NCBI GenBank assembly: GCA_027382625.1
Contig: JAJKFJ010020950.1
Span: 124,001 to 188,000, forward strand
DNA length: 64,000 nt
DNA from: Tetmemena sp. SeJ-2015
Lineage: Eukaryota; Ciliophora; Spirotrichea; Sporadotrichida; Oxytrichidae
Reading direction: 5' to 3'
In this document: piece after piece, positions 1-64,000 of the stretch
Layout of the letters: the number at the start of each line of letters is the position of its first letter
Position numbering within the stretch: position 1 is the first letter of the stretch
Position numbers and translations under genes: made by a program
The notes under the pieces: model-generated
What the model saw: the letters and a program-made list of their open reading frames with translations, nothing else
Told to the model about the DNA's origin: nothing
Databases searched by the model: none

Positions 1-109
1 GAAGACAGTTTAAGTTTCTAATATTACATAGGATAATAGTACGGTTTCTTATCTAGTACTTTTAAGTGCTGAGATTTGAAATTGATTATTAATTCTATTC
101 CTAAAATTT

Positions 110-131
110 TACTTTACTTTACTTTACTTTA
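110..131. repeat. short (ACTTT)n tandem repeat
   Basis: Four to five direct copies of ACTTT sit in the AT-rich leader before the first gene. It is a simple repeat with no visible function. The rest of positions 1-188 is AT-rich and shows no convincing coding signal. Confidence 0.7.
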
Positions 132-188
132 AGTTTCTAATAAAGTCCTTTCCTTAACATTTATAATGCATTGTGAATGTGTGTGTGA

Positions 189-3100
189 CTCTTCTCAAAT
201 ACTTCAAAGAATCTTGGAAATTTAAAGCAATTGGTTATTGAAATATATGATATAGGAGTGGAGGCACTTACAGAGATAGAGGACTAAATAAAGTGCATGA
301 AGAGACTTGAACATCAAGTTAAATTGCTTGAATTAGAAAGTGACTACTTGACCAAGGCGCACACTGAACTCGACTCTCAACTCAACCAAGAAAAGAAATG
401 CGTCAACTGCAAATTTATTCAGGATAGGGAGATTTTACTGTATCTATATTTAGATTAACTCTATTTTCAAAGATTCTATAATCTGAAAGGAATGGAAACA
501 ACGAGAATTATGCGAATTTGACTACCAGCACCTGATTAAGTCAATCTGCAAAGATAAGGAGCTTAATAACCTACACTCATTAACTAAACTATCTTAATTC
601 CAAACTAAGGGCAAGAGATAAAGAATAGCAGCACATCATAGCAAGAGCAGTAGCATCCACTCAGTCTTTTTAAATCTCTTTCTGTTCCCTTACTTGGACT
701 CAACCAATTGCAACAAACGTCCTCTCAAACTAACTAAAATCCAAGTGAGCAAGCTTTAAAAGAAGATAAAGCTTCTGCTCCAAAATAGCAAAATGAAAGC
801 AAAGCACCTTCCAATTTAATCTATAGCATATTTATATAGCTCATTATTTTCCAATCCCTTAGCAGGTCTATTTGGAAGCTTGAAGGGCCTTGGACAGTAA
901 AAATAAGAATTGAAGTTATCAATTTCAAATACAGAATAACCCTCAAAGTAGAAAGATGATGGATAGGTAAAATCAGGATCAAATCTCCAATTTATAATTG
1001 ATATTAAAATTTAACATTTTAATAAATCTTGCAGGCCTTATTTTCATTAGGCGCTGGAGGGTAAAATGACTTTGTAATTTGCTGAGCGCTTGGGAAGGTT
1101 CAAATCTATAAAGTGAGCACCAGAAGATGTGGTCTTACAACCAAAAAACGCTGATGAAATAATTTCTTCTCCAATTCAACATAGTCAGTGAGATGGACAC
1201 TCGATTGACAAAGTATTCTCAGGCTCATCTTTCACGAAGGATCTTGCTTCGAAATAAGGCTAGTCAGCTCAACTTTGTACAATCAACTTCAATGCTGTCA
1301 CTGTGCTTTAGGAGTCATAAAAAAAAAAACAAGAGTAATTAAGAATAATAATAATTCAGCTTTTTGCAGAATGTGCTATAGACTTCTTTTCTTTCTTAAA
1401 TGAGAGATAAGATCATCCTTTTGACTTATTATGAATGAAGATGGCACCATTTACGAGTTTTCAATTGCAAGAGGAAGAATATTAATGTCTTTTAAAAAAA
1501 AAATGAGATCTTTATATGAAAGCTCCCCTGCACTGAAGCATGTGATGTCTCAATTTTTAATTTCTGAAGTTAATTTTGAAAAATAGCTTGAGTAGCTTTA
1601 TCCTCACTCAATCTAGGATAACGACTACAAATTATGCAAAACGCTTACAAGTTGCACTTCTTAGTCATTGAGAATGGATTAACCAATTTAAGTAATGTTG
1701 CACATCACAAATTTTTGACTTATTCAGTTTTCGAGTACTCAACTGGGAAAGAGCAAATCCTAAAATCCAAGATTATCAGCATTAGAAAAGATGAACTGCT
1801 TTTCTCAGGTGACAAGAGTAGTGAATTCCTCGTGATGCACAATAACTATGGAGAGATGGTGTTCTAGCGATTAGATGAACTCAGACAAATAGATTCAAGC
1901 TCTGGAGGTAGCTACAACATGGAATTTTATTACTTGCCCTGAAGATATCGTGTGAAGACATACTGCCTAAGTGTTAAGACGTCGCATCTTCTAATTCCCC
2001 GAAAAAGAAGCACTCTAAGGCTTTTGAATTCCCAAGGAAAGTGTAAAATGGAGAAGGCGCATAGAATAATACCTAAAACCAGAGTGGTACTCCATCCATA
2101 TCGAATAGCCCTTTCTTAGCCAATAATAAAGCTAGGGAGAGTGTGAAAAGCACTAATAAACCTTAAGGTAAAAGCTCTGCCTCCAATATCTCAGTCTGCA
2201 AAGGTCAAATACGCAGACATCGATTTCGACATAGGCATTTTGGTATTTTATAACGAGGAAGGAATGATTTAAGTCAACATATATCTATACTTATAAAGTA
2301 TATTAATAACGAATGCTTGCTATTATCAATATTTTCACCATGGCTAGAAAGTTTCTGGGATTAATTACTAAGAATATAAAGCATGAATATAAACTCTTCA
2401 AGGAAACGTAAACAGAGTGAAAATCATTGAGAAGGATAACCATGACAATAATTACTATCTCGTTAAGAAGTCCTCTTTTAAGAACTGTAAGCTGCTTTTC
2501 CTTCTCATTTATCTCCTTCTATAGACAGCTTGAATGATTATAAGAAGTTGATCTCTAAGAAGCGCTTCTTCTATGATGATAGATATCTCATCTGATCCAA
2601 ACTACTCTGTCATATTCATCTGTGAGAACGACATCATAGAGATCAGAAATGAGGCTAAAACAAATACTTGCACCTTCAAAAACAAGATAGCATTTAACGA
2701 ACGAGTGGTCGATGCTTTCTATCTTAAAAACAAGCTTCAGATGTATGCAATATGTCAGGGATGGCTCTGTAAGGGAGATAGAAACTGAGTCTTTTACGAT
2801 CAAGAGATTTTTAGCTTGTGTATCTATTGCTGGCAAGATATCTCTTGCTGCTTTTTGAATTAACCCATTGCTTATAAAGACTACTCTTATATGTGGACAT
2901 GATAGAGGAATGATCACCAGCGAGAACATTGACTAATCAGCTTCAAAGATAAACAGCCTGGAGAGGAAATTTTAGATCCATAACTTCCATCGCAAGTAAA
3001 TTGTCTCCATTTGCTAGCCAAGTCGCATGTCAAACTAATTTGCGTCACTTTGCAAGGAGAGAATAGTTTGCATCTGGTTGATAGATAATGAGAGGCCCCT

Positions 3101-6100
3101 AAAAGTTATGTACTTCGATAACAACCTAAATCATTTGCTCTGTTTCTCAGAGCATAACGTTTCCTCGGCTGTAGGAGGAGTCCTATAAAGCCTGCCTAAT
3201 ATAGACAGAGTGATGCTCACAGGTGAGAATCGCATCTTTGAAATTGACTCAAGGGGTGCTCCCTACTATCGCTCCTACAACGAGGATATCCAATACGAGT
3301 GGGAATGCTTCACCTTCGAGCTAAATAGGCAAGTTCAAAATCTCAAGAAAAATCTTCAAGATACAAAGCATTACGAGGCTGATAAGCGATTTGATTTCAA
3401 CAGAGTGAATGTGACCTCACTCATGTCCCTAAAGTTGGAAATTATGAGGAGGTTTCAAATTGAGAAAGATAATCAAGCAGACACTCTCACACAAGAGAGT
3501 TAGGAACTTACCAAGATAGCACCTGAGGAATAGCCATAGATATAAACTCCAGTAAAGTCAACATAGGTTCTAGTTAGCAAGGATTAGAACAGCTTTCATT
3601 TAACTTATTAGCTTCAATTTTTGCAAGCTTCTAATTAGCAAGGGAAGATTTCTTACCGATCCTAAACTCGTTCATGTCAAATACTTCTCTAGATACCCTT
3701 CCTCAAAGGCTTTTGGACATAGAGTACCACCATTTCTTAAAGCGTTCCTCTCTCCCTACTCTCACAGATTTAGAGAAGCAATACCTGCAAGAGTATTTGA
3801 ATATAGACTACCAGTACTTGAAAGTTTTGAGAAACCTAACCAGAGAGTAAATCATGAGCTCAGCTAAGATTTAAGTAGACAAAGATAAGGCTTTTCTATA
3901 AATAAAATCATCACATTATTAACTTAATGATCATTAAATGCAGAAGATTAAGGATTAGAATAAGCTGATATCTCAAGAGATCAATAAGCAAATCGATTTA
4001 GGTCTAAAAAGGAAAGAGGATGAGGAGATGATTCTGGCCAAAACTTAGGATTTAAAACACTTCAACAAGAAACGCAAAAACTACCCTGGAGTAATGATGG
4101 GGCTGATAAGCATGCCTCAATCCCAGAAGTCACTCATGAGCACTACCCTTGGCTAAGGTCTTAATTACGGCGTCCCACTCGGAGATATCATGTACAACTC
4201 TCTTTAGAAGAATAAACTAGCCCTGTATTAATGTCTTATTTGCCCATTTTATGGTAATCAATTTCTTAAGTTTAAGGCGATGGAAGCTTTGAGAAAGGCT
4301 AAGAACTCTCAGAATAAAAAGTTAAGCCAGGAAGAGTAGCTACAGTTAAGAATCGTGGGAAGAAGCCAAGAAAGTAGAGGAAGCAAGGATGACGACAGCC
4401 AAGAGGAAAGAGATAAGTTTGATGATTAAATTTAAGATGGTGGTGCTACTGATGCTGATGCCAGGACAGGTATCAATGAATCTCGCAGGAATTAGGTAGA
4501 GCCCGAAATAAACAAGATGCCTATGTAAAATAGGAAACTCTAGGGGACTTAGTCTTAGATTCCAACACGCTCCAAATTTGATATCAAGCTACCTCAGATC
4601 ACTATAAAGGATTACTAACGCGAACTAGTTAACTTAAGAGATCAAATGAGAAGCAGAGAGATGAATCTACTTTCAAATCAGAATAGCTTCTTCAACCAAG
4701 GGGAGTAAAAAGAGCCACCTACAAGGAAAAACTCAAGCGAAGCTATAGTTCAAAGCTTGCCTTTGAGCTGCGTGAGCGATTTAAAGAGACAAACATCTCC
4801 ATAAAACTAGCAGTAGCTATATATAGCAGCTGAGACAATCTTGTGAAGCAACCTCCTCAAACCTTCAGAAGAACAGATCACTTCTTGAATCCCGCTCCCT
4901 AAATTTAAAACGAGTTCTCTGATGTGATAGATAAGAAATAAGGAGTGGCGAAGTCTTTGAATATAAAGATAGACGGCTCTAAAACTGAGAGAGAGGTCCA
5001 ACCTCCTAGAAAGGAGAAGCTTGATAGCTCTCCTCCTAAGAATTTCCCGATGAGAGGTTTCAAGGGCTTGCATGATAAAAAGCTAAGCACCTTCAGCCTA
5101 AACCCAAATGCTGAAGGAACTGGAGAGTAAGCATTTTCAAAGGGAACTGAGACTTCAGTAACTGAGCATATGCAAAACAGCATGTCTAAAGTTTCAAACA
5201 TCATAACCATGCCCAGCAGCCATCTAATCATGCTAAATAACTAGGTCTCCTTAGAGAGCTAGAGTCAAATAGTTCAAGACTACTATACAGGCATGCGATC
5301 AAACAGGAATATTAAACCTATAGAATCAATCTTTTTATTAGCTTTATTTATATTTCTGGGAAACACAGATTCTTTTCAAATTAGAGACTACAGAATGAAT
5401 AATTTATCATTAAATCTAATCATTTTGACATAATTTATATTTTAATGAAGTACTGAAACCGCTTGTAACAGACTAATCTAATTAGCCTGTTCTGAGCACC
5501 TAGAATTCGCTCTATCAACTTGAAGTTCAGTAGATCCAAATACCTAAAATTAGATTCGGAGAAGGAAGCAACTTCAATACCTCCTAGGCTGTTGTGAGCA
5601 ACTTTGAATAGAATGTAGGATATATACACTTTCTTTTTAATAAGTATGGATTGTTTTATAATTAAATGTAGTCAGTCACAATGCAGATCAAGAGAATACT
5701 TTTAATGTCTATTTATTATCTTATTCAGACAGTCAGATTCATTCTTAGGAAGCCTCTATGCAGAACTTAAACTCCCTGAAGATTTTGAACAGCGCACGAG
5801 ATTAACTAACTCAGCAAAGACTGATAGACAGTGACCTGTTTCAAAAGCAGTACAAAAATAAATTAGACTTCATCAAATAGCACTAGAATAAGCAGCCAAA
5901 CTCTAAAGCAATACCGTAGTTACCACTGTCAAGCTAAAAAGGTGCACTCCTACCTTCTGCGTCTACTAAATAGTTCAAGATTGATAACCTCAATAACTAA
6001 ATGTCTCTAAAAGGAGTGGGTGCTTTAACTCAGAGGACTATTCCCTCTAAACTGGCATCTACAAAGGCCTAGTCCTAGATCACGATTGAGGGTCTACCTA

Positions 6101-8327
6101 TGACGCATCGAGCTTAGATTGAGAAGGACGAAACGAAACCAGTTAACAAGAGCAGCTAGGTTCAGATGGCTCTAATGAATAACAGCATCAGCATGACCGA
6201 GTCGGGCTCAAAGTACGATGGCGACCTTGAAACGCAAACCTAAAGAGATCATCTGCAGCTTAGTAAATTCAACTCACACCAAGGAATAATAGTAGATCCT
6301 ACTTTGCACAAATACAACACCACTTCAGGATAAGAGGCTAATAATTAGAATGATAAGTAGGGGGAGGGACAACTTGAGCCAAGAGAAGTAGAAGCACTAG
6401 GTTCTGCTTTTGGACAAGGAAATATGGGAAGGGGTAGTGCTCTCCTTGGTGTTGAAGATAGTCAAATAGTGGCGAGGTAGAATTTGCAATCCTATGATGG
6501 CAGAAACACCCAGCGATCTCATGACTCTGATCTCCAAAACTACCTTAATGATTTCAGCCCAAATCAACCTTAAAAGCTTCCCAATGATAAGAATTTTTAA
6601 GTATTTTAAGTAATCATTAAGAAGATGCTCCTATGAATTAATTTATAAGGGATCAGATCATGAGACAGATCAAGATCATAACCTGAGGGATAACTAGAAA
6701 ACTGCGAAGACAGGAGTTTCTCCAAACAAATCCCAAAAAGGGATAGTGACTTTTATTTTGAGCTTATTTTATTAATGTGGCTTCTAGGTCCCCTTTGAAA
6801 TACAATTAAACTTTGAAGCTCAACAAAGTCAACATAGGAGGAGGACTAGGAGGGTTTGTCTCTTCGGCTAACAAGCACAACTCCTCCAATGAAATAAATA
6901 ATTAAAGTTCTTCAGCCTTGACTAACGACCAATCAAAGACTATTAACATTGTAGACTAGAATAATATTGACAAAGTTGCCCTAAAGACAGAAAATAATTT
7001 GGACAAGGGTAGCTGAATTATTTATATTTTGCTTAATTTAAGCATATCAATGAATGATTATTTATTAAGGGTGAAGATCATGATAACGAGCATGGCGTTT
7101 ATCCTATAATAGACAACATAGCTTACATAGAGAGTTTCTTCAGCTTTAAGGTAGACCCTCATGACCTAATAAGCTACTTGGATGAGAAAGATGTAGACCC
7201 AAACTATGCAATCTATTTTATCTTATTTTTAAAGACACAGACACATTTCAAAGGAGGACTTGAAGAAAGTACTAGAGGCTTACTTATAGGTGCATGAGCA
7301 GCGGAGAGCACTTTCTTAGCAGAATGACTAGATTTAGAAGCAAGCGAGAGTCCAATAAATTAGAGAGGAGAACAGACTTCACAAGGAGCAGATGGAGCAA
7401 CTGCAACAAGCCAAACTCATGCAAGCAAAGCAACTAGCTGCTCAGAAAGATAAGTAGGTGCTTGAGGAGATATTCAAGAAGTACTCTCTTGACAATAAAT
7501 TGAATTTATTCATAAAATATAAATTTCATTACACTATAAATAAAGGTTCATAGAGTTCATGGAGGGGAAGCAATCGGCAAGTGTATCCCCAGAGGGCAGG
7601 TAGAATCAACTGCTCCAAGACAGTAAGGCACAAAAGCTAGCAGCTGAAAGGCAAAAGAAGCAGCAAGTTAAACAGGAAGCTAATAGAAAGAATTTAGAGC
7701 AGTATGAGATAGATTATATTTATGCTTACATTAAAGAACTATATAAGAGTATGTGAGGGAGTAGATAATTGAAAAATGGCTGATGAGGAAAGTGGGCAAA
7801 TGTGTTGAACTAATCGATCATGGTATGGATGTGAAAGAAGTTCTAAGCAAAGTCTGCCCCGAAGGAACTTTTGAGGAGTAAGCTCATTATTGAATGAAGG
7901 AAAAATAATCTTCTTTTAATTAGCTCGGGGGTCAGGTCAGATGTGGCGCAACAATAAAGTGAAAAAGATGAAGAACCCTCAACCTCAAAACAAGGGACAG
8001 TAGACTGCTGGAGGCATATTTGGAGAATTCTTGAACGACACTAGTGCTAATGTCCAGCAGTCCACTTTCTAGAGTGAAGCAACCTAGGATATGCAAGCTA
8101 AGTTTACAGGAGCCCCCTCTGGTCAATCAACCTTCATGAAGATAGAAGCAAGATAATATATTAGTAAGATAAAACCATTAAACATTACCCTATCTAACTT
8201 CTATTATAGCTGGATTAGAAAAGAAAAATACATAATGAAATAATAAAATAAGCCTAATCCTTAAAATAGAATAACTCCATCTCAGCATATAGCTAAATAT
8301 TTAAATTATAAACTCAATTTGATTTGA
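189..8327 (+). CDS. large beta-propeller/coiled-coil protein (interrupted by IESs and introns)
   Basis: Gene-length span read with TAA/TAG as Gln. The frame is open from 189, just after a TGA; the first clear ATG is at 297, and the true start may lie upstream in another segment. The 5' part encodes a coiled coil. About 1600-3500 has blocks of alternating hydrophobic strands such as YSVIFICENDIIEI and RVMLTGENRIFEID, resembling a WD/beta-propeller, though no clear WD dipeptides were seen. About 3760-4845 is an uninterrupted frame of roughly 360 codons, basic and coiled-coil. About 5690-6640 is Q/S-rich. About 7080-8150 is again coiled coil, ending near KVKKMKNPQPQNKGQ. IESs with pointers AAACC, AATGTAG, TTCATA, AGTATG and AGCTC each restore the frame, which is why I treat this as one gene rather than two. 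A ciliary or cytoskeletal role would be a guess; no family is assigned. Confidence 0.6.
5319..5460 (+). other. IES, pointer AAACC
   Basis: 142-bp AT-rich insert. AAACC occurs at 5314-5318 and 5456-5460. Joining the two copies turns ...RNI-KP into KPLVTDQSNQPV and keeps the frame open, while the unspliced sequence meets TGA. Confidence 0.8.
5619..5671 (+). other. IES, pointer AATGTAG
   Basis: 53-bp insert between exact 7-bp repeats at 5612-5618 and 5665-5671. Removal gives FEQNVVSHNADQEN and leads in frame into the long downstream frame that starts near 5755. Confidence 0.8.
7515..7552 (+). other. IES, pointer TTCATA
   Basis: 38-bp insert, almost pure A/T. TTCATA is at 7509-7514 and 7547-7552. 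Removal joins DNKLNL to FIEFMEGK in frame. Confidence 0.8.
7707..7753 (+). other. IES, pointer AGTATG
   Basis: 47-bp insert. AGTATG is at 7701-7706 and 7748-7753. Removal joins NLEQY to VREQIIEKWL; without removal the frame ends at TGA. Confidence 0.85.
7886..7926 (+). other. IES, pointer AGCTC
   Basis: 41-bp insert. AGCTC is at 7881-7885 and 7922-7926. Removal joins GTFEEQA to RGSGQMWRNN in frame. Confidence 0.8.
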
Positions 8328-8462
8328 TGTTGAGGTGGCTGATTGAAATAGATTTATAAGAAACCCTTATTACAAATTAATTTCACCTTAGATTGAAAGC
8401 AATAATCTTAAAAATCTTATTGAAATTGCGAAGTTAGTATTTCCCAAAAGAAGAAGAAGAAG

Positions 8463-11400
8463 ATGAAAGTAGTTTCACAACCCCCACTTCAATTTAATGG
8501 GCAGCAGTCAATGTAAATACTCCCCTTGAATTGTGAAAAATCAGTTTCAGAGACTCCAAGCACCGTCCAGTTTCAGGAAAATACGCGTTTCTAGGCTGAT
8601 AATGCAGTACACATGGTCTTTTAGAATAAAGTGAATGCTAAGAATGCTTTTGAATTTGACCTGGACTTTATCTAGGATTTGACAGCTTTAGTGAGAGATA
8701 AAAAGGAGCCCAAGGAATCTTCATGGCTGAGAGCGAGTGCATCTTTAGATGCGGGCACAAAGATATACGCCTTTAGAGTAGACCAGGTTCATCAAGACAC
8801 TTATAAAATTCTGGGAGGCCTCCACAGGCAAGAGCAGAATGCTAAAAACTTAGTCGATCTTACCGGCTAAGGTAAGGGTGATGCATCTGGAACTGGAAAC
8901 GAGCAGGATCTGTTCAACATGCTTAGCGGCCTTGCTGACTAAGATTAAAATGCAGCTTCCAAGAAAGCAGGTAAAGGGAAACCTCAAGTGGGTATGACTT
9001 TTACAGGAGGAGAAAGAACTCTTGAGAAGGATACTAAGAACTTAGATGTGACCCGTTTTGATATCGAGGCTGAGATCGATCCTTTATTCAGATAGCGTAC
9101 AGCTAGGTTTGATGAGGCGGGTGCTCGTAACCTCCTCATAAATATCACTAATATAGATAAGGGACTCAACATATAGTTAGACTCAGAGATAGCAGAAGCT
9201 AATAAGTTAAAGTACTACAAGCCCTTCAAACGCAAGCAAGATAAGACCATAGATGAGATTGAGCAGGAGTAGACGGAGCGCATGAAATTGAATAGATGGA
9301 ATTCAGAGTACTTACTCTTCTGCAAAAGTGTTTTCAGAGTTGAAAGCACAGATACACTCTGCAGCAATAGGATGTCTAGGGAACTTGATATGAAGCGCAA
9401 GGAGATTTATGAGTTTATGGGAGGAATAAGAGTCAAACAAAAGCGCAACAATCAATAGATGCAGGTTGAATAGCAGAATAGTGAACTGAGTATAATCCAC
9501 TCTGAAATGATGACAGAGATGGATGAGCTGGACAGATTCATTTAAGATGTTATAGAAAATGATGGGAAAAAGCCACAGATTGAATAGATGCCTCCTCCTA
9601 TCGTGAATCAAAACTTTTAACAGTTCAATTAGGAACCTAAGTAAAAGGCTCAACATCATTAAGGTGCTTTCTTGGCTGGGGACTTTGACTCCTAATCCAT
9701 GAGTCACTCAAGATATCTGGATCCTTTTCATTAGAATCCCTCAGAGACTATTAACCAAGGGCAGGATAATATGCATTACTAGCAAGAAGGCTTTCACCAA
9801 GCTTAGTAAGAAAACTTTTACCCCTAGGGCCAGCATGATGACTAAATGCAGATGGACTATAGATAAGACTCTCACGCTGGGTAAAGTGACTATGGAGACC
9901 AAAATAGTCATTTCGAGTACTAGAACGATCAAGATCAAATAGATGATGAGATTGAAAATGAGATGCAGCAAGAGTAACTTGAGGATTAGGCTGAGATGAA
10001 TCTCTTTGAAAAAGCCATGAATAACGAAGCCCCAGTTACCTCAGAAGAGCTTAGAAACTAGAATAGACGCATCTCAGAGGAGAAAAAAGATTAGACTAGG
10101 ATGAGTGATCTCCAGGATGCTTAGAAGATGCTAATGATGGATGGAAGATTCAAGCAAAATAATTAGCTAGGGTCTGGTAATCAGAAAGTGTTCGATGATA
10201 TGAAAAGAAGTTTACAAGTAGGGGATGGAGAAGGAAGTATCCTTGACACAGATTTGCTCAGAAAGGATAAATAGAAGAGAGAAATTAAGAAGCGAATGAT
10301 CGATGACGAAGTCTTGCAATCTTATGATAAGGTCCTACCAGTTGCTGCTCCAACTTAATATACTGAATCTCATTCTAATAGCAAACACGAGAAAAAGCAT
10401 ACCTCATCAGCTTCATAGCAGAAATAAAATGCCTAGGAAAAGACCTTACAGATTGAGAAATATCTTAAGGATACTAGAATCAAGGATATCAAACCTCAAC
10501 ATCTAATCAGATTTGAGGTCAAAGAGCTTCATAATATTGCTAATAGGAACTAGTAAAAGTTTAATCTGCAATACTATGAAACTCACCCTCTTAAAAGGCT
10601 CTCAAGGCTATTTTGCAGAACATCTTGGATGAGAATCGCTGAAATAGATCCTTCTAATATCGATCCCCACAGCATTTAAAATCTCAATCTTGGAAGAGGG
10701 TTGGAACACTCTGAGCATTAAAAGACCTAGACCACCTCTAACCATACGATGGATATGAAAAACTTCTACGAGCAGTATCTGGGAGTAGAGGGTGGACTCT
10801 CCTTATAAGATGAGCTTAATGATCCTAATCCCATGCTCTCACTTCTTAACCCAGAGGACGGAGGGAGTCACATCAGTATGCAAAGTGGCTTTAGTTACAG
10901 AAAAGAAGGTAATGAGATGTCTAGCTATTCAAGCTACGGGGGTGGAGGAGGACTGTCGGTTGGAGATGGTGGCTCTCATTTATCTTTCATTCAAGAGAAT
11001 ACCAGCAGAGTGCTAACTAATTAAAATGATGAGGCCAAGGAGTGTGGGAACATCGCTAATATCACTGATCTACTAAGTGAAATCACACCACATAGGAAGC
11101 ATTAGAATTTGCAGCTTCTGATTCAGGATTTCTCAATTTGCTAAATTGGAGGTAGCAACTAGGAAAAGATAGTCAATCCAGTACAGCCAGATGCTGAAAA
11201 TGAGTAGCCATAAAAGAAGAGACTGAAACTCTTTCAAAGTTTCTTCGATAAGTAGGATGACTAAGATCAAAATCAGCTTGAAACTGATTAGCAAATTCTC
11301 AACAGGATTCTGCAGGCTAAAAAGTTTGATATCAAGCTCCTAAAGGATGAGATATGGAAGGTGCTAGAAAATGAGATACCAGTTCTTGATCACAGGTCCC

Positions 11401-11939
11401 AACGAAAAATAGTTAAAAAGCAGTTGGGTGCAAACACAGTGGATGAGCTAGTAGCCTAAGATCCAGATAATGACCTTAGCTTTATGGATTTAATTCAAGG
11501 ACTCCCTCTTAATCTGGAGAATGAGGAGATCATCTCAAGTCTTTCCGTTCATACTACATTTGTGTGCATCCTCCATCTAGCTAATGAACACAAACTGCTC
11601 TTGAAATAGTCTGTAAAAGACCTTAATAAAGGACCCAATTAGCAAGCCAATCCTTTAGTAATCAGAGCCTAAAATGAAAAGGCGATGAGTAATATGTTCG
11701 TTGATTTAGGGTAGGAATCTTTCTTTTCTGGGACCTCCAACTCAATCATAAGCCATTACCCTCCTCCAACTCCAAATGCTTTTGTCTTAGGGGATCAGAG
11801 TAAATCTAAAACTGCTCCACTTGCTCTGCAGTTAGTTGGTTTATAATAAAATCCAAACAATCTAGTACCCCCTAATGTTTTACAGCTAGGAGATCTTTTT
11901 GAAGATTTCAATCTCTACATGGAAAAAGCTCAGTACTGA
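8463..11939 (+). CDS. ncaph: condensin complex kleisin subunit CAP-H (Barren)
   Basis: A single frame of 1158 codons, TGA at 11937-11939, with no intron or IES and about 60 in-frame TAA/TAG codons read as Gln. CAP-H is the kleisin that bridges the SMC2/SMC4 heads in condensin and holds the HEAT subunits, and is needed for chromosome compaction and segregation. Recognised by the N-terminal block NAKNAFEFDLDF (about residue 57), LDAGTKIYAFRVDQVHQDTY followed by KILGGL (about 90-118), FDIEAEIDPLF and FDEAGARNLL (about 197-225), and the C-terminal SMC-binding helix block FVCILHLANEHKLLL (about 1030). The family is usually 700-800 residues; the extra length is acidic, Q-rich linker. The start at 8463 is the first ATG after an in-frame TGA and follows a lysine-codon run; a short extra N-terminal segment elsewhere cannot be excluded. 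Confidence 0.88.
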
Positions 11940-12120
11940 GAATCTTCTTAGTCAAAACTTATCGAAAAAGACTTGTAAATTTTTAGATAAAACAGAGTTT
12001 TAACCTTAATTCGCTAAAAAACTTATTTATTTTTCTAATCGCATTTCAAAATTTACATTATGTTCAATGAATCATTTATTAAGAAATCTTTAAATGAAAT
12101 CGTAATTCATTCCTTATAGA

Positions 12121-15100
12121 TCAAAGTTTGCTATTCTTCTTAGTTTGGTATGAGAACATTGAGATCTTAGATATGTCAGGGAGGTGAAGATCATGAGTAC
12201 TTTACAGCTACCTCTACATTTTCTTTAACTCTTTGATCTGAGTGTTCTCTCTAGCTGTGTGGAAGCTACCAAACGATTGTCTCTCCAAGTATTTCTAAGA
12301 CAAGATAGGATTGAGATAGTCGGCATCATTCTTCACCATCAATCCGTACTTCCTCTCCGTTCTTTCAAACTCACTCATCTCCTCCAATCTTAATTAAATT
12401 TAGACAACTCGAATGTGATAAAACAAGCTAAAATTATGCAGTTTTAATTCTAGAAAAATTGTATTCTCAATCTCTTTTTCTCCTGGAGGTTGAGTTTGAA
12501 TTTTCTGAGAACATTAGAAGAGCTGAAAGTGTTGTCAGCATCTATTAGCAAGGACTTGCGAGTGTCATCTCCATTGACTATTTTATCATCTGTGATAGGT
12601 GGGGCAGAACTTTTTCTATGATCCATGGATCTCTTGTCTCCTAGTGAGTTCAATAATTAATCTAGAAAGAATAGTAATATAGGAGGATTATATCAATCCA
12701 ACTCGTTTGTTTTTCTTTTTGACTTCCAGGAACATATGATAGATGTCATCACAGAGAGCATTTAAGCTAAACTTTTCATCTTTACCAGCCCCATCCCCCT
12801 TATCCATATTGATATAGTAATGCCCGAAGTCCTACACCCCATTCGTAAAACTCATTTCAACTTAATAATTTTTAAAGTCTTAATGTTTATAAGGATTGCT
12901 GTTCTCGCCTGAGAGAGCAGGAACATCTCTTATCAAGCCCTTTTGCGCCTCGTACTTTCTCGTTTTATCATAGACATTCCTGATCAAGTCCTCATTCTTA
13001 TGAAATACTTCAAGTCTATCAAATGTTGCATAGTCTCTTCTGTCTGAGTCTTGCACATCCTTCGCTGACTCCACAAACTGTGTTTGCTGTCCGAACTTCA
13101 TTCTCTAATGTAATTTTAAGTCAAAAAAAGGAAAAAGGGCATACGTATTCTTTGAGCCTTCCCTAGAAGAACTAAAAGTCCTAGTCTTGGTCAAAAATCT
13201 TGGACAGGACCTCTTCACATCGAACAGCTGCACTTCGCGAGTCATGGTTTGAGTTTTGTCCAGTCACTTAATCGTCTGTATATATAGGCTCTTCAATACC
13301 CTACTCGCTCATTTGTTGCATGGCATGGTTCATAAGTATGTGAAGACGATCTATTGAAGTCATCTTCTGGGGGTTCTATCTGAAATAGTCCTTACTTATC
13401 CCTCCCTTGGTTTTCGTCTTTACTATAGATAGATGAGTTAGCAAGAATTATCATTATAAATACATAAGTTGACAAAGTCTTGAGCTCCTATGTCAGAATT
13501 GGGAAGCAGTCTATTCTTCAAGTCATTGTAAAAAGAAAAGTGATATTAACTTAAATTAATGCATGATCATTGAAAGTCTTCTTGTTGAGCTTAACCCCAG
13601 CATTTTACTTCTCCATAGTGATAGAAAATATATGACATAAATTATTATATAAAGAGTGCGCATGTAATGCTAAATCTTCTTGAGAATTTCAGCAATGTTA
13701 TCTCTTTTCGCATTGAACGTGATTCCCATCTCTTTGAGCTTAGCAAAGTCTAATTACTCAAGTGTTGCTGCAAGTTTGATCTACTCTATCCTGTTATTTG
13801 GTGAGAGGTCAAACAATTGATCTGAGATCGATTGGAATAGCTGATCTTTCAAATTTGGCACGTCGCTTTCTGTCAGTTCAATGCGAACCTAGACTTTAGG
13901 TGATTCCTCACTCAGCTTCTCATCAATTACTTCCTCACCTGCTTTGGTGTTCTTATCTATTAAACAATCAAAGGAAGTGTATTTACTTACTTAAGAGATC
14001 AATCTTTAAAAGTTCCTCCTGCTTATTTTGAGAAATTCGCTTTTGTGTAATTCGCTTGATAGTCATTCTTTTCGAGGGGGACTTTGAGTCAGCAGCTCCA
14101 GTTGCAGTCCCATCCTCTATTTTGGTGTCTGATCTACCTAAAGATGACTCAAATTCAATAATGAAGGTATCATAGTTTCAATTAAAGCAGAAAGGGCATT
14201 CTTCCTCTTAGAGGTATCACCCCCACCTTCTGCTTCTTTGCTGTTTATTATGGTGACTTTCTATTTAGTTGCTCCTCCTCCCTTCTAGTTCTAGTTCAAG
14301 TTAATTTTTAGAATAGGCTGCTGGCTTGTGGGTGCGTCGCCTTACTCAGTTCTGATATCTTAGTTATTGCTTGAGGAATCACCATAGCCAGGCTTCAAGC
14401 TGCTCAAGATAGTCTGCTAATTTTGTTAAGCACCTCCTCTCTCGGATCTTTACGCTTAAGATTAAACCTTAACAACAGCAATAAAGTAGAGTAAAAATTG
14501 GAATTTTAATCCTTCTTCTTGAGTGAGCGGGAAAGTCGATCCTTTAGAGAAAGTGAACCGAGCTCGGCTCCAGGTATTTTGCTCGCTCTTGGCCTCAATG
14601 ACTTAAAGGTATTACGCGGAGAGTGTTCTCTAGAAGAAGATACCCCCTTGAGATGAAAACTGCTGTTGGAAGCATTTATTAGCAAACAAAAAATATATAC
14701 AAACTATATACATACACTATATTTAGTGTTTTTATTTCGCATTTGAGGTACGCTCATCATCAGTGGCGAGCTTTCTTGCGAGCATCATTCCAGAGAAGAA
14801 ATATTATAATCTTAGTAGTTCTTCATATGTAACTTAATTTTTTTTTAAATCACCCCCTTGTGTTTTAGATGACTACTTTTCATCTCTATCCGCGCTAGAT
14901 CCGATTGATTCAAATGTCTGAAGGAATCTCTGAGACTCCTAGCTGTTTTAAATAGTCATGCGCTCCTTTTCATCTTCCTCTATTTTATCGTGGACTCCCC
15001 TTACTTTATCCTCAGCTCTGCCTGTTGATCCCATAGCGTTCAGCATTGAGCCTTGCCTATCCTTAAATATGAAGGCCTAGTTGAAGCCTGCACTGCTCGC

Positions 15101-16090
15101 ACCATCCATCATGCTTTCATGCTCTTGCTCATTACATTAGGAAATATTTTTAATTAAAGTTGACTATCATAGATGATCTAACTTGGTTGGTCAATCTTGC
15201 TCATAGGATCCGCTGGAGCGAGTTTGCCATCAGCTTGCCTTTACTTTTGAACCTCTTTTTGAAGTATGTGCTTGGTTGAGAACGAATTCGTCCTCTTCAT
15301 CTTTTCATCTTGAGACTTCACAATCTTAGTTCTCTGATTCACAGCAAAGAATTAATTTTGTTTAATGCACAACTTAAATTTGATTCTCTCTTTAAGCAGT
15401 CTTTTATCTCCTTGCTTGCTTTTACGAAACGATTTCATCTCCTTCCTTTTAGGATTTGTCTTCTGAATCTAGGTCAAAAAGTATTATAAACTTTATAAAG
15501 AATTTTAAGATAGTCTTGATTTGCAGTAGGCTCTTTCAAATCCTCTCCTCCTTTATTTTACTTCCTTGTCTCTCTAGCTCTGCGAGGGTTGTCTCTCCTG
15601 TCCCTGCTTTTGTCAGACCTTGAAGGTGTTGCGGCCTCTCTACTCTGAATTGCAGATGATCTTGCTTCTACTAAGAAAAGCAAAACAATATTCTTATAGT
15701 AAGCAGCAATTTGAAAGTAGAAATAAAATTTATCAGATGCATTCAAAGTTGAGAAGAAGTATTCAGAAGTGAGAGAGAGAGTATTATAAAACTAATGCGA
15801 TCGAAGTGCTCAATTCTATTTAGATCTAGCTCTGCTCATTAATCTGCTCAAAAAGGAAAAAAGGACATTAGAGAAAGTGGAGAGAGGTGACTATTATTTG
15901 AAATTTAAATAAAATATAACAAATAATAAAATTCATAAAATAATGAGAAGAAATTACTCTCAATATCATGCAAATCAATTCCTCTATTATAATGAATGAG
16001 AAATTCTTTTCTGTGATAATTAATCGTAGGTGGGGAATAAAACAGCCTGCAGTAAACATTCAATCCAGTCAGAGCACCACCCTTAAACAA
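12121..16090 (-). CDS. unrecognised basic/coiled-coil protein, many small exons or MDSs
   Basis: Reverse-strand coding, Gln for TAA/TAG. Blocks in protein order: possible start at 16090; an arginine-rich block with SRDRRDNPRRARETRK near 15560; a basic block near 14900-15500; the block QTILSSLKPGYGDSS with a Q/N-rich tail near 14100-14420; DKNTKAGEEVIDEKL and VRIELTESDVPNLKDQLF near 13680-13960; MTSIDRLHILMNHAMQQMSE near 13290-13360; MKFGQQTQFVESAKDVQDSD at 13101; and a C-terminus near EFERTERKYGLMVKNDADYL, ending in TGA at 12121-12123. AT-rich breaks between the blocks look like IESs or introns; I did not resolve each pointer. It lies tail to tail with CAP-H, about 180 bp from that gene's stop. 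I do not recognise the family. Confidence 0.6.
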
Positions 16091-16189
16091 TCTTCACTCG
16101 CAATAACTGTCTGATAAAATAGACATGCAAAGTCTCAAAGCAACATTCTAATCACAACAGCAATTATATTATATATAGTAGTTTAGCAA

Positions 16190-19100
16190 ATGGAAGGGTC
16201 GTTCGCAAGCAAGAAAAATTAAGGCACACAGAAATTCAAAGTGGTAAATAAGCTGCCAAACAGCGGCAACTTGCAAATGTATGCCACCACCGCTTAGTCT
16301 GCTGCATAAGACAGAAACAAAAATCACAATGAATACTAACCAGCCTCTCTCAACAATTTAAGAAAACCGCAATCTTATTTCAAATTCATTTAAAACACTT
16401 TTAAAAACTCTAAATTTAAAGTTTATTGAATCTCTTGGTTAGTTATCGAATGAGAACAGTCTCAAGCCTCTTTCCTAACCAGAGAGGTACCTCCCATCTT
16501 AGAATCCATTTTCATTAAAATCATTCCTCTATCTTTTCCTTTATAATATGGTTGAATTACAACTAGGGGAAGCAACAACAGTCGGAGACTTTTGAGAGCA
16601 ATTAATTGAATAATAATTACTCCAATGAGAGATATAATCATCACAATCACAACCACCACCAGTTCTCGAATTAAAACTTGCAGATTTCACACCAAAACTA
16701 AAGTGCGCTTCTTAGAGCTAACATTTAAATGCCCTTGAGCACCTAACTAACACCAAAACAACAACTAACGCAAGCACAGCTCACCACATAAGAGACTATT
16801 ACGCAAATCTCAAGTAGAAAAGCCAGACTCATCATAATAATCAATAAAGTATACAGTAGTAGTATGAAATATCTCAGTCAAATAGCCAAGATTAAATGAA
16901 CAGCATGGTCACTCACCAACAGCTCTACGAAACTGCGCCTACTCAACCCAGTCTCAATAATTCGCCTTACAAAATCAGGAGGAAGCTTAACAGGAACTCC
17001 TCCCAAGGCGAAATTGGAAGCCCTGTGCAGGTGTTAAGTGATCTCCAGGTCATGAATAACAAGATTCAGAATATCTTTGAGGACAAGAAGCCTGTGATTC
17101 ATTGATTATGAAGAATATTTGTCTATCTACTCTTTGAATGAGATAATATATTCACTTGAGGGGATCTCACTCAACTCAGAGCCTTAGTAAATAACTGAGT
17201 AATTAACACCTAAGATAGATACCACTTGCACCTCAACCTACATAAGTGGTACAACCTTTTCACCTCAGCAACAGTAAAACCGATTCAGAATAAAACTTAG
17301 GCAGCCATCATCCTCATCATAGATACTTGGATAGCCAAGCCGTTATTGAGGCTTCTCTGGACTAATTCTCAGAAAATCACAGACTCAACCTTATATTTTT
17401 AGATGTGTAATATATTTATCTCTTTTTTAAACGGATCGCTAGAAAATTTAAGACTTAACCTTGGCTAATCATTTACTCAGAGTATATCAAGGGATTTTCC
17501 CAACTTTGAGGATTAAAATTTTTTGAATTCTTTGCTCTTAATGATGATTCACATTATATTGAGTAATAATCGAAAAATGGCGGCAAACTAAAGGTAATGA
17601 TGAAAGCTATGCCCTAACTCCCAAAGAAAGTTGCAGCTGCCCAGCATAATCCCATAGTTGAGCAAGCAGTAGCCTTGTAGCAGGAGAGGAAAATATCTCA
17701 GAGTAAAAGGCGCAATAGAGTTTGCTCAAAATTAAATCAATTTTTGTCTTACTCTATTTCTTCTATATTTGCACTAGTTAATAGTCAATTATCGAGGAAA
17801 CTGAGGAGGAAATGAGGGAGACTTTTAACATTTAAAAGGACGAGCGTATTCCAGCAGCTACATAAAGTAAAGCTGAATAAGTAGTCCCCTAAATGTAGTA
17901 ATCATTGCAAAATTTCAATTAAAGCCTTGAGAGCAAAGCTGAGGAAATGGGATAGACTCCATGCTTCAAAAACAACTTGGAGCTGTAAGAGTCTTTCAAA
18001 AAAAGCTCAAAGTTTAAGTCTGGATCAAAAGAGTCGTCGTCTTTGCATCAGCGTCCAAGTCAATTTACTCTCGCTGTTGAGGCTCATAAAGAGTCTAGAG
18101 GTGGAGTCTCAATTCAAGATGACTCAGAGAAGTAAAGCTCTGCTCAGTAAAATAATAGGGTGCTAAGCACAGCATGTTCAACTAATTAAGATTCATCTGT
18201 AGCCAAAGATTCAGCAAAGGTCTAGAAATTTAGGATTCCAAAGGTGTTAAGCAAGAAGATTTTTGAGAGACCCGATTCTTGCAATGCCGTGTTTTCTCAA
18301 CCCATGAGTGCAGCCACTAATTACTATTCTAACAACTAAAATGAACGACTTCAAACTAGGGGTGGCTCAAGAATGTAAAGTCTCCAAGGCTCAAATTTTT
18401 TACCTATGGATATTTCTTATAATTCTTCAGATTATCCAAATGAGAAGATGAACACTAGAGCAGGTTTGAACTCAGTCCAATCTGACTTCAAGATAAATTT
18501 CGAAGTGGAGACTCAGGATGTGCTAAATAGAGTTTAAACTATGGACTTAGAAGATTCAAATGATGGCAGCAAAGATCTTTAATATCAGACTCTGAAGGAC
18601 TTCTTCTAGTAAAAAGACAAGAAGCAGAGCATTATCATCAAGCCCTAAAATGTTCAAAAATTCACTTCTAAGGGGAATGATAGTGCTTAAACTCTCCCTT
18701 CTAAAATCAAGACTAGAAATTTGAGAAGAGGTGTGGTTACTTAAAACGAGAGTTGTGAAAGTCTGCTTCCTCTACCATAGTCTGCTAGTAAACTTGCTCT
18801 AAAGAATAACTCCTCTGCTAAGAAATCTCCAATTAGGTAGATAGGAAACTATGACTCATTTACAGCCTCTTAAGAACAGCTCCTATTCGATCAAAGGGCA
18901 AAGAGAAAGAGAAATAGGTCTCAAAATCAGAGCTATGAAAAGCAGGAACTGAATTTTTAGTAGTAGACAGGAAAGTTTAATCAAAGCTCAACGAAAAAGA
19001 GATACAACTCGCAATTTTCGTCTACTTTCGAGCCTAAAGAGATAGACTTCAATAAGACTCATAAATTTGTAATAGCGAAAGTGAAGCCAGATGCCCCAGA

Positions 19101-20312
19101 GAGGGAGCAAACTCTCAAGTTACCTGACATTATGAGCCCTAAGAATGAAGTTGTACTTTCTCTGAAGACGAATAAAAGGCAGTTAGGTTCGGGATTATCA
19201 GGTAGTAGCTCAGGCATATTCAAGTAAAATGCAAAACAGCAGCCTTTGCTACTGAGGCAGAGCTATGAATCTAATGGACTAAACTCAGTTGAAAAGCAAT
19301 TCAGAAATTCAAAAGGAGGAAGAGAGTTGTCAATAGTTTCTCAATCTTCGAATCAGGGTGGCTCTAAGATGATGAGCTACTCACAGTCATAATCAGTCCT
19401 TGATTGCTTTAATCCTTCTGCAACTTCTAAGCATCACTAATTTCAATAAGTATATTTTAAGGCTTTTATCAGGCATCCTTCATTCTTAAATTCTATTGAG
19501 AACAAGAAGAAAATCATTGCTGAGCCAGGCAGACTTACCAGGCTAATAATTTCATTTATTGATTAAAGTTTAAGCTTGAAGAAACTCTTGACATAAATAA
19601 TGAGATCAGCAAGCCTCCTAAAATTCCCAGCTCCCGTACTTCCAATAACCAAAAGTCTTAAAGGCTAGCCTAACTAGGGAGTGAAAGCTCTGCAGGTCAG
19701 GGTTCAGCAGCCTCAATTATGATGAACAATGCAATAACTAAGAGAACTTCTTTTGCAAGTGTTAATCTCTAGGCTACTATATCCTCCTCTTCATCTGCCC
19801 TGGTCCATCCAAACTCTTAAGGAGGCACAACTACTCGCAACTTAAATGGCGAGCCTTTCTTGCAAAAGCTGAGTGAGAAAGCTATACCCTCTAGTGCCTC
19901 GAATGCGAAACTGGAGACCATGAGCAAGAAAAATGAAGACCCCCTGCATCACATAACATTTGGAATGTTTAAAGGACTAGATGCCCAAAAATGCCAAGAA
20001 ATCAGCCTATAGATGTAGTAATAAAGAAGCAGCAACAACAACAATAGTAACACCAATAATCACAGCATAAGTCAATTAACAATACACACCAACTCCTCAA
20101 TTTTTTATCGCAAACTATTGATTAAGGTTTTTTAAAGCTCATAGTCTAATAGAAGCGACAAGATAAAGCTGGCAATAAAGCAGAGCTAAGTAACTCTTGG
20201 AGGAGAGAATGACAATAAATAGAGACTGAACGTCGTTCAAAGTAGCAGCAGTTCAGTCAGCTAAAAGACTTTTAAGCTTCCAGTAAAGGCCAAGCCCGTT
20301 TAATAGTAATGA
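16190..20312 (+). CDS. long Q/N/S-rich protein
   Basis: ATG at 16190 opens MEGSFASKKNQGTQKFKVVN. The N-terminal third is Q/N/H-rich, with runs such as HHNHNHHQ. About 17924-19450 is a single open frame of roughly 500 codons with scattered TAA/TAG Gln codons and many Ser, Gln and Lys residues. After an AT-rich break near 19450-19580 the frame resumes with ISKPPKIPSSRTSNNQKSQR and ends at VKAKPVQQQ followed by TGA at 20310-20312. Interruptions near 16380-16550, 17100-17170, 17390-17580 and 17720-17790 are AT-rich and presumably IESs or introns. No domain was recognised. The composition suggests a disordered protein, and the gene begins only about 100 bp from the probable start of the reverse-strand gene upstream. 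Confidence 0.6.
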
Positions 20313-20453
20313 ATCAGATTATAAGAAATACAAATAAAGAAAGTAGTACAAAACTTAATTAAGTTCAAAGTTAACAACAAAACAACAACAATTATGATCA
20401 TGAATTGATGTGACTCTATTTATTAAGCTTATTTTAAAGCCTTTATTTAAAAA

Positions 20454-22691
20454 TGATTGGTACTTTTAAAGAAAAGGATAAAGTTGGGATCGTAATAATT
20501 AATAAAAATTATTTGATCTATCTTGAATCCCGAATCAACACGCTTGGTAGTTATGTTGAATAGTTCTCACATGGAAGATGAGTTTGCTTTATTCTTTGAA
20601 GCGGAGCATTTTTCCGATTTTTATGATCAATAGAGTTTTGCAACTGCATACTCTTTAGAAACACTTGAAATATATGATTAACATGTTTTTTATTCTAATT
20701 TAAAAGTAAAAATAGAAGCTGACTAAATGCAACTGAGTAAGAGAGCGAGAGATTAGATGGCCAGCTCTTACCGTCACCTGAGATAGAGTATTAAATAATC
20801 TAGAACAAATGACGACTCTTCCTATTAATTGGGTCATTAAATTTCCTAAAATTCACAACAACACCCCCCTCTTGAAACACTACAAGCAGAGGAATAAGTC
20901 TATGAAAACGACAGTGAAAAATTAAAAGTTGACAAACTAAAACCCAGATCAGAGAAGATCAAGAGGGTCTATGGAAATAAATTAAGAGTGGCTGAATTAT
21001 AAGCAAAAGCAAATGAGCCTCAAATAAAAAGGCAGGGAAGAGTTCCAAAAGGAGGAGTGCATAACTTAAAGCACTTTAAGGAGAGATTAATTACTAAGTT
21101 TAATTAATAGAGCCTCACCATCAATTAAAGCAGAAATGCAGGCTAGGATTTTCAAGATGGAGAAAGCGGAAATAATATGAGATAAGAAAGCACGAATAGA
21201 AGAAGTAAGAACAGCTTGGCTTAAGAATCAGCTCTGAAAATGAAAGAAAGAGTCTTAGGAAAAGCCGATTTTTAACCAAGCAAACAAGTTACAGACTACT
21301 CAGATTTCTAAATTAGGCTTGACTGTTTTAAAAATGCCTGTCCAATAATTGATGCAAGCAAATCTCGATAAAGCATAGTGGAAAGCTTATATTAAGACTC
21401 TTCGTTTAGATCTGATTATAATGAAACTAGAAGCAGCTCTGTCATCAAGGAATCAATTGCTCTAAACAAGAATTTCCAGAAGAGACATGCTAATCCCTAC
21501 AGCTTAAAAAAGGTTCTAACTTTGTTAACAGATTCCAAGAATGAGGAAAATATTTTTGACTCAATATGTATAAATTTTTTTAGACTTTGAATCAATTTTT
21601 TTATTAAGAAAATTCATAGGACGATATTTCTTAAGAAAAAGAAGAATTCTGTAAAAGCCTTAGTAGGAAGGGAATAGTATTTGAAACTGAAAGGAGCAGA
21701 TCAAGGCCTTTAGAAAGTATAATCGTCAAATAGAACACATTTTCAAGCTTGAATCGAAAAAATCCTTCTCTAATAAATCTTAAGCGAGAGATTCAATTAT
21801 AGGCTGAAGAAATTTATTAGAGTAGGTTGAAGAAGAAGGTGGGGGCGGCTGTGAATAATGAATCGAAATTGAGCTATGAGGATCAATAATCTTCAAAAGG
21901 AATGGATTCATAAAATCGTAATTAGAGTTCAAATACAACTACAGTCGCAGCAGGAGAATTAAAGGCTATTGAAAATGTAACTGAAGAGATTAAGCAGAAT
22001 TTATCAAGTTCGGGATCAGCTAACTAAAAATAGTTGATCCTCCCAAAAATAATCTAATCATTGTGTTTCATGTTTAATTTTTTCTTTTCTAAATTGGTAG
22101 AGGTAGGAATTTTTCTCAAAATTTAGCTTAGTGTAGTAACACAAAAACTTCAATAAAAGTTGATATGTCTACTTCTTTGAGTGTTTTATCTTAAGAATAG
22201 CAAGGTCTCTATTTCACAATTGACAAAGGCACGAGAAACAATAGAGACATAGCTCATACTCTAACTTAGCATTAGATTAACTCCTCTGCAAATTCAAGGC
22301 CCTTAAGAATGAATGTAATTATATATTTTTGTAGTGAATGAAATAATTGCTTTTTTGTTGAGTTCATATATTTGAGTTTAATATAGGTTGTAATTTTCAA
22401 ATGAAGAGCAATCTTGATTTCTATTTAGAGGACTTAATTTCACAGAATAAGAATAGATTCGACAAACTGTGCTCCTCACGAAATGCTTTCTCTAGAATAA
22501 GTATAGCTCAAAATCCCTTATAGCAAATTAATAAACTGTAAACTCTTGAGAAAAGTGAAAGCAAGGATTAAAATCAAAAATAGGAGGAGGAGGTCACTGT
22601 TATAAACAAGAGTGATGAACAAAGAGAGTAGGTTAAGAATGTGAGAGAGCAAAGTATATTGCCTACAATAATTGTAGAGCAGTTTAAGTGA
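20454..22691 (+). CDS. unrecognised Ser/Lys/Gln-rich protein
   Basis: Starts at MIGTFKEKDKVGIVIINKNY (20454). The main block is an open frame of about 280 codons between about 20760 and 21590, including the basic stretch PRSEKIKRVYGNKLRVAELQ, and a last block ends at REQSILPTIIVEQFK with TGA at 22689-22691. AT-rich breaks near 20540, 21590, 22060-22200 and 22320-22390 separate the blocks. No family was recognised. It follows the preceding gene by about 140 bp in the same direction. The following 340 bp (22692-23035) is AT-rich and shows nothing I can call. Confidence 0.5.
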
Positions 22692-23035
22692 GAAAATCAT
22701 TCACGCAGATAAAGATTAAAAAATTCCATTAAACTATAGTTTGTGAAATGCCTTATAAATCCTGAGCAAAGGCATTGATTTTATATTTACAAATTAATCC
22801 AAAAGCATCTATGTATTTAAATAATCTTCAAAGTTGAAGATAGAAATGTTAAGAAATATTTTAATATTGGAATTAAATGCTCTAATATAATTAATTTAAA
22901 ACAGACTTAACTTTCAGAATATCAACTTATACCTTAAATTAAATAATTTAAAGCAGATTAATATCTGAGAATCAAGTTTTATTTATATTTTATCAACAAA
23001 TTTGAATTTATTTTCTCTCTCATATTTACTAAGAA

Positions 23036-24480
23036 TCATAAAATAATTATTTTACTTTGACCTCCTTTAGTTTGAGCCTTCCCTTAAACTTTATTTTCTC
23101 CATTTTTACCTTGATAGCTGCCCGTTATTGAGCTGAGTACCTAATTCAAACTAGTTGATGAATTCTATTAGAGATTAATGTTGCTCTTTAGGATGGCTAG
23201 ATTGTTTTTCTCATTTGGCCTGGTCGGCAAATTAAAGCTTGCACGAGACGCCTGATTAGTTTGAAGTTACTGGTACTTTAAAGATTGCACTTAAGTTAGT
23301 GGAACGGGCTTCTATATACTAGCTCTAAACTATCCCTATCTCGCCCCTCCTGGTCTGTACTTATCCTCTGTGCTACTGCTGTCTCTAGATGAATTTGCCA
23401 TCTCTCTATTTTAGGTCGTGGAGGAAAAGATCATTAAGTTGCTGCTTGATCTATGATTGCGCTTGGACATCCTCTTCTTCCCACTGTTAGGATCTGCTTC
23501 GCTACTTACTTGCTGCTCTTTAATTGATATCATAGGGTTGTTATGGCTCACACCTCTCGCAAGTTGACTTGCCTTCACGTTTTGAAAAGTTAGGTCTGCA
23601 TTTTTACTCTACTGCTTGAGGAGTTGTTACTTATGAGACTGGAAATTAAGCAAGGTACCATCTGATTTCTAGTTTCGAAGCTCAGGAGTCTGCAGGGATT
23701 GAACACTTTAAATTGAAGCTGAATTTAATGTTAAAGTCTTCTGTTTCTATGTAAGTAAAAATTATTATTCAGATGACAACTAAAGACTATTTTTATTAAA
23801 GCAGCTGTTGGTTAGGAGTCTAATTCTTGATGAAGAAAGGGGTGGGATATGTTGAAGCTGATTATTGCTGAGTTTTACCATTTTGTTATAATTAAATTTT
23901 AACTTAATCGATCAACACTTATAATTAAATTGAGGTTAAGAATAGTTTGCTCCAGACTTTGCTGACTGCTGCATCTTATTTCTCAATTAAAGAGTTTAAC
24001 CATTATTTACAAATCTTGATATAGGTGCTGGGACTGAGTAAATTTGAATTCGCTTGTAGATTTTGAGTGCTTATAATATCCTATTGCTTCTGGACTGACT
24101 GTTCATGCTTTTAATACTTGCCTCCTTGTTTTTGCCACTCTTTGCATCATTTGAAAAACTTAACTTTGAGTTGTTAATATATTTTAATCAAAGGCTGTTG
24201 TTCTAATAGAGAGTCTTCTATCTTGATTGCCAGCTGCAAATAAATTGAGATTAGTGTTGTGGAAAAACCTGCCAAGCTTGTTATTTCCAGTGTTTTCCTA
24301 AGAGTGAATGACATTCACGCTCATCCCGTTTTGAAACTGCTGCATCATGCTTAGAGCAACTGTGTCAAGCTTCACACTTTGGCGCATTCGATTTTAAGCC
24401 TGGCTGTATTATGAGTAGCCCCCCAGCTTACCGTATCTATCGAGCAAAATAATCTTCAAGAGAAGGAATAATTTTGAGAT
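23036..24480 (-). CDS. unrecognised Q/S-rich protein
   Basis: Reverse-strand frame open with Gln for TAA/TAG. An N-terminal block contains LLDRYGKLGGYSQYSQAQNR and MRQSVKLDTVALSMMQQFQN (about 24120-24470). After an AT-rich interruption (about 23750-24110) a C-terminal block of some 200 codons holds KASQLARGVSHNNPMISIKE and SGKKRMSKRNHRSSSNLMIF, and ends at TGA 23036-23038. The exact start is uncertain because a TGA lies just upstream of the first block, so an initiating segment may be separate. Positions 24480-24796 upstream carry no clear gene. Confidence 0.5.
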
Positions 24481-24796
24481 GACCTCTCTTCACCACAGCA
24501 GAAAGAGCAGCAACAGGATCTGCGCCTCACAAACTCAACAATCACTAAATGCTACAAGCACTCGAATAAGGGTTTCAGATTTGTCTGAGATTGTTCCTGC
24601 GCCTACATTATCACTCTTGATTAGACAAATAAAATTTTATAAGTGAATTTATAATTCTCTCTTTAATAAATCTAGCAAATTATCATTTTTAAATAGGAAT
24701 AGAGTTCCATATTTTTGGCTGGGTAGATTGTAAGAATCGATAGAGCTGATTTGAAATTAATTTAATTTTTTATAACTTTAGTTCCTCGTAGTTTTA

Positions 24797-25956
24797 ATGA
24801 GTGAAAGCAGCACAAAGAATCTCAACGACCTAACAACAACCCAATAAAATAATCTGGACGTCACTCTCTAGTAATAAGTTATCCCTAATTAATTTAAATC
24901 ACCTTTTATGATGTGATGTGTTTTCCATTTTACTTTAACTATAATGAGTCCTCTTACTTGAATGACACAGAGATTCGTCAACATCAAACTGCTCCCTTCG
25001 GAGAGTTGGAAGTCAATGGAAGTGAGAGCGCAATTGATTTCTCCACAGCCAAAGTGGGTGGTGGTGATCCTACCTATTTATTGAAGCTATTAAAACTTTA
25101 AACTCCGCTAATAGAATTGAATTTATAGATAATTGAGAAAGAGATGAACTCAACTCCTGATATAAGACTGGACTAGCACATATTAAGAGAGCCGCCTTAG
25201 ATTCCTCCAATTCTACCAGAGCAGCAATTTTACCTGACTGCTCTCAACGGGAACGATAGTATGGCTATGGACGGAGATGCCATCGAACTTCAAATTGAAC
25301 AGCAAAGAAAGAGCCAGCAGCAAAGCTAAAAGCAATTCTCTGCCAAAGTTTCATCAATTAAATCCCTATGTACTTATTTTCAACTATTTAGAGTATTTTT
25401 CATGTAAATTTCAGATTAGATCTCATTTTTCGAACTATAGAAGGAGGAGAGAGCGAGAGTTAAAACATCCACAACTTGTATTCCTAAGAGGAAATCGACA
25501 ACTTCAGGTGCATTTTCGATATGTTCATCATTTGAGTATCATCTACTCATGTTTAAGTTGATGTTCGACAAGGACAAGAGTGGATATATAGATGTGGGTG
25601 ACCTGCAAACCATCATGCGCAGTCTAGGAAGAGACCCTCATGAGGCTATTGAACTAGTTTCAAGCATCGAACTCTCTCAAGAAAACAAACTCAGCTTCTT
25701 TGAATTCCTAAAGATCATGAGAACTTTAAACAACCCATATCTTAATTAGTTTATGCATATGTGCGTGTGTGTATGTGTATGTGAGTTAACTTTGGAGAAT
25801 AGAATGATCTCTGGGAAGGAAAACAATGACGAGCAGTCTCCGAGAGAGGCAGACCTCGAGGAGAGAACCAAATATGGAACGCTCCTCCCCAGAACTGGAG
25901 TTCATTTCTTGCCTGACTCTAAAGTCGTAGACCTACTCAAGTAAGCAGCATTCTGA
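24797..25956 (+). CDS. EF-hand (centrin/calmodulin-like) calcium-binding protein
   Basis: ATG at 24797 (MSESSTKNLNDLTTTQQNN); TGA at 25954-25956. The N-terminal half is low complexity. After the ATGTTC IES is removed, the sequence reads EEIDNFRCIFDMF and then DKDKSGYIDVGD, a 12-residue EF-hand loop with D, D, S, Y/I, D and D in the usual positions, followed by LQTIMRSLGRDP as in centrin and calmodulin. A second, degenerate hand follows (SSIELSQENKLSFFEFLKIM). The tail contains MCVCVCVC, encoded by a GT repeat, then an acidic segment. An AT-rich break near 25330-25480 probably holds an intron or another IES. Probably a calcium sensor; the cellular role is unknown. It lies about 165 bp upstream of the casein kinase gene. 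Confidence 0.7.
25527..25566 (+). other. IES, pointer ATGTTC
   Basis: 40-bp insert between ATGTTC at 25521-25526 and 25561-25566. Removal rebuilds IFDMFDKDKSGYID across the start of the calcium-binding loop, a strongly conserved stretch, so the boundary is well supported. Confidence 0.88.
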
Positions 25957-26120
25957 TTTCTAAACACTTTAATCATAGATTGATTGCATGCAAGGAGGAT
26001 TAAAAATTTTCCCTCTATCATCAAAGATTGTAATAATAAGTTTGAAATTAAAATACTTTGACTTATAATAGCGAGAAATGAAAGTAATTAATAATTTAAA
26101 AGAACAAGAAAAACAAGCGA

Positions 26121-26997
26121 ATGCTAAAAGAGGGACAGGAAATCTCTGAGGGAAGATTCACGGTAATCAAGAAGTTAGGCTCTGGAGCCTTTGGTGAGAT
26201 CTATAAGGGTAAAATAAAACTTGTGTTGAGTGTCCCTATAGTGTAAAAGAAAAAGACGGGTGAGTTCTACGCAGCCAAGATTGTAAGTCAAATAAAAGCA
26301 GAGTGTGTTATGAAGAAAGCGAGTGCTGTAGTTGCAAACTTTAAACTTTTTTCATTTCTATCCTTACTGAGCTACCTCTGAGGATGCGATTGGATCCGTT
26401 CAAACCACTAGAAAGCAGAAAATTAAACTCCCACTATAGGAATAAGCGCAGAAGAACGCAAAACACGTGATGCTGTTTTGGGAGTCCAAGTTGATTCACA
26501 AGCTTAGAGGCAAAAGTAAGTACATCCTTTCCAACGATGGCCTAAATTAGATAACAGTAGTATTATACTATTCGATCTTGCATTTAGCCAATGAATTCCT
26601 GCGAAACTGGAGGATTTGCTTAACCCTTACTTTTTATAGCCTGCGTGCCTGGACTCTACTATGTGGGTACTGATCAAATGCAAGACAACAACAGCAAGCA
26701 GTTCCACGTTATGATTATGGATATGTTGGGGCCCAGCTTGGAGGACCTCTTTCAAGCATGCAAGCAGCAGTTTGACCTAAAGACAGTGCTTCTTATTGCC
26801 ATATAGATGGTAAGCCCTTGAACTTAGAGAGTGTAACTTATTAACCGTTGCCAATAGGTGAAGAGAATATAAAAGGTGCACGAGGAGAGGATTATCCACA
26901 GAGATATCAAGCCTGATAACTTCCTCATCGGCAGCACAGAGTCAACCAGAGACAACGTCTTCATTATCGACTTTGGCCTTGCTAAGTGCTACAAGAA
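26121..26997 (+). CDS. casein kinase 1-like kinase, segment 1 of a scrambled gene (N-lobe to DFG)
   Basis: ATG at 26121. Encodes the ATP loop [11 protein letters not shown],the lysine strand TGEFYAAKI, catalytic loop [14 protein letters not shown] and the metal-binding [11 protein letters not shown], all typical of the CK1 family of Ser/Thr kinases. GT-AG introns lie at about 26209-26241, 26283-26382, 26516-26639 and 26810-26857. The segment ends in the pointer TAAGTGCTACAAGAA (26983-26997), whose exact reverse complement is at 28033-28047, where the protein continues. Read straight on, the + strand lacks the QHIKFRDGKN part of the activation segment. CK1 kinases act in the cytoplasm and nucleus, and ciliates carry many copies; the particular substrate is unknown. 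Confidence 0.9.
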
Positions 26998-27021
26998 GAG
27001 GGAGGATATTTTGTGCTCATT

Positions 27022-27056
27022 AACTTGACTGGTACAGCCAGATATGCCAGCATAAA
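27022..27056 (+). CDS. casein kinase 1-like, segment 3 of the scrambled gene
   Basis: 35-bp coding segment for [12 protein letters not shown], the CK1 signature after the activation loop. It begins with pointer AACTTGACT (27022-27030), matched by its reverse complement at 27987-27995, and ends with pointer TATGCCAGCATAAA (27043-27056), matched by its reverse complement at 27952-27965. A 24-bp IES (26998-27021) separates it from segment 1. Confidence 0.9.
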
Positions 27057-27428
27057 GAATTGAGGACTTGAGATTTTTTGCCAGGCTCAAAATATCCAAA
27101 AATTGAAGGCAATCTAAGAATAATAAAGAGCAACCTAAACTTAAAAGCAATCACTGCTTGCTTTCTCATGAGATCAAAATAGGTTTATATAGTGGAAGAT
27201 ATTGAAGTGAAGAAAATTATAAACCTTTTACAAGAAAAAGAAGAAAGATGAATGAGCAATTGAGTTTATATAGTTTTAATAGAAAATTGTTTCAAACAAC
27301 CCATGCATTACACTCTTCCCTCACTTAGAGCAGCACAGTCTTCTCATTACCAACTACGAACGTAAGTATGTTTAAGTCTCCCTCTAGTGTTATACCCTAG
27401 TCGCTTATTACCCCTGGCCTCATCTCGC
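27057..27428. other. central spacer of the scrambled kinase locus
   Basis: 372 bp between the + and - halves of the casein kinase gene. It is mainly AT-rich to about 27290. The 27290-27428 part has a short reverse-strand frame beginning EMRPGVISDQGITLEGD, which matches nothing I recognise. Presumably eliminated during macronuclear development. Confidence 0.5.
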
Positions 27429-27965
27429 TCAATAAGGCTTCAGTGCGGCCTAGCCATCCTTGGGACCAACGGCCTTTGGCTTCTTCTTAATGACGTCGAG
27501 CACACTATTTTTGAGTGCCTCCTTATCCTTGCTAAGCCTATTTTGCTTCCAGGTGTAGTCTGTGGACTTAGGGTCAAATCCATTATCATGCATGCACTTA
27601 TCGAACAAGCGATTTACTACAAGTACAGTAAGTATAGAAAAGCCAATGAGGTAAGCATAGTCAGGGTCATCGTCGAACTTCAAGTTGCGGCAATATTCCA
27701 TGTAAGTCTTGAATTCTACGGGATGGCCCCTGCAGAGCTCTTCAAGGCTCGTCTCTAGCTTCTTCTTTTTGATGTTCTCATACTTCTACGATTTGCTCTT
27801 GCCTGGTAGTCCTTACCAGGGAGTGAGCCTCTTAAGAAGTAGAGAAGGACGTGGCCGATAGTTTCCAAGTCGTCTCTTCGTGATTGCTCTATAAAGAGTC
27901 GTTAGATCCAGATTTCTTAAGGGGAGATATTTACCTTGACCAAGATGGGTATTTATGCTGGCATA
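27429..27965 (-). CDS. casein kinase 1-like, segment 4 of the scrambled gene (C-lobe and tail), inverted
   Basis: Read on the reverse strand from pointer [33 protein letters not shown], then [48 protein letters not shown] and a lysine-rich tail ending in TGA at 27429-27431. This is the CK1 C-lobe, missing from the + strand half. An intron lies at about 27889-27934 (GTAAAT...TATAG on the coding strand). A 33-bp IES with pointer GCTT (coding strand) sits at 27611-27643. A further break of about 14 nt lies after RGSLP near 27810; removing it restores the frame. The usual Trp after the SLP motif is absent here, where SLPG is read. Confidence 0.9.
27611..27643 (-). other. IES, pointer GCTT (AAGC on + strand)
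   Basis: AAGC at 27607-27610 and 27640-27643. Removing 33 bp joins DYAYLIG to [11 protein letters not shown] in frame, as expected for the C-terminal helix of CK1 kinases. Confidence 0.8.
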
Positions 27966-27986
27966 CGATAAATAAAGAAACTGCTA

Positions 27987-28047
27987 AGTCAAGTTCTTTC
28001 CATCCCTGAATTTAATATGCTGGCCATCTGAGTTCTTGTAGCACTTA
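27987..28047 (-). CDS. casein kinase 1-like, segment 2 of the scrambled gene, inverted
   Basis: 61-bp segment on the reverse strand encoding AKCYKNSDGQHIKFRDGKNL plus T, the activation segment that is missing from the + strand half. Pointers: TAAGTGCTACAAGAA (28033-28047, shared with segment 1) and AACTTGACT (27987-27995, shared with segment 3). A 21-bp IES (27966-27986) separates it from segment 4. Confidence 0.9.
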
Positions 28048-28129
28048 ATTTAGATAATCTATATGATATTAGATGTGTTAAACCTCATCAAAGTTATGAA
28101 TATAGATTGATTAGAGCAAGCAATTTATA

Positions 28130-30115
28130 ATCTATCGAGGTTTTTATTATCGTATTGCTATGTACCAGGGGCCACCTTTTTCATTCTGGATTAGAATGTT
28201 GCTATCTGTTCCCTTTCCTCAGGTAGGACAATTAAGTCTCCTAATCTTGGCACATATCTACCCTACTCTTCACCAATTTGAATATATTGCAACAATCCTT
28301 TAGCCTGAAGCAGTTTCCCTTTTCCCTCTTGTTTATAGTTAATTGGTCATTTAGCTGCTTTTGAATTCTGTAGATTGTTCCTTAATATCTTCTTCTCCTC
28401 CTCTTTCCATCTCTATTTAATTACTCTTGATTCTCTGGAGATGAGTCTCATTTATCCAAATTCTAAGCATTTTGTCCCAGTTGCTGTGACTACTACTGAA
28501 ACCTTAAGTTTTAGGTTGCTTGATCTCTGGAAGCTAGGAATCCTCCATATTATATATTGATATTTAAAAGATCTATAAGCAGTCAAACTATTCATATTAA
28601 AGTAGGATACATCGAAATGACTCGGCTGCATGTATCTCTACAGATGGCCGTCACAGCTGAAACTGACTATTCTCTTATAGAGCTTGAGATTCCTACTCTG
28701 TATCAACTGAAGCTCGAGCATCCTCTGACTCTCAAAGTCAAAGGCATTTAAGGCTTGGCCGCCGAAGTTAAAGTGCTCATTATACTGCCATTGTTGAGCC
28801 GAGGCCTATATTGAAAGGGATGGGTGGCTTCATACTGTGTACTTTGTAATATATCGAAGTGCTGTCTATATTGCTGTTCGAATTTCATACTTTAATGTCT
28901 ATATATTGGGTCATATAGAAACATACCTTTTAAATTATATAACTAAATATCATAGTTCTCAGGTGAAACATCCGATTATTCCTCAGTAGCTCCAAACTCC
29001 TAGATTGCCGAGTTGGGATCTTTTTATCTGTCTCCGGGCTTTTTCAAGAAATTCAACTTGAAAGGTTGCACTTGCACATCATCCATCGTGATAAATATTT
29101 ATCAAACGCTACACTTTATCTATATGCTTGCTTTTAAATTCTAATGATTCTCTTCTTGTCATCATGTACCCTATTCTTTTTATTCTTTTCGTAAGATGAC
29201 ATTCTAGAGAAAAAAATGCATAAGGAGGAACATATTGCAAATGATTCCACAACTCTGATCTCTGAACTATCCTAAGCTTTCGAAGAGTTCTAAAACTAGA
29301 GAAGCAAATTTTGATTTTCAAAGGTCTTAGATTTTTAGAACTTGAGCATGTATGCAGCTTTATCAACATGAGGAACCTGATTTAATAACTCCTTGTTTGG
29401 GGAAGATTGAAAAGCCTATTAAATTTTTAACTTTGCAGCCTGGCTGAAATCCTCCTCTTAGATGGGTTCAGTTGCAATGTAAAATGTGCTATCTGAGTCT
29501 AGCATCTAGCCTTTATTTCGATTCCTATTCGAGGGTACTCTCAGATTTGAGAAGCCATTCTAAGAAGCAAGAGACTGCAATACCTTCTTACTCCCACTTG
29601 AAAGCATTTATAGACACTCATTTTCTAAGGGCTGACTAGATTGAGATCTTTTCATCTTTGGCAAGCTCTTTTTCACTCTGCTTTTGCAACTTAGTCCTTT
29701 CCTCGATTTCTTTTCTCGCCTTTTAATTTTCTTAGCAGATTATAGATTTTGAGTTTAGAGGAGAATAGCATCTTGGAGAAGAGGTACCACTTGGACCTAT
29801 TTGAATTTGGAGGCTTGATGTTTTAATTCCTGTCATCGAAGTCTTTGTAGTTAATGTGTGTGTGGATATGTGATTCATTTCATTTCTTTAAAATCTCTGC
29901 TTCTCTATTTGAACTTAGTATCCAAAGTGCAAACTATTGCTTACCATCATTCGATGCGAACTTAATTTATAAAGTCTATTTATCAAATGATTTAACCCAT
30001 TTCTTAAAAACTTGAGACTGGCCAAATTCCTGACACTCTGAGCATGGCCTGAGTGGTGGTGGGACTGTCTTTCCGAATTTAGATTAAGTTATTGGTGGTG
30101 GTGTCTAATATCCAT
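28130..30115 (-). CDS. unrecognised protein, His/Gln-rich N-terminus with coiled coil
   Basis: ATG at 30115 (reverse strand) opens MDIRHHHQQLNLNSERQSHH, and the frame stays open for about 160 codons through a coiled coil containing KARKEIEERTKLQKQSEKEL. It then shifts by one base at a run of four T (29649-29652 on +), probably a homopolymer error, and continues with RSQSSQPLENECLQMLSSGS. Later blocks include QYNEHFNFGGQALNAFDFES (about 28790) and IGEEQGRYVPRLGDLIVLPE (about 28230). Breaks near 28300, 28830-29060 and 29230 are AT-rich. No TGA was found in the last frame before 28047, so the 3' end is uncertain and comes close to casein kinase segment 2. No family was recognised. Confidence 0.55.
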
Positions 30116-30499
30116 AACTTGCAAGCCAATTATGATTCCTGTTTACTCGTAATAATTATATATTTAAAGCTATTCCATCGCCTTAGAAGCATATACTCTT
30201 AAATCTCACTTTTTAAGATAGGTGTTGTAACTTTATTTCAAAGTATTTTATTCAAGTTATAATGACATTAATAAAATTATGATTTGAGAGATTTGAGGGC
30301 TATGATGAGATCAACTACAAAGATAATGAAAGAAACAAAGAGTGTGTTTGCATATAGAAACTCAAAATCAATGACGCAACAATTTAAAAGGCTAATCTTT
30401 GTTTTAAGATAGGCAGCTTATTTAAAATTATGCAGTATTTTAAGGTTCTACATCTAAGCTTGCTAAACTTTTAGAGGAGGGAAGCCCTCGCCAGAGATC

Positions 30500-30949
30500 T
30501 CACAATTTTATAATAGAAAATGAGTGAGAGAGTTAGGAACCTCCTTTCAATAATGCAATTTATAATTACCCTTTTAGAAGGAGACTCGCACCTCTGATAA
30601 AGATGCGCTTTTAAAGATGTAGGATCAGAGTTGCACTTGGTGATAATTAATTACAATAGTAGTAAGATAACAGCCGTCCACAATCTTACGAAAAGAAAAA
30701 TCTAAATTTGATATTCTCTATTATCCCCATGCTTTAATTTATTGAGTTCATCTCTGCAACTTCTGCAATTCTTGTTTGTCCTTAAGAGTTCTAATTGCTG
30801 AGGAATTTGCCTTGACTGCCTGGCCTTTGTTGAAACTACTTTTACTATTGCTGCTGAGGTCCACCACCCATACACATATTTACTAGCATTACTTCATTCG
30901 CTCCATTCTCTTGTGTTGCTAATGTCTGTGTCGATTGCATAATGATCAT
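30500..30949 (-). CDS. small Q-rich protein, hypothetical
   Basis: Reverse-strand frame of about 149 codons from ATG 30949 to TGA 30500-30502. It begins MIIMQSTQTLATQENGANEV and contains a glutamine cluster (GGGPQQQQQKQFQQRPG), with no TGA throughout. The N-terminal 75 residues look coding; the rest is AT-rich and may be IES or chance. It starts 41 bp from NAA15, in the opposite direction. A forward frame over 30280-30600 also stays open for about 100 codons, so the call is tentative. Confidence 0.4.
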
Positions 30950-30990
30950 TATTTAATAATTTTTGGACCTTTAACTATAACCAGAAAGAA

Positions 30991-33544
30991 ATGAGTGCAA
31001 GTACCGCAGCTGCCACAGCTTCCTTCAAGACCAAGGAGAGAAACCTCTTTAACCAAGTACTTGTAAGTTGCTGCAGTTAATAAATACTCAAGCTTACTTG
31101 AAATTCCTTACCACTGGAGATATAAATTTGCTTTAGACCATGTATGACAACAAACAGTTCAAGCAGTCCTTGAGAAATTATAGTATAATCAATTATCTCT
31201 ATTAAATTTTGAAATGAGAAATTGCGATATGGTGCTCGAGAAGCATCCAGATCATCCAGGTATGTCTAAATATCTTTGCAAGTCTTTTCTTGCTCACCAC
31301 TAGTATTCGATATATTTACCTTTCACAAGCAGAATTTATGATTGTTTCAAGCCTAGAAGAGCTATTTTAAGCAAGGTATTGTAACTTTCTATAATAGAAA
31401 CACTCGCCATGAAGGCCCTCAACCTCAGCGCAGTCAAGAGAAAGACAGAGGCATTTGATCTCATAAAGAAGGCGCTCTTCAAGAATCTCAGCAATTTCAC
31501 CTGCTGGCACGTCTATGGCCTCCTCCACAGACAGAACAAGTAAGTCTTCACATATCTTAATAATCTATGTTTAGAAACTGGGATGAAGCCAGAAAGGCCT
31601 ATCTTAATGCTCTCAAGTACGACAAGGAAAATCAAAATGTGCTCAGAGACCTAGTAGCTATTATAAAACTATATCTTTTGTATTTTAGTATGACCTTGGT
31701 CAACTTCAAATTCAGTTGAGAGACTACGAGGGCTACTGCGAGACCAGGCGCTTGGTGCTAGTATCAAAAGCCACTCTTAACATCAACTGGCTTGCCTATG
31801 CTGTTGCCAACTTCTTGGTAAGAATTTCTTTCAACCTACCTTCTCCTCTCACTCTCTCCCATTCATTCATAAGAATCAAACTCATTCTAACTACAGTGCA
31901 AAAACTACGACAGAGCTCTGGAGGTGCTGGAGTCATTCGACAAGACTCTCCTCGACAACAAGGAAAAGCTCAAGCCCCACGAGCGCTCCGAACTCAGTCT
32001 CCTCAAGGCCAAGATCTACTGAGGACAAGGGTGACTTCAAGAAGGCAATTAACATTCTCAAGGGCAAGAAGAACGCAGTCATTGACCAGACTACCTTGCA
32101 TCAGAGATTAGCCAACTGCTATCAGAAGCTCGGAAACAAGGAAGGAGCCATTGCTGAATTGGAATAGCAACTGTCTCTTAACAGCTCCAACTACCAGACC
32201 TATTTCCAAATCCTGGAGGTGCATGGCTTTGCCAACAAGGACAACAAGTACACTCAGGACGAGCAGAAGAAGATCAAAGAGATCCTGGAAGAGTACGAGA
32301 AGGGCTTCCCTAAGTCCAACGCTCACAAGAGAGTGCTGCTCAAGATCCTCACCGGAGAGCTGTTCAGAGACAAGCTCTACTCCTATGCACAGCCTCTGCT
32401 TGAGAAGGGAGTGCCTCCTTTCATTAAGGACCTCAAACTTGATGTATATGGCGATACTGAAAAGGCCCAGATCCTGCAGGATATGCTTCAAGCCCACCTC
32501 AAGTCTATGGAGGAGTTCTGCACTCTCCACAGAGATGAGAAAAGTGAAGAGCAAGACCCCACTGTGTATCTCTGGCTGCTCTACTACACCTCTCAGCACT
32601 ACTACTATGTGAAAGACTATCCCAAGGCACTTGAGTACATCAACAAGGCCATCGAGCACACACCAACTGTCATCGACCTCTACATCCAGAAGGCTAAGAT
32701 CTACAGACGCATGGGAGACCTCAAGTACGCTTCCAAGCTCTATGAAGAGGCTAGAAAGCTTGACCTAGCAGACAGATACCTCAACGCTGTCTCCTCTCGT
32801 TACCTAATCCGTATCGATGCTCTCCAAGAAGCTGAGGAGGTGATGGCTCTTTTCTCCAAGGAGAGCCCTACTGAGGGGCTGAACGTGCACGATATGCAGT
32901 GCATGTGGTACGAGAACGAAGTGGGCTACTCCCACCTGCGTCAGGGCAACTACCGCCTCGCCCTCAAGAACTTCAACTACATTGAGAAGCACTTGGAGTA
33001 GATCTGGGAGGACCAGCAGGACTTCCACCTCTATGCCATGCGCAAGTACACCCTTAACTCCTATCTGCAGATGCTCTCCATGGAGGACAAGCTCTACCAG
33101 AACAAGAATGCCGTCAGAGCAGCACTCGGCATGCTCCAAGCCATCGAGAAGATCACCGTCAGCGATGAGGTGCTCGAGGAGGAGAGGAAGAAGAACACTG
33201 AGCAGTTCGAGGAGTTCAAGCAGTCCAAGGAGTACAAGGACCTCGAGGAGGAGCAGAGAAAGAAGATAGAGGATGACGACGAGTTCAGGAAGGACTTCGA
33301 CCCCTATGGCTTCGACTAATACGACAAAATCGTAAGCATTCATAGCATTATATTTCTATCATCTTAACCCTTGTTTAGTTGAAAGACCCAGTGCAGGCAG
33401 CTCTCAGCTTCGCTACTTTAGTCGCAGATGCGAATCCTGAAGAGAAAGAACTTCATACTAAGTTGCAGTCCTTCAAGGAGAAGAAGAGTAAGCAAAGAGA
33501 TTTAATATAATGTACTTATAGACTTAGCAGCAGGCAAGGCTTGA
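30991..33544 (+). CDS. naa15: NAA15, auxiliary TPR subunit of N-terminal acetyltransferase A
   Basis: ATG at 30991 (MSASTAAATASFKTKERNLF) and TGA at 33542-33544, about 690 residues after removing introns and one IES (human NAA15 is 866). NAA15 is the scaffold of cytosolic NatA: its TPR helices wrap the NAA10 catalytic subunit and tether it to ribosomes. Family marks: VLEKHPDHPGETLAMKALNL near the N-terminus, RDYEGYCETRRLVL, KALEYINKAIEHTPTVIDLY, KAKIYRRMGDLKYASKLYEE and ARKLDLADRYLN. GT-AG introns lie at about 31063-31136, 31259-31400, 31541-31574, 31653-31689, 31819-31896, 33331-33378 and 33489-33521. The frame breaks by one base at 32017-32021 (TAC-T-GAG), which breaks an otherwise conserved TPR; this is probably a sequence error. 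GC content is clearly higher than the surroundings, suggesting high expression. Confidence 0.92.
31180..31223 (+). other. IES, pointer TGAGAAATT
   Basis: 44-bp AT-rich insert between exact 9-bp repeats at 31171-31179 and 31215-31223. Removal joins NKQFKQSLRN to CDMVLEKHPDH in frame, within the conserved N-terminal TPR of NAA15. Confidence 0.92.
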
Positions 33545-34067
33545 GATTGAATTCACTTGTTAATTTAACTCTTTTCACTCTCTACTATAAACAAAGCTAC
33601 TGTCTAGATAAAGCTAAATATGAAAGTAAAAGCATTCTTAAATTCAACTTCATTCTATATATTGATTTTTAATATAATGTACTATATTCTTTCCCAAGTG
33701 TCTATTTAGCGTTATACCTCTCATTCAGCCTCTTTGATATCGAAGTATCTCATTTTGAAATTGCTGTTCTACTTCACACTTCTGACAACAATCACTGGAG
33801 ACTTTGTTCTCTCCGATAGCAGCAAACCATTTTCTTCTTTCTCATATCCCCACCTTTCAATCCCATTCTCCCTTTACAGTGTCTGATTCTACTGCTTGCT
33901 CTAATTATGATGATGGTGGTGTGCTGTTTATCTTTATCCTCGACTTGGAAGTGAATTTAATCAGCAGAGACTACTTCATCAACTGAACTTTCACTTCCAT
34001 ACCCTCCTTCATGAAGGTGAGAATGATCAGTTTCATTTCCATCATCGTCATCACTTTACTAATTTTC

Positions 34068-37000
34068 AACTTAGTCTGCAAACCTCACACTTCTTAGGCT
34101 CTTGTCTCTGGTGAGAGTGGATTAAGAAATCAAGCTCTTCTGAGTATTCTCTCCCGTAAAAGCGGTGGCGGAGGGACATGAGGTTGCATGATGAGCAGGC
34201 TGTCTCGGAAACTGATTGTTCATTATCTATTGTTGTTAAGGGTTTGGATATCTGGCTTAGTTTATAGAATGCAGGTAGTGCGCATCTTAGAGCTTATGCA
34301 AGTCTGTGTTAGATTGAACTTTAAAGTCGTTGGGTAGATCCTGGATTCTCAAGTCTGAAAGCTCGGAGAAAGAGCTGAATCCATTCACAACTCCGCTACT
34401 CTGAGTTAAGATTACTTAAGAAAGATCTCGATTAAATTGGCAGTCTTTTGAGTTCTTATGAGACAGAATTTGCGAATAGTTCCGTTGGTGTGGCTGATAC
34501 TTTTAATTAAGTACTTGCTGATTGTAACTCTTATCCTATCCCCTAAGATCAATTTGCCTTAAAGTAGATGGACCAGTGTCATCGTTATAGTATTTTTAAG
34601 AGCCCACAGCAACCTCATTCGAAGTCCTCGCTTGAGATTTCTCTCTTCGACTTAACTAGATCTTCTTTCGCTAATCGAACTACCCAAACTGTCCTTTTAC
34701 TTTCCCATTAAGAAATTAAGGTTCTTTGTGTTTTATTTCTGCTTAAGTTCTTCCAGTTTCTTCTCTTTCTAGAGTATTCTCTCTCTAATTTTCTGTTGAG
34801 CCTCCATCTCTAATTGCTCTCTGCGCAATTGCTGAGGGTTCTTCTCTCCGTTTCTCTCAGCCATCATAAAATGGGAGCCTTTGCGTTAGCCTATAGCTGA
34901 AGTAGATCTAAGTGAGCTCTGTGATTTGCTTTGATCTCTAGTATGCTATCTGTCAGTAGTTCCAAGCTTGCCCTTTTACCTCTAGTTCACCACTTTAGTG
35001 TCATTATAAGTACTTGAAGCGCTTTACTTATCCTAGATTAAAGCTTCCTACTCGCTCTTCTTGAATGGATTCTCAAATATTGATTTGCTTTGCAATCTGC
35101 TTTTGAGGCAGATACTAACCTGATGTTGTTGTCTATTCCCTTAGCCATTGCTATTAGCACTTTTCTACTCTTCTTAGTTGTGATTACGATAGAGGTTCTA
35201 GCGATTGTAGAAGTTACTAGGTTACTAATTCATCTGTTCTTAGTTCTAAATGGGTTGGGAGTATTCAAAGTCTATGATGCCCTCGCCTTTTTGATAGTGA
35301 ACTTTGTTAATGAAGCGGGAGAATGCTGTCTTGAAGAGGCCCTGGAGGTAAGTTAAGACTAGTACTGCTGACTAAGAGAGTGCCTGTTGTTATCTTGTAT
35401 TCTCAACTGCAAAGCAGAGTTATCATTAAGAAATAAGGATGAAGTAAAGTCTCATTTAAATCAGGATGGAGCTTGGTTAATGGACTGGGATCACCAATAG
35501 AGATGCAACTTTACTCTCTCTTCAGATTGAGTTGATTGTTCTCCATCTCTATTTATCTCGGAGTTTTATTTGACTGGTTACTGAAATAACTCCTTGGCTT
35601 TGTACTGCTTCCTCTTGCAGATTGATCTCTTCTGTTCACTTACTTAACCTCTGTCTTCTACCTGCTCTTGCTCTGAATAAACTTATATCCCTTCACTTGA
35701 TCTATTGGGCTCTAGTCAGTTTTTATCTCTATCTTTGCTTGGGATTTCTTAAGCTTCAGCTGCTTTTGAACTTGAAGACTTGGTGGTTATTCTGCACTTT
35801 TGAATCTACTTGCGTCTGGTTAAGGAAACTACTGGCCAGGTGTTACTGCTGCAGCTGTATGCCTTGTTTAGATATCTGGCAAAGACTTTCTATCTGTGAT
35901 GAGTGATCAGTGCTTCATACTTCTTGCTTAAAAAGTGAGAGCCTTGAGAGAGCACCTAATCAATGAAAGGAGACTTCTTTTGGTTTGAGCCTGAGTTGCC
36001 TCGCTTGCTCTAGTTCAAGTTCGATTAATTAACCAGTGACTCATTTGCGATTGGTAAAGCCTAGACTGGGTAAGATTTTTAGCTGTCTTGCTTGTAAACT
36101 TCTTTTTGTGGATTTGAAAATATGGATGCAGCGTCTTACTGAATAATTGCAGAGTTGAACTGAGTAGATGGGATACTCTAATGAGAAAAGGAAGAGGAAA
36201 AACATTTTTGACTTATATCTCTGCTAGATGAATTAACTCTGAAGTTTATCAATAGGCTTGATACTTCTCAATCTCCTTGCATTTACTGCTTTCTTCAAAA
36301 CCTATTCCATTAGGTTTTAAGTGCTCGTGTAGCTGCAAAATAAGCCTTCATCATCTCTCTTTTGTAAAGCAACACTCTAATTTAGCTGAATTGAATTCTT
36401 AGAGTCTCCTTCCTTGAAGCTATGATTCATCTGCAGGAAACTATTTCCATGCTGTGAACTTAATCTACTCATGTCCATTAATTAAGAGTGCTAGTTTGTA
36501 AGATGATCTACTTGCTGATATTAGTTGGGCACGATTTAGTTGCAGTTATTAAAATGGCAAGTGTTTATCTAATCCAGATCCATCTTGAAGTCTTGGATAA
36601 TGTTTGAGACCTCTCTCTTCACGTCTTGTTGAAAAATAGATTGCATCTAAGAGCTGTCTAAGAACTGGGGATATATTAGTCCATCTATAGTGGAAGAGGA
36701 GTGTTTCGGCTGGAGCTATTAAGGCATAGGTCTTAAGTAATAAGCAGATAGTTAATCCTATGAAGGCTACTAGGACAGTAGGCTTTGGTTAACTTGATTA
36801 TAGCATTCCATAGTTGGAGGTGACCTTATTTTTTGAAGATTTAATCGTAAACTTTGGCCACTGAGACTAGATTCTTGCTCTAATATATGTTATAAATTTC
36901 ATTATACAAATACTCTAATACTTATTGATTTCGCATGGCTTACTCTTCTTTAAGCTTCATCTCCTGAAGAAAGTCTTTGAAGTTCTGCGCTATTCTGCTA

Positions 37001-39611
37001 TTGTTCAAGTCTTGAGAATTTTGAGATCCCAAAGAACTATCGACTCTTTCAAATATAGTTTTAATAAATATGATCATATTTAATTTCTCTTGGAATGAAA
37101 TCTTAAGTGGATCTTTAAAGCGAAGTTACTCCCTCATCATTATTAGCACCCCTTCCGACCAATATATCAAAGAGAGCGTTGACTTTATCTTAAAAGGAGA
37201 GATCTTTATTAACTCCTTGTGGGATAACCTGCTGCAGACTATTATCTAGGAGCATTTTCAATTAAAGAGCTTTTAGTTTCTGATCCTAAAGCTATTGCGT
37301 TTATTGTAAGGAGCCTGTCATCTCATTTTGTAAAGTTGATTCTTAGACCAAGGATCCTTAGGAGCTCCTATTAGGCTGAGGCACCGGCTCAGGGTTAGGT
37401 CCAAGTAAGTGAGAGTATAAATTCTCCAAGTGTAGGGTTTATGGCTATGGAATCGATTCCTAATGGCAAAGTGACTCATTCGTTTGTAAGCGAGCTTACT
37501 GTATCTTCTATTACTCTGCAATTTGACAAATTCAATATTTCGATATATGAATTGATAGTTTTTAAATACAAATTTGAGTAGTCTAGTTTAGTTGTTGTCT
37601 TCTCGCGAATGGGCTTTACACAAGAAATTCAAGTAATTTTTTTAATAAACTTTTGTGAGAAGGTTTCTTGAGCGAAGGACTGCAAGCATTAGGTAATTAA
37701 GGGTTGCTCTTTGTTTTTGGATTCGCTATAGGATGAGTAGCTTTATTCTGGCATATCATTTCTAGCATTCCACCGTATTTGTCTTTCACCAAAGTCCTGC
37801 AAGTGTCTCCTCCCCTTCCTTCTTCTCCTTAATTATAAACTACTTTGTTCTAATTCTTTGACAAGAGGGCTTTCTCACTATGCTTGTCTAAATGAAGATC
37901 TTGATTCAAAACTATCTTAGAAGAGTTGAGGTCTTAGTGCTAGCTCCAGGCCTGCTGCCGCTTATTATGAGTGTCTATCATGCTTGAATTTCGAGAGTCA
38001 GGATTCTAATTTTCTTTCAAGGGGAGGAAAACAGGCCTTGAGGGACTCTATTAAGTTGAGCTCCTGATTGAACTTTGAATGGATGGCTTTACATCGTACT
38101 ATAGAGTACTGCTGATAGTTCCAAGCTGACGGTTCTAGGCCTCTTTTATTAAGAGTTAAAAATTTATAGTAGATTAACAACTCTTTAAAGCTAGCAAACT
38201 CAAGTGCTTTGGAGCTCATTAAAGTTTCTTATGATTGAATGGGATTGAAGGAGGCAGTCTACTTAAAAAGACTTTCTCTCATCAAAACCTCTTGAATCTA
38301 TTTTTGCATCTAACCCAGTAGCTGAGTTTACATAGCCTGATATTAGGGTACCAATGCACATTAGTTCTACATTAGGTAACTCTAATCAATCGACTATCTA
38401 CTTTAGCTCTACTCAGGCAAAACAGGGGGTTGATTTTACTTAGCCTCTATGACTTTCTTAAGTTGCTGTTCGAGTTATTGGAATTGGAAGAGTATCTCAT
38501 TCAACTTATTCGACTCATTTTAGCTCTAGTTACTCGTTTGCATCGATGATCTGTTGAGAATTGAGGAATTATTGAGGGGACTCATTGAATTTTTCTAAGT
38601 CTAGCTTGCACTTGTATTCTGTTGGGAGTTTTTAAGAGATAGTTGCTTACTAAGTTAGCTCACTGCCTAATGAATGGAGAGTATGTCCTTTTTCATAGCC
38701 TCATCTGATTGGACAAAGCTTCTACTATTCTGCAAACTTTAATTCTAGCTACTCTGGCTCATAGTTTGACCTACAGAGGATCTTCTTTAGTGAGCCTTAG
38801 CTCTATTAGAGTTGTCTAAACCTGCATTACTGCTACTAGTTGATTGCTATTTCTTATTCGACTGAATCTTGGGATCAACAAACTAAGAGTGCTGCTTTCT
38901 GTTAACACCATTATTCATGGCAAGTAGTTTGAAAGGGCTGGGACTTTAGCTCTTGCTATTTTGTCTTGTAGAGTGAATGGATTTGTAAGTGCTCTCGCCT
39001 CCATTTAGTTGAGACTTTACTCTATTATGACTACCTTGTGCCTTTGATGTAGATGTCACTTTCTCCTTTGAAACTCTGTTATCGTTTTTATTCTAAACTG
39101 CTGCTTGTTGTTACCTCGAGGACTTTAACCTATTTTAACTGTTTGAGTAGCCGATTTCAATTTAATTAGGATTGAGCTGATCATAAATGTAGGAGCTGTT
39201 CACTGAGGTCTGCCCACCTAAGTAAGATCTGTCTGCACCTTCCCTTGCCCTCCTATCATTTTGAGCAACTTGAGGTTACCTTAGAGCAAAAGGGCTCTTA
39301 GGTTTTGAAGCATCAGCATTTCCTCTTTAAGTGAGGGCAGGCTTTTATCTTCCGGGAATTTACTGAAGTGCTTGAGCAGCCTTTTAATTCTGCACCTAGA
39401 TTGTCTATCTCAATCCAAACTAATTAGAGTCCTCCTAACTAGCCCTCATATTATAACTTCCTTGTGCTTTTGCATTCTACTGTGTGTAGTTCACTCCCTA
39501 TGGAGAGACGGCCTAACCATTTAATGAAGAGTGAATAAAAGAGCTGGAGTTCGTTCTTGCAGTCTGGCTGTTTGCTGTTGCTGAGATTTAAGAGTTAACG
39601 TGCCTCATCAT
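34068..39611 (-). CDS. very long S/Q/N-rich protein with C-terminal paired CxxC motif
   Basis: ATG at 39611 on the reverse strand (MMRHVNSQISATANSQTART) opens an uninterrupted 538-codon frame to 37998 with many TAA/TAG Gln codons. The frame then shifts near 38010, without an obvious pointer, into another long frame with RNSSMIDTHNKRQQAW. Further blocks follow: KVNALFDILVGRGANNDEGV (about 37150), a coiled coil MAERNGEKNPQQLRREQLEM (about 34860), and the C-terminus with CSSC, RHRFYGREYSEELDFLIHSH and CEVC just before TGA at 34068-34070. The two CxxC pairs could bind zinc. Several AT-rich interruptions lie between 35000 and 37000. It may be one gene or two; the shared composition and continuity favour one. 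No known family was recognised. Confidence 0.55.
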
Positions 39612-39896
39612 TTAAGTAAGTCTCTCTTAATTAAGCTTTAATATTTATTTGTTAGAGTGTGAAAGCGGATATTATTTTTACTCTCTTCCTTCACAACCTA
39701 TTTTAATTTATTGCTGTTGTTGTTATCCCAATTTAAATTTAACGATCACTTGAAGAAAAAAGTTAAGCATTTTTATCTCATTATCTCAAGTGTAATAGTG
39801 ATGATGAGATCTTCATTGTTTGTTGTGATTTAAATGCAATAAGGAGCGATAGGAGTTAAATTTATAAATTACAAGAACAGTAAGAACTCTTTAAAC

Positions 39897-42800
39897 ATGG
39901 ACAACAGCAACAACGACTTATCACAGCAGCAAGATCTTCCAGACTAGACTCTCTCAACCACGCAATTCATTCAGCAAATATACATCGATGATCGAAACAC
40001 TGACTTCATAGACCTATCAGGACAGTAAGTAGAGGAATTTAAGATGCAATAACTTATAAGAGTGAGAATTAAGCAATAATTATGAAATTTATGGATGGGT
40101 TTTTACTTCATGGTTATGTAAACCTAGAGAAAATATAAAGCCCTCTTCTATAAGCATATCTTATACTCTTCACTCTTATAAATCAAGTTTGGCTTTTAAT
40201 AGCCTCTCATTACCATTTAAAAAGCAAAGCACTAAGCTTCTTATAGGGAGATCCATGACTTTGGGCAAGTTTATGAGCTGTTAAGTCAGTTTCCGAATTT
40301 AAAGGAGTTGAATTTGAGCGATAACGAGCTAACTGAGCTACCTTAAGATCTCTCCCAGCTTCGAATGCTAGGAAACCTCAATCTTCAACAGCAATCAATT
40401 CGACGATGTAAGTTCAATATATTCTGCCTACCTGCCTGCTTTTTGTGTATTCTAATTTCTATTTCTAGTTCTAAGCTACAGTTTACGCTCTAAGGACATT
40501 GCCAAACTTGAAAAGCCTTTTCATAAACCTTCATTAAGAAGATCAAGTAGATCTAATCATGAGGACACTTTCAGAGCTTGAGTTTTTGAATGGACTCAAG
40601 GTGGAAAGAGAAATCCTGGAAGAGGAAGCCGAGTATGAAGATGAAGATCCTTCAGTGAGACAAAGCAACTCTCCAGTTTAACATCGCATTATTTCTCCCT
40701 ATAATGCATTAATGCTTTGATTTCAGTTAAGGAGCAGCCTAGTCAGGAAGACATGGAGGATGATGACTATAACTAGGATCAGCAGTAGCAGCATTAGAGG
40801 CACACAGATCGCAGCTAGAGTGACACACATTCTCAATTGCCTTTGCAGTAGCAGCACTCACATCAATAGATGAACGCAGCAAGTTCAGCTGCTTCTCTCG
40901 AAGCTAACAGAGAAAGCATGCTTGACATGGATCCAGAGGACTTGGAGCAAATAGCACTCATTTATGATAACATCCGCCAGCTGAGGAGGAGCGGATCAGC
41001 CATGAAAGGAAACTATATTAAATATGGAATTGATATCATGCATTAATTTAGGAAACAGTGATAGAGAGCTGGCTAATGATTTCGACTAGCACCTTAAGAG
41101 AACTATGAACCAGCTCTCGAATGACATCAAGCGATCTAACTCAACTCAAAACCCTCAGCTCAAAGCAGTTCATGTTATCATTTTAATATCCATCATTAAT
41201 TTAAATACATTATCAGAGCAAAGAAGTAGCTAATGGAGATAGTTATTCATAAGACTTAGGAATATTTCCAGCGTGCAGGAGTTCCCCTAGCTGCCCAAAT
41301 CATATTAGACATCTCTAAATAGTATGGGGGTCTAATTGATCAGTCCACTTTTGCTTTGACCCAAACCTCGCAGCAACTTTAGCAGGCCCTGCAAAACTAG
41401 ATGATAAACCAACAGTAACAAAATAAGTCTAGCTCGAATGGATGTTAAATAAGTTTAATTATTCTGCAATCTTCTGAGGATAAGACTAATATTATTTGAT
41501 GTATCAATCAGCTCTTTTCTTGTATTTAAATGGAGAGGAATCTTAAATCTTGAGGCGCTTGGTACAAGAGAAGGATCAAAACTTAGTGGATATGACGAGA
41601 GAAGCAGAGAGATTGAGTCAAGAACTGCTCTCCCAAATTGAATAGAACGATCTTGCTCAAAAGAATTCTGGTATGTTGCAGAAATAAGCAGAGTAGCTGA
41701 GACTGAGAGTGCAGTAACTAGAGGCAGACAATAAGATTTTACAACAGCAGTAGCAATAGCTCCTGAGATAGTAGAGAGAATAAAAGGGTGTCATGCAAAC
41801 ATCCCTTAGTGAAAATCAAGACCCAGGTATGAATTCTGCTAACAGGAATGAATATTTTATAAATCAAAGTTTGCTCTAAATTTGAATGGAGCTGGTTATG
41901 GAAATAAGTCTCAACTTCGATCTTAAGCTCCTTTTTAAATTTTAACTAGAGAGTAGAATATTTTTTAGCTCCTAATTCTCAGAGACCAGTAACAGCAAAT
42001 CCCAGCGCTTCAAATCGTTAGAATCAGCAAGCAGTGGGAGTTTCAACCTCCTAAAGCTTTGCAAAATCTAAAAAACTAGCAGGTCCAATTGGAGTTACTC
42101 AACAGCGTGCCTTGACTTTAAAGCAGTTGAAGGACACAATCACTGACATGTATACCTAGAAAGTAAAGTTCGACAAGAAGTGTGAGGAGAATAAGATGCC
42201 AAGAGAGACTATGGAGCAATACATGTATACTTACTGAATCAGAAGTACGGACTTAAGAATCTGATCATTGAGTGGGCTGCTGCAATCATAAACGGTATCA
42301 AGTCTTACCTGAGGGAGGACCATGATGTGGCTCTCTTTGGCAAGATCCTGAAAAACGAGTGCGATGAGGAGTTCCGCTTCATCTAAATGCATGTTAAGGA
42401 CACCCTTCTCTCACTTCTTAAAGTGCTGCTGAAGGATAAGAATCCATTCAAAGCGGAGACTGACATAGGGCGCATGCTTGAGTAGATTTAGAATGGGCCC
42501 ATGGAAGAATGGATGTGGAAAAAGATCATAGAGAAGATGTATGATCCCAAGGACTCAGAGGAACTGGAGCGCAGACTTCATTTACTGCAAGAGGAGAAAC
42601 GTTCTCAGTCAAGCATGAGGGCCAAAGGAATGAACTTGCCAACAGGTAATGTTGCTCAAATTTATGATGAGCCTTAATATGAATTGTCTTGTCAATTGAA
42701 TTTTTAAATCCAGGCAAACATGCTTGCTGGGAATAGGAAAATGACTAGAGAGGAGTTGGCTATGCTTTAGTAAGCACAGAATGGCGAGAAACTGAACTAT

Positions 42801-43384
42801 CACGATTTCTAAAAGACTATCTTGGATTTCCAGTTGCAGGAACATGAGAAGTTTTTGTTCCGCTTCACCCAGATTTTCAAGGAATGCGACTAAGACAATA
42901 ATGGAATTATCAACGAGCAGCAGTTCAGACAACTCCTCAGCTCCATGCAAGTTGTTGAAAGGGAAGATAGAATTTAATGAATTCATTCCTTAAAGTATTT
43001 TTGTTGAAGATGAAATGCAATATCTGCTGTAACTAGTTGATCCCTACAACAACTAGAGAATGACCTTCAGTGAGATAGTTCATCTGCTTATTTAATCTTT
43101 ATATATATATAGATATCCATATGCTGAGCTCTCACATGGTGCCAGTGGATGAGCAGAATCCTACTCAAACGATTCCTCTGCTTGAGAAGTTTGTGAACAA
43201 ATAAGGAGTGAACTTCGATGAGGTAGAGTTGGAAATGCACCAGCAGCAAGATCAAGAGGAGCAGATGGCTATGGCCTCAGCCTCTCATCCTTAAAATCAG
43301 CTGCCCAATTTTTACCAACAGTAGCAGTAGTAGCAGCAATAGGACTATTTAAATGATAACAGCGAAGGGGACATCAACTATTGA
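39897..43384 (+). CDS. leucine-rich repeat, coiled-coil and EF-hand protein
   Basis: ATG at 39897 (MDNSNNDLSQQQDLPDQTLS), TGA at 43382-43384. Domain order: LRR near the start (LLSQFPNLKELNLSDNELTE, then YALRTLPNLKSLFINL), acidic and Q-rich linker, coiled coil (QEKDQNLVDMTREAERLSQE; LRLRVQQLEADNKILQQQQQ), then a helical block KYGLKNLIIEWAAAIINGIK with FGKILKNECDEEFRFIQ, and a C-terminal EF-hand whose loop is DQDNNGIINEQQ, followed by a weaker hand (DPYNNQRMTFSE). It ends in a poly-Gln tract encoded by TAG and CAG. Introns and IESs break it at about 40027-40210, 40410-40470, 41010-41050, 41440-41530, 41830-41960 and 43089-43125. The combination suggests a cytoskeletal or ciliary calcium-responsive protein; that is inference. 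It is divergent from the gene to its left (285 bp). Confidence 0.65.
43089..43125 (+). other. IES, pointer TGCT
   Basis: 37-bp insert with a TATATATATATA core between TGCT at 43085-43088 and 43122-43125. Removal joins MTFSEIVHL to LSSHMVPVDEQN in frame. Confidence 0.75.
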
Positions 43385-43559
43385 ACATTATGAAGAGAAA
43401 AGGAAAGTAGAGGGAGGCAAAGGAATCTAAACTCTCAAAACTTATTATGAAATGAAGTTAGTGAATAAAGAAGATTATCACTATAAATGAACACACACAT
43501 GCACACAAACAATTTTGAATTATAAATTGTCATCTACTTGCACTGTTGAGATTTTGAAA

Positions 43560-46070
43560 TGAGTAGAGCTTAATTTTTATATGTCTTTGGTCAAAGTAAG
43601 TGATTATTCTTGTGTTTGAAAACATTTTCTGTAGTTGAGCAATCAAAGAAGAAAAATATTGTGAAGCAGACATTTGACAGGAAATTGGGACTGGACATCC
43701 CCAAGAAGATAATTAATATGCTATATTAATATTCCATAGTATAATTTAAATCGTTGATAATGACCCACAAAGTGTACCAGCCCAAAAAGATTCACTTCCT
43801 CTTAGATGATGACGACTAAGTGGTGGGAGTTGAACAAGGCACAGCTCCTCCTCCTTTCATGTTGAATCATAACCCAATCTAAAACCTAAAGTCTAAGACT
43901 TAAGTCAATTCTCTTACTAGAACTTAATGGTATTCAGGGCAACCGTAAAACCCCTAAGCTCAAAATACCTAAGCTTTTAGAAAGCAATAAGAAAATCAAA
44001 GCAGAAGATAACCCACACATCCTTTGGATAGTAAAAAGTTTACATCGAGTCGCCTAATTTCAAATTCAAACAGTAGTATGAGCCCAATGAAGAAAGCGGG
44101 AATTAGGAGCTTTAAGCGTTTTCTTTTGATGAACACAAAGTGAAGGGGAAAGTTGCACTCTAAGGAACTTAGGATAGGGGCATTATAATCAATCGAGATA
44201 ATTAGAAATAAGGATTTCAGTCAAGATTTGAGGGCGAAAGGATCCTCAATTTTAAAGATATGCGAGGAGAGGCTGATAACCATATTCACAACCACGAATT
44301 GTTGAATGAGGAATTTACTACAGTCTAACCGACAGACAAATATTTTTTAAGGAATAGATATTAATTTTTCTCGTTTATTTTAAAGACCAATAGAACAGTC
44401 CCTTTTAGTTGTCTGAGCCAGCTGAAAGAATCTTCGACTTTGGGTAATTCAGATAGTCAGAAGCTTACGGGCAGCTGAGTTCCTAAACCTCTATGTTGAG
44501 CCCAATCTTCACAGGCGGCTACAATACTCAGTCATTTCAGACACCTTTAAACCAAGAATATATATGTATATATACATACACGCACACACACACAAAATAC
44601 ACGTATCTCAATATCAAAGACGTATTTGTTTTAATAAGAAGTAGTAATAGACATGAAGCGAGTGCAAGTTTTAGTAGCTGCAGGACTTGGGAGTGCACTT
44701 GAGCAAGAATAACAAGACCTATAAGAAGCTGAACACCAAATACAAAAATGACTTGCTCAATTATCAACAGTTCAAGCAGCAACTACTCTCAGCCAAAGTT
44801 GGAGGAGGGCTGGATTAAGAGAAGTAATTTCAGATCAATGAGGATATAGCACAGCCAGTTGGAAATAAAGATTTAATTAAGCAAATAAATGTTCTCATTT
44901 TTAAATTGGAAGCGTTGATCCTTACATCTTGGATCCACCTGACGAGGACACAAATTAGGTGCCCCCGAAAGTAGACCACTCTGAAGGATTAACTTTAGAA
45001 AAGAATAATTAACTCAGGCGAATTGAGTTGAATAAAAATGAAGACAAGTTGATAAATGAAGGAGAATTAATTCCTGATAATAATGATTGTAAGGGGTGTG
45101 AATGAATTTCACATTTAATCATTTCTCATTTTTATTGGCAACCTCTTTTCTAACTTACTAAAGTTTAATTAAAAAGATTAACAAAATTCCATCGAATTAT
45201 TACAATCCCATAAATTATGGACGAAACTTAAAATAGCCTCATCTTAGTTTTCCTAAGGGATTAATTTAAGAATCGAGTTATCATAACTTAGACGACAAAG
45301 AGACAGGAAAGTTGAAGCTGAGTGACCTTAATCAGAATTAAGAAAAGGAAATTAGGATGAGGGATAGCCCAAACTAAAGTAGGACAATATCTGAGGTTAG
45401 GTTCAAAATCAAGAATTAGAAGTATGTCTCCAAAATTATCTAGAAGAGAGACGATATCATTTACAAGACTTTCCTTGAAGGCAAAGCAAAATCTAAGAGC
45501 AATCGGGTCCAGGCTGATTCTTAAAAGAAGTCTCAATTCAATGGAGGGTTAAAGTTGTAGGAATCAAATTAGGCTCAGAATTAATAATGGAAAGCTTTCC
45601 AAAATAAAAAGACAAGCCTCCAAATGTACTTACTCTAGACTTTTGATAATGAGCCAGCTAAGCCTGAGCTTCAGAAATAGTTTTTCAGTGGGAGATCATA
45701 AAGCATTTTCGGCTCCTAAAAATAAACTCCTATCAATAATCTCAAGCACAGAAGATTAAATATGATATAACTTATTTTAAATAAAATGTTATAGAAGTGT
45801 AATAAGTACTATAACAAATGACTTAGAGTCAAGAAAGGCTTTGTACACCATTTAAAACGGAAATTCATCAGCTGCTACAATCAATTAGCATTCTTAAAAT
45901 TAGATCAGCAGAGAGAAGGGAGTTTTAATTGGGAGTACCTCAGCTCATAGCTTGCTTTTGAGATAGAAGGAGCCCTCTTATTCAAAATCAAATCTCAAAA
46001 ATGTCAGAGAGGCAGCTAATCTTAAGTTTAGCTTCCTTAGATAAATGAGAGATTAGATAAGATGAGGTTG
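43560..46070 (+). CDS. unrecognised S/Q/N-rich basic protein
   Basis: Begins near 43560 (MSRAQFLYVFGQ). Successive + strand blocks read openly with TAA/TAG as Gln: KKIINMLYQYS and VYQPKKIHFLLDDDDQVVGV near 43780; HKVKGKVALQGTQDRGIIIN near 44140; QLSEPAERIFDFGQFRQSEA near 44420; LQDLGVHLSKNNKTYKKLNT near 44680; DPYILDPPDEDTNQVPPKVD near 44920; ETGKLKLSDLNQNQEKEIRM near 45310; and EKGVLIGSTSAHSLLLRQKE near 45920, with TGA at about 46068. The blocks are separated by AT-rich stretches, one of which carries a TA/CA microsatellite (44555-44600). No domain was recognised. Confidence 0.5.
44555..44600. repeat. TA/CA microsatellite inside a gene interruption
   Basis: Mixed (TATA/TACA/CACA) dinucleotide run between two coding blocks of the surrounding gene. 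It is probably part of an IES or intron. Confidence 0.7.
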
Positions 46071-46135
46071 TGAGAATGACTATTTTATTTTCTAAACTCT
46101 TAATTTGCTATCTTAAATTTTACCAAACATCTCTA

Positions 46136-46166
46136 TTGCTTTCTAATGCTTTCTAATGCTTTCAAT
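46136..46166. repeat. three tandem copies of a TGCTTTCTAA unit
   Basis: A 10-bp unit is repeated about three times in the short gap between two convergent genes. No function is apparent. Confidence 0.6.
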
Positions 46167-46346
46167 AGTTGAAAGTTACAGTTTTTACCTTTAAGAATGT
46201 AAAGGTGATCATTTAATTAGCTTAGATGAGGCCTCTGAAGAATAGTCTTTGAGAATTAAGGTTGGCTGTGCAGAAAGTGCTTCTGGGTGCGTAAACTATC
46301 TTTTATTAGAACTCGACTCTCCTGTTTACCACCATCTGTCTCAATT

Positions 46347-48720
46347 TCATATAACTATCATCGTAAAACTTTGGCTGAAATTAAACAAACCTTTAAAGAT
46401 CTTAAACGAAATTTACATCATTATAAGGGATGGAATTAGATGATTTAAATTTTAAAGCTGATTCTTGAGTGCTTCTTCGTGAGTCAGGCATATCTTATTG
46501 TATTTTCCGAAGAAGTAGAACACATAATATGATTTCACATACTCTTTTGCCATAAATATATTGCTTATTCTATATAAATCCATATTATTATGAGAGAGTG
46601 AAACTAAATACGTCTCTCTTTTTTTAAAAGTAGAGTTAATCGTTGATGCGTTGCTCTAGCTCTACAAGTACTGTTTTGAGCTGAGGGTTATTCTTGACTA
46701 TCAAATTTCTGGCCTGCAGGATATACTCCATCTCTCTGCTTGGCTTGTAGCTCACCTGATCCACTTTAGGCAGCAGAGAAAGCCACCCGCTTTCTGACCC
46801 ATACCCACTCTCAGCCAGAGCCACAAAGATCACCTTGAACAGCTCTAACTCCATGAACTATTTTATAGCGAATTCCTTCAACTCGTCCCAGATAGCAAAA
46901 CTTTCATGATTCAAAGCAAGTATTGTATTATATAATTAGTGAGAGAAAATATAATGAGCAGTTATTCCAGTCCTCTTCAAAGTATCCAACACACGCATTA
47001 CTCTATAAGTCGGAGGAGAGGTCTTCGTGTTACTTAATAAGAATATATAACTGAAGAGACTATGATCAAGAATAATATATTGATGGTGTTTCCTATATCT
47101 AAGAAAACGCTCAACTAAAATAGGATGATTAAGAACAGGTATCAAGGGGAGTATCAATAACAAATGATTCATATTTTACACAAATAAATTCTCTGTTATT
47201 ATTTCCTTACTTGGGCAGTTAGATTTTACAAATTCTCTGGGCTTTTATTTCTCAAGTAAGCGGCTTCATACATGTCCAACTGTAACTTTTACTAATCTCT
47301 GTTTGAGTATTTAATTTTATTAAGCTCAACTGCTTCAGTAAATTATAAATACTTGACCTATAAAAATTCAGTCTCTTCCAGAATTTGAGACACCTCAGAA
47401 CTCTCTAGTCCCATTTTTTCAAGTTCCCTCTTTTTCAAGTTCTGTGTTGCACTTGAGCCTCCTTCTCCTTCTTGTTGAGCGATACTCAATTTGAATAGCT
47501 CAGTTGTCCTCAGCTTAATCTAGGTTTCCAGCTCTAGAATGAAGATATAAACTAAAGTTTTTCTTACCTGGAGAGAGGTTGAACTTCTCAACTATTTTGA
47601 GTATTTCCACGGGTGAATAGCCCGCATTTAGAACGTTGTCACAGTACTTTGATAAGTTGCTTTCCAAGTAGTCCTTGAACTCCTGAGGCACTTGCAACTC
47701 TAGCTCTGAATTTACCACTGGCTCCAGCGAGCCGATAACTAGAATTATAATATCTCACACACATGTACACAAACAAACAAGCAAATAAAAGACTTGTTAT
47801 AAAACCTCATATAAAAAAGGTAAAAAACTTTGTATATGAGAGCATTTTTTCTTATCTGATAACTATAGTAGAGAAATCTAAGATGGAGAATTTCTCTTTT
47901 TGCGCAGCGAAGTTTGAAAAAATCTTATTAAGTAGATTAAAGTCTTCAGAATCTTATTTATTCAACTAGCTGATTTTAGTTTGAGTGAAACAAGCCTTCA
48001 CATACTCTTTGATTATAAAGTAATGTGTAAATATAAAACCTAACATTATTACTTTTTAATGATGAAGCTGATTTATTCGAAAGATCGCTGTTTGTTCTCG
48101 ACTGCGATCAAGATCTTTTTGAATTTTGGCTCTTCTCTCTGAATAATACCTACTATGTCCTCATAGTAATTTAGGCTATTTGAAATAAAAATTTTGCTAC
48201 ATATTTTGTCCTCTTGCATTGTCTGAAACTCCTCTGGAAGGTTATTAAGATGATAAAATATTTGAAACTAATTAACTTTCTTCTATCTTTAGTTTTTTAT
48301 TAAGAGAAGACAAGAAATGCTGGAATCCAGTTATATTCTAGAACTCAATTTGATCACGCACTTGCCCGTATCTCTGCGAAAGCTAGTCAATGATCTCTCT
48401 ATAGCGGATAGAATTTTCATTGAAGCCCAATCTTGTAATAAGTTTGCAGGATTGACTCAGCTGCCCACAATTCATACTTGAAGCATTCCTGCTCAATATC
48501 AATATCAGTTTATCATAGATAGATTCAAGTGTATGTGTTTATAATTAATGCATGTATATATGATACATTAAAGAGAATCAGATAAAATAAATTGACAGTT
48601 TTGGGTAAGCGGTGAGATCCAAGCACTTTCTAAGTTGTTGAACCCTCAGAATAATTTATAGGCAGCTCAAAAAGTAGCTTATCTGCTTCATGTCCAACTC
48701 TTTAAATTTCCATGATATAT
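46347..48720 (-). CDS. helical protein, possibly a FASTK-like or other helical-repeat protein
   Basis: Reverse-strand blocks in order: KELDMKQISYFLSCLQIILR (about 48700), LESIYDKLILILSRNASSMN then CKLITRLGFNENSIRYREII (about 48400-48520), QFQNITGFQHFLSSL, a basic segment SRYYSERRAKIQKDLDRSRE (about 48100), VPQEFKDYLESNLSKYCDNV (about 47680), an acidic segment near 47400, LDMYEAAYLRNKSPENL (about 47270), IWDELKEFAIKQFMELELFK (about 46860), and FMAKEYVKSYYVFYFFGKYN (about 46540). The helical units with spaced Leu and the RLGF/DLTAYPK style recall FAST-kinase-type or other mitochondrial helical-repeat proteins, but this is a weak impression. The stop is taken as TGA at 46347-46349 and may be misplaced by an IES. 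Confidence 0.45.
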
Positions 48721-48999
48721 AATAGTTTAGTATTTTGGTGTGTGACTCTTAGGTATTGACAAGATGGGTTATGACATTTTCACTCGAATTGAGCTAAGCT
48801 TTAGGCATCTGTTGATCATTAAATTACGAGCTTTGCACTTTGTTTCAAAAAGAAAAGGAGGAGGGGCCTTTCCTAGTCATCCACTTTGGTTAGGAAACAA
48901 TGAAAAATATATTTTGCCTAAAATAAGCCAAAAATGCCAATTCATTCATCAAAATTTAAATTCAGAAGATTCATCTTCTTCATATTCCTTATTTTAGAG

Positions 49000-50060
49000 A
49001 AATGGCTATAAAGTTTTAGAACATATCTTCCTGAAAACTTTACCTTTAAGGTGGACTTATAGAAAGTTAACTTTATTTTTTTGAAGATTAGAGCAAATTT
49101 GCATTGAAAACCAACTAAAATGATGATGTATAAAAGCCATATAGAAAGATAGATAACTTTTTTTTCAAAAAAAAGTTTAAAGTAATTAAATTAAAGATTG
49201 AGTTTATTAAATACAAAATATTTGAAAGAGAAAGAAAGAATAAAATCACTTTGTAACATGATTATATTGACAAAAAATTTTGTAAAAAAAAAGAGAAAAT
49301 ATATTTTAAAATCATTTGTATTTATTGGGAGTTCTAAAGTAAGAAATGTATTCTCTTAAAAATAACGTTAAATATCTATGAGTTAATTGTTACATAAGAT
49401 TAACTAAACTCATAAGAATAAAAGTATTGAATTTATTTTAATTTATATTTTAATTCCTATATAATTAATATTTTTTGCAAAATAAAATTTCTTCCAAGCC
49501 TCCCTAAATTCTTTAAATAGAGAATGTGAAGATAATGAACCCTCTGAATTTAATTTTTTTAAAAATTAATTGATATTTTTGGCAGAATTTAGGCAAGATA
49601 GTTATTTTTTATATTTTAATTGGAAAAATTGGATGACGAGGAAAGCCCCCTGAAAAAGGAAATAATTTATATTTTATACTTTAAATAAGTATTTTTAATT
49701 TATTAGCTTTAGAACAATTGCTTTTATAAAGTTAAAATATTCTAGTTTGTTTTGATAAACTGCTTCAATTATCTTAAGATGCAAATGCAGAAGACTAGGG
49801 CTTAGTAGGTAATCTTCCATTGATCTGATATTATAGCATAAATTATTTGTTTAATAAGATGATGTGCTTAGATTATAAAAGAATTGTTTACAATTGCCAT
49901 TTATTTAGGTTCGTTTAAATTCCTTATTTTTAAAATTAAGGCTAAGAATTTAAATATAAATTTTACTACGAAGTATTTTTTCGATAAATCTCTTCTTTAC
50001 AAATGAAATCAATTTTTTAATAAATATTAATTTGTAATTGCTTTACGTTTCCCAAAATAT
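49000..50060. other. AT-rich, probably germline-limited DNA
   Basis: More than 1 kb with A/T runs and low G+C, distinctly unlike the coding blocks. A reverse-strand frame stays open from about 50060 to 49402 if only TGA stops, with the stretch SMEDYLLSPSLLHLHLKIIE, but in such AT-rich DNA a frame of about 220 codons is only mildly surprising. I see no convincing gene, transposon or RNA here. Confidence 0.5.
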
Positions 50061-50079
50061 GTTAAATAAATTGCTATTA

Positions 50080-50973
50080 TTGGCATTATCTTCTAGGAAT
50101 GCTTGGAAATAGTCTCTCCAGAAAGCAATGTTTTAAGGATTAGAGACTAGGAAGGTCTTAGTTTGCGAAGCTTAGTAAGCCATGTGAGTCAGATTTCTGA
50201 AATTGACACTTGCATCCTCTTGCACCTTTTTGTCCAAAATAAATCTAAAAGTTAAACTAGAAATGAATTTAATCTTTAAGCCACAAGAATTTATAATTAT
50301 GCATTTAATTTTGTGGAGCCACTCTCTAGCTGCTTCCTAATCACTACGCAGCAACCTTGCGAAGTACTAAGAATCCTAGTGCGTACTATAAGCACAATAA
50401 ACATTAAGAATACACGCTTTTCCAAAATGAAAAATTCTAATTTTTGCCTTTTTTGAACGCATATAAGTAAGATAAAAGCAATAAATTACCTATTCTCGCC
50501 GTAGAGGACTTTCTCATGCAACAAATCTTTTTATCGCTGCTCCAATTGCTTATAAGTCTGCCTTTTGCTTTTATAATGCTATTAGCCATCATCCCAATTT
50601 CTTTGTCTTTTTTAATATCCTTTATTATCTTAATCTATATTGCTTTTGTTGCGACTTTTATTTAAATTCAAATCAAATAAAAGAACCTCTAATTATAAAT
50701 ATATTTCTAACCCGAGATAAAATAAATGTGCTTGATCTATATTCATAATCAAAGTAAAGCAGTCATTAGTAAATTAAAAATTATATAATTACTCTCATAT
50801 TTCTAAAGCAATTTAAGAATATAATTGAAACTCCTTCTAGTTTCTTGATGATCCTAATTGCCTGTATTAGCCTTATTCTTTCCAGAGTAATTCTGATAAT
50901 TAGCTCCATCGTTGAAGTGTGTCTCATTGGAATCACTTTGCTCATGATTATTTGAAGTAGCAGACTTGTCCAT
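50080..50973 (-). CDS. small coiled-coil protein, hypothetical
   Basis: ATG at 50973 on the reverse strand opens MDKSATSNNHEQSDSNETHF, then an AT-rich break, then NWDDGQQHYKSKRQTYKQLE with QRQKDLLHEKVLYGEN (about 50480-50590), a further break, and VQEDASVNFRNLTHMAYQAS with NIAFWRDYFQAFLEDNANNS (about 50090-50250). The pieces read cleanly with Gln for TAA/TAG. The C-terminus is uncertain. No family was recognised. It lies downstream of and in line with the TSNAXIP1-like gene. Confidence 0.5.
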
Positions 50974-51299
50974 TTCCTTATATGCTTATTTAATTGTAGA
51001 GGAGAGATATTTTATAGAATTAATTCAATTTATTAGCGGCCCTTAAAATATTTTCAATCACGATTAAGAGCTAAATTGGATTCAAGTTTCGAATTTATAA
51101 AAAATAAAATGAGAGCATCACTGAGTTATATAAAATTTTTCTAACCTACAATTTAAATACCCACTAAATATATCTCTATTTTGAAAAATTAAAAGTTACC
51201 TCAATTGAGCAATATGACTTGTTAGTGCAAATAAATGATTAGAATAAATCAGCTTAGTAAGGAAGTTTATAATAGGTTCTTAATAACTTAAAAAGGGAC

Positions 51300-52973
51300 T
51301 CACTGGTTAGCTCTCTTGATCTGCTCTTTGATGTCATCATCCGCTTCCTCATCGCGAGAGAGTGAATCCTAGCAACTTATCTGATGAGTGGAGCTGTAGT
51401 TATCAAACTTTCCGAAGCCTGCATTCGTATGTCCACCTGCACTCTCACTGAACTGATAACTTTGCTTCACACCATTATAATTGCTGCTCTAAGATTGGTT
51501 ATGACCATGGGCGCTACTGTAGTTTTAGTTGCTCAAGCCACTGGGATGATAGTTATTGGCTTGATAGTTACTTGAAGAGTTCACAGCGTTGAAGTTTATC
51601 GACTGGTTCATATTCTATACACTTCCATTGTTCTAAATCTTGCTGTAGTAGTTCTCAATGTACTTCAAAAAAGTTTTTATAGCCACACAATAAAGAAATT
51701 GAGGATTAAATTCAAAGACTCTTGATAATATTAGGGCTAAGCAGGGATTGCAGCATTTTGAGGGTCATTTCCGCCAGAAGTATTCTAGTGCTCATAATTG
51801 GGAGGGAGCTTATTGTAATTCGCTTAGGCCGCATTATCTGGCTCCTCATCTGAGCTACTCTCATATTCGGGGAGTCCTTCTAAATTCAGAGGTGGGACGT
51901 TCTAAGGTCTAGAGCGAATAAGAGGACGGCCAGTCACAAGTCTGTCGTAAGAGTCGTCTGATCTGAAGCTAAATAAGTTCTTCGCATCATCGTTCAACTC
52001 TGCATACATTTACTCTTCAAGGTTAGGGTTATCATCTAAGAATTCCTAAAAGCGAAGGGTGTGGATATTCTTCACACTCCTATCGAAGATATCATTCACT
52101 GGGAAGCCCTAACTTTGAAGGAGGAAAACTAGGTAAACAATCTTCTTCTCTCTCAGACGGAAGTAATTCAAATCATTATGGAGGCCTTAGCAAATTTTGT
52201 TTAAATCCAAGTTTTGAGTTACCATAAAATGCTCATCCAATAAATAATTTTACTACCAACTCGTTCAGCTAAGCAAGAATCTGCTTTCTTGAACCTGGCC
52301 TCGGCTAAGTCATAGATATTTAAGCATTTGGATTTGAAGCTATCAACGAAGATAGATCTAATTAGGATGAGGGGCCGTCTGTTCTCTTGGATTATAATTT
52401 TTCAAAGCTCTATCTAGAATCACTATTCTCTCCTCCTCCATTTTAGTTAAAGACTTGACTGTCTTTTAATGAATCTTACTTTCTCTTTAGTTTCTCATTA
52501 TCATTTTTGCAAATTTCCAGTTACCTAGATTTGTCTTCTAGTTCCTCCTTCAACATTTGAATAGTCTTTATTTATTCTTCACACTTAGACTTTACTCCTT
52601 TCAGTTCAAATTCCGCTTGCACTTTCTGCTAAGAAAGTTATTCATAAGTAGGCCTTGAAATGGGGGAAGGTTAGCTTGATTAGTCTTGACTCCTTTTTAT
52701 GTAGTCATCATAGGCTGCCTTTATCTTTCTGAGCAAGCTGCCGAAGTGTTTGTCTTTTTGAATCACCTCTTGGAAAGTTTAGTCGAAGGCTTGCATTTTC
52801 ATACCCTCATTATCGGAGGCCTCCTTCAATCTATTTGTAAGTTGTTTCTCAAGTTGAATAACGTCATTTGAGAAATTTATTTGAGAATCTGGGGAGTCGT
52901 GGTGATTGGGTTTCTTGGAATTTGCTTTACTCAATTCTGGCCTATCAATCTAAGGCTTGGATTAATCATACAT
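51300..52973 (-). CDS. TSNAXIP1-like coiled-coil protein
   Basis: ATG at 52973 (MYDQSKPQIDRPELSKANSK), TGA at 51300-51302. Near the N-terminus: VIQLEKQLTNRLKEASDNEG, then QTFQEVIQKDKHFGSLLRKI and KAAYDDYIK. This layout, a short helix then a helix ending in K.EYD-like and a long coiled coil (ELKGVKSKCEEQIKTIQMLK; RQLEICKNDNEKLKRK), matches the N-terminal region of translin-associated factor X-interacting protein 1, a cilia-associated family. The middle block NYFRLREKKIVYLVFLLQSQ with GFPVNDIFD also fits. The C-terminus is acidic, then N/S/Q-rich. Interruptions near 51630-51720 and 52220-52260 look like IESs or introns. The family assignment is from recall of the pattern, not a search. Confidence 0.5.
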
Positions 52974-53194
52974 TTATGATGAGATACCACTTTCTTGAAC
53001 ATTCTTGCTTTAATCTTTCTATCCAGTGCTGTTAAAACAAAATTTTTATTTAAAAATTGATTGAGATATGAAAATAAAATTAAATTAGGTGAATTTCAAG
53101 TAAGTTTAGACAAGTAAATGATCTTAAATGCAATAAAATTGCATTTGAATTCAGGAATAAGAAAAATTTAATAAGAGATTTACACTCAGATTTT

Positions 53195-55247
53195 CTATAT
53201 CAAATATTTGAGAGGATAATCGCTAAATTAACTGCAAAAAACATGCATTAATTGCATAAATTCAATCTTTATAGATAACTTTTAATCTCCCTCAATATTT
53301 TGACGGTTATTGATAGTTGTATTTACAAAGACCACATTTATGCTGCTATTCTGCTGTTGATTTTCCTATATTGAATCTTTTATGTTGACAGAAGGTGATC
53401 TGCTTTGTACTATTTTCTTGATTGAAGGACCTGCTGACTAAGATCCCTCCTTTCTAAATGACGAGTTATTGGGGTTCTGAAGCTACTTTTCTATGTTAGC
53501 CACGTATTCATTAGCTTTCTTGATAGCATCTTCAGCTGAATTTGTCTCTTAAATTGATGCTTTCAATACTTATGTTTCGGAGAGCAAGTTTTTCTTGAAC
53601 AAAGGTGGCTTCGGGAGTGATTAATTAGCATCCCCTCCCTAATTCAAGAATCATTTTCTTATTCAGTAACCTTATAGGGTTCTTAGGAATTATCTTTGAC
53701 TACTTAGGACCTTTATTCTTATCTAAAGCGTCAATCGAGTGACTCAAGCCTAGATTGATAAACCCTCCGGTCATATTCAACTTATCTTTTAGGCTTTTGG
53801 ATAAAGGCTGCTGTTGCTAGGATTTAGAGGGAGATACACTGCTTGATGGTCTAGCCTTTTTCTGCAATTTAACTATTTGTCTTTGTCTCTTTTTCGCGAA
53901 TTTGGAGCTATACTCTTGTGGGGAGTCGGAGAAAGCTTAGATTGGCTGTTCCAAGGGAGCACTGAAGGTAGTTTTTCCACTCTGATGAGAAAAGAGAGAG
54001 ACTATGGACTTGCCACCAATATTAGTGAAGTCTGAGGGTGACTTAGGCGCTTTTCCTTCCTTTGATCTTCTTTGCCTTGACTTCGTGACTCTAATGTCCT
54101 TTCTCTTTTTGTCTCTTCTCTCGTCAATCCTTTCCAGAGAGGAGGTAGCCGAGGCATTTCCAAGCTAGTGAGATGTTGGAACTGCAAAGTTGGAGGGATT
54201 CTAATTATCCTCATGAGCGATATTGAAAATTACATGCTTAGGCATAGATTGTCCAAAGTTCACTGTTTAATTAAAATCAAGTGCAGTTAGCTTTCCTTGA
54301 GAGCTAACTCTGCTCTATGCCAAAATAGGATTTTAGGGAGGATGGTGATTTATGTTGATCATCTAGTGAGTGCTTGATTCAGTGCCCATTTAGCTTTGAT
54401 TCAGTGACTGATAATCATTTTGATGGAGGAGGGAGGGATTCATGCTTCCGTTTTATAATGATTTTTGGTTTGACCCATCTATTATATTGTAGAATTTATC
54501 TACATAGATGATTAAAGATGATGAGCGAAAAATATCTTAGCTATATTTGGATTTGACTGTTTAAATGGAGTAAAGCTTTTAGCAGCACTGTTTTAAGCAG
54601 ACCAGTTTTGGTTTGCCCTATATGCTAAATTTTGTTCGTATCCAGCGACTCCATTTTCAGTAGTTCCACCTATAGTTAGATTTCCATTGACAAATGAGGA
54701 GCCAGCGGGTGGGGGATAAAACTAGGAATGCAAGGGAGAGTTTTGATAGGCTTAAAGCGCTGTACGCTCCTAACTATGACTCTGGTAAAACTAAGCTGCG
54801 GCTGGATTCTCTAAATTCAAAAAGCCTCCTTGATTCCTCAAAAATATAGGTTGTTTTCCATTGGAAGTACCCAAATTACTAATATTGGTTAAGTTCAAGG
54901 CTGGGTTAGTTTGGTATCCCGAAGTTTTAAGCACCCCAGTTTAAAAGAAAGCAGCCTTTTGGCCACCAGCAAAATTTGTAGTGGAACCCAAAGTAGAGCT
55001 GCTGTTGAGAAGGTTTGCAGCAGAGGAGCTGTTGTTCTAAGAATTACTTGGTTTCTTCTTGACAATTATTATTTTCTGAGGAGGCTTTGTGTTGCCTTAA
55101 ACCTTTGACTCCATGTAGGGAGCGAGTCTCATATCCTCTACAAAGGAGTCAAGATCAGAAATTAAAAGAAATAGTGTGTGCAGGAGAAGGTAATCTTGAA
55201 GGAATATTATACTTACGTTTAGAGAAGCTGTCTCTGGTTTAGTGCAT
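53195..55247 (-). CDS. long S/N/Q-rich basic protein, unrecognised
   Basis: ATG at 55247 opens MHQTRDSFSK, then a GT-AG intron of roughly 85 nt (GTAAGT...TTTGTAG on the coding strand) joins to QDMRLAPYMESKVQGNTKPP. The frame then stays open for long stretches through SSAANLLNSSSTLGSTTNFA and a strongly basic block (RIDERRDKKRKDIRVTKSRQ), to NVVFVNTTINNRQNIEGD near the C-terminus. The stop is placed at TGA about 53195. The RKDIRVTKSRQRRSK stretch could be a nuclear localisation signal. No domain was recognised. Confidence 0.55.
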
Positions 55248-55342
55248 ATTTATTGATTCTTATATATATTTCAAGAAATCACTGATATAAATTTTTGGAT
55301 TTTAAAAGCTTGTTCGACATTTAATGCAAATGAATGAAAATT

Positions 55343-55825
55343 TCAATCGTGTTTATATTTCTGGTTTCTAAATGGTCCGTTGGCTTTAACCCTTGCTGGA
55401 CTTGCATTTCTAGATACCTGTTTAGAACTTTACTTCGAAGCTTTTCCTCCCTTCCTCACTTACTGATTGGAAGGACTCTATGCTCTTGAATTCAGCTTTG
55501 ATGACATAGGTGTTTGCCTCTTACTGCTATTTTGAGATTTATTTCCCTTCTTGTTACCTTTTTAAGCTTTAGCAGGTGTCTTATTTTAAAGTGAACTCTA
55601 GATTTGATTATCAAGCAAAGCATCTTAAGTTGTGAAAATTAAAATGAAAAATTTAGACTTAAGATTAGATAAGGACTTATTTATATAGTGCTTTAAGTTT
55701 GCTTTAACTCCTACTGGGTCCAATTATTTATCCTTGAATATGTCCTCATTTGAGAGAGGTAGCCAAAATACATGAAAATGGCGTTTGCCATCCACACATA
55801 CCCATACTTTAAACTTTAACTCCAT
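55343..55825 (-). CDS. small protein with Lys/Ser-rich basic tail
   Basis: ATG at 55825 gives MELKFKVWVCVDGKRHFHVF, a compact N-terminal domain, followed by an AT-rich break (about 55625-55690), then a tail rich in Lys, Ser, Gln, Pro and Asn (KAQKGNKKGNKSQNSSKRQT; KGGKASKQSSKQVSRNASPA) ending in TGA at 55343-55345. The tail resembles linker-histone-like or other nucleic-acid-binding tails. It starts only 27 bp after the stop of the membrane-protein gene upstream. Confidence 0.6.
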
Positions 55826-55852
55826 TATTTTATTTCTCTTTAATTTCTATGA

Positions 55853-56761
55853 TCAATACTTTGGGTTCTTGTACTAAATAAGCTAGTAGCCCTTGATATG
55901 ACCTTGCCCGAACCAAAAGTCTTCAAGACTAATAGGAAACTCAAAACTGAAATTACTCTCTATTGAGTAGTAGTACTAGAGACTAAAGATAGCTATAGTG
56001 GTCAGGGTGTAAGGGAAATAAAAGGCAGTGAAAATTGTAGTTGTGAAATAGGTCAAATCCTAAAATATCAAGTCTTCAAATCCATGTCCAAGGAGGGAAA
56101 AGTTTATCTCGCACAAGTATGCGATTACAAAAGCAGCTAAGTTACCTCCATAATTATCTTATAAAATATAGCATTAGTATATATCATTTTCACAAGAACA
56201 TTTTTCTCACTGTATATTCTAATGATGATTTAAAATTAAATGATAATTCTGTTAGGCTCGATTGAAAGAAGAGATAAGCGTGAAAGGCAGAAAAATCACA
56301 TAATTCAGTTGCAGAAAACTCCAAACGTATTTATACTTTCTTATTAGGCGCCAGTCCAGGTATTGGAAAACTACAGTGGCAATAGTCATAGTTATGAACA
56401 TCTCCCAAATCTTGAAGAGATTCAAATGTCCAACAAAGACCAGAGGGTAGAGAGAGGGCTTTGCAATATTTCTTATGATGTTGAAAGTGAAGTTGCGCAA
56501 GAAAGAACGTTGCAGTTTATTTATAAATGATATCTTTCAATTAAATGAGATGCCTAATTTATTGTAGGAGATCTGGTTATTAGCACACTTGATTATGACT
56601 GCATAGTGAGGCAGCAAGCGATGAGTGTAAAGCTAGACAAATGTTCCTGGATAGTTAGAGACTGACAAATATACGAAGGAGGTTATGATAAAGCAAACTA
56701 TCATCTCCGTCCAGGTTACGTTGTAAATATTAAAAATTAGTCTTACAAATATCTCAAACAT
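55853..56761 (-). CDS. multi-pass membrane protein, unrecognised family
   Basis: ATG at 56761 (MFEIFVRLIFNIYNVTWTEM), TGA at 55853-55855. Predicted by eye to hold about five membrane segments, including MIVCFIITSFVYLSV, WEMFITMTIATVVFQYL, LQLNYVIFLPFTLIS, NLAAFVIAYLCEINF and YFTTTIFTAFYFPYTL. Between the first two lies YTHRLLPHYAVIIKCANNQI and a second polar loop FNIIRNIAKPSLYPLVFVGH. IES-like breaks lie at about 56515-56560 and 56160-56250. Probably an integral membrane protein of unknown function. Confidence 0.6.
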
Positions 56762-56940
56762 ATTTATTGTAAAGTCTTGGTTTCATTTTCGCGTTTTGTA
56801 TTTATAAAGTTACTGGCCAAATTAAATCATATTCTTGCTTCTCTGTAAGTTTCAAAGTGAAACTGTGAATAACTTGATTATAGTTTTATTTTCCAAAGCA
56901 AAAGGACATTACCTTTATTCACAAATCAGCTTCAATTAAA

Positions 56941-59900
56941 ATGGCATCAAGAATATCTTCAGCCTTTAATAACTCGCCAGGCCAATTTGGCTCTTCAAAG
57001 AGCGGAAACTTAGTCAATCCAAACAATACAGTTACTTTTTATAAGCTGAGGAATATTTGGATAAGTACTATTTTATCTTTAACTACTTCAACTGAGGAGA
57101 TAGCCAGGAATGTTTTCCTTAACGTCAAGAAAATGGATGCCAGCACTCCAGATGGCGCTCACACAATTTACATCTACTCCGTAAGTTTAGCAATCTCTGC
57201 ACTTACAACAAACATTTCCTATTCATTCATGACACTTTCTCAATTTCTTAAATGCTCTTAGGTTGAAACGCATGAATTTAAATTTGGAACTTTTCTATTG
57301 TGAGTGAGTTAATTTAAGTTGATGTGAAGGAGTTTTCAGTAGTTGATATCGAGCTTGACTTCTCGGAGGGATTCAACATTCAAGTGGAGAACACCCAGGA
57401 TATGAAAATAGGTGCTACCATAGGCCCACTTCAATCAGACACAGTGGCTGTTGTGAGAGGGTATGATGAGACTTGGGCAAACCCCTGCAAGGTCAAGTAA
57501 GCACAGCTATAAGTAGTCTTACCTTTTCCAAAGTGAGATAGTATAAGCTTTGTATATTTTTAAGTGTGTTGAAGAGAAGCCCACCCATTGAGGATCAAAA
57601 GGCCTACATAAAGGCGGACTTGATTAGATTAGAGCGTGAAGTCGAAAGGAATGAGCTGTTCTGGCAAGACTTCCCCTTGAAAACAGCATCGTAGAGTAGA
57701 TCAAGGAAAAGCTGCTCACTCAAGGCCTGAATGCTAACTTCATAGATATTGACTTCCCTCCACTTGACAAATCCATTCAAGAGTAAGCTTAAATATGCAT
57801 GTCATTGCTTGTAATAGACCCTCAAAAGGACAGGCATTCGATAGAGTGATTCACTGGAGGAGACCTAAGGATTTTATTGAGATTGATGGCTCCAATGGCC
57901 AGCTGAATCCCTTAGTCTTTAACAAGATAGAGCCTATCACAAAAATAGCTAAATTTCATTTTAATGTCCAAAATTACATTTGACTTTCAATAACGATATC
58001 CTTCAAGGCCATCTCGCTGATTGCTGGTTCTTGTGTGCAGTATCCTCCCTGGCTGAGAGACCTGCCCTAGTTGAGAGACTTTTGTGACCAAGCAATATAA
58101 TGAGTAGGGTATCTACCACTTGAGAATTTGCAAGAACGGAGAATGGCAAGATGTGATTATTGATGATTACATTCCTTGCTATCCCTGAAAAAGTTTTAAA
58201 TTCTATCAATTATCAGCATATATCATTATATCCAAACGGTGGGCCAATCTTCTCAAGAAATCATGGAAATGAAATATGGGTCATGCTACTGGAAAAGGCT
58301 TATGCTAAAGTGCATGGTGGCTACAAGAATCTGACTGGTGGTAAGCCAATCCATGCACTTCAAGATCTAACTGGCTGCCCATCTATGAGCTTTAACTTTT
58401 AAGATAGATAAGTAAAGAACCTTGCCAGTTCAGGCAAACTAAATATAAACAAATAGTATAGGCCAAATACGATTAGTTGATTGCTGACATAAATAATCTA
58501 ATTTCCTTTAAATGAATGAGGCTCACATGACTTATTTCAGTAAAAGGAGGAAGGAGAGGGAGAGGGGAGGAATAGAGGGGAGGGGGAAAGGGGAAGTAGG
58601 GAGGGGCGGTAAGGTGCACGGGAGGGAAGGAGGAGGGGGAATGGAGGGGAGGGAGGGAGGAGGGAGGGGAGGGGAGGGGGAGGGAGGGGGGGAAGAGGGA
58701 GGGAGGAGGGGGAAAGGGAGAAGCAAGGAGGAGGGGAAAGGAGGGGAGAAGGGGGAAGAGGAAAGGGAGGGGGGAGGGAGGAGGGAAGAGGGGAGAAAAG
58801 GAGAGGGGGGGGGAGGAGAAAGAGGAGAGGAGAGAGAGGAGGAAGAGGGGGGGTGAAGGGAGGGGGTGAGGGGGAGGAGAAAAGGAGGAGGAGGGGAGGA
58901 AGGGGGAAAGGGGAGAGGAAAGGGAGGAGGAGGAGGAGAAATAACAAAAAGAATAAGTACAAAAAGAAGAGACAGGAGAAGGGAGAGAGGAGGAAGGGGG
59001 GGGAAGAGAGGGAGGGGGAGAAGGGGGGGGGGGGGGAGGGGGAGGGGGGGAGGAGGGGGGGGAAGGGGGAGAGGGGAGGGGGAGGGAAAGGAGAAGGGCG
59101 GGAAGAGGAGGGAGGAGGGAGAGGAGGAGGGGGAAGGGGAGGAGGGGGGAAGAAGGAGAAAGAAGGGGAAGAGGAAGGGAGGAAAGGAGGGGGGAAGGGG
59201 AGGGGAGAGGGAGAGAGGAGAAGAGGGGAAGAGGGGAAGGGGGGGGGGAGGGAGGGGAGAGAAAGAGAAGAAGGGGGGGGGGAGGGGAGGAGAGAGGAGG
59301 GGAGAGCGTGAGGAATGGGGAGAGGAGGAGGGGGAGGAGGAAGAGGAGGGGGAGAGGAGAGGAAGGGAGGGGAGGGGGAGGGGGGAGGGAGATGGAAAGA
59401 GAGGGAAAAAGGAGGGGGGGGGAGAGGAGAGGGTGAAGAGGAGGAAGGGGAGGAGGGGGAAGGGGGAGGAAGAGAGATGGGAAGGAGGAGAGGAGAAGAG
59501 GAGGGAGGGAGGAGGAGGGGGAAGGGGGAGGGAGGAGGGAAGGGAGAGGGAGGGGAGGAAGAAGGGAAGGAGAAGAGAGAAAGGGAAAAGGGGGGGGGGA
59601 AGGATAGGGAAGAAGGAGAGAAGAGGGAGAGAGAGGAGAGAAGGAGGAGGAGGGAAGGGGGGGAGAGGGAGGAAGAAGGGAGAGGGAGGGGGGAGGGAGG
59701 AAGGGAGGAAGGGAGGAAGACGGGCAGGCGTCAGGGAAGGGGGAGGAGAGGGAAGAGAGGGAGGAGGGAAAGGGAGGAAAAGGGAGAGGAGCAAGAGGGG
59801 GGAAAGGAGGGAGGGGAGTGGGAGGGTGAGGGGGGAAGGGAGGGGAAAAAAGAGGAAGAGGAGAAAGGAGGGAAAAAGGAGGGAGGAGAAGAGAAGGAAG

Positions 59901-62375
59901 AGAAGAGGGAGAGAGGAGGGAGGAAGGAGAGAGGATAGGGAGGAAGAAGGAGGGGGGAAAAGGGGGGGGAAGAGAGGGGGAGGGGAGAGGGGGGAGAGGA
60001 GGGAGGAGAAGGAGGAGAGGGAGGAGAGGGGGAGGAGAGGGAGATGGAATAATAATTTCATTTGTAAATTATATATTCATAATGGCAGAGCGTAGAATTC
60101 ACAAACCTATTTATCATCTCTACCATTTCTCTTTTTTAAAGATCTAAAAAACAAAGAGTTTAGTAAACCATTGAGCTTATTATTTCATTTGGATATAAGT
60201 ATTGAGCTTAGCCCTAATTCACATAAATTAACAATAAACTTCTTGACTATTTTTTTTCTTTAGTTGAGTTGATTGACAAGGTAGAACTCCTCAATACAAA
60301 AGAGATACTTCTAATGAAACTCAAATAATGAGTAGGTATCAAGAATCAGCTGAGTTAGAGTGCCTTTACCATACAACTCAACTACCATATTCGATAAATG
60401 AGCTTATTATGAATTAAAGAGCATTGAGGGGAGAGCTAAAGAGTATAGAGCAGAGTTCAAGGATACCTTATTGAAATCAAAACTCCTTAAAATCTAAAAC
60501 CAAGAGAGGAAGAACCTAAGCCAACGACAATCAAAATACTTTAAGTTAGAAATAGCAAGACAAATGAAAATATATTTGTATTTTTTCAGCAATCAACTAA
60601 TCGTATTTGACCTATATTAGAGAGTTAAATTTTACAAACTTTGGAAATTATTGAAGCACTATGATGATGAGGGATACTTGATTACTGCAGGCACCCCTGG
60701 CGAAGACATGTGGACAGACGGTAAAAGAGATATTGAAGCTTAAAGACAAGAACTTGAGAATCAAAAAAAGAGTCTAGTACCTGGTCATGCCTATAGTGTA
60801 ATTCAAGCAAAGGAAGTAAAAGGCAACAAGCTTCTCTAAATAAGAAACCCCTGGGGGAACTTTGAGTGGAACGGAGACTGGAGTGACTAGTCAGAGCTCT
60901 GGACCCAAGATATGATAGAGATCCTCAAGCCATCTTTTAATTGATATCATTCTAGGTTTTAATAAACTGAAATATCTTTTGACAAGAACGATGGACTATT
61001 TTGGATGAACTTCTAGGATTTCACAGAGAACTTTGATAGTGTTGACATCTGCAGAATTAGAAACTGGGAGGAGTGCAGATTAAGAGGTAGATTCGTACGC
61101 TTCCAAGATTCTGAGAACAGCACCTTCGACTATACTCAGTCCATTTGGATTTATGCTCTCGATGTCCCCCGGAAATCTCATGTCATAATAACTCTCAGCT
61201 AAGAAGATGAGCGCATAGAAGGAGTTCTACCTAAGAGAAGTTTAATAGACACAGGCATTGTAATTCTGAAAATGGATAAGGAGTAGGGTAGCAGCCTCCA
61301 CGCTTCAAGAGACTTCTAGATAGAGCGAAATATCGAGATAGAGCTAGTCCTAGAGGCTGGTTAGTACATGATAGTGCCAAGAACTTCAGGGATCAGCTTG
61401 AAAAAAGAGGAGAAGACTTCCTCAGGTCCTGGCTCAGTCAAGATGCTAGACTCTTAGGGCAACCTACATCCCTTACTAGCTTCTACTGTAAGGGACATTT
61501 TCAATAAGTTCGATGTGACTGCGAATTAACTGATTGACCTCAAAGAATTCAAGGGTTTCTTGGAGATTCTGTCTACCCCTCATCTTCCAGCAATAAAAGA
61601 CGAGAGAGGGTACCAGGAGTAGATTTTGTCAAAGTACAATTCTACCCCTCAGGGCATAACCCTGAGAGGGTTTTATGAATGGTGGAAAGCTCAGATAATC
61701 AGCGAGGGAGATGCTGCCATTTGGGAATGGCTCCTCAAGCTTGGATATGATAAAGACTTGAACTCACTCAGATCCAGAATCTTTACTAAACCTAGAATTT
61801 CATTTCTATTTTGACCTTTGAGAAAATTGAAAATTGGTAGTTCATCACTATTTCTTTTCTTATTGAAAGTGGGAATAGGTTTATAACTGTGCAGAGCAGA
61901 AACCTTGAAGTAGAGGGAGGATCGATAGAGTGCAGAATCAGAGATGCCATCCCAACTGATATCGATTCAAGAGTGAACGAGTTACTTCTAGAATCTAAAG
62001 GCCAGCCACAAGGCTCCGGTTAGAACTATCAAGTCCTCTGCTCTCAATCACTCTCTGCCTCTGCAGTAGTTAATAATTGTGCTTCTTTTATAATTCACGA
62101 TAATAACTAGCAATTTCACATTATAAATGAAATTAATAGTGTACACTTATGGAGTGAAGAATACAAGTGCCACAAACCCTATTGAGATAACTTTTGACTT
62201 GAGTGAATGCGTTCTCCAAGGAGTGAAGCACCACACCAGGAGCGAGATCATTAAGAAATTAGTCAAGCCAGGTGAAGTTGAATTCCTCGCTCATATCGTA
62301 CCAGCTTAGGGCCAACCATTCAACGTGAATACAATCAAGCACACTGCTAAAGAGCTGCCTGCTAAGAAGAAATGA
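56941..62375 (+). CDS. calpain-type cysteine protease, interrupted by IESs and a giant purine tract
   Basis: ATG at 56941 ([20 protein letters not shown]); TGA at 62373-62375. Calpains are papain-fold, usually calcium-regulated cytosolic proteases. All three catalytic positions are present: Cys in [15 protein letters not shown] (about 58010), His in [13 protein letters not shown] (about 60785) and Asn in [15 protein letters not shown] (about 60845). Domain order: N-terminal extension, protease core with IHWRRPKDF and [18 protein letters not shown], beta-sandwich domain (about 60970-61400), and a helical stretch [20 protein letters not shown] resembling a degenerate EF-hand, then a C-terminal beta-rich part. 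GT-AG introns include 57181-57262 and 57784-57819. The core has a long inserted linker between 60250 and 60690. One-base frame breaks occur at 57673-57676 (C run) and 58080-58083 (T run). Confidence 0.85.
57939..58000 (+). other. IES, pointer TATC
   Basis: 62-bp insert between TATC at 57935-57938 and 57997-58000. Removal joins NKIEP to [11 protein letters not shown], directly before the catalytic Cys, in frame. Confidence 0.8.
58185..58233 (+). other. IES, pointer TATCC
   Basis: 49-bp insert between TATCC at 58180-58184 and 58229-58233. Removal joins DDYIPC to [15 protein letters not shown], conserved in calpains. Confidence 0.85.
58541..60044. repeat. 1.5-kb purine-only (G/A) tract inside the calpain gene
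   Basis: Almost entirely G and A on the + strand with about 30 pyrimidines by eye (about 2%), as irregular GGA/GGGA/GGAA units rather than a clean repeat. It lies between calpain coding blocks ending near [14 protein letters not shown] (58410) and resuming near [20 protein letters not shown] (60260), so it falls in an intron or IES. TAATTTC occurs at 58498-58504 and 60053-60059 as a possible flanking direct repeat. A proline/serine/leucine frame of about 500 codons on the reverse strand is just what a C/T-only strand gives and is not a gene. Confidence 0.85.
61786..61883 (+). other. IES, pointer TTTA
   Basis: 98-bp AT-rich insert between TTTA at 61782-61785 and 61880-61883. Removal joins NSLRSRIF to [14 protein letters not shown] in frame. 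Confidence 0.65.
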
Positions 62376-62489
62376 AACCAATTTTTTGTCTTAGATTTTA
62401 AGTTTATCTTTAATGCGAATATAGTTTAATTGACTCTCGCTTACTAAATTAATAGAGTCAATAAATTAGATTAAGTGAGGAGTTAGATA

Positions 62490-63939
62490 TTTTTGAGACT
62501 TTAATCATAGGATATTGAACGACCACAGGAAGAAGTGTATAAAGGAGATGAAGTTGGCTGAGGCGATTCGAGCTCAGCTGAAGTTTGATGACTTGAAGGC
62601 CAAGGAAATGCTGAGGTAAGCTTCAAAACATGAGGCAAGCTCAGGAGCAGGAACTTATTACAGTTGAGAATGCACAGCGTGCGCAATTCTTAGAGTTCTC
62701 TCAAGCTTGGGACAACTACATGTCGGACTATGAAGCCACTGCCTACCTCTCGCTTGAAAAGCTTAGAGAGAAGCATCTGCAAGAGGTGCAGCAAATGCAG
62801 GAACAGATAAGGAAGGAGTTTAAAATCAAGCAGAAGTTTACAAAGGAACTTATGGAAATGAGGAAGCAAGTACAAACTCTCATCTCACTCAAACGCTACT
62901 GAAAAAATGCTTTTTCTCATAAGAAGGGGAATAATTTTAAGCATATTAAAATGGGATATATTTATTTTTAAGCTACGAAGAAGCTGAGGCTTTAAACCAA
63001 CAGTGCAATGAAAGAGAGATAGAAGAGAAGAAGTAACTCCAAACTCAGATGGATGAGCACATAGTCAGGTCAGAGGAAAGATTAAGAGCTAAGCAGCAGC
63101 TAGCACAAGCAGCCCTCCTCAAAAGAATTCAAAGAGACAGGAATGAGCAACTCAAACACAGGCAAATTGACTCTTAAAGACTCATTCAAAGGAATAAGAA
63201 CCTTCTCCTTGATTACATAATAATGATGAGTACAAAGTATTTTGTCCACATCAACATCTTATGTATGATTTGCTGAACAAGTAGAACATGGAAACTAGGA
63301 GGACGAACTAGTTTTTGCGCTTTGCATTGGGTGTGAGGTCTCCAGAAGGAAGGAAAAATTACTTCAAGAGCAAACTTTTCACAGCCCAGAGGAGACCATT
63401 AAATCAAATTCATAGTATATATTGTAGGAGACTAAGCTGAAGGTGAACTTAGGGCGGGAAAGAGGAGAACAGCAGGACTATGTATAACATGCAGCAGCAG
63501 AATAGGACAAACGCCTCCTTTGGAAACATAAAGAACCAGAAGTATAACAATAGAGCTAAGACTTCCTATGGTAAGCGCTTTTTCATATGATGATTTAATA
63601 TTCTTTAGTTGAAAATGCAAGAAGCATGAGCATGGAGATGACGGCCACTGAGACAACACTAACAATAAATCATTCACTCGAGGTGCCACTAGAGGAGCAA
63701 ACTTAAAGAATAGCTCAAATATGGGCAACACCACTAACTCCATGTTCTTGAATAATAGAAGCTCGGCTGGTAATAAAACCAGGGGAAGCTAGGAAGACTA
63801 AAATCACATTTTTTTAATTTTTTAATTTTATGTTTTAGACATAAATAGCTCGAATGCGTATGGGATGAACGCCTCCATGCAAAGCAATTAAAAGCCTGCT
63901 AACTAAAGAGATGTCAGACTTCCTAATATAAAACATTGA
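62490..63939 (+). CDS. coiled-coil protein, unrecognised
   Basis: Coding from about 62490 (RILNDHRKKCIKEMKLAEA; first ATG 62548, but the frame extends upstream). A long Glu/Gln/Lys-rich coiled coil follows: IRAQLKFDDLKAKEMLRQAQ, RAQFLEFSQAWDNYMSDYEA, LEKLREKHLQEVQQMQEQIR and NEREIEEKKQLQTQMDEHIV. Then FALGVRSPEGRKNYFKSKLF and a C-terminal N/S/T-rich tail ending in TGA at 63937-63939. IESs with pointers TGAGG, GCTAC and TGATT restore the frame. The tail has further breaks near 63400, 63570-63610 and 63810 that I did not resolve; two frames compete around 63640. The composition suggests a structural or cytoskeletal protein. Confidence 0.6.
62617..62635 (+). other. 19-bp IES (or minimal intron), pointer TGAGG
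   Basis: TGAGG at 62612-62616 and 62631-62635; removing 19 bp joins AKEMLR to QAQEQELITV in frame. The same 19 bp can be read as starting GT and ending AG, so intron and IES cannot be told apart from sequence alone. Confidence 0.7.
62900..62976 (+). other. IES, pointer GCTAC
   Basis: 77-bp AT-rich insert with GCTAC at 62895-62899 and 62972-62976. Removal joins TLISLKRY to EEAEALNQQCNERE; unspliced, the frame ends at TGA immediately after the first copy. Confidence 0.88.
63215..63270 (+). other. IES, pointer TGATT
   Basis: 56-bp insert with TGATT at 63210-63214 and 63266-63270. Removal joins NKNLLLD to LLNKQNMETRRTNQF in frame. Confidence 0.8.
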
Positions 63940-64000
63940 ATTACAATACTCATGATGATGATCATATACATAAATTACCTAGATAATATAAAAATTTAAG

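Follow-up and report, generated by a model that had tools for sequence, protein, structure and literature searches.

Is the casein kinase 1 (CK1) locus in the 64 kb stretch of DNA analysed here (the window) the germline form of a scrambled gene, or does its arrangement have another cause? Along the chromosome the order is M1 on the plus strand, a 24-bp spacer, M3 on the plus strand, a 372-bp loop, M4 on the minus strand, a 21-bp spacer and M2 on the minus strand. The segments are both out of gene order and inverted: the odd segments are consecutive, and the even segments are reversed in order as well as inverted. The odd/even pattern with inverted even segments that the initial annotation had described is thus borne out (M1 M3 -M4 -M2, pointer word 123321, a return word), and the four segments and the two spacers lie where it had placed them. 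We regard it as highly probable that the locus is the micronuclear precursor of an odd/even scrambled CK1 gene (return word) of a hypotrich-like spirotrich that reads TAA and TAG as Gln. The locus consists of the following parts:

26121-26997, plus strand: M1 (MDS 1), from the start codon to kinase subdomain VII (...DFGLAKCYK), with pointer 1 at its 3' end and four GT-AG introns
26998-27021, plus strand: spacer between M1 and M3, 24 bp, presumably an internal eliminated sequence
27022-27056, plus strand: M3 (MDS 3), 35 bp, 12 bp of it outside the pointers, coding for the core of the activation segment
27057-27428, no strand assigned: loop from M3 to the coding end of M4, presumably eliminated DNA beside M3; its right part probably contains the gene's 3' untranslated end (minus strand)
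27429-27965, minus strand: M4 (MDS 4, probably 4 plus 5), kinase C-lobe and tail, with the stop codon at 27429-27431
27966-27986, minus strand: spacer between M2 and M4, 21 bp, presumably an internal eliminated sequence; the allelic contig differs by one base
27987-28047, minus strand: M2 (MDS 2), 61 bp, 37 bp of it outside the pointers, coding for (CYK)NSDGQHIKFRDGKNLT

The outer limits 26121 and 27429 hold as coding ends but not as MDS ends; the true 5' end of the M1 MDS lies upstream of 26121. Likewise, the sizes of 61 and 35 bp first given for the interior segments are correct with the pointers counted in, and the unique parts amount to only 37 bp (M2) and 12 bp (M3). On the minus strand a single stop-free frame (27429-28047) runs from M2 through the 21-bp spacer into the start of M4, as if the spacer replaced the kinase residues GTAR.

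At all three joins a short exact repeat ends one segment and starts the next one in gene order:

26983-26997, plus strand: pointer 1 (M1/M2), copy ending M1, TAAGTGCTACAAGAA, 15 bp
28033-28047, minus strand: pointer 1, copy starting M2, exact match to the M1 copy
27022-27030, plus strand: pointer 2 (M2/M3), copy starting M3, AACTTGACT, 9 bp
27987-27995, minus strand: pointer 2, copy ending M2, exact match to the M3 copy
27043-27056, plus strand: pointer 3 (M3/M4), copy ending M3, TATGCCAGCATAAA, 14 bp
27952-27965, minus strand: pointer 3, copy starting M4, exact match to the M3 copy

The lengths of 15, 9 and 14 bp agree with the earlier description, and the 64 kb window contains just two copies of each pointer, one on either strand. 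Just outside the pointers only 2-4 of 15 positions are identical on all six sides, so that the repeats are short and sharply delimited. All three pointers are nested as inverted repeats within a span of 1.07 kb. When the locus was folded as single-stranded DNA in a model, pointer 1 paired with its partner at 15 of 15 positions and pointer 3 at 14 of 14, and pointer 2 at 0 of 9. A fourth inverted 9-mer, GCCAGCATA, is located inside pointer 3 (27046-27054, plus strand) and inside M2 (28016-28024, minus strand); aberrant joins could use it as a cryptic pointer.

Joining M1-M2-M3-M4 with one copy per pointer gives a sequence of 1472 bases with five GT-AG introns of 33, 157, 124, 48 and 46 bp. Four of these were tested; the 33-bp intron was placed by eye with support from the alignment.

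26209-26241, plus strand: intron of 33 bp, GT-AG, in frame if unspliced, absent from the relatives P0002-P0004 and P0006
26283-26439, plus strand: intron of 157 bp
26516-26639, plus strand: intron of 124 bp
26810-26857, plus strand: intron of 48 bp
27889-27934, minus strand: intron of 46 bp (in M4)

At the site of the 33-bp intron, 12 additional residues are present in the Stylonychia entry P0001. The joined frame reads TAA and TAG as Gln, and many PF00069 matches across the assembly also read through in-frame TAA and TAG. The genetic code of Euplotes differs from this code. The best protein match, among the best 120 of at least 7995 candidates, is casein kinase I of Stylonychia lemnae with 78% identity over 96%, and no protein in the same set of 120 exceeds this identity. 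In a multiple alignment with five relatives the identity to the S. lemnae CK1 is 82%. Stylonychia is a hypotrich; together with the use of TAA and TAG for Gln this closest named relative, although only one protein, points to a ciliate of the hypotrichs or spirotrichs.

The encoded domain is a full-length CK1 kinase domain, with one frameshift in the DNA (see below). Aligned to the five relatives, the joined product passes all three joins and runs through the activation segment without a gap, as had been proposed, and the tiny M2 and M3 encode conserved kinase residues. In a structure search CK1 enzymes (3sv0, 5fqd, 1csn and others) head the best 60 of 1282 matched sequences. The likeness to the CK1 family covers the whole kinase domain including the EQSRRDDLE stretch, and nothing in the protein is unusual. 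Since the gene contains GT-AG introns, one could think of splicing or trans-splicing that joins the pieces at the RNA level. However, the joins are located at exact DNA repeats within the coding frame and not at GT-AG ends, and half of the pieces lie on the opposite strand; the chance that RNA joining explains the locus appears negligible.

The initial annotation had called the CK1 protein complete. The joined order does restore it, but M4 carries a one-base frameshift, and further downstream in the gene an insertion:

27811-27823, minus strand: frameshift, one base missing in the C run before the TGG of SLPWQG (between SLP and WQG)
27611-27643, minus strand: insertion of 33 bp, in frame, without GT-AG ends, with GCTT repeats at 27640-27643 and 27607-27610

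The frameshift is either an assembly error or a real lesion. It lies outside every pointer and also outside the allelic contig C1681, which starts at 27844. A search over splice choices yielded no open frame, and fixing the four obvious introns exposed the one-base frameshift. An intron of 14 nt at the site was considered and rejected: judged by eye, it would remove the conserved WQGLP, the codons of which are intact. Assemblies can lose a base in C runs.

The 33-bp insertion is absent from the five aligned relatives, and its omission restores YLIGLFDKCM as found in them. It is likely an ordinary unscrambled IES with a 4-bp pointer. Because of the GCTT edges and the restored residues, M4 probably comprises two MDSs. 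In one of the CK1 paralogs described below, L018, an insertion of about 75 bp was seen by eye at about 2885-2965 (G000:C2934), near but not at the site of the 33-bp insertion; perhaps it is an IES whose pointer is TA.

A search of the assembly (146.2 Mb, 5213 contigs) with the whole locus returned 18 matches, namely the locus itself, contig C1681, and matches of 70-82% on contigs C4316, C2934, C902 and C2884. A rearranged or near-identical joined CK1 copy was not found among these 5213 contigs. A 20-base conserved 18S pattern had no exact match in the assembly, so ribosomal DNA may be missing from it or differ from the pattern. Contig C1681, which begins at 27844, represents an allele or haplotig with 97.7% identity over 6 kb. 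It repeats the order M4 start, spacer, M2, and over its first 400 bases it departs from the locus only by a single base of the 21-bp spacer and by an indel in the right flank. Positions 26121-27843 are present on one contig only.

The other matches represent CK1 genes of the same genome. From the match table it had seemed that these paralogs might be scrambled as well, but their sequences proved collinear. In L017 (C4316), L018 (C2934) and L019 (C902), which may be alleles of one another, one block each spans joined positions 753-1226 and hence all three joins at about 71% identity. L020 (C2884) aligns in order with two blocks, 777-970 and 1003-1254, the first of which spans all three joins. 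In the joined locus 259 of 330 covered residues are identical to the Stylonychia protein, a closer match than any of the four paralog loci gives (L019 233/328, L017 232/328, L018 222/313, L020 153/288). The strongest single block in a genome-wide search with the Stylonychia protein is located on C4316 (79% over residues 127-285), because the gene is unbroken there.

These data bear on two other readings of the locus. In the first, a scrambled gene with the germline layout described above has since become a pseudogene: the frameshift in M4 killed it, and the collinear paralogs act in its place. Both the lesion at 27811-27823 and the existence of the paralogs would fit, and the long open frames at 8424-11936 and 31694-33379 argue that indel errors are not very common in the window. 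Yet there is a single lesion only, in a C run of the kind in which assemblies are prone to lose a base, the remainder retains the 82% identity to the Stylonychia CK1, and none of the four paralog loci comes as near to the Stylonychia protein. We therefore consider a pseudogene unlikely. The second reading, an inversion or mis-join in the long contig, draws on the single contig that covers 26121-27843 and on the allelic contig that begins within the locus. Sorting the order (1,3,-4,-2) takes three inversions (its reversal distance), which rules out a single assembly inversion as the step from a collinear gene. In addition, M2 and M4 are only 21 bp apart and M1 and M3 only 24 bp, distances that any read would easily bridge; the order on the M4-M2 side recurs in the allele, and an artefact would not create pointers at coding joins. 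An assembly error of this kind is extremely improbable.

The scrambled CK1 gene lies among long frames, several of which could be assigned:

8424-11936, plus strand: condensin subunit 2
24805-25953, plus strand: EF-hand protein
31694-33379, plus strand: N-acetyltransferase A (NatA) auxiliary subunit
52236-53150, minus strand: TSNAXIP1-like frame
60945-61811, plus strand: calpain fragment

Pfam matches were obtained for 5 of the 30 frames submitted, out of 133 open frames of at least 150 aa in the window. The long uninterrupted frames suggest that the germline is IES-poor. Two long frames overlap on opposite strands (31694-33382, plus, and 32003-33358, minus) with few in-frame TAA or TAG; the minus frame had no Pfam match, and the plus frame is the NatA auxiliary subunit.

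Could three inverted matches of this length arise by chance? Among 3000 random pairs of 100- and 110-bp arms at similar distance, drawn from the whole window with the CK1 locus included, the maximum was two inverted exact matches of at least 9 bp, seen in 6 pairs; 196 pairs had one and 2798 had none. The locus itself has the three nested matches plus the stray fourth 9-mer. When the 64 kb window was scanned for triples (sum of at least 34 bp, gaps of at most 80 bp, within 4 kb), the CK1 locus was the only inverted chain and there was no direct chain; five shuffles contained neither. A scan of 258 kb of this contig with a distance limit of 5 kb gave 4 inverted and 4 direct chains; ten shuffles of the 258 kb together contained 4 inverted chains, which came from 3 of the shuffles, and 9 direct ones. 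With gaps of up to 150 bp the numbers rose to 18 inverted and 34 direct chains, versus 5-7 and 8-13 in three shuffles. The repeat chain alone is therefore not unique and no proof at genome scale. What excludes chance is that each of the three pointers falls on one of the protein joins, with order and orientation correct.

Under the stricter setting, the three other inverted chains in the 258 kb comprise one near-perfect palindrome and two at shuffle level, and two of the four direct chains exceed the shuffles. At L040 4109-4487 (G000:C2029:242109-242487) two 138-bp arms around a 103-bp spacer form a near-perfect inverted repeat, perhaps a small inverted-repeat element. A direct chain of seven exact 9-14 bp matches (sum 74 bp), above every shuffle, connects L031 9275-9541 with L032 2009-2224 (G000:C2029:99275-99541 and 102009-102224); it could be a related gene pair or another odd/even scrambled locus. 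Another direct chain, at L040 7947-8164 (G000:C2029:245947-246164), is made up of five exact matches that add up to 70 bp; its copies lie at a distance of about 125 bp, and it is probably an old tandem duplication.

Under the duplication-and-decay model, a spacer should resemble the segment that it replaces (PMC9797194). Here the unique parts of the segments and the spacers measure 37 vs 24 bp and 12 vs 21 bp, pieces so short that the comparison has little power. The score of spacer A against M2 was equalled by 1140 of 5000 background stretches drawn from the 64 kb window and by 251 or 492 of 1000 shuffles; for spacer B against M3 these numbers were 4863 of 5000 and 922 or 451 of 1000. The right flank scored no higher against M1 than 548-1465 of 1500 background stretches, and its score was reached in 485 of 500 or 806 of 1000 shuffles. 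By both measures, remnants of an inverted duplication were found neither in the spacers nor in the right flank. For the loop against M4, 57, 125 or 485 of 1500 background stretches scored as high under three scorings (first 100 bases of the loop: 48, 237 or 350 of 1500), and the score was reached in 16 of 500 shuffles (first 100 bases: 41 of 1000). This likeness is at most a hint of a duplication remnant, and given the number of tests we do not claim one. Either the scrambling event is old, or the arrangement arose otherwise.

The same comparisons touch on the possibility that the locus consists of two decayed fragments of an inverted duplication (M1 plus M3 and M2 plus M4) that are never joined and undergo no developmental rearrangement. 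Reciprocal decay would indeed leave interleaved complementary inverted fragments, and the marginal, scheme-dependent likeness between loop and M4 could be counted in its favour. However, the fragments tile the gene exactly once with exact overlaps of 15, 9 and 14 bp, beyond which the likeness is lost abruptly, the comparisons of spacer A, spacer B and the right flank are at background level, and the tiny M2 and M3 code for conserved residues. Decay without joining is thus very improbable.

From the observed layout, the exact and sharply bounded pointers, the protein order, the collinear paralogs and the allelic support on one side we infer that the cell rearranges the scrambled CK1 gene; the order of steps and the chromosome ends given here are our proposal. 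While the somatic nucleus develops, the two inverted copies of each pointer would recombine with each other. Recombination at pointer 1 would invert the DNA between its copies and put M2 next to M1, pointer 2 would then join M3 behind M2, and pointer 3 would finally join M4 behind M3. A block simulation of three nested inversions passes through two predicted intermediates, first M1-M2-spacer-M4 with an inverted M3 behind it and then M1-M2-M3-loop with an inverted M4. It ends with M1 M2 M3 M4, and the loop and both spacers come to lie together on the 3' side. A new chromosome end would form there, and fragmentation of the chromosome could remove this DNA from the finished gene. The telomere repeats CCCCAAAA and GGGGTTTT were absent from the 64 kb window. 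Parental RNA may guide the rearrangement; this, like the rearrangement itself and its steps, is proposed on the basis of work on Oxytricha and Stylonychia (PMC9797194; PMC2394655). Against the scrambled-gene reading count the missing rearranged copy and the missing 18S match in the assembly, the frameshift left in the joined frame, the single contig for 26121-27843, the missing telomere repeats in the window and the unpaired pointer 2 of the fold model.

Inversion by hairpin is a formal unscrambling operation. With the three pointers nested as inverted repeats within 1.07 kb, a single hairpin-like solution is possible: one alignment would resolve the locus by inversions alone, no circle would be excised at the scrambled joins, and the spacers would be removed as one 3' block by fragmentation. 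This is a speculative version of the proposed rearrangement, and we rate it as quite unlikely. If true, the CK1 locus would be a minimal natural test of purely inversional unscrambling.

How does the locus compare with known scrambled genes? For Oxytricha, ordered odd segments with the even ones behind them in reverse are described as a canonical odd-even pattern, called the return word, and 96% of the scrambled chromosomes can be explained by combining return words with repeat words (PMC5940158). A return-word example from Oxytricha trifallax reads M1 M3 M5 M7, then M6 M4 M2, with the pointers 123456654321 (PMC5940158). The topology is the same as that of the CK1 locus, since the return word implies inverted even segments. 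In contrast to the O. trifallax loci, the CK1 locus is shorter (three scrambled pointers), concerns another gene and contains one likely ordinary IES in the coding part. In actin I of Stylonychia lemnae and O. trifallax, which also has inverted segments, the pointers measure 3-19 bp, and without pointers the segments go down to 12 bp and the spacers down to 15 bp (PMC2394655). These ranges cover the CK1 pointers (15, 9, 14 bp), unique parts (37, 12 bp) and spacers (24, 21 bp). Unlike the CK1 locus, S. lemnae actin I with its order 3-4-5-6-7-8-10-(-2)-(-1)-9 shows no clean odd/even split; its rearrangement was followed experimentally (PMC2394655). The odd/even loci of Euplotes woodruffi are alike in that a less interrupted germline harbors scrambled genes, but there the scrambled 'pointers' are often long (median 48 bp) while those of CK1 are short, and the spacers often resemble the exchanged segment while the CK1 likeness is at background or marginal (PMC9797194). 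Scrambled chromosomes that need inversion are common: among scrambled nanochromosomes, the share scrambled by inversion alone amounts to 69.4% (Strombidium cf. sulcatum), 45.0% (Euplotes vannus), 37.7% (Halteria) and 21.4% (Oxytricha) (PMC10901763).

As judged by titles and the openings of abstracts, neither of the two papers that a literature search returned deals with a scrambled CK1 gene. The CK1 locus fits the known kind in each respect tested, and what is new is the single member, CK1 in this ciliate. Since the odd/even pattern is a classic one, the scrambling of CK1 is not very surprising and existing knowledge of scrambling is unchanged by it. The locus adds a well-bounded minimal inverted odd/even case with a family of collinear paralogs as an internal reference. 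It demonstrates that pointers and protein order, read from germline DNA alone, are enough to recognise a scrambled gene, and it offers a compact three-pointer locus for testing how inverted pointers are resolved.
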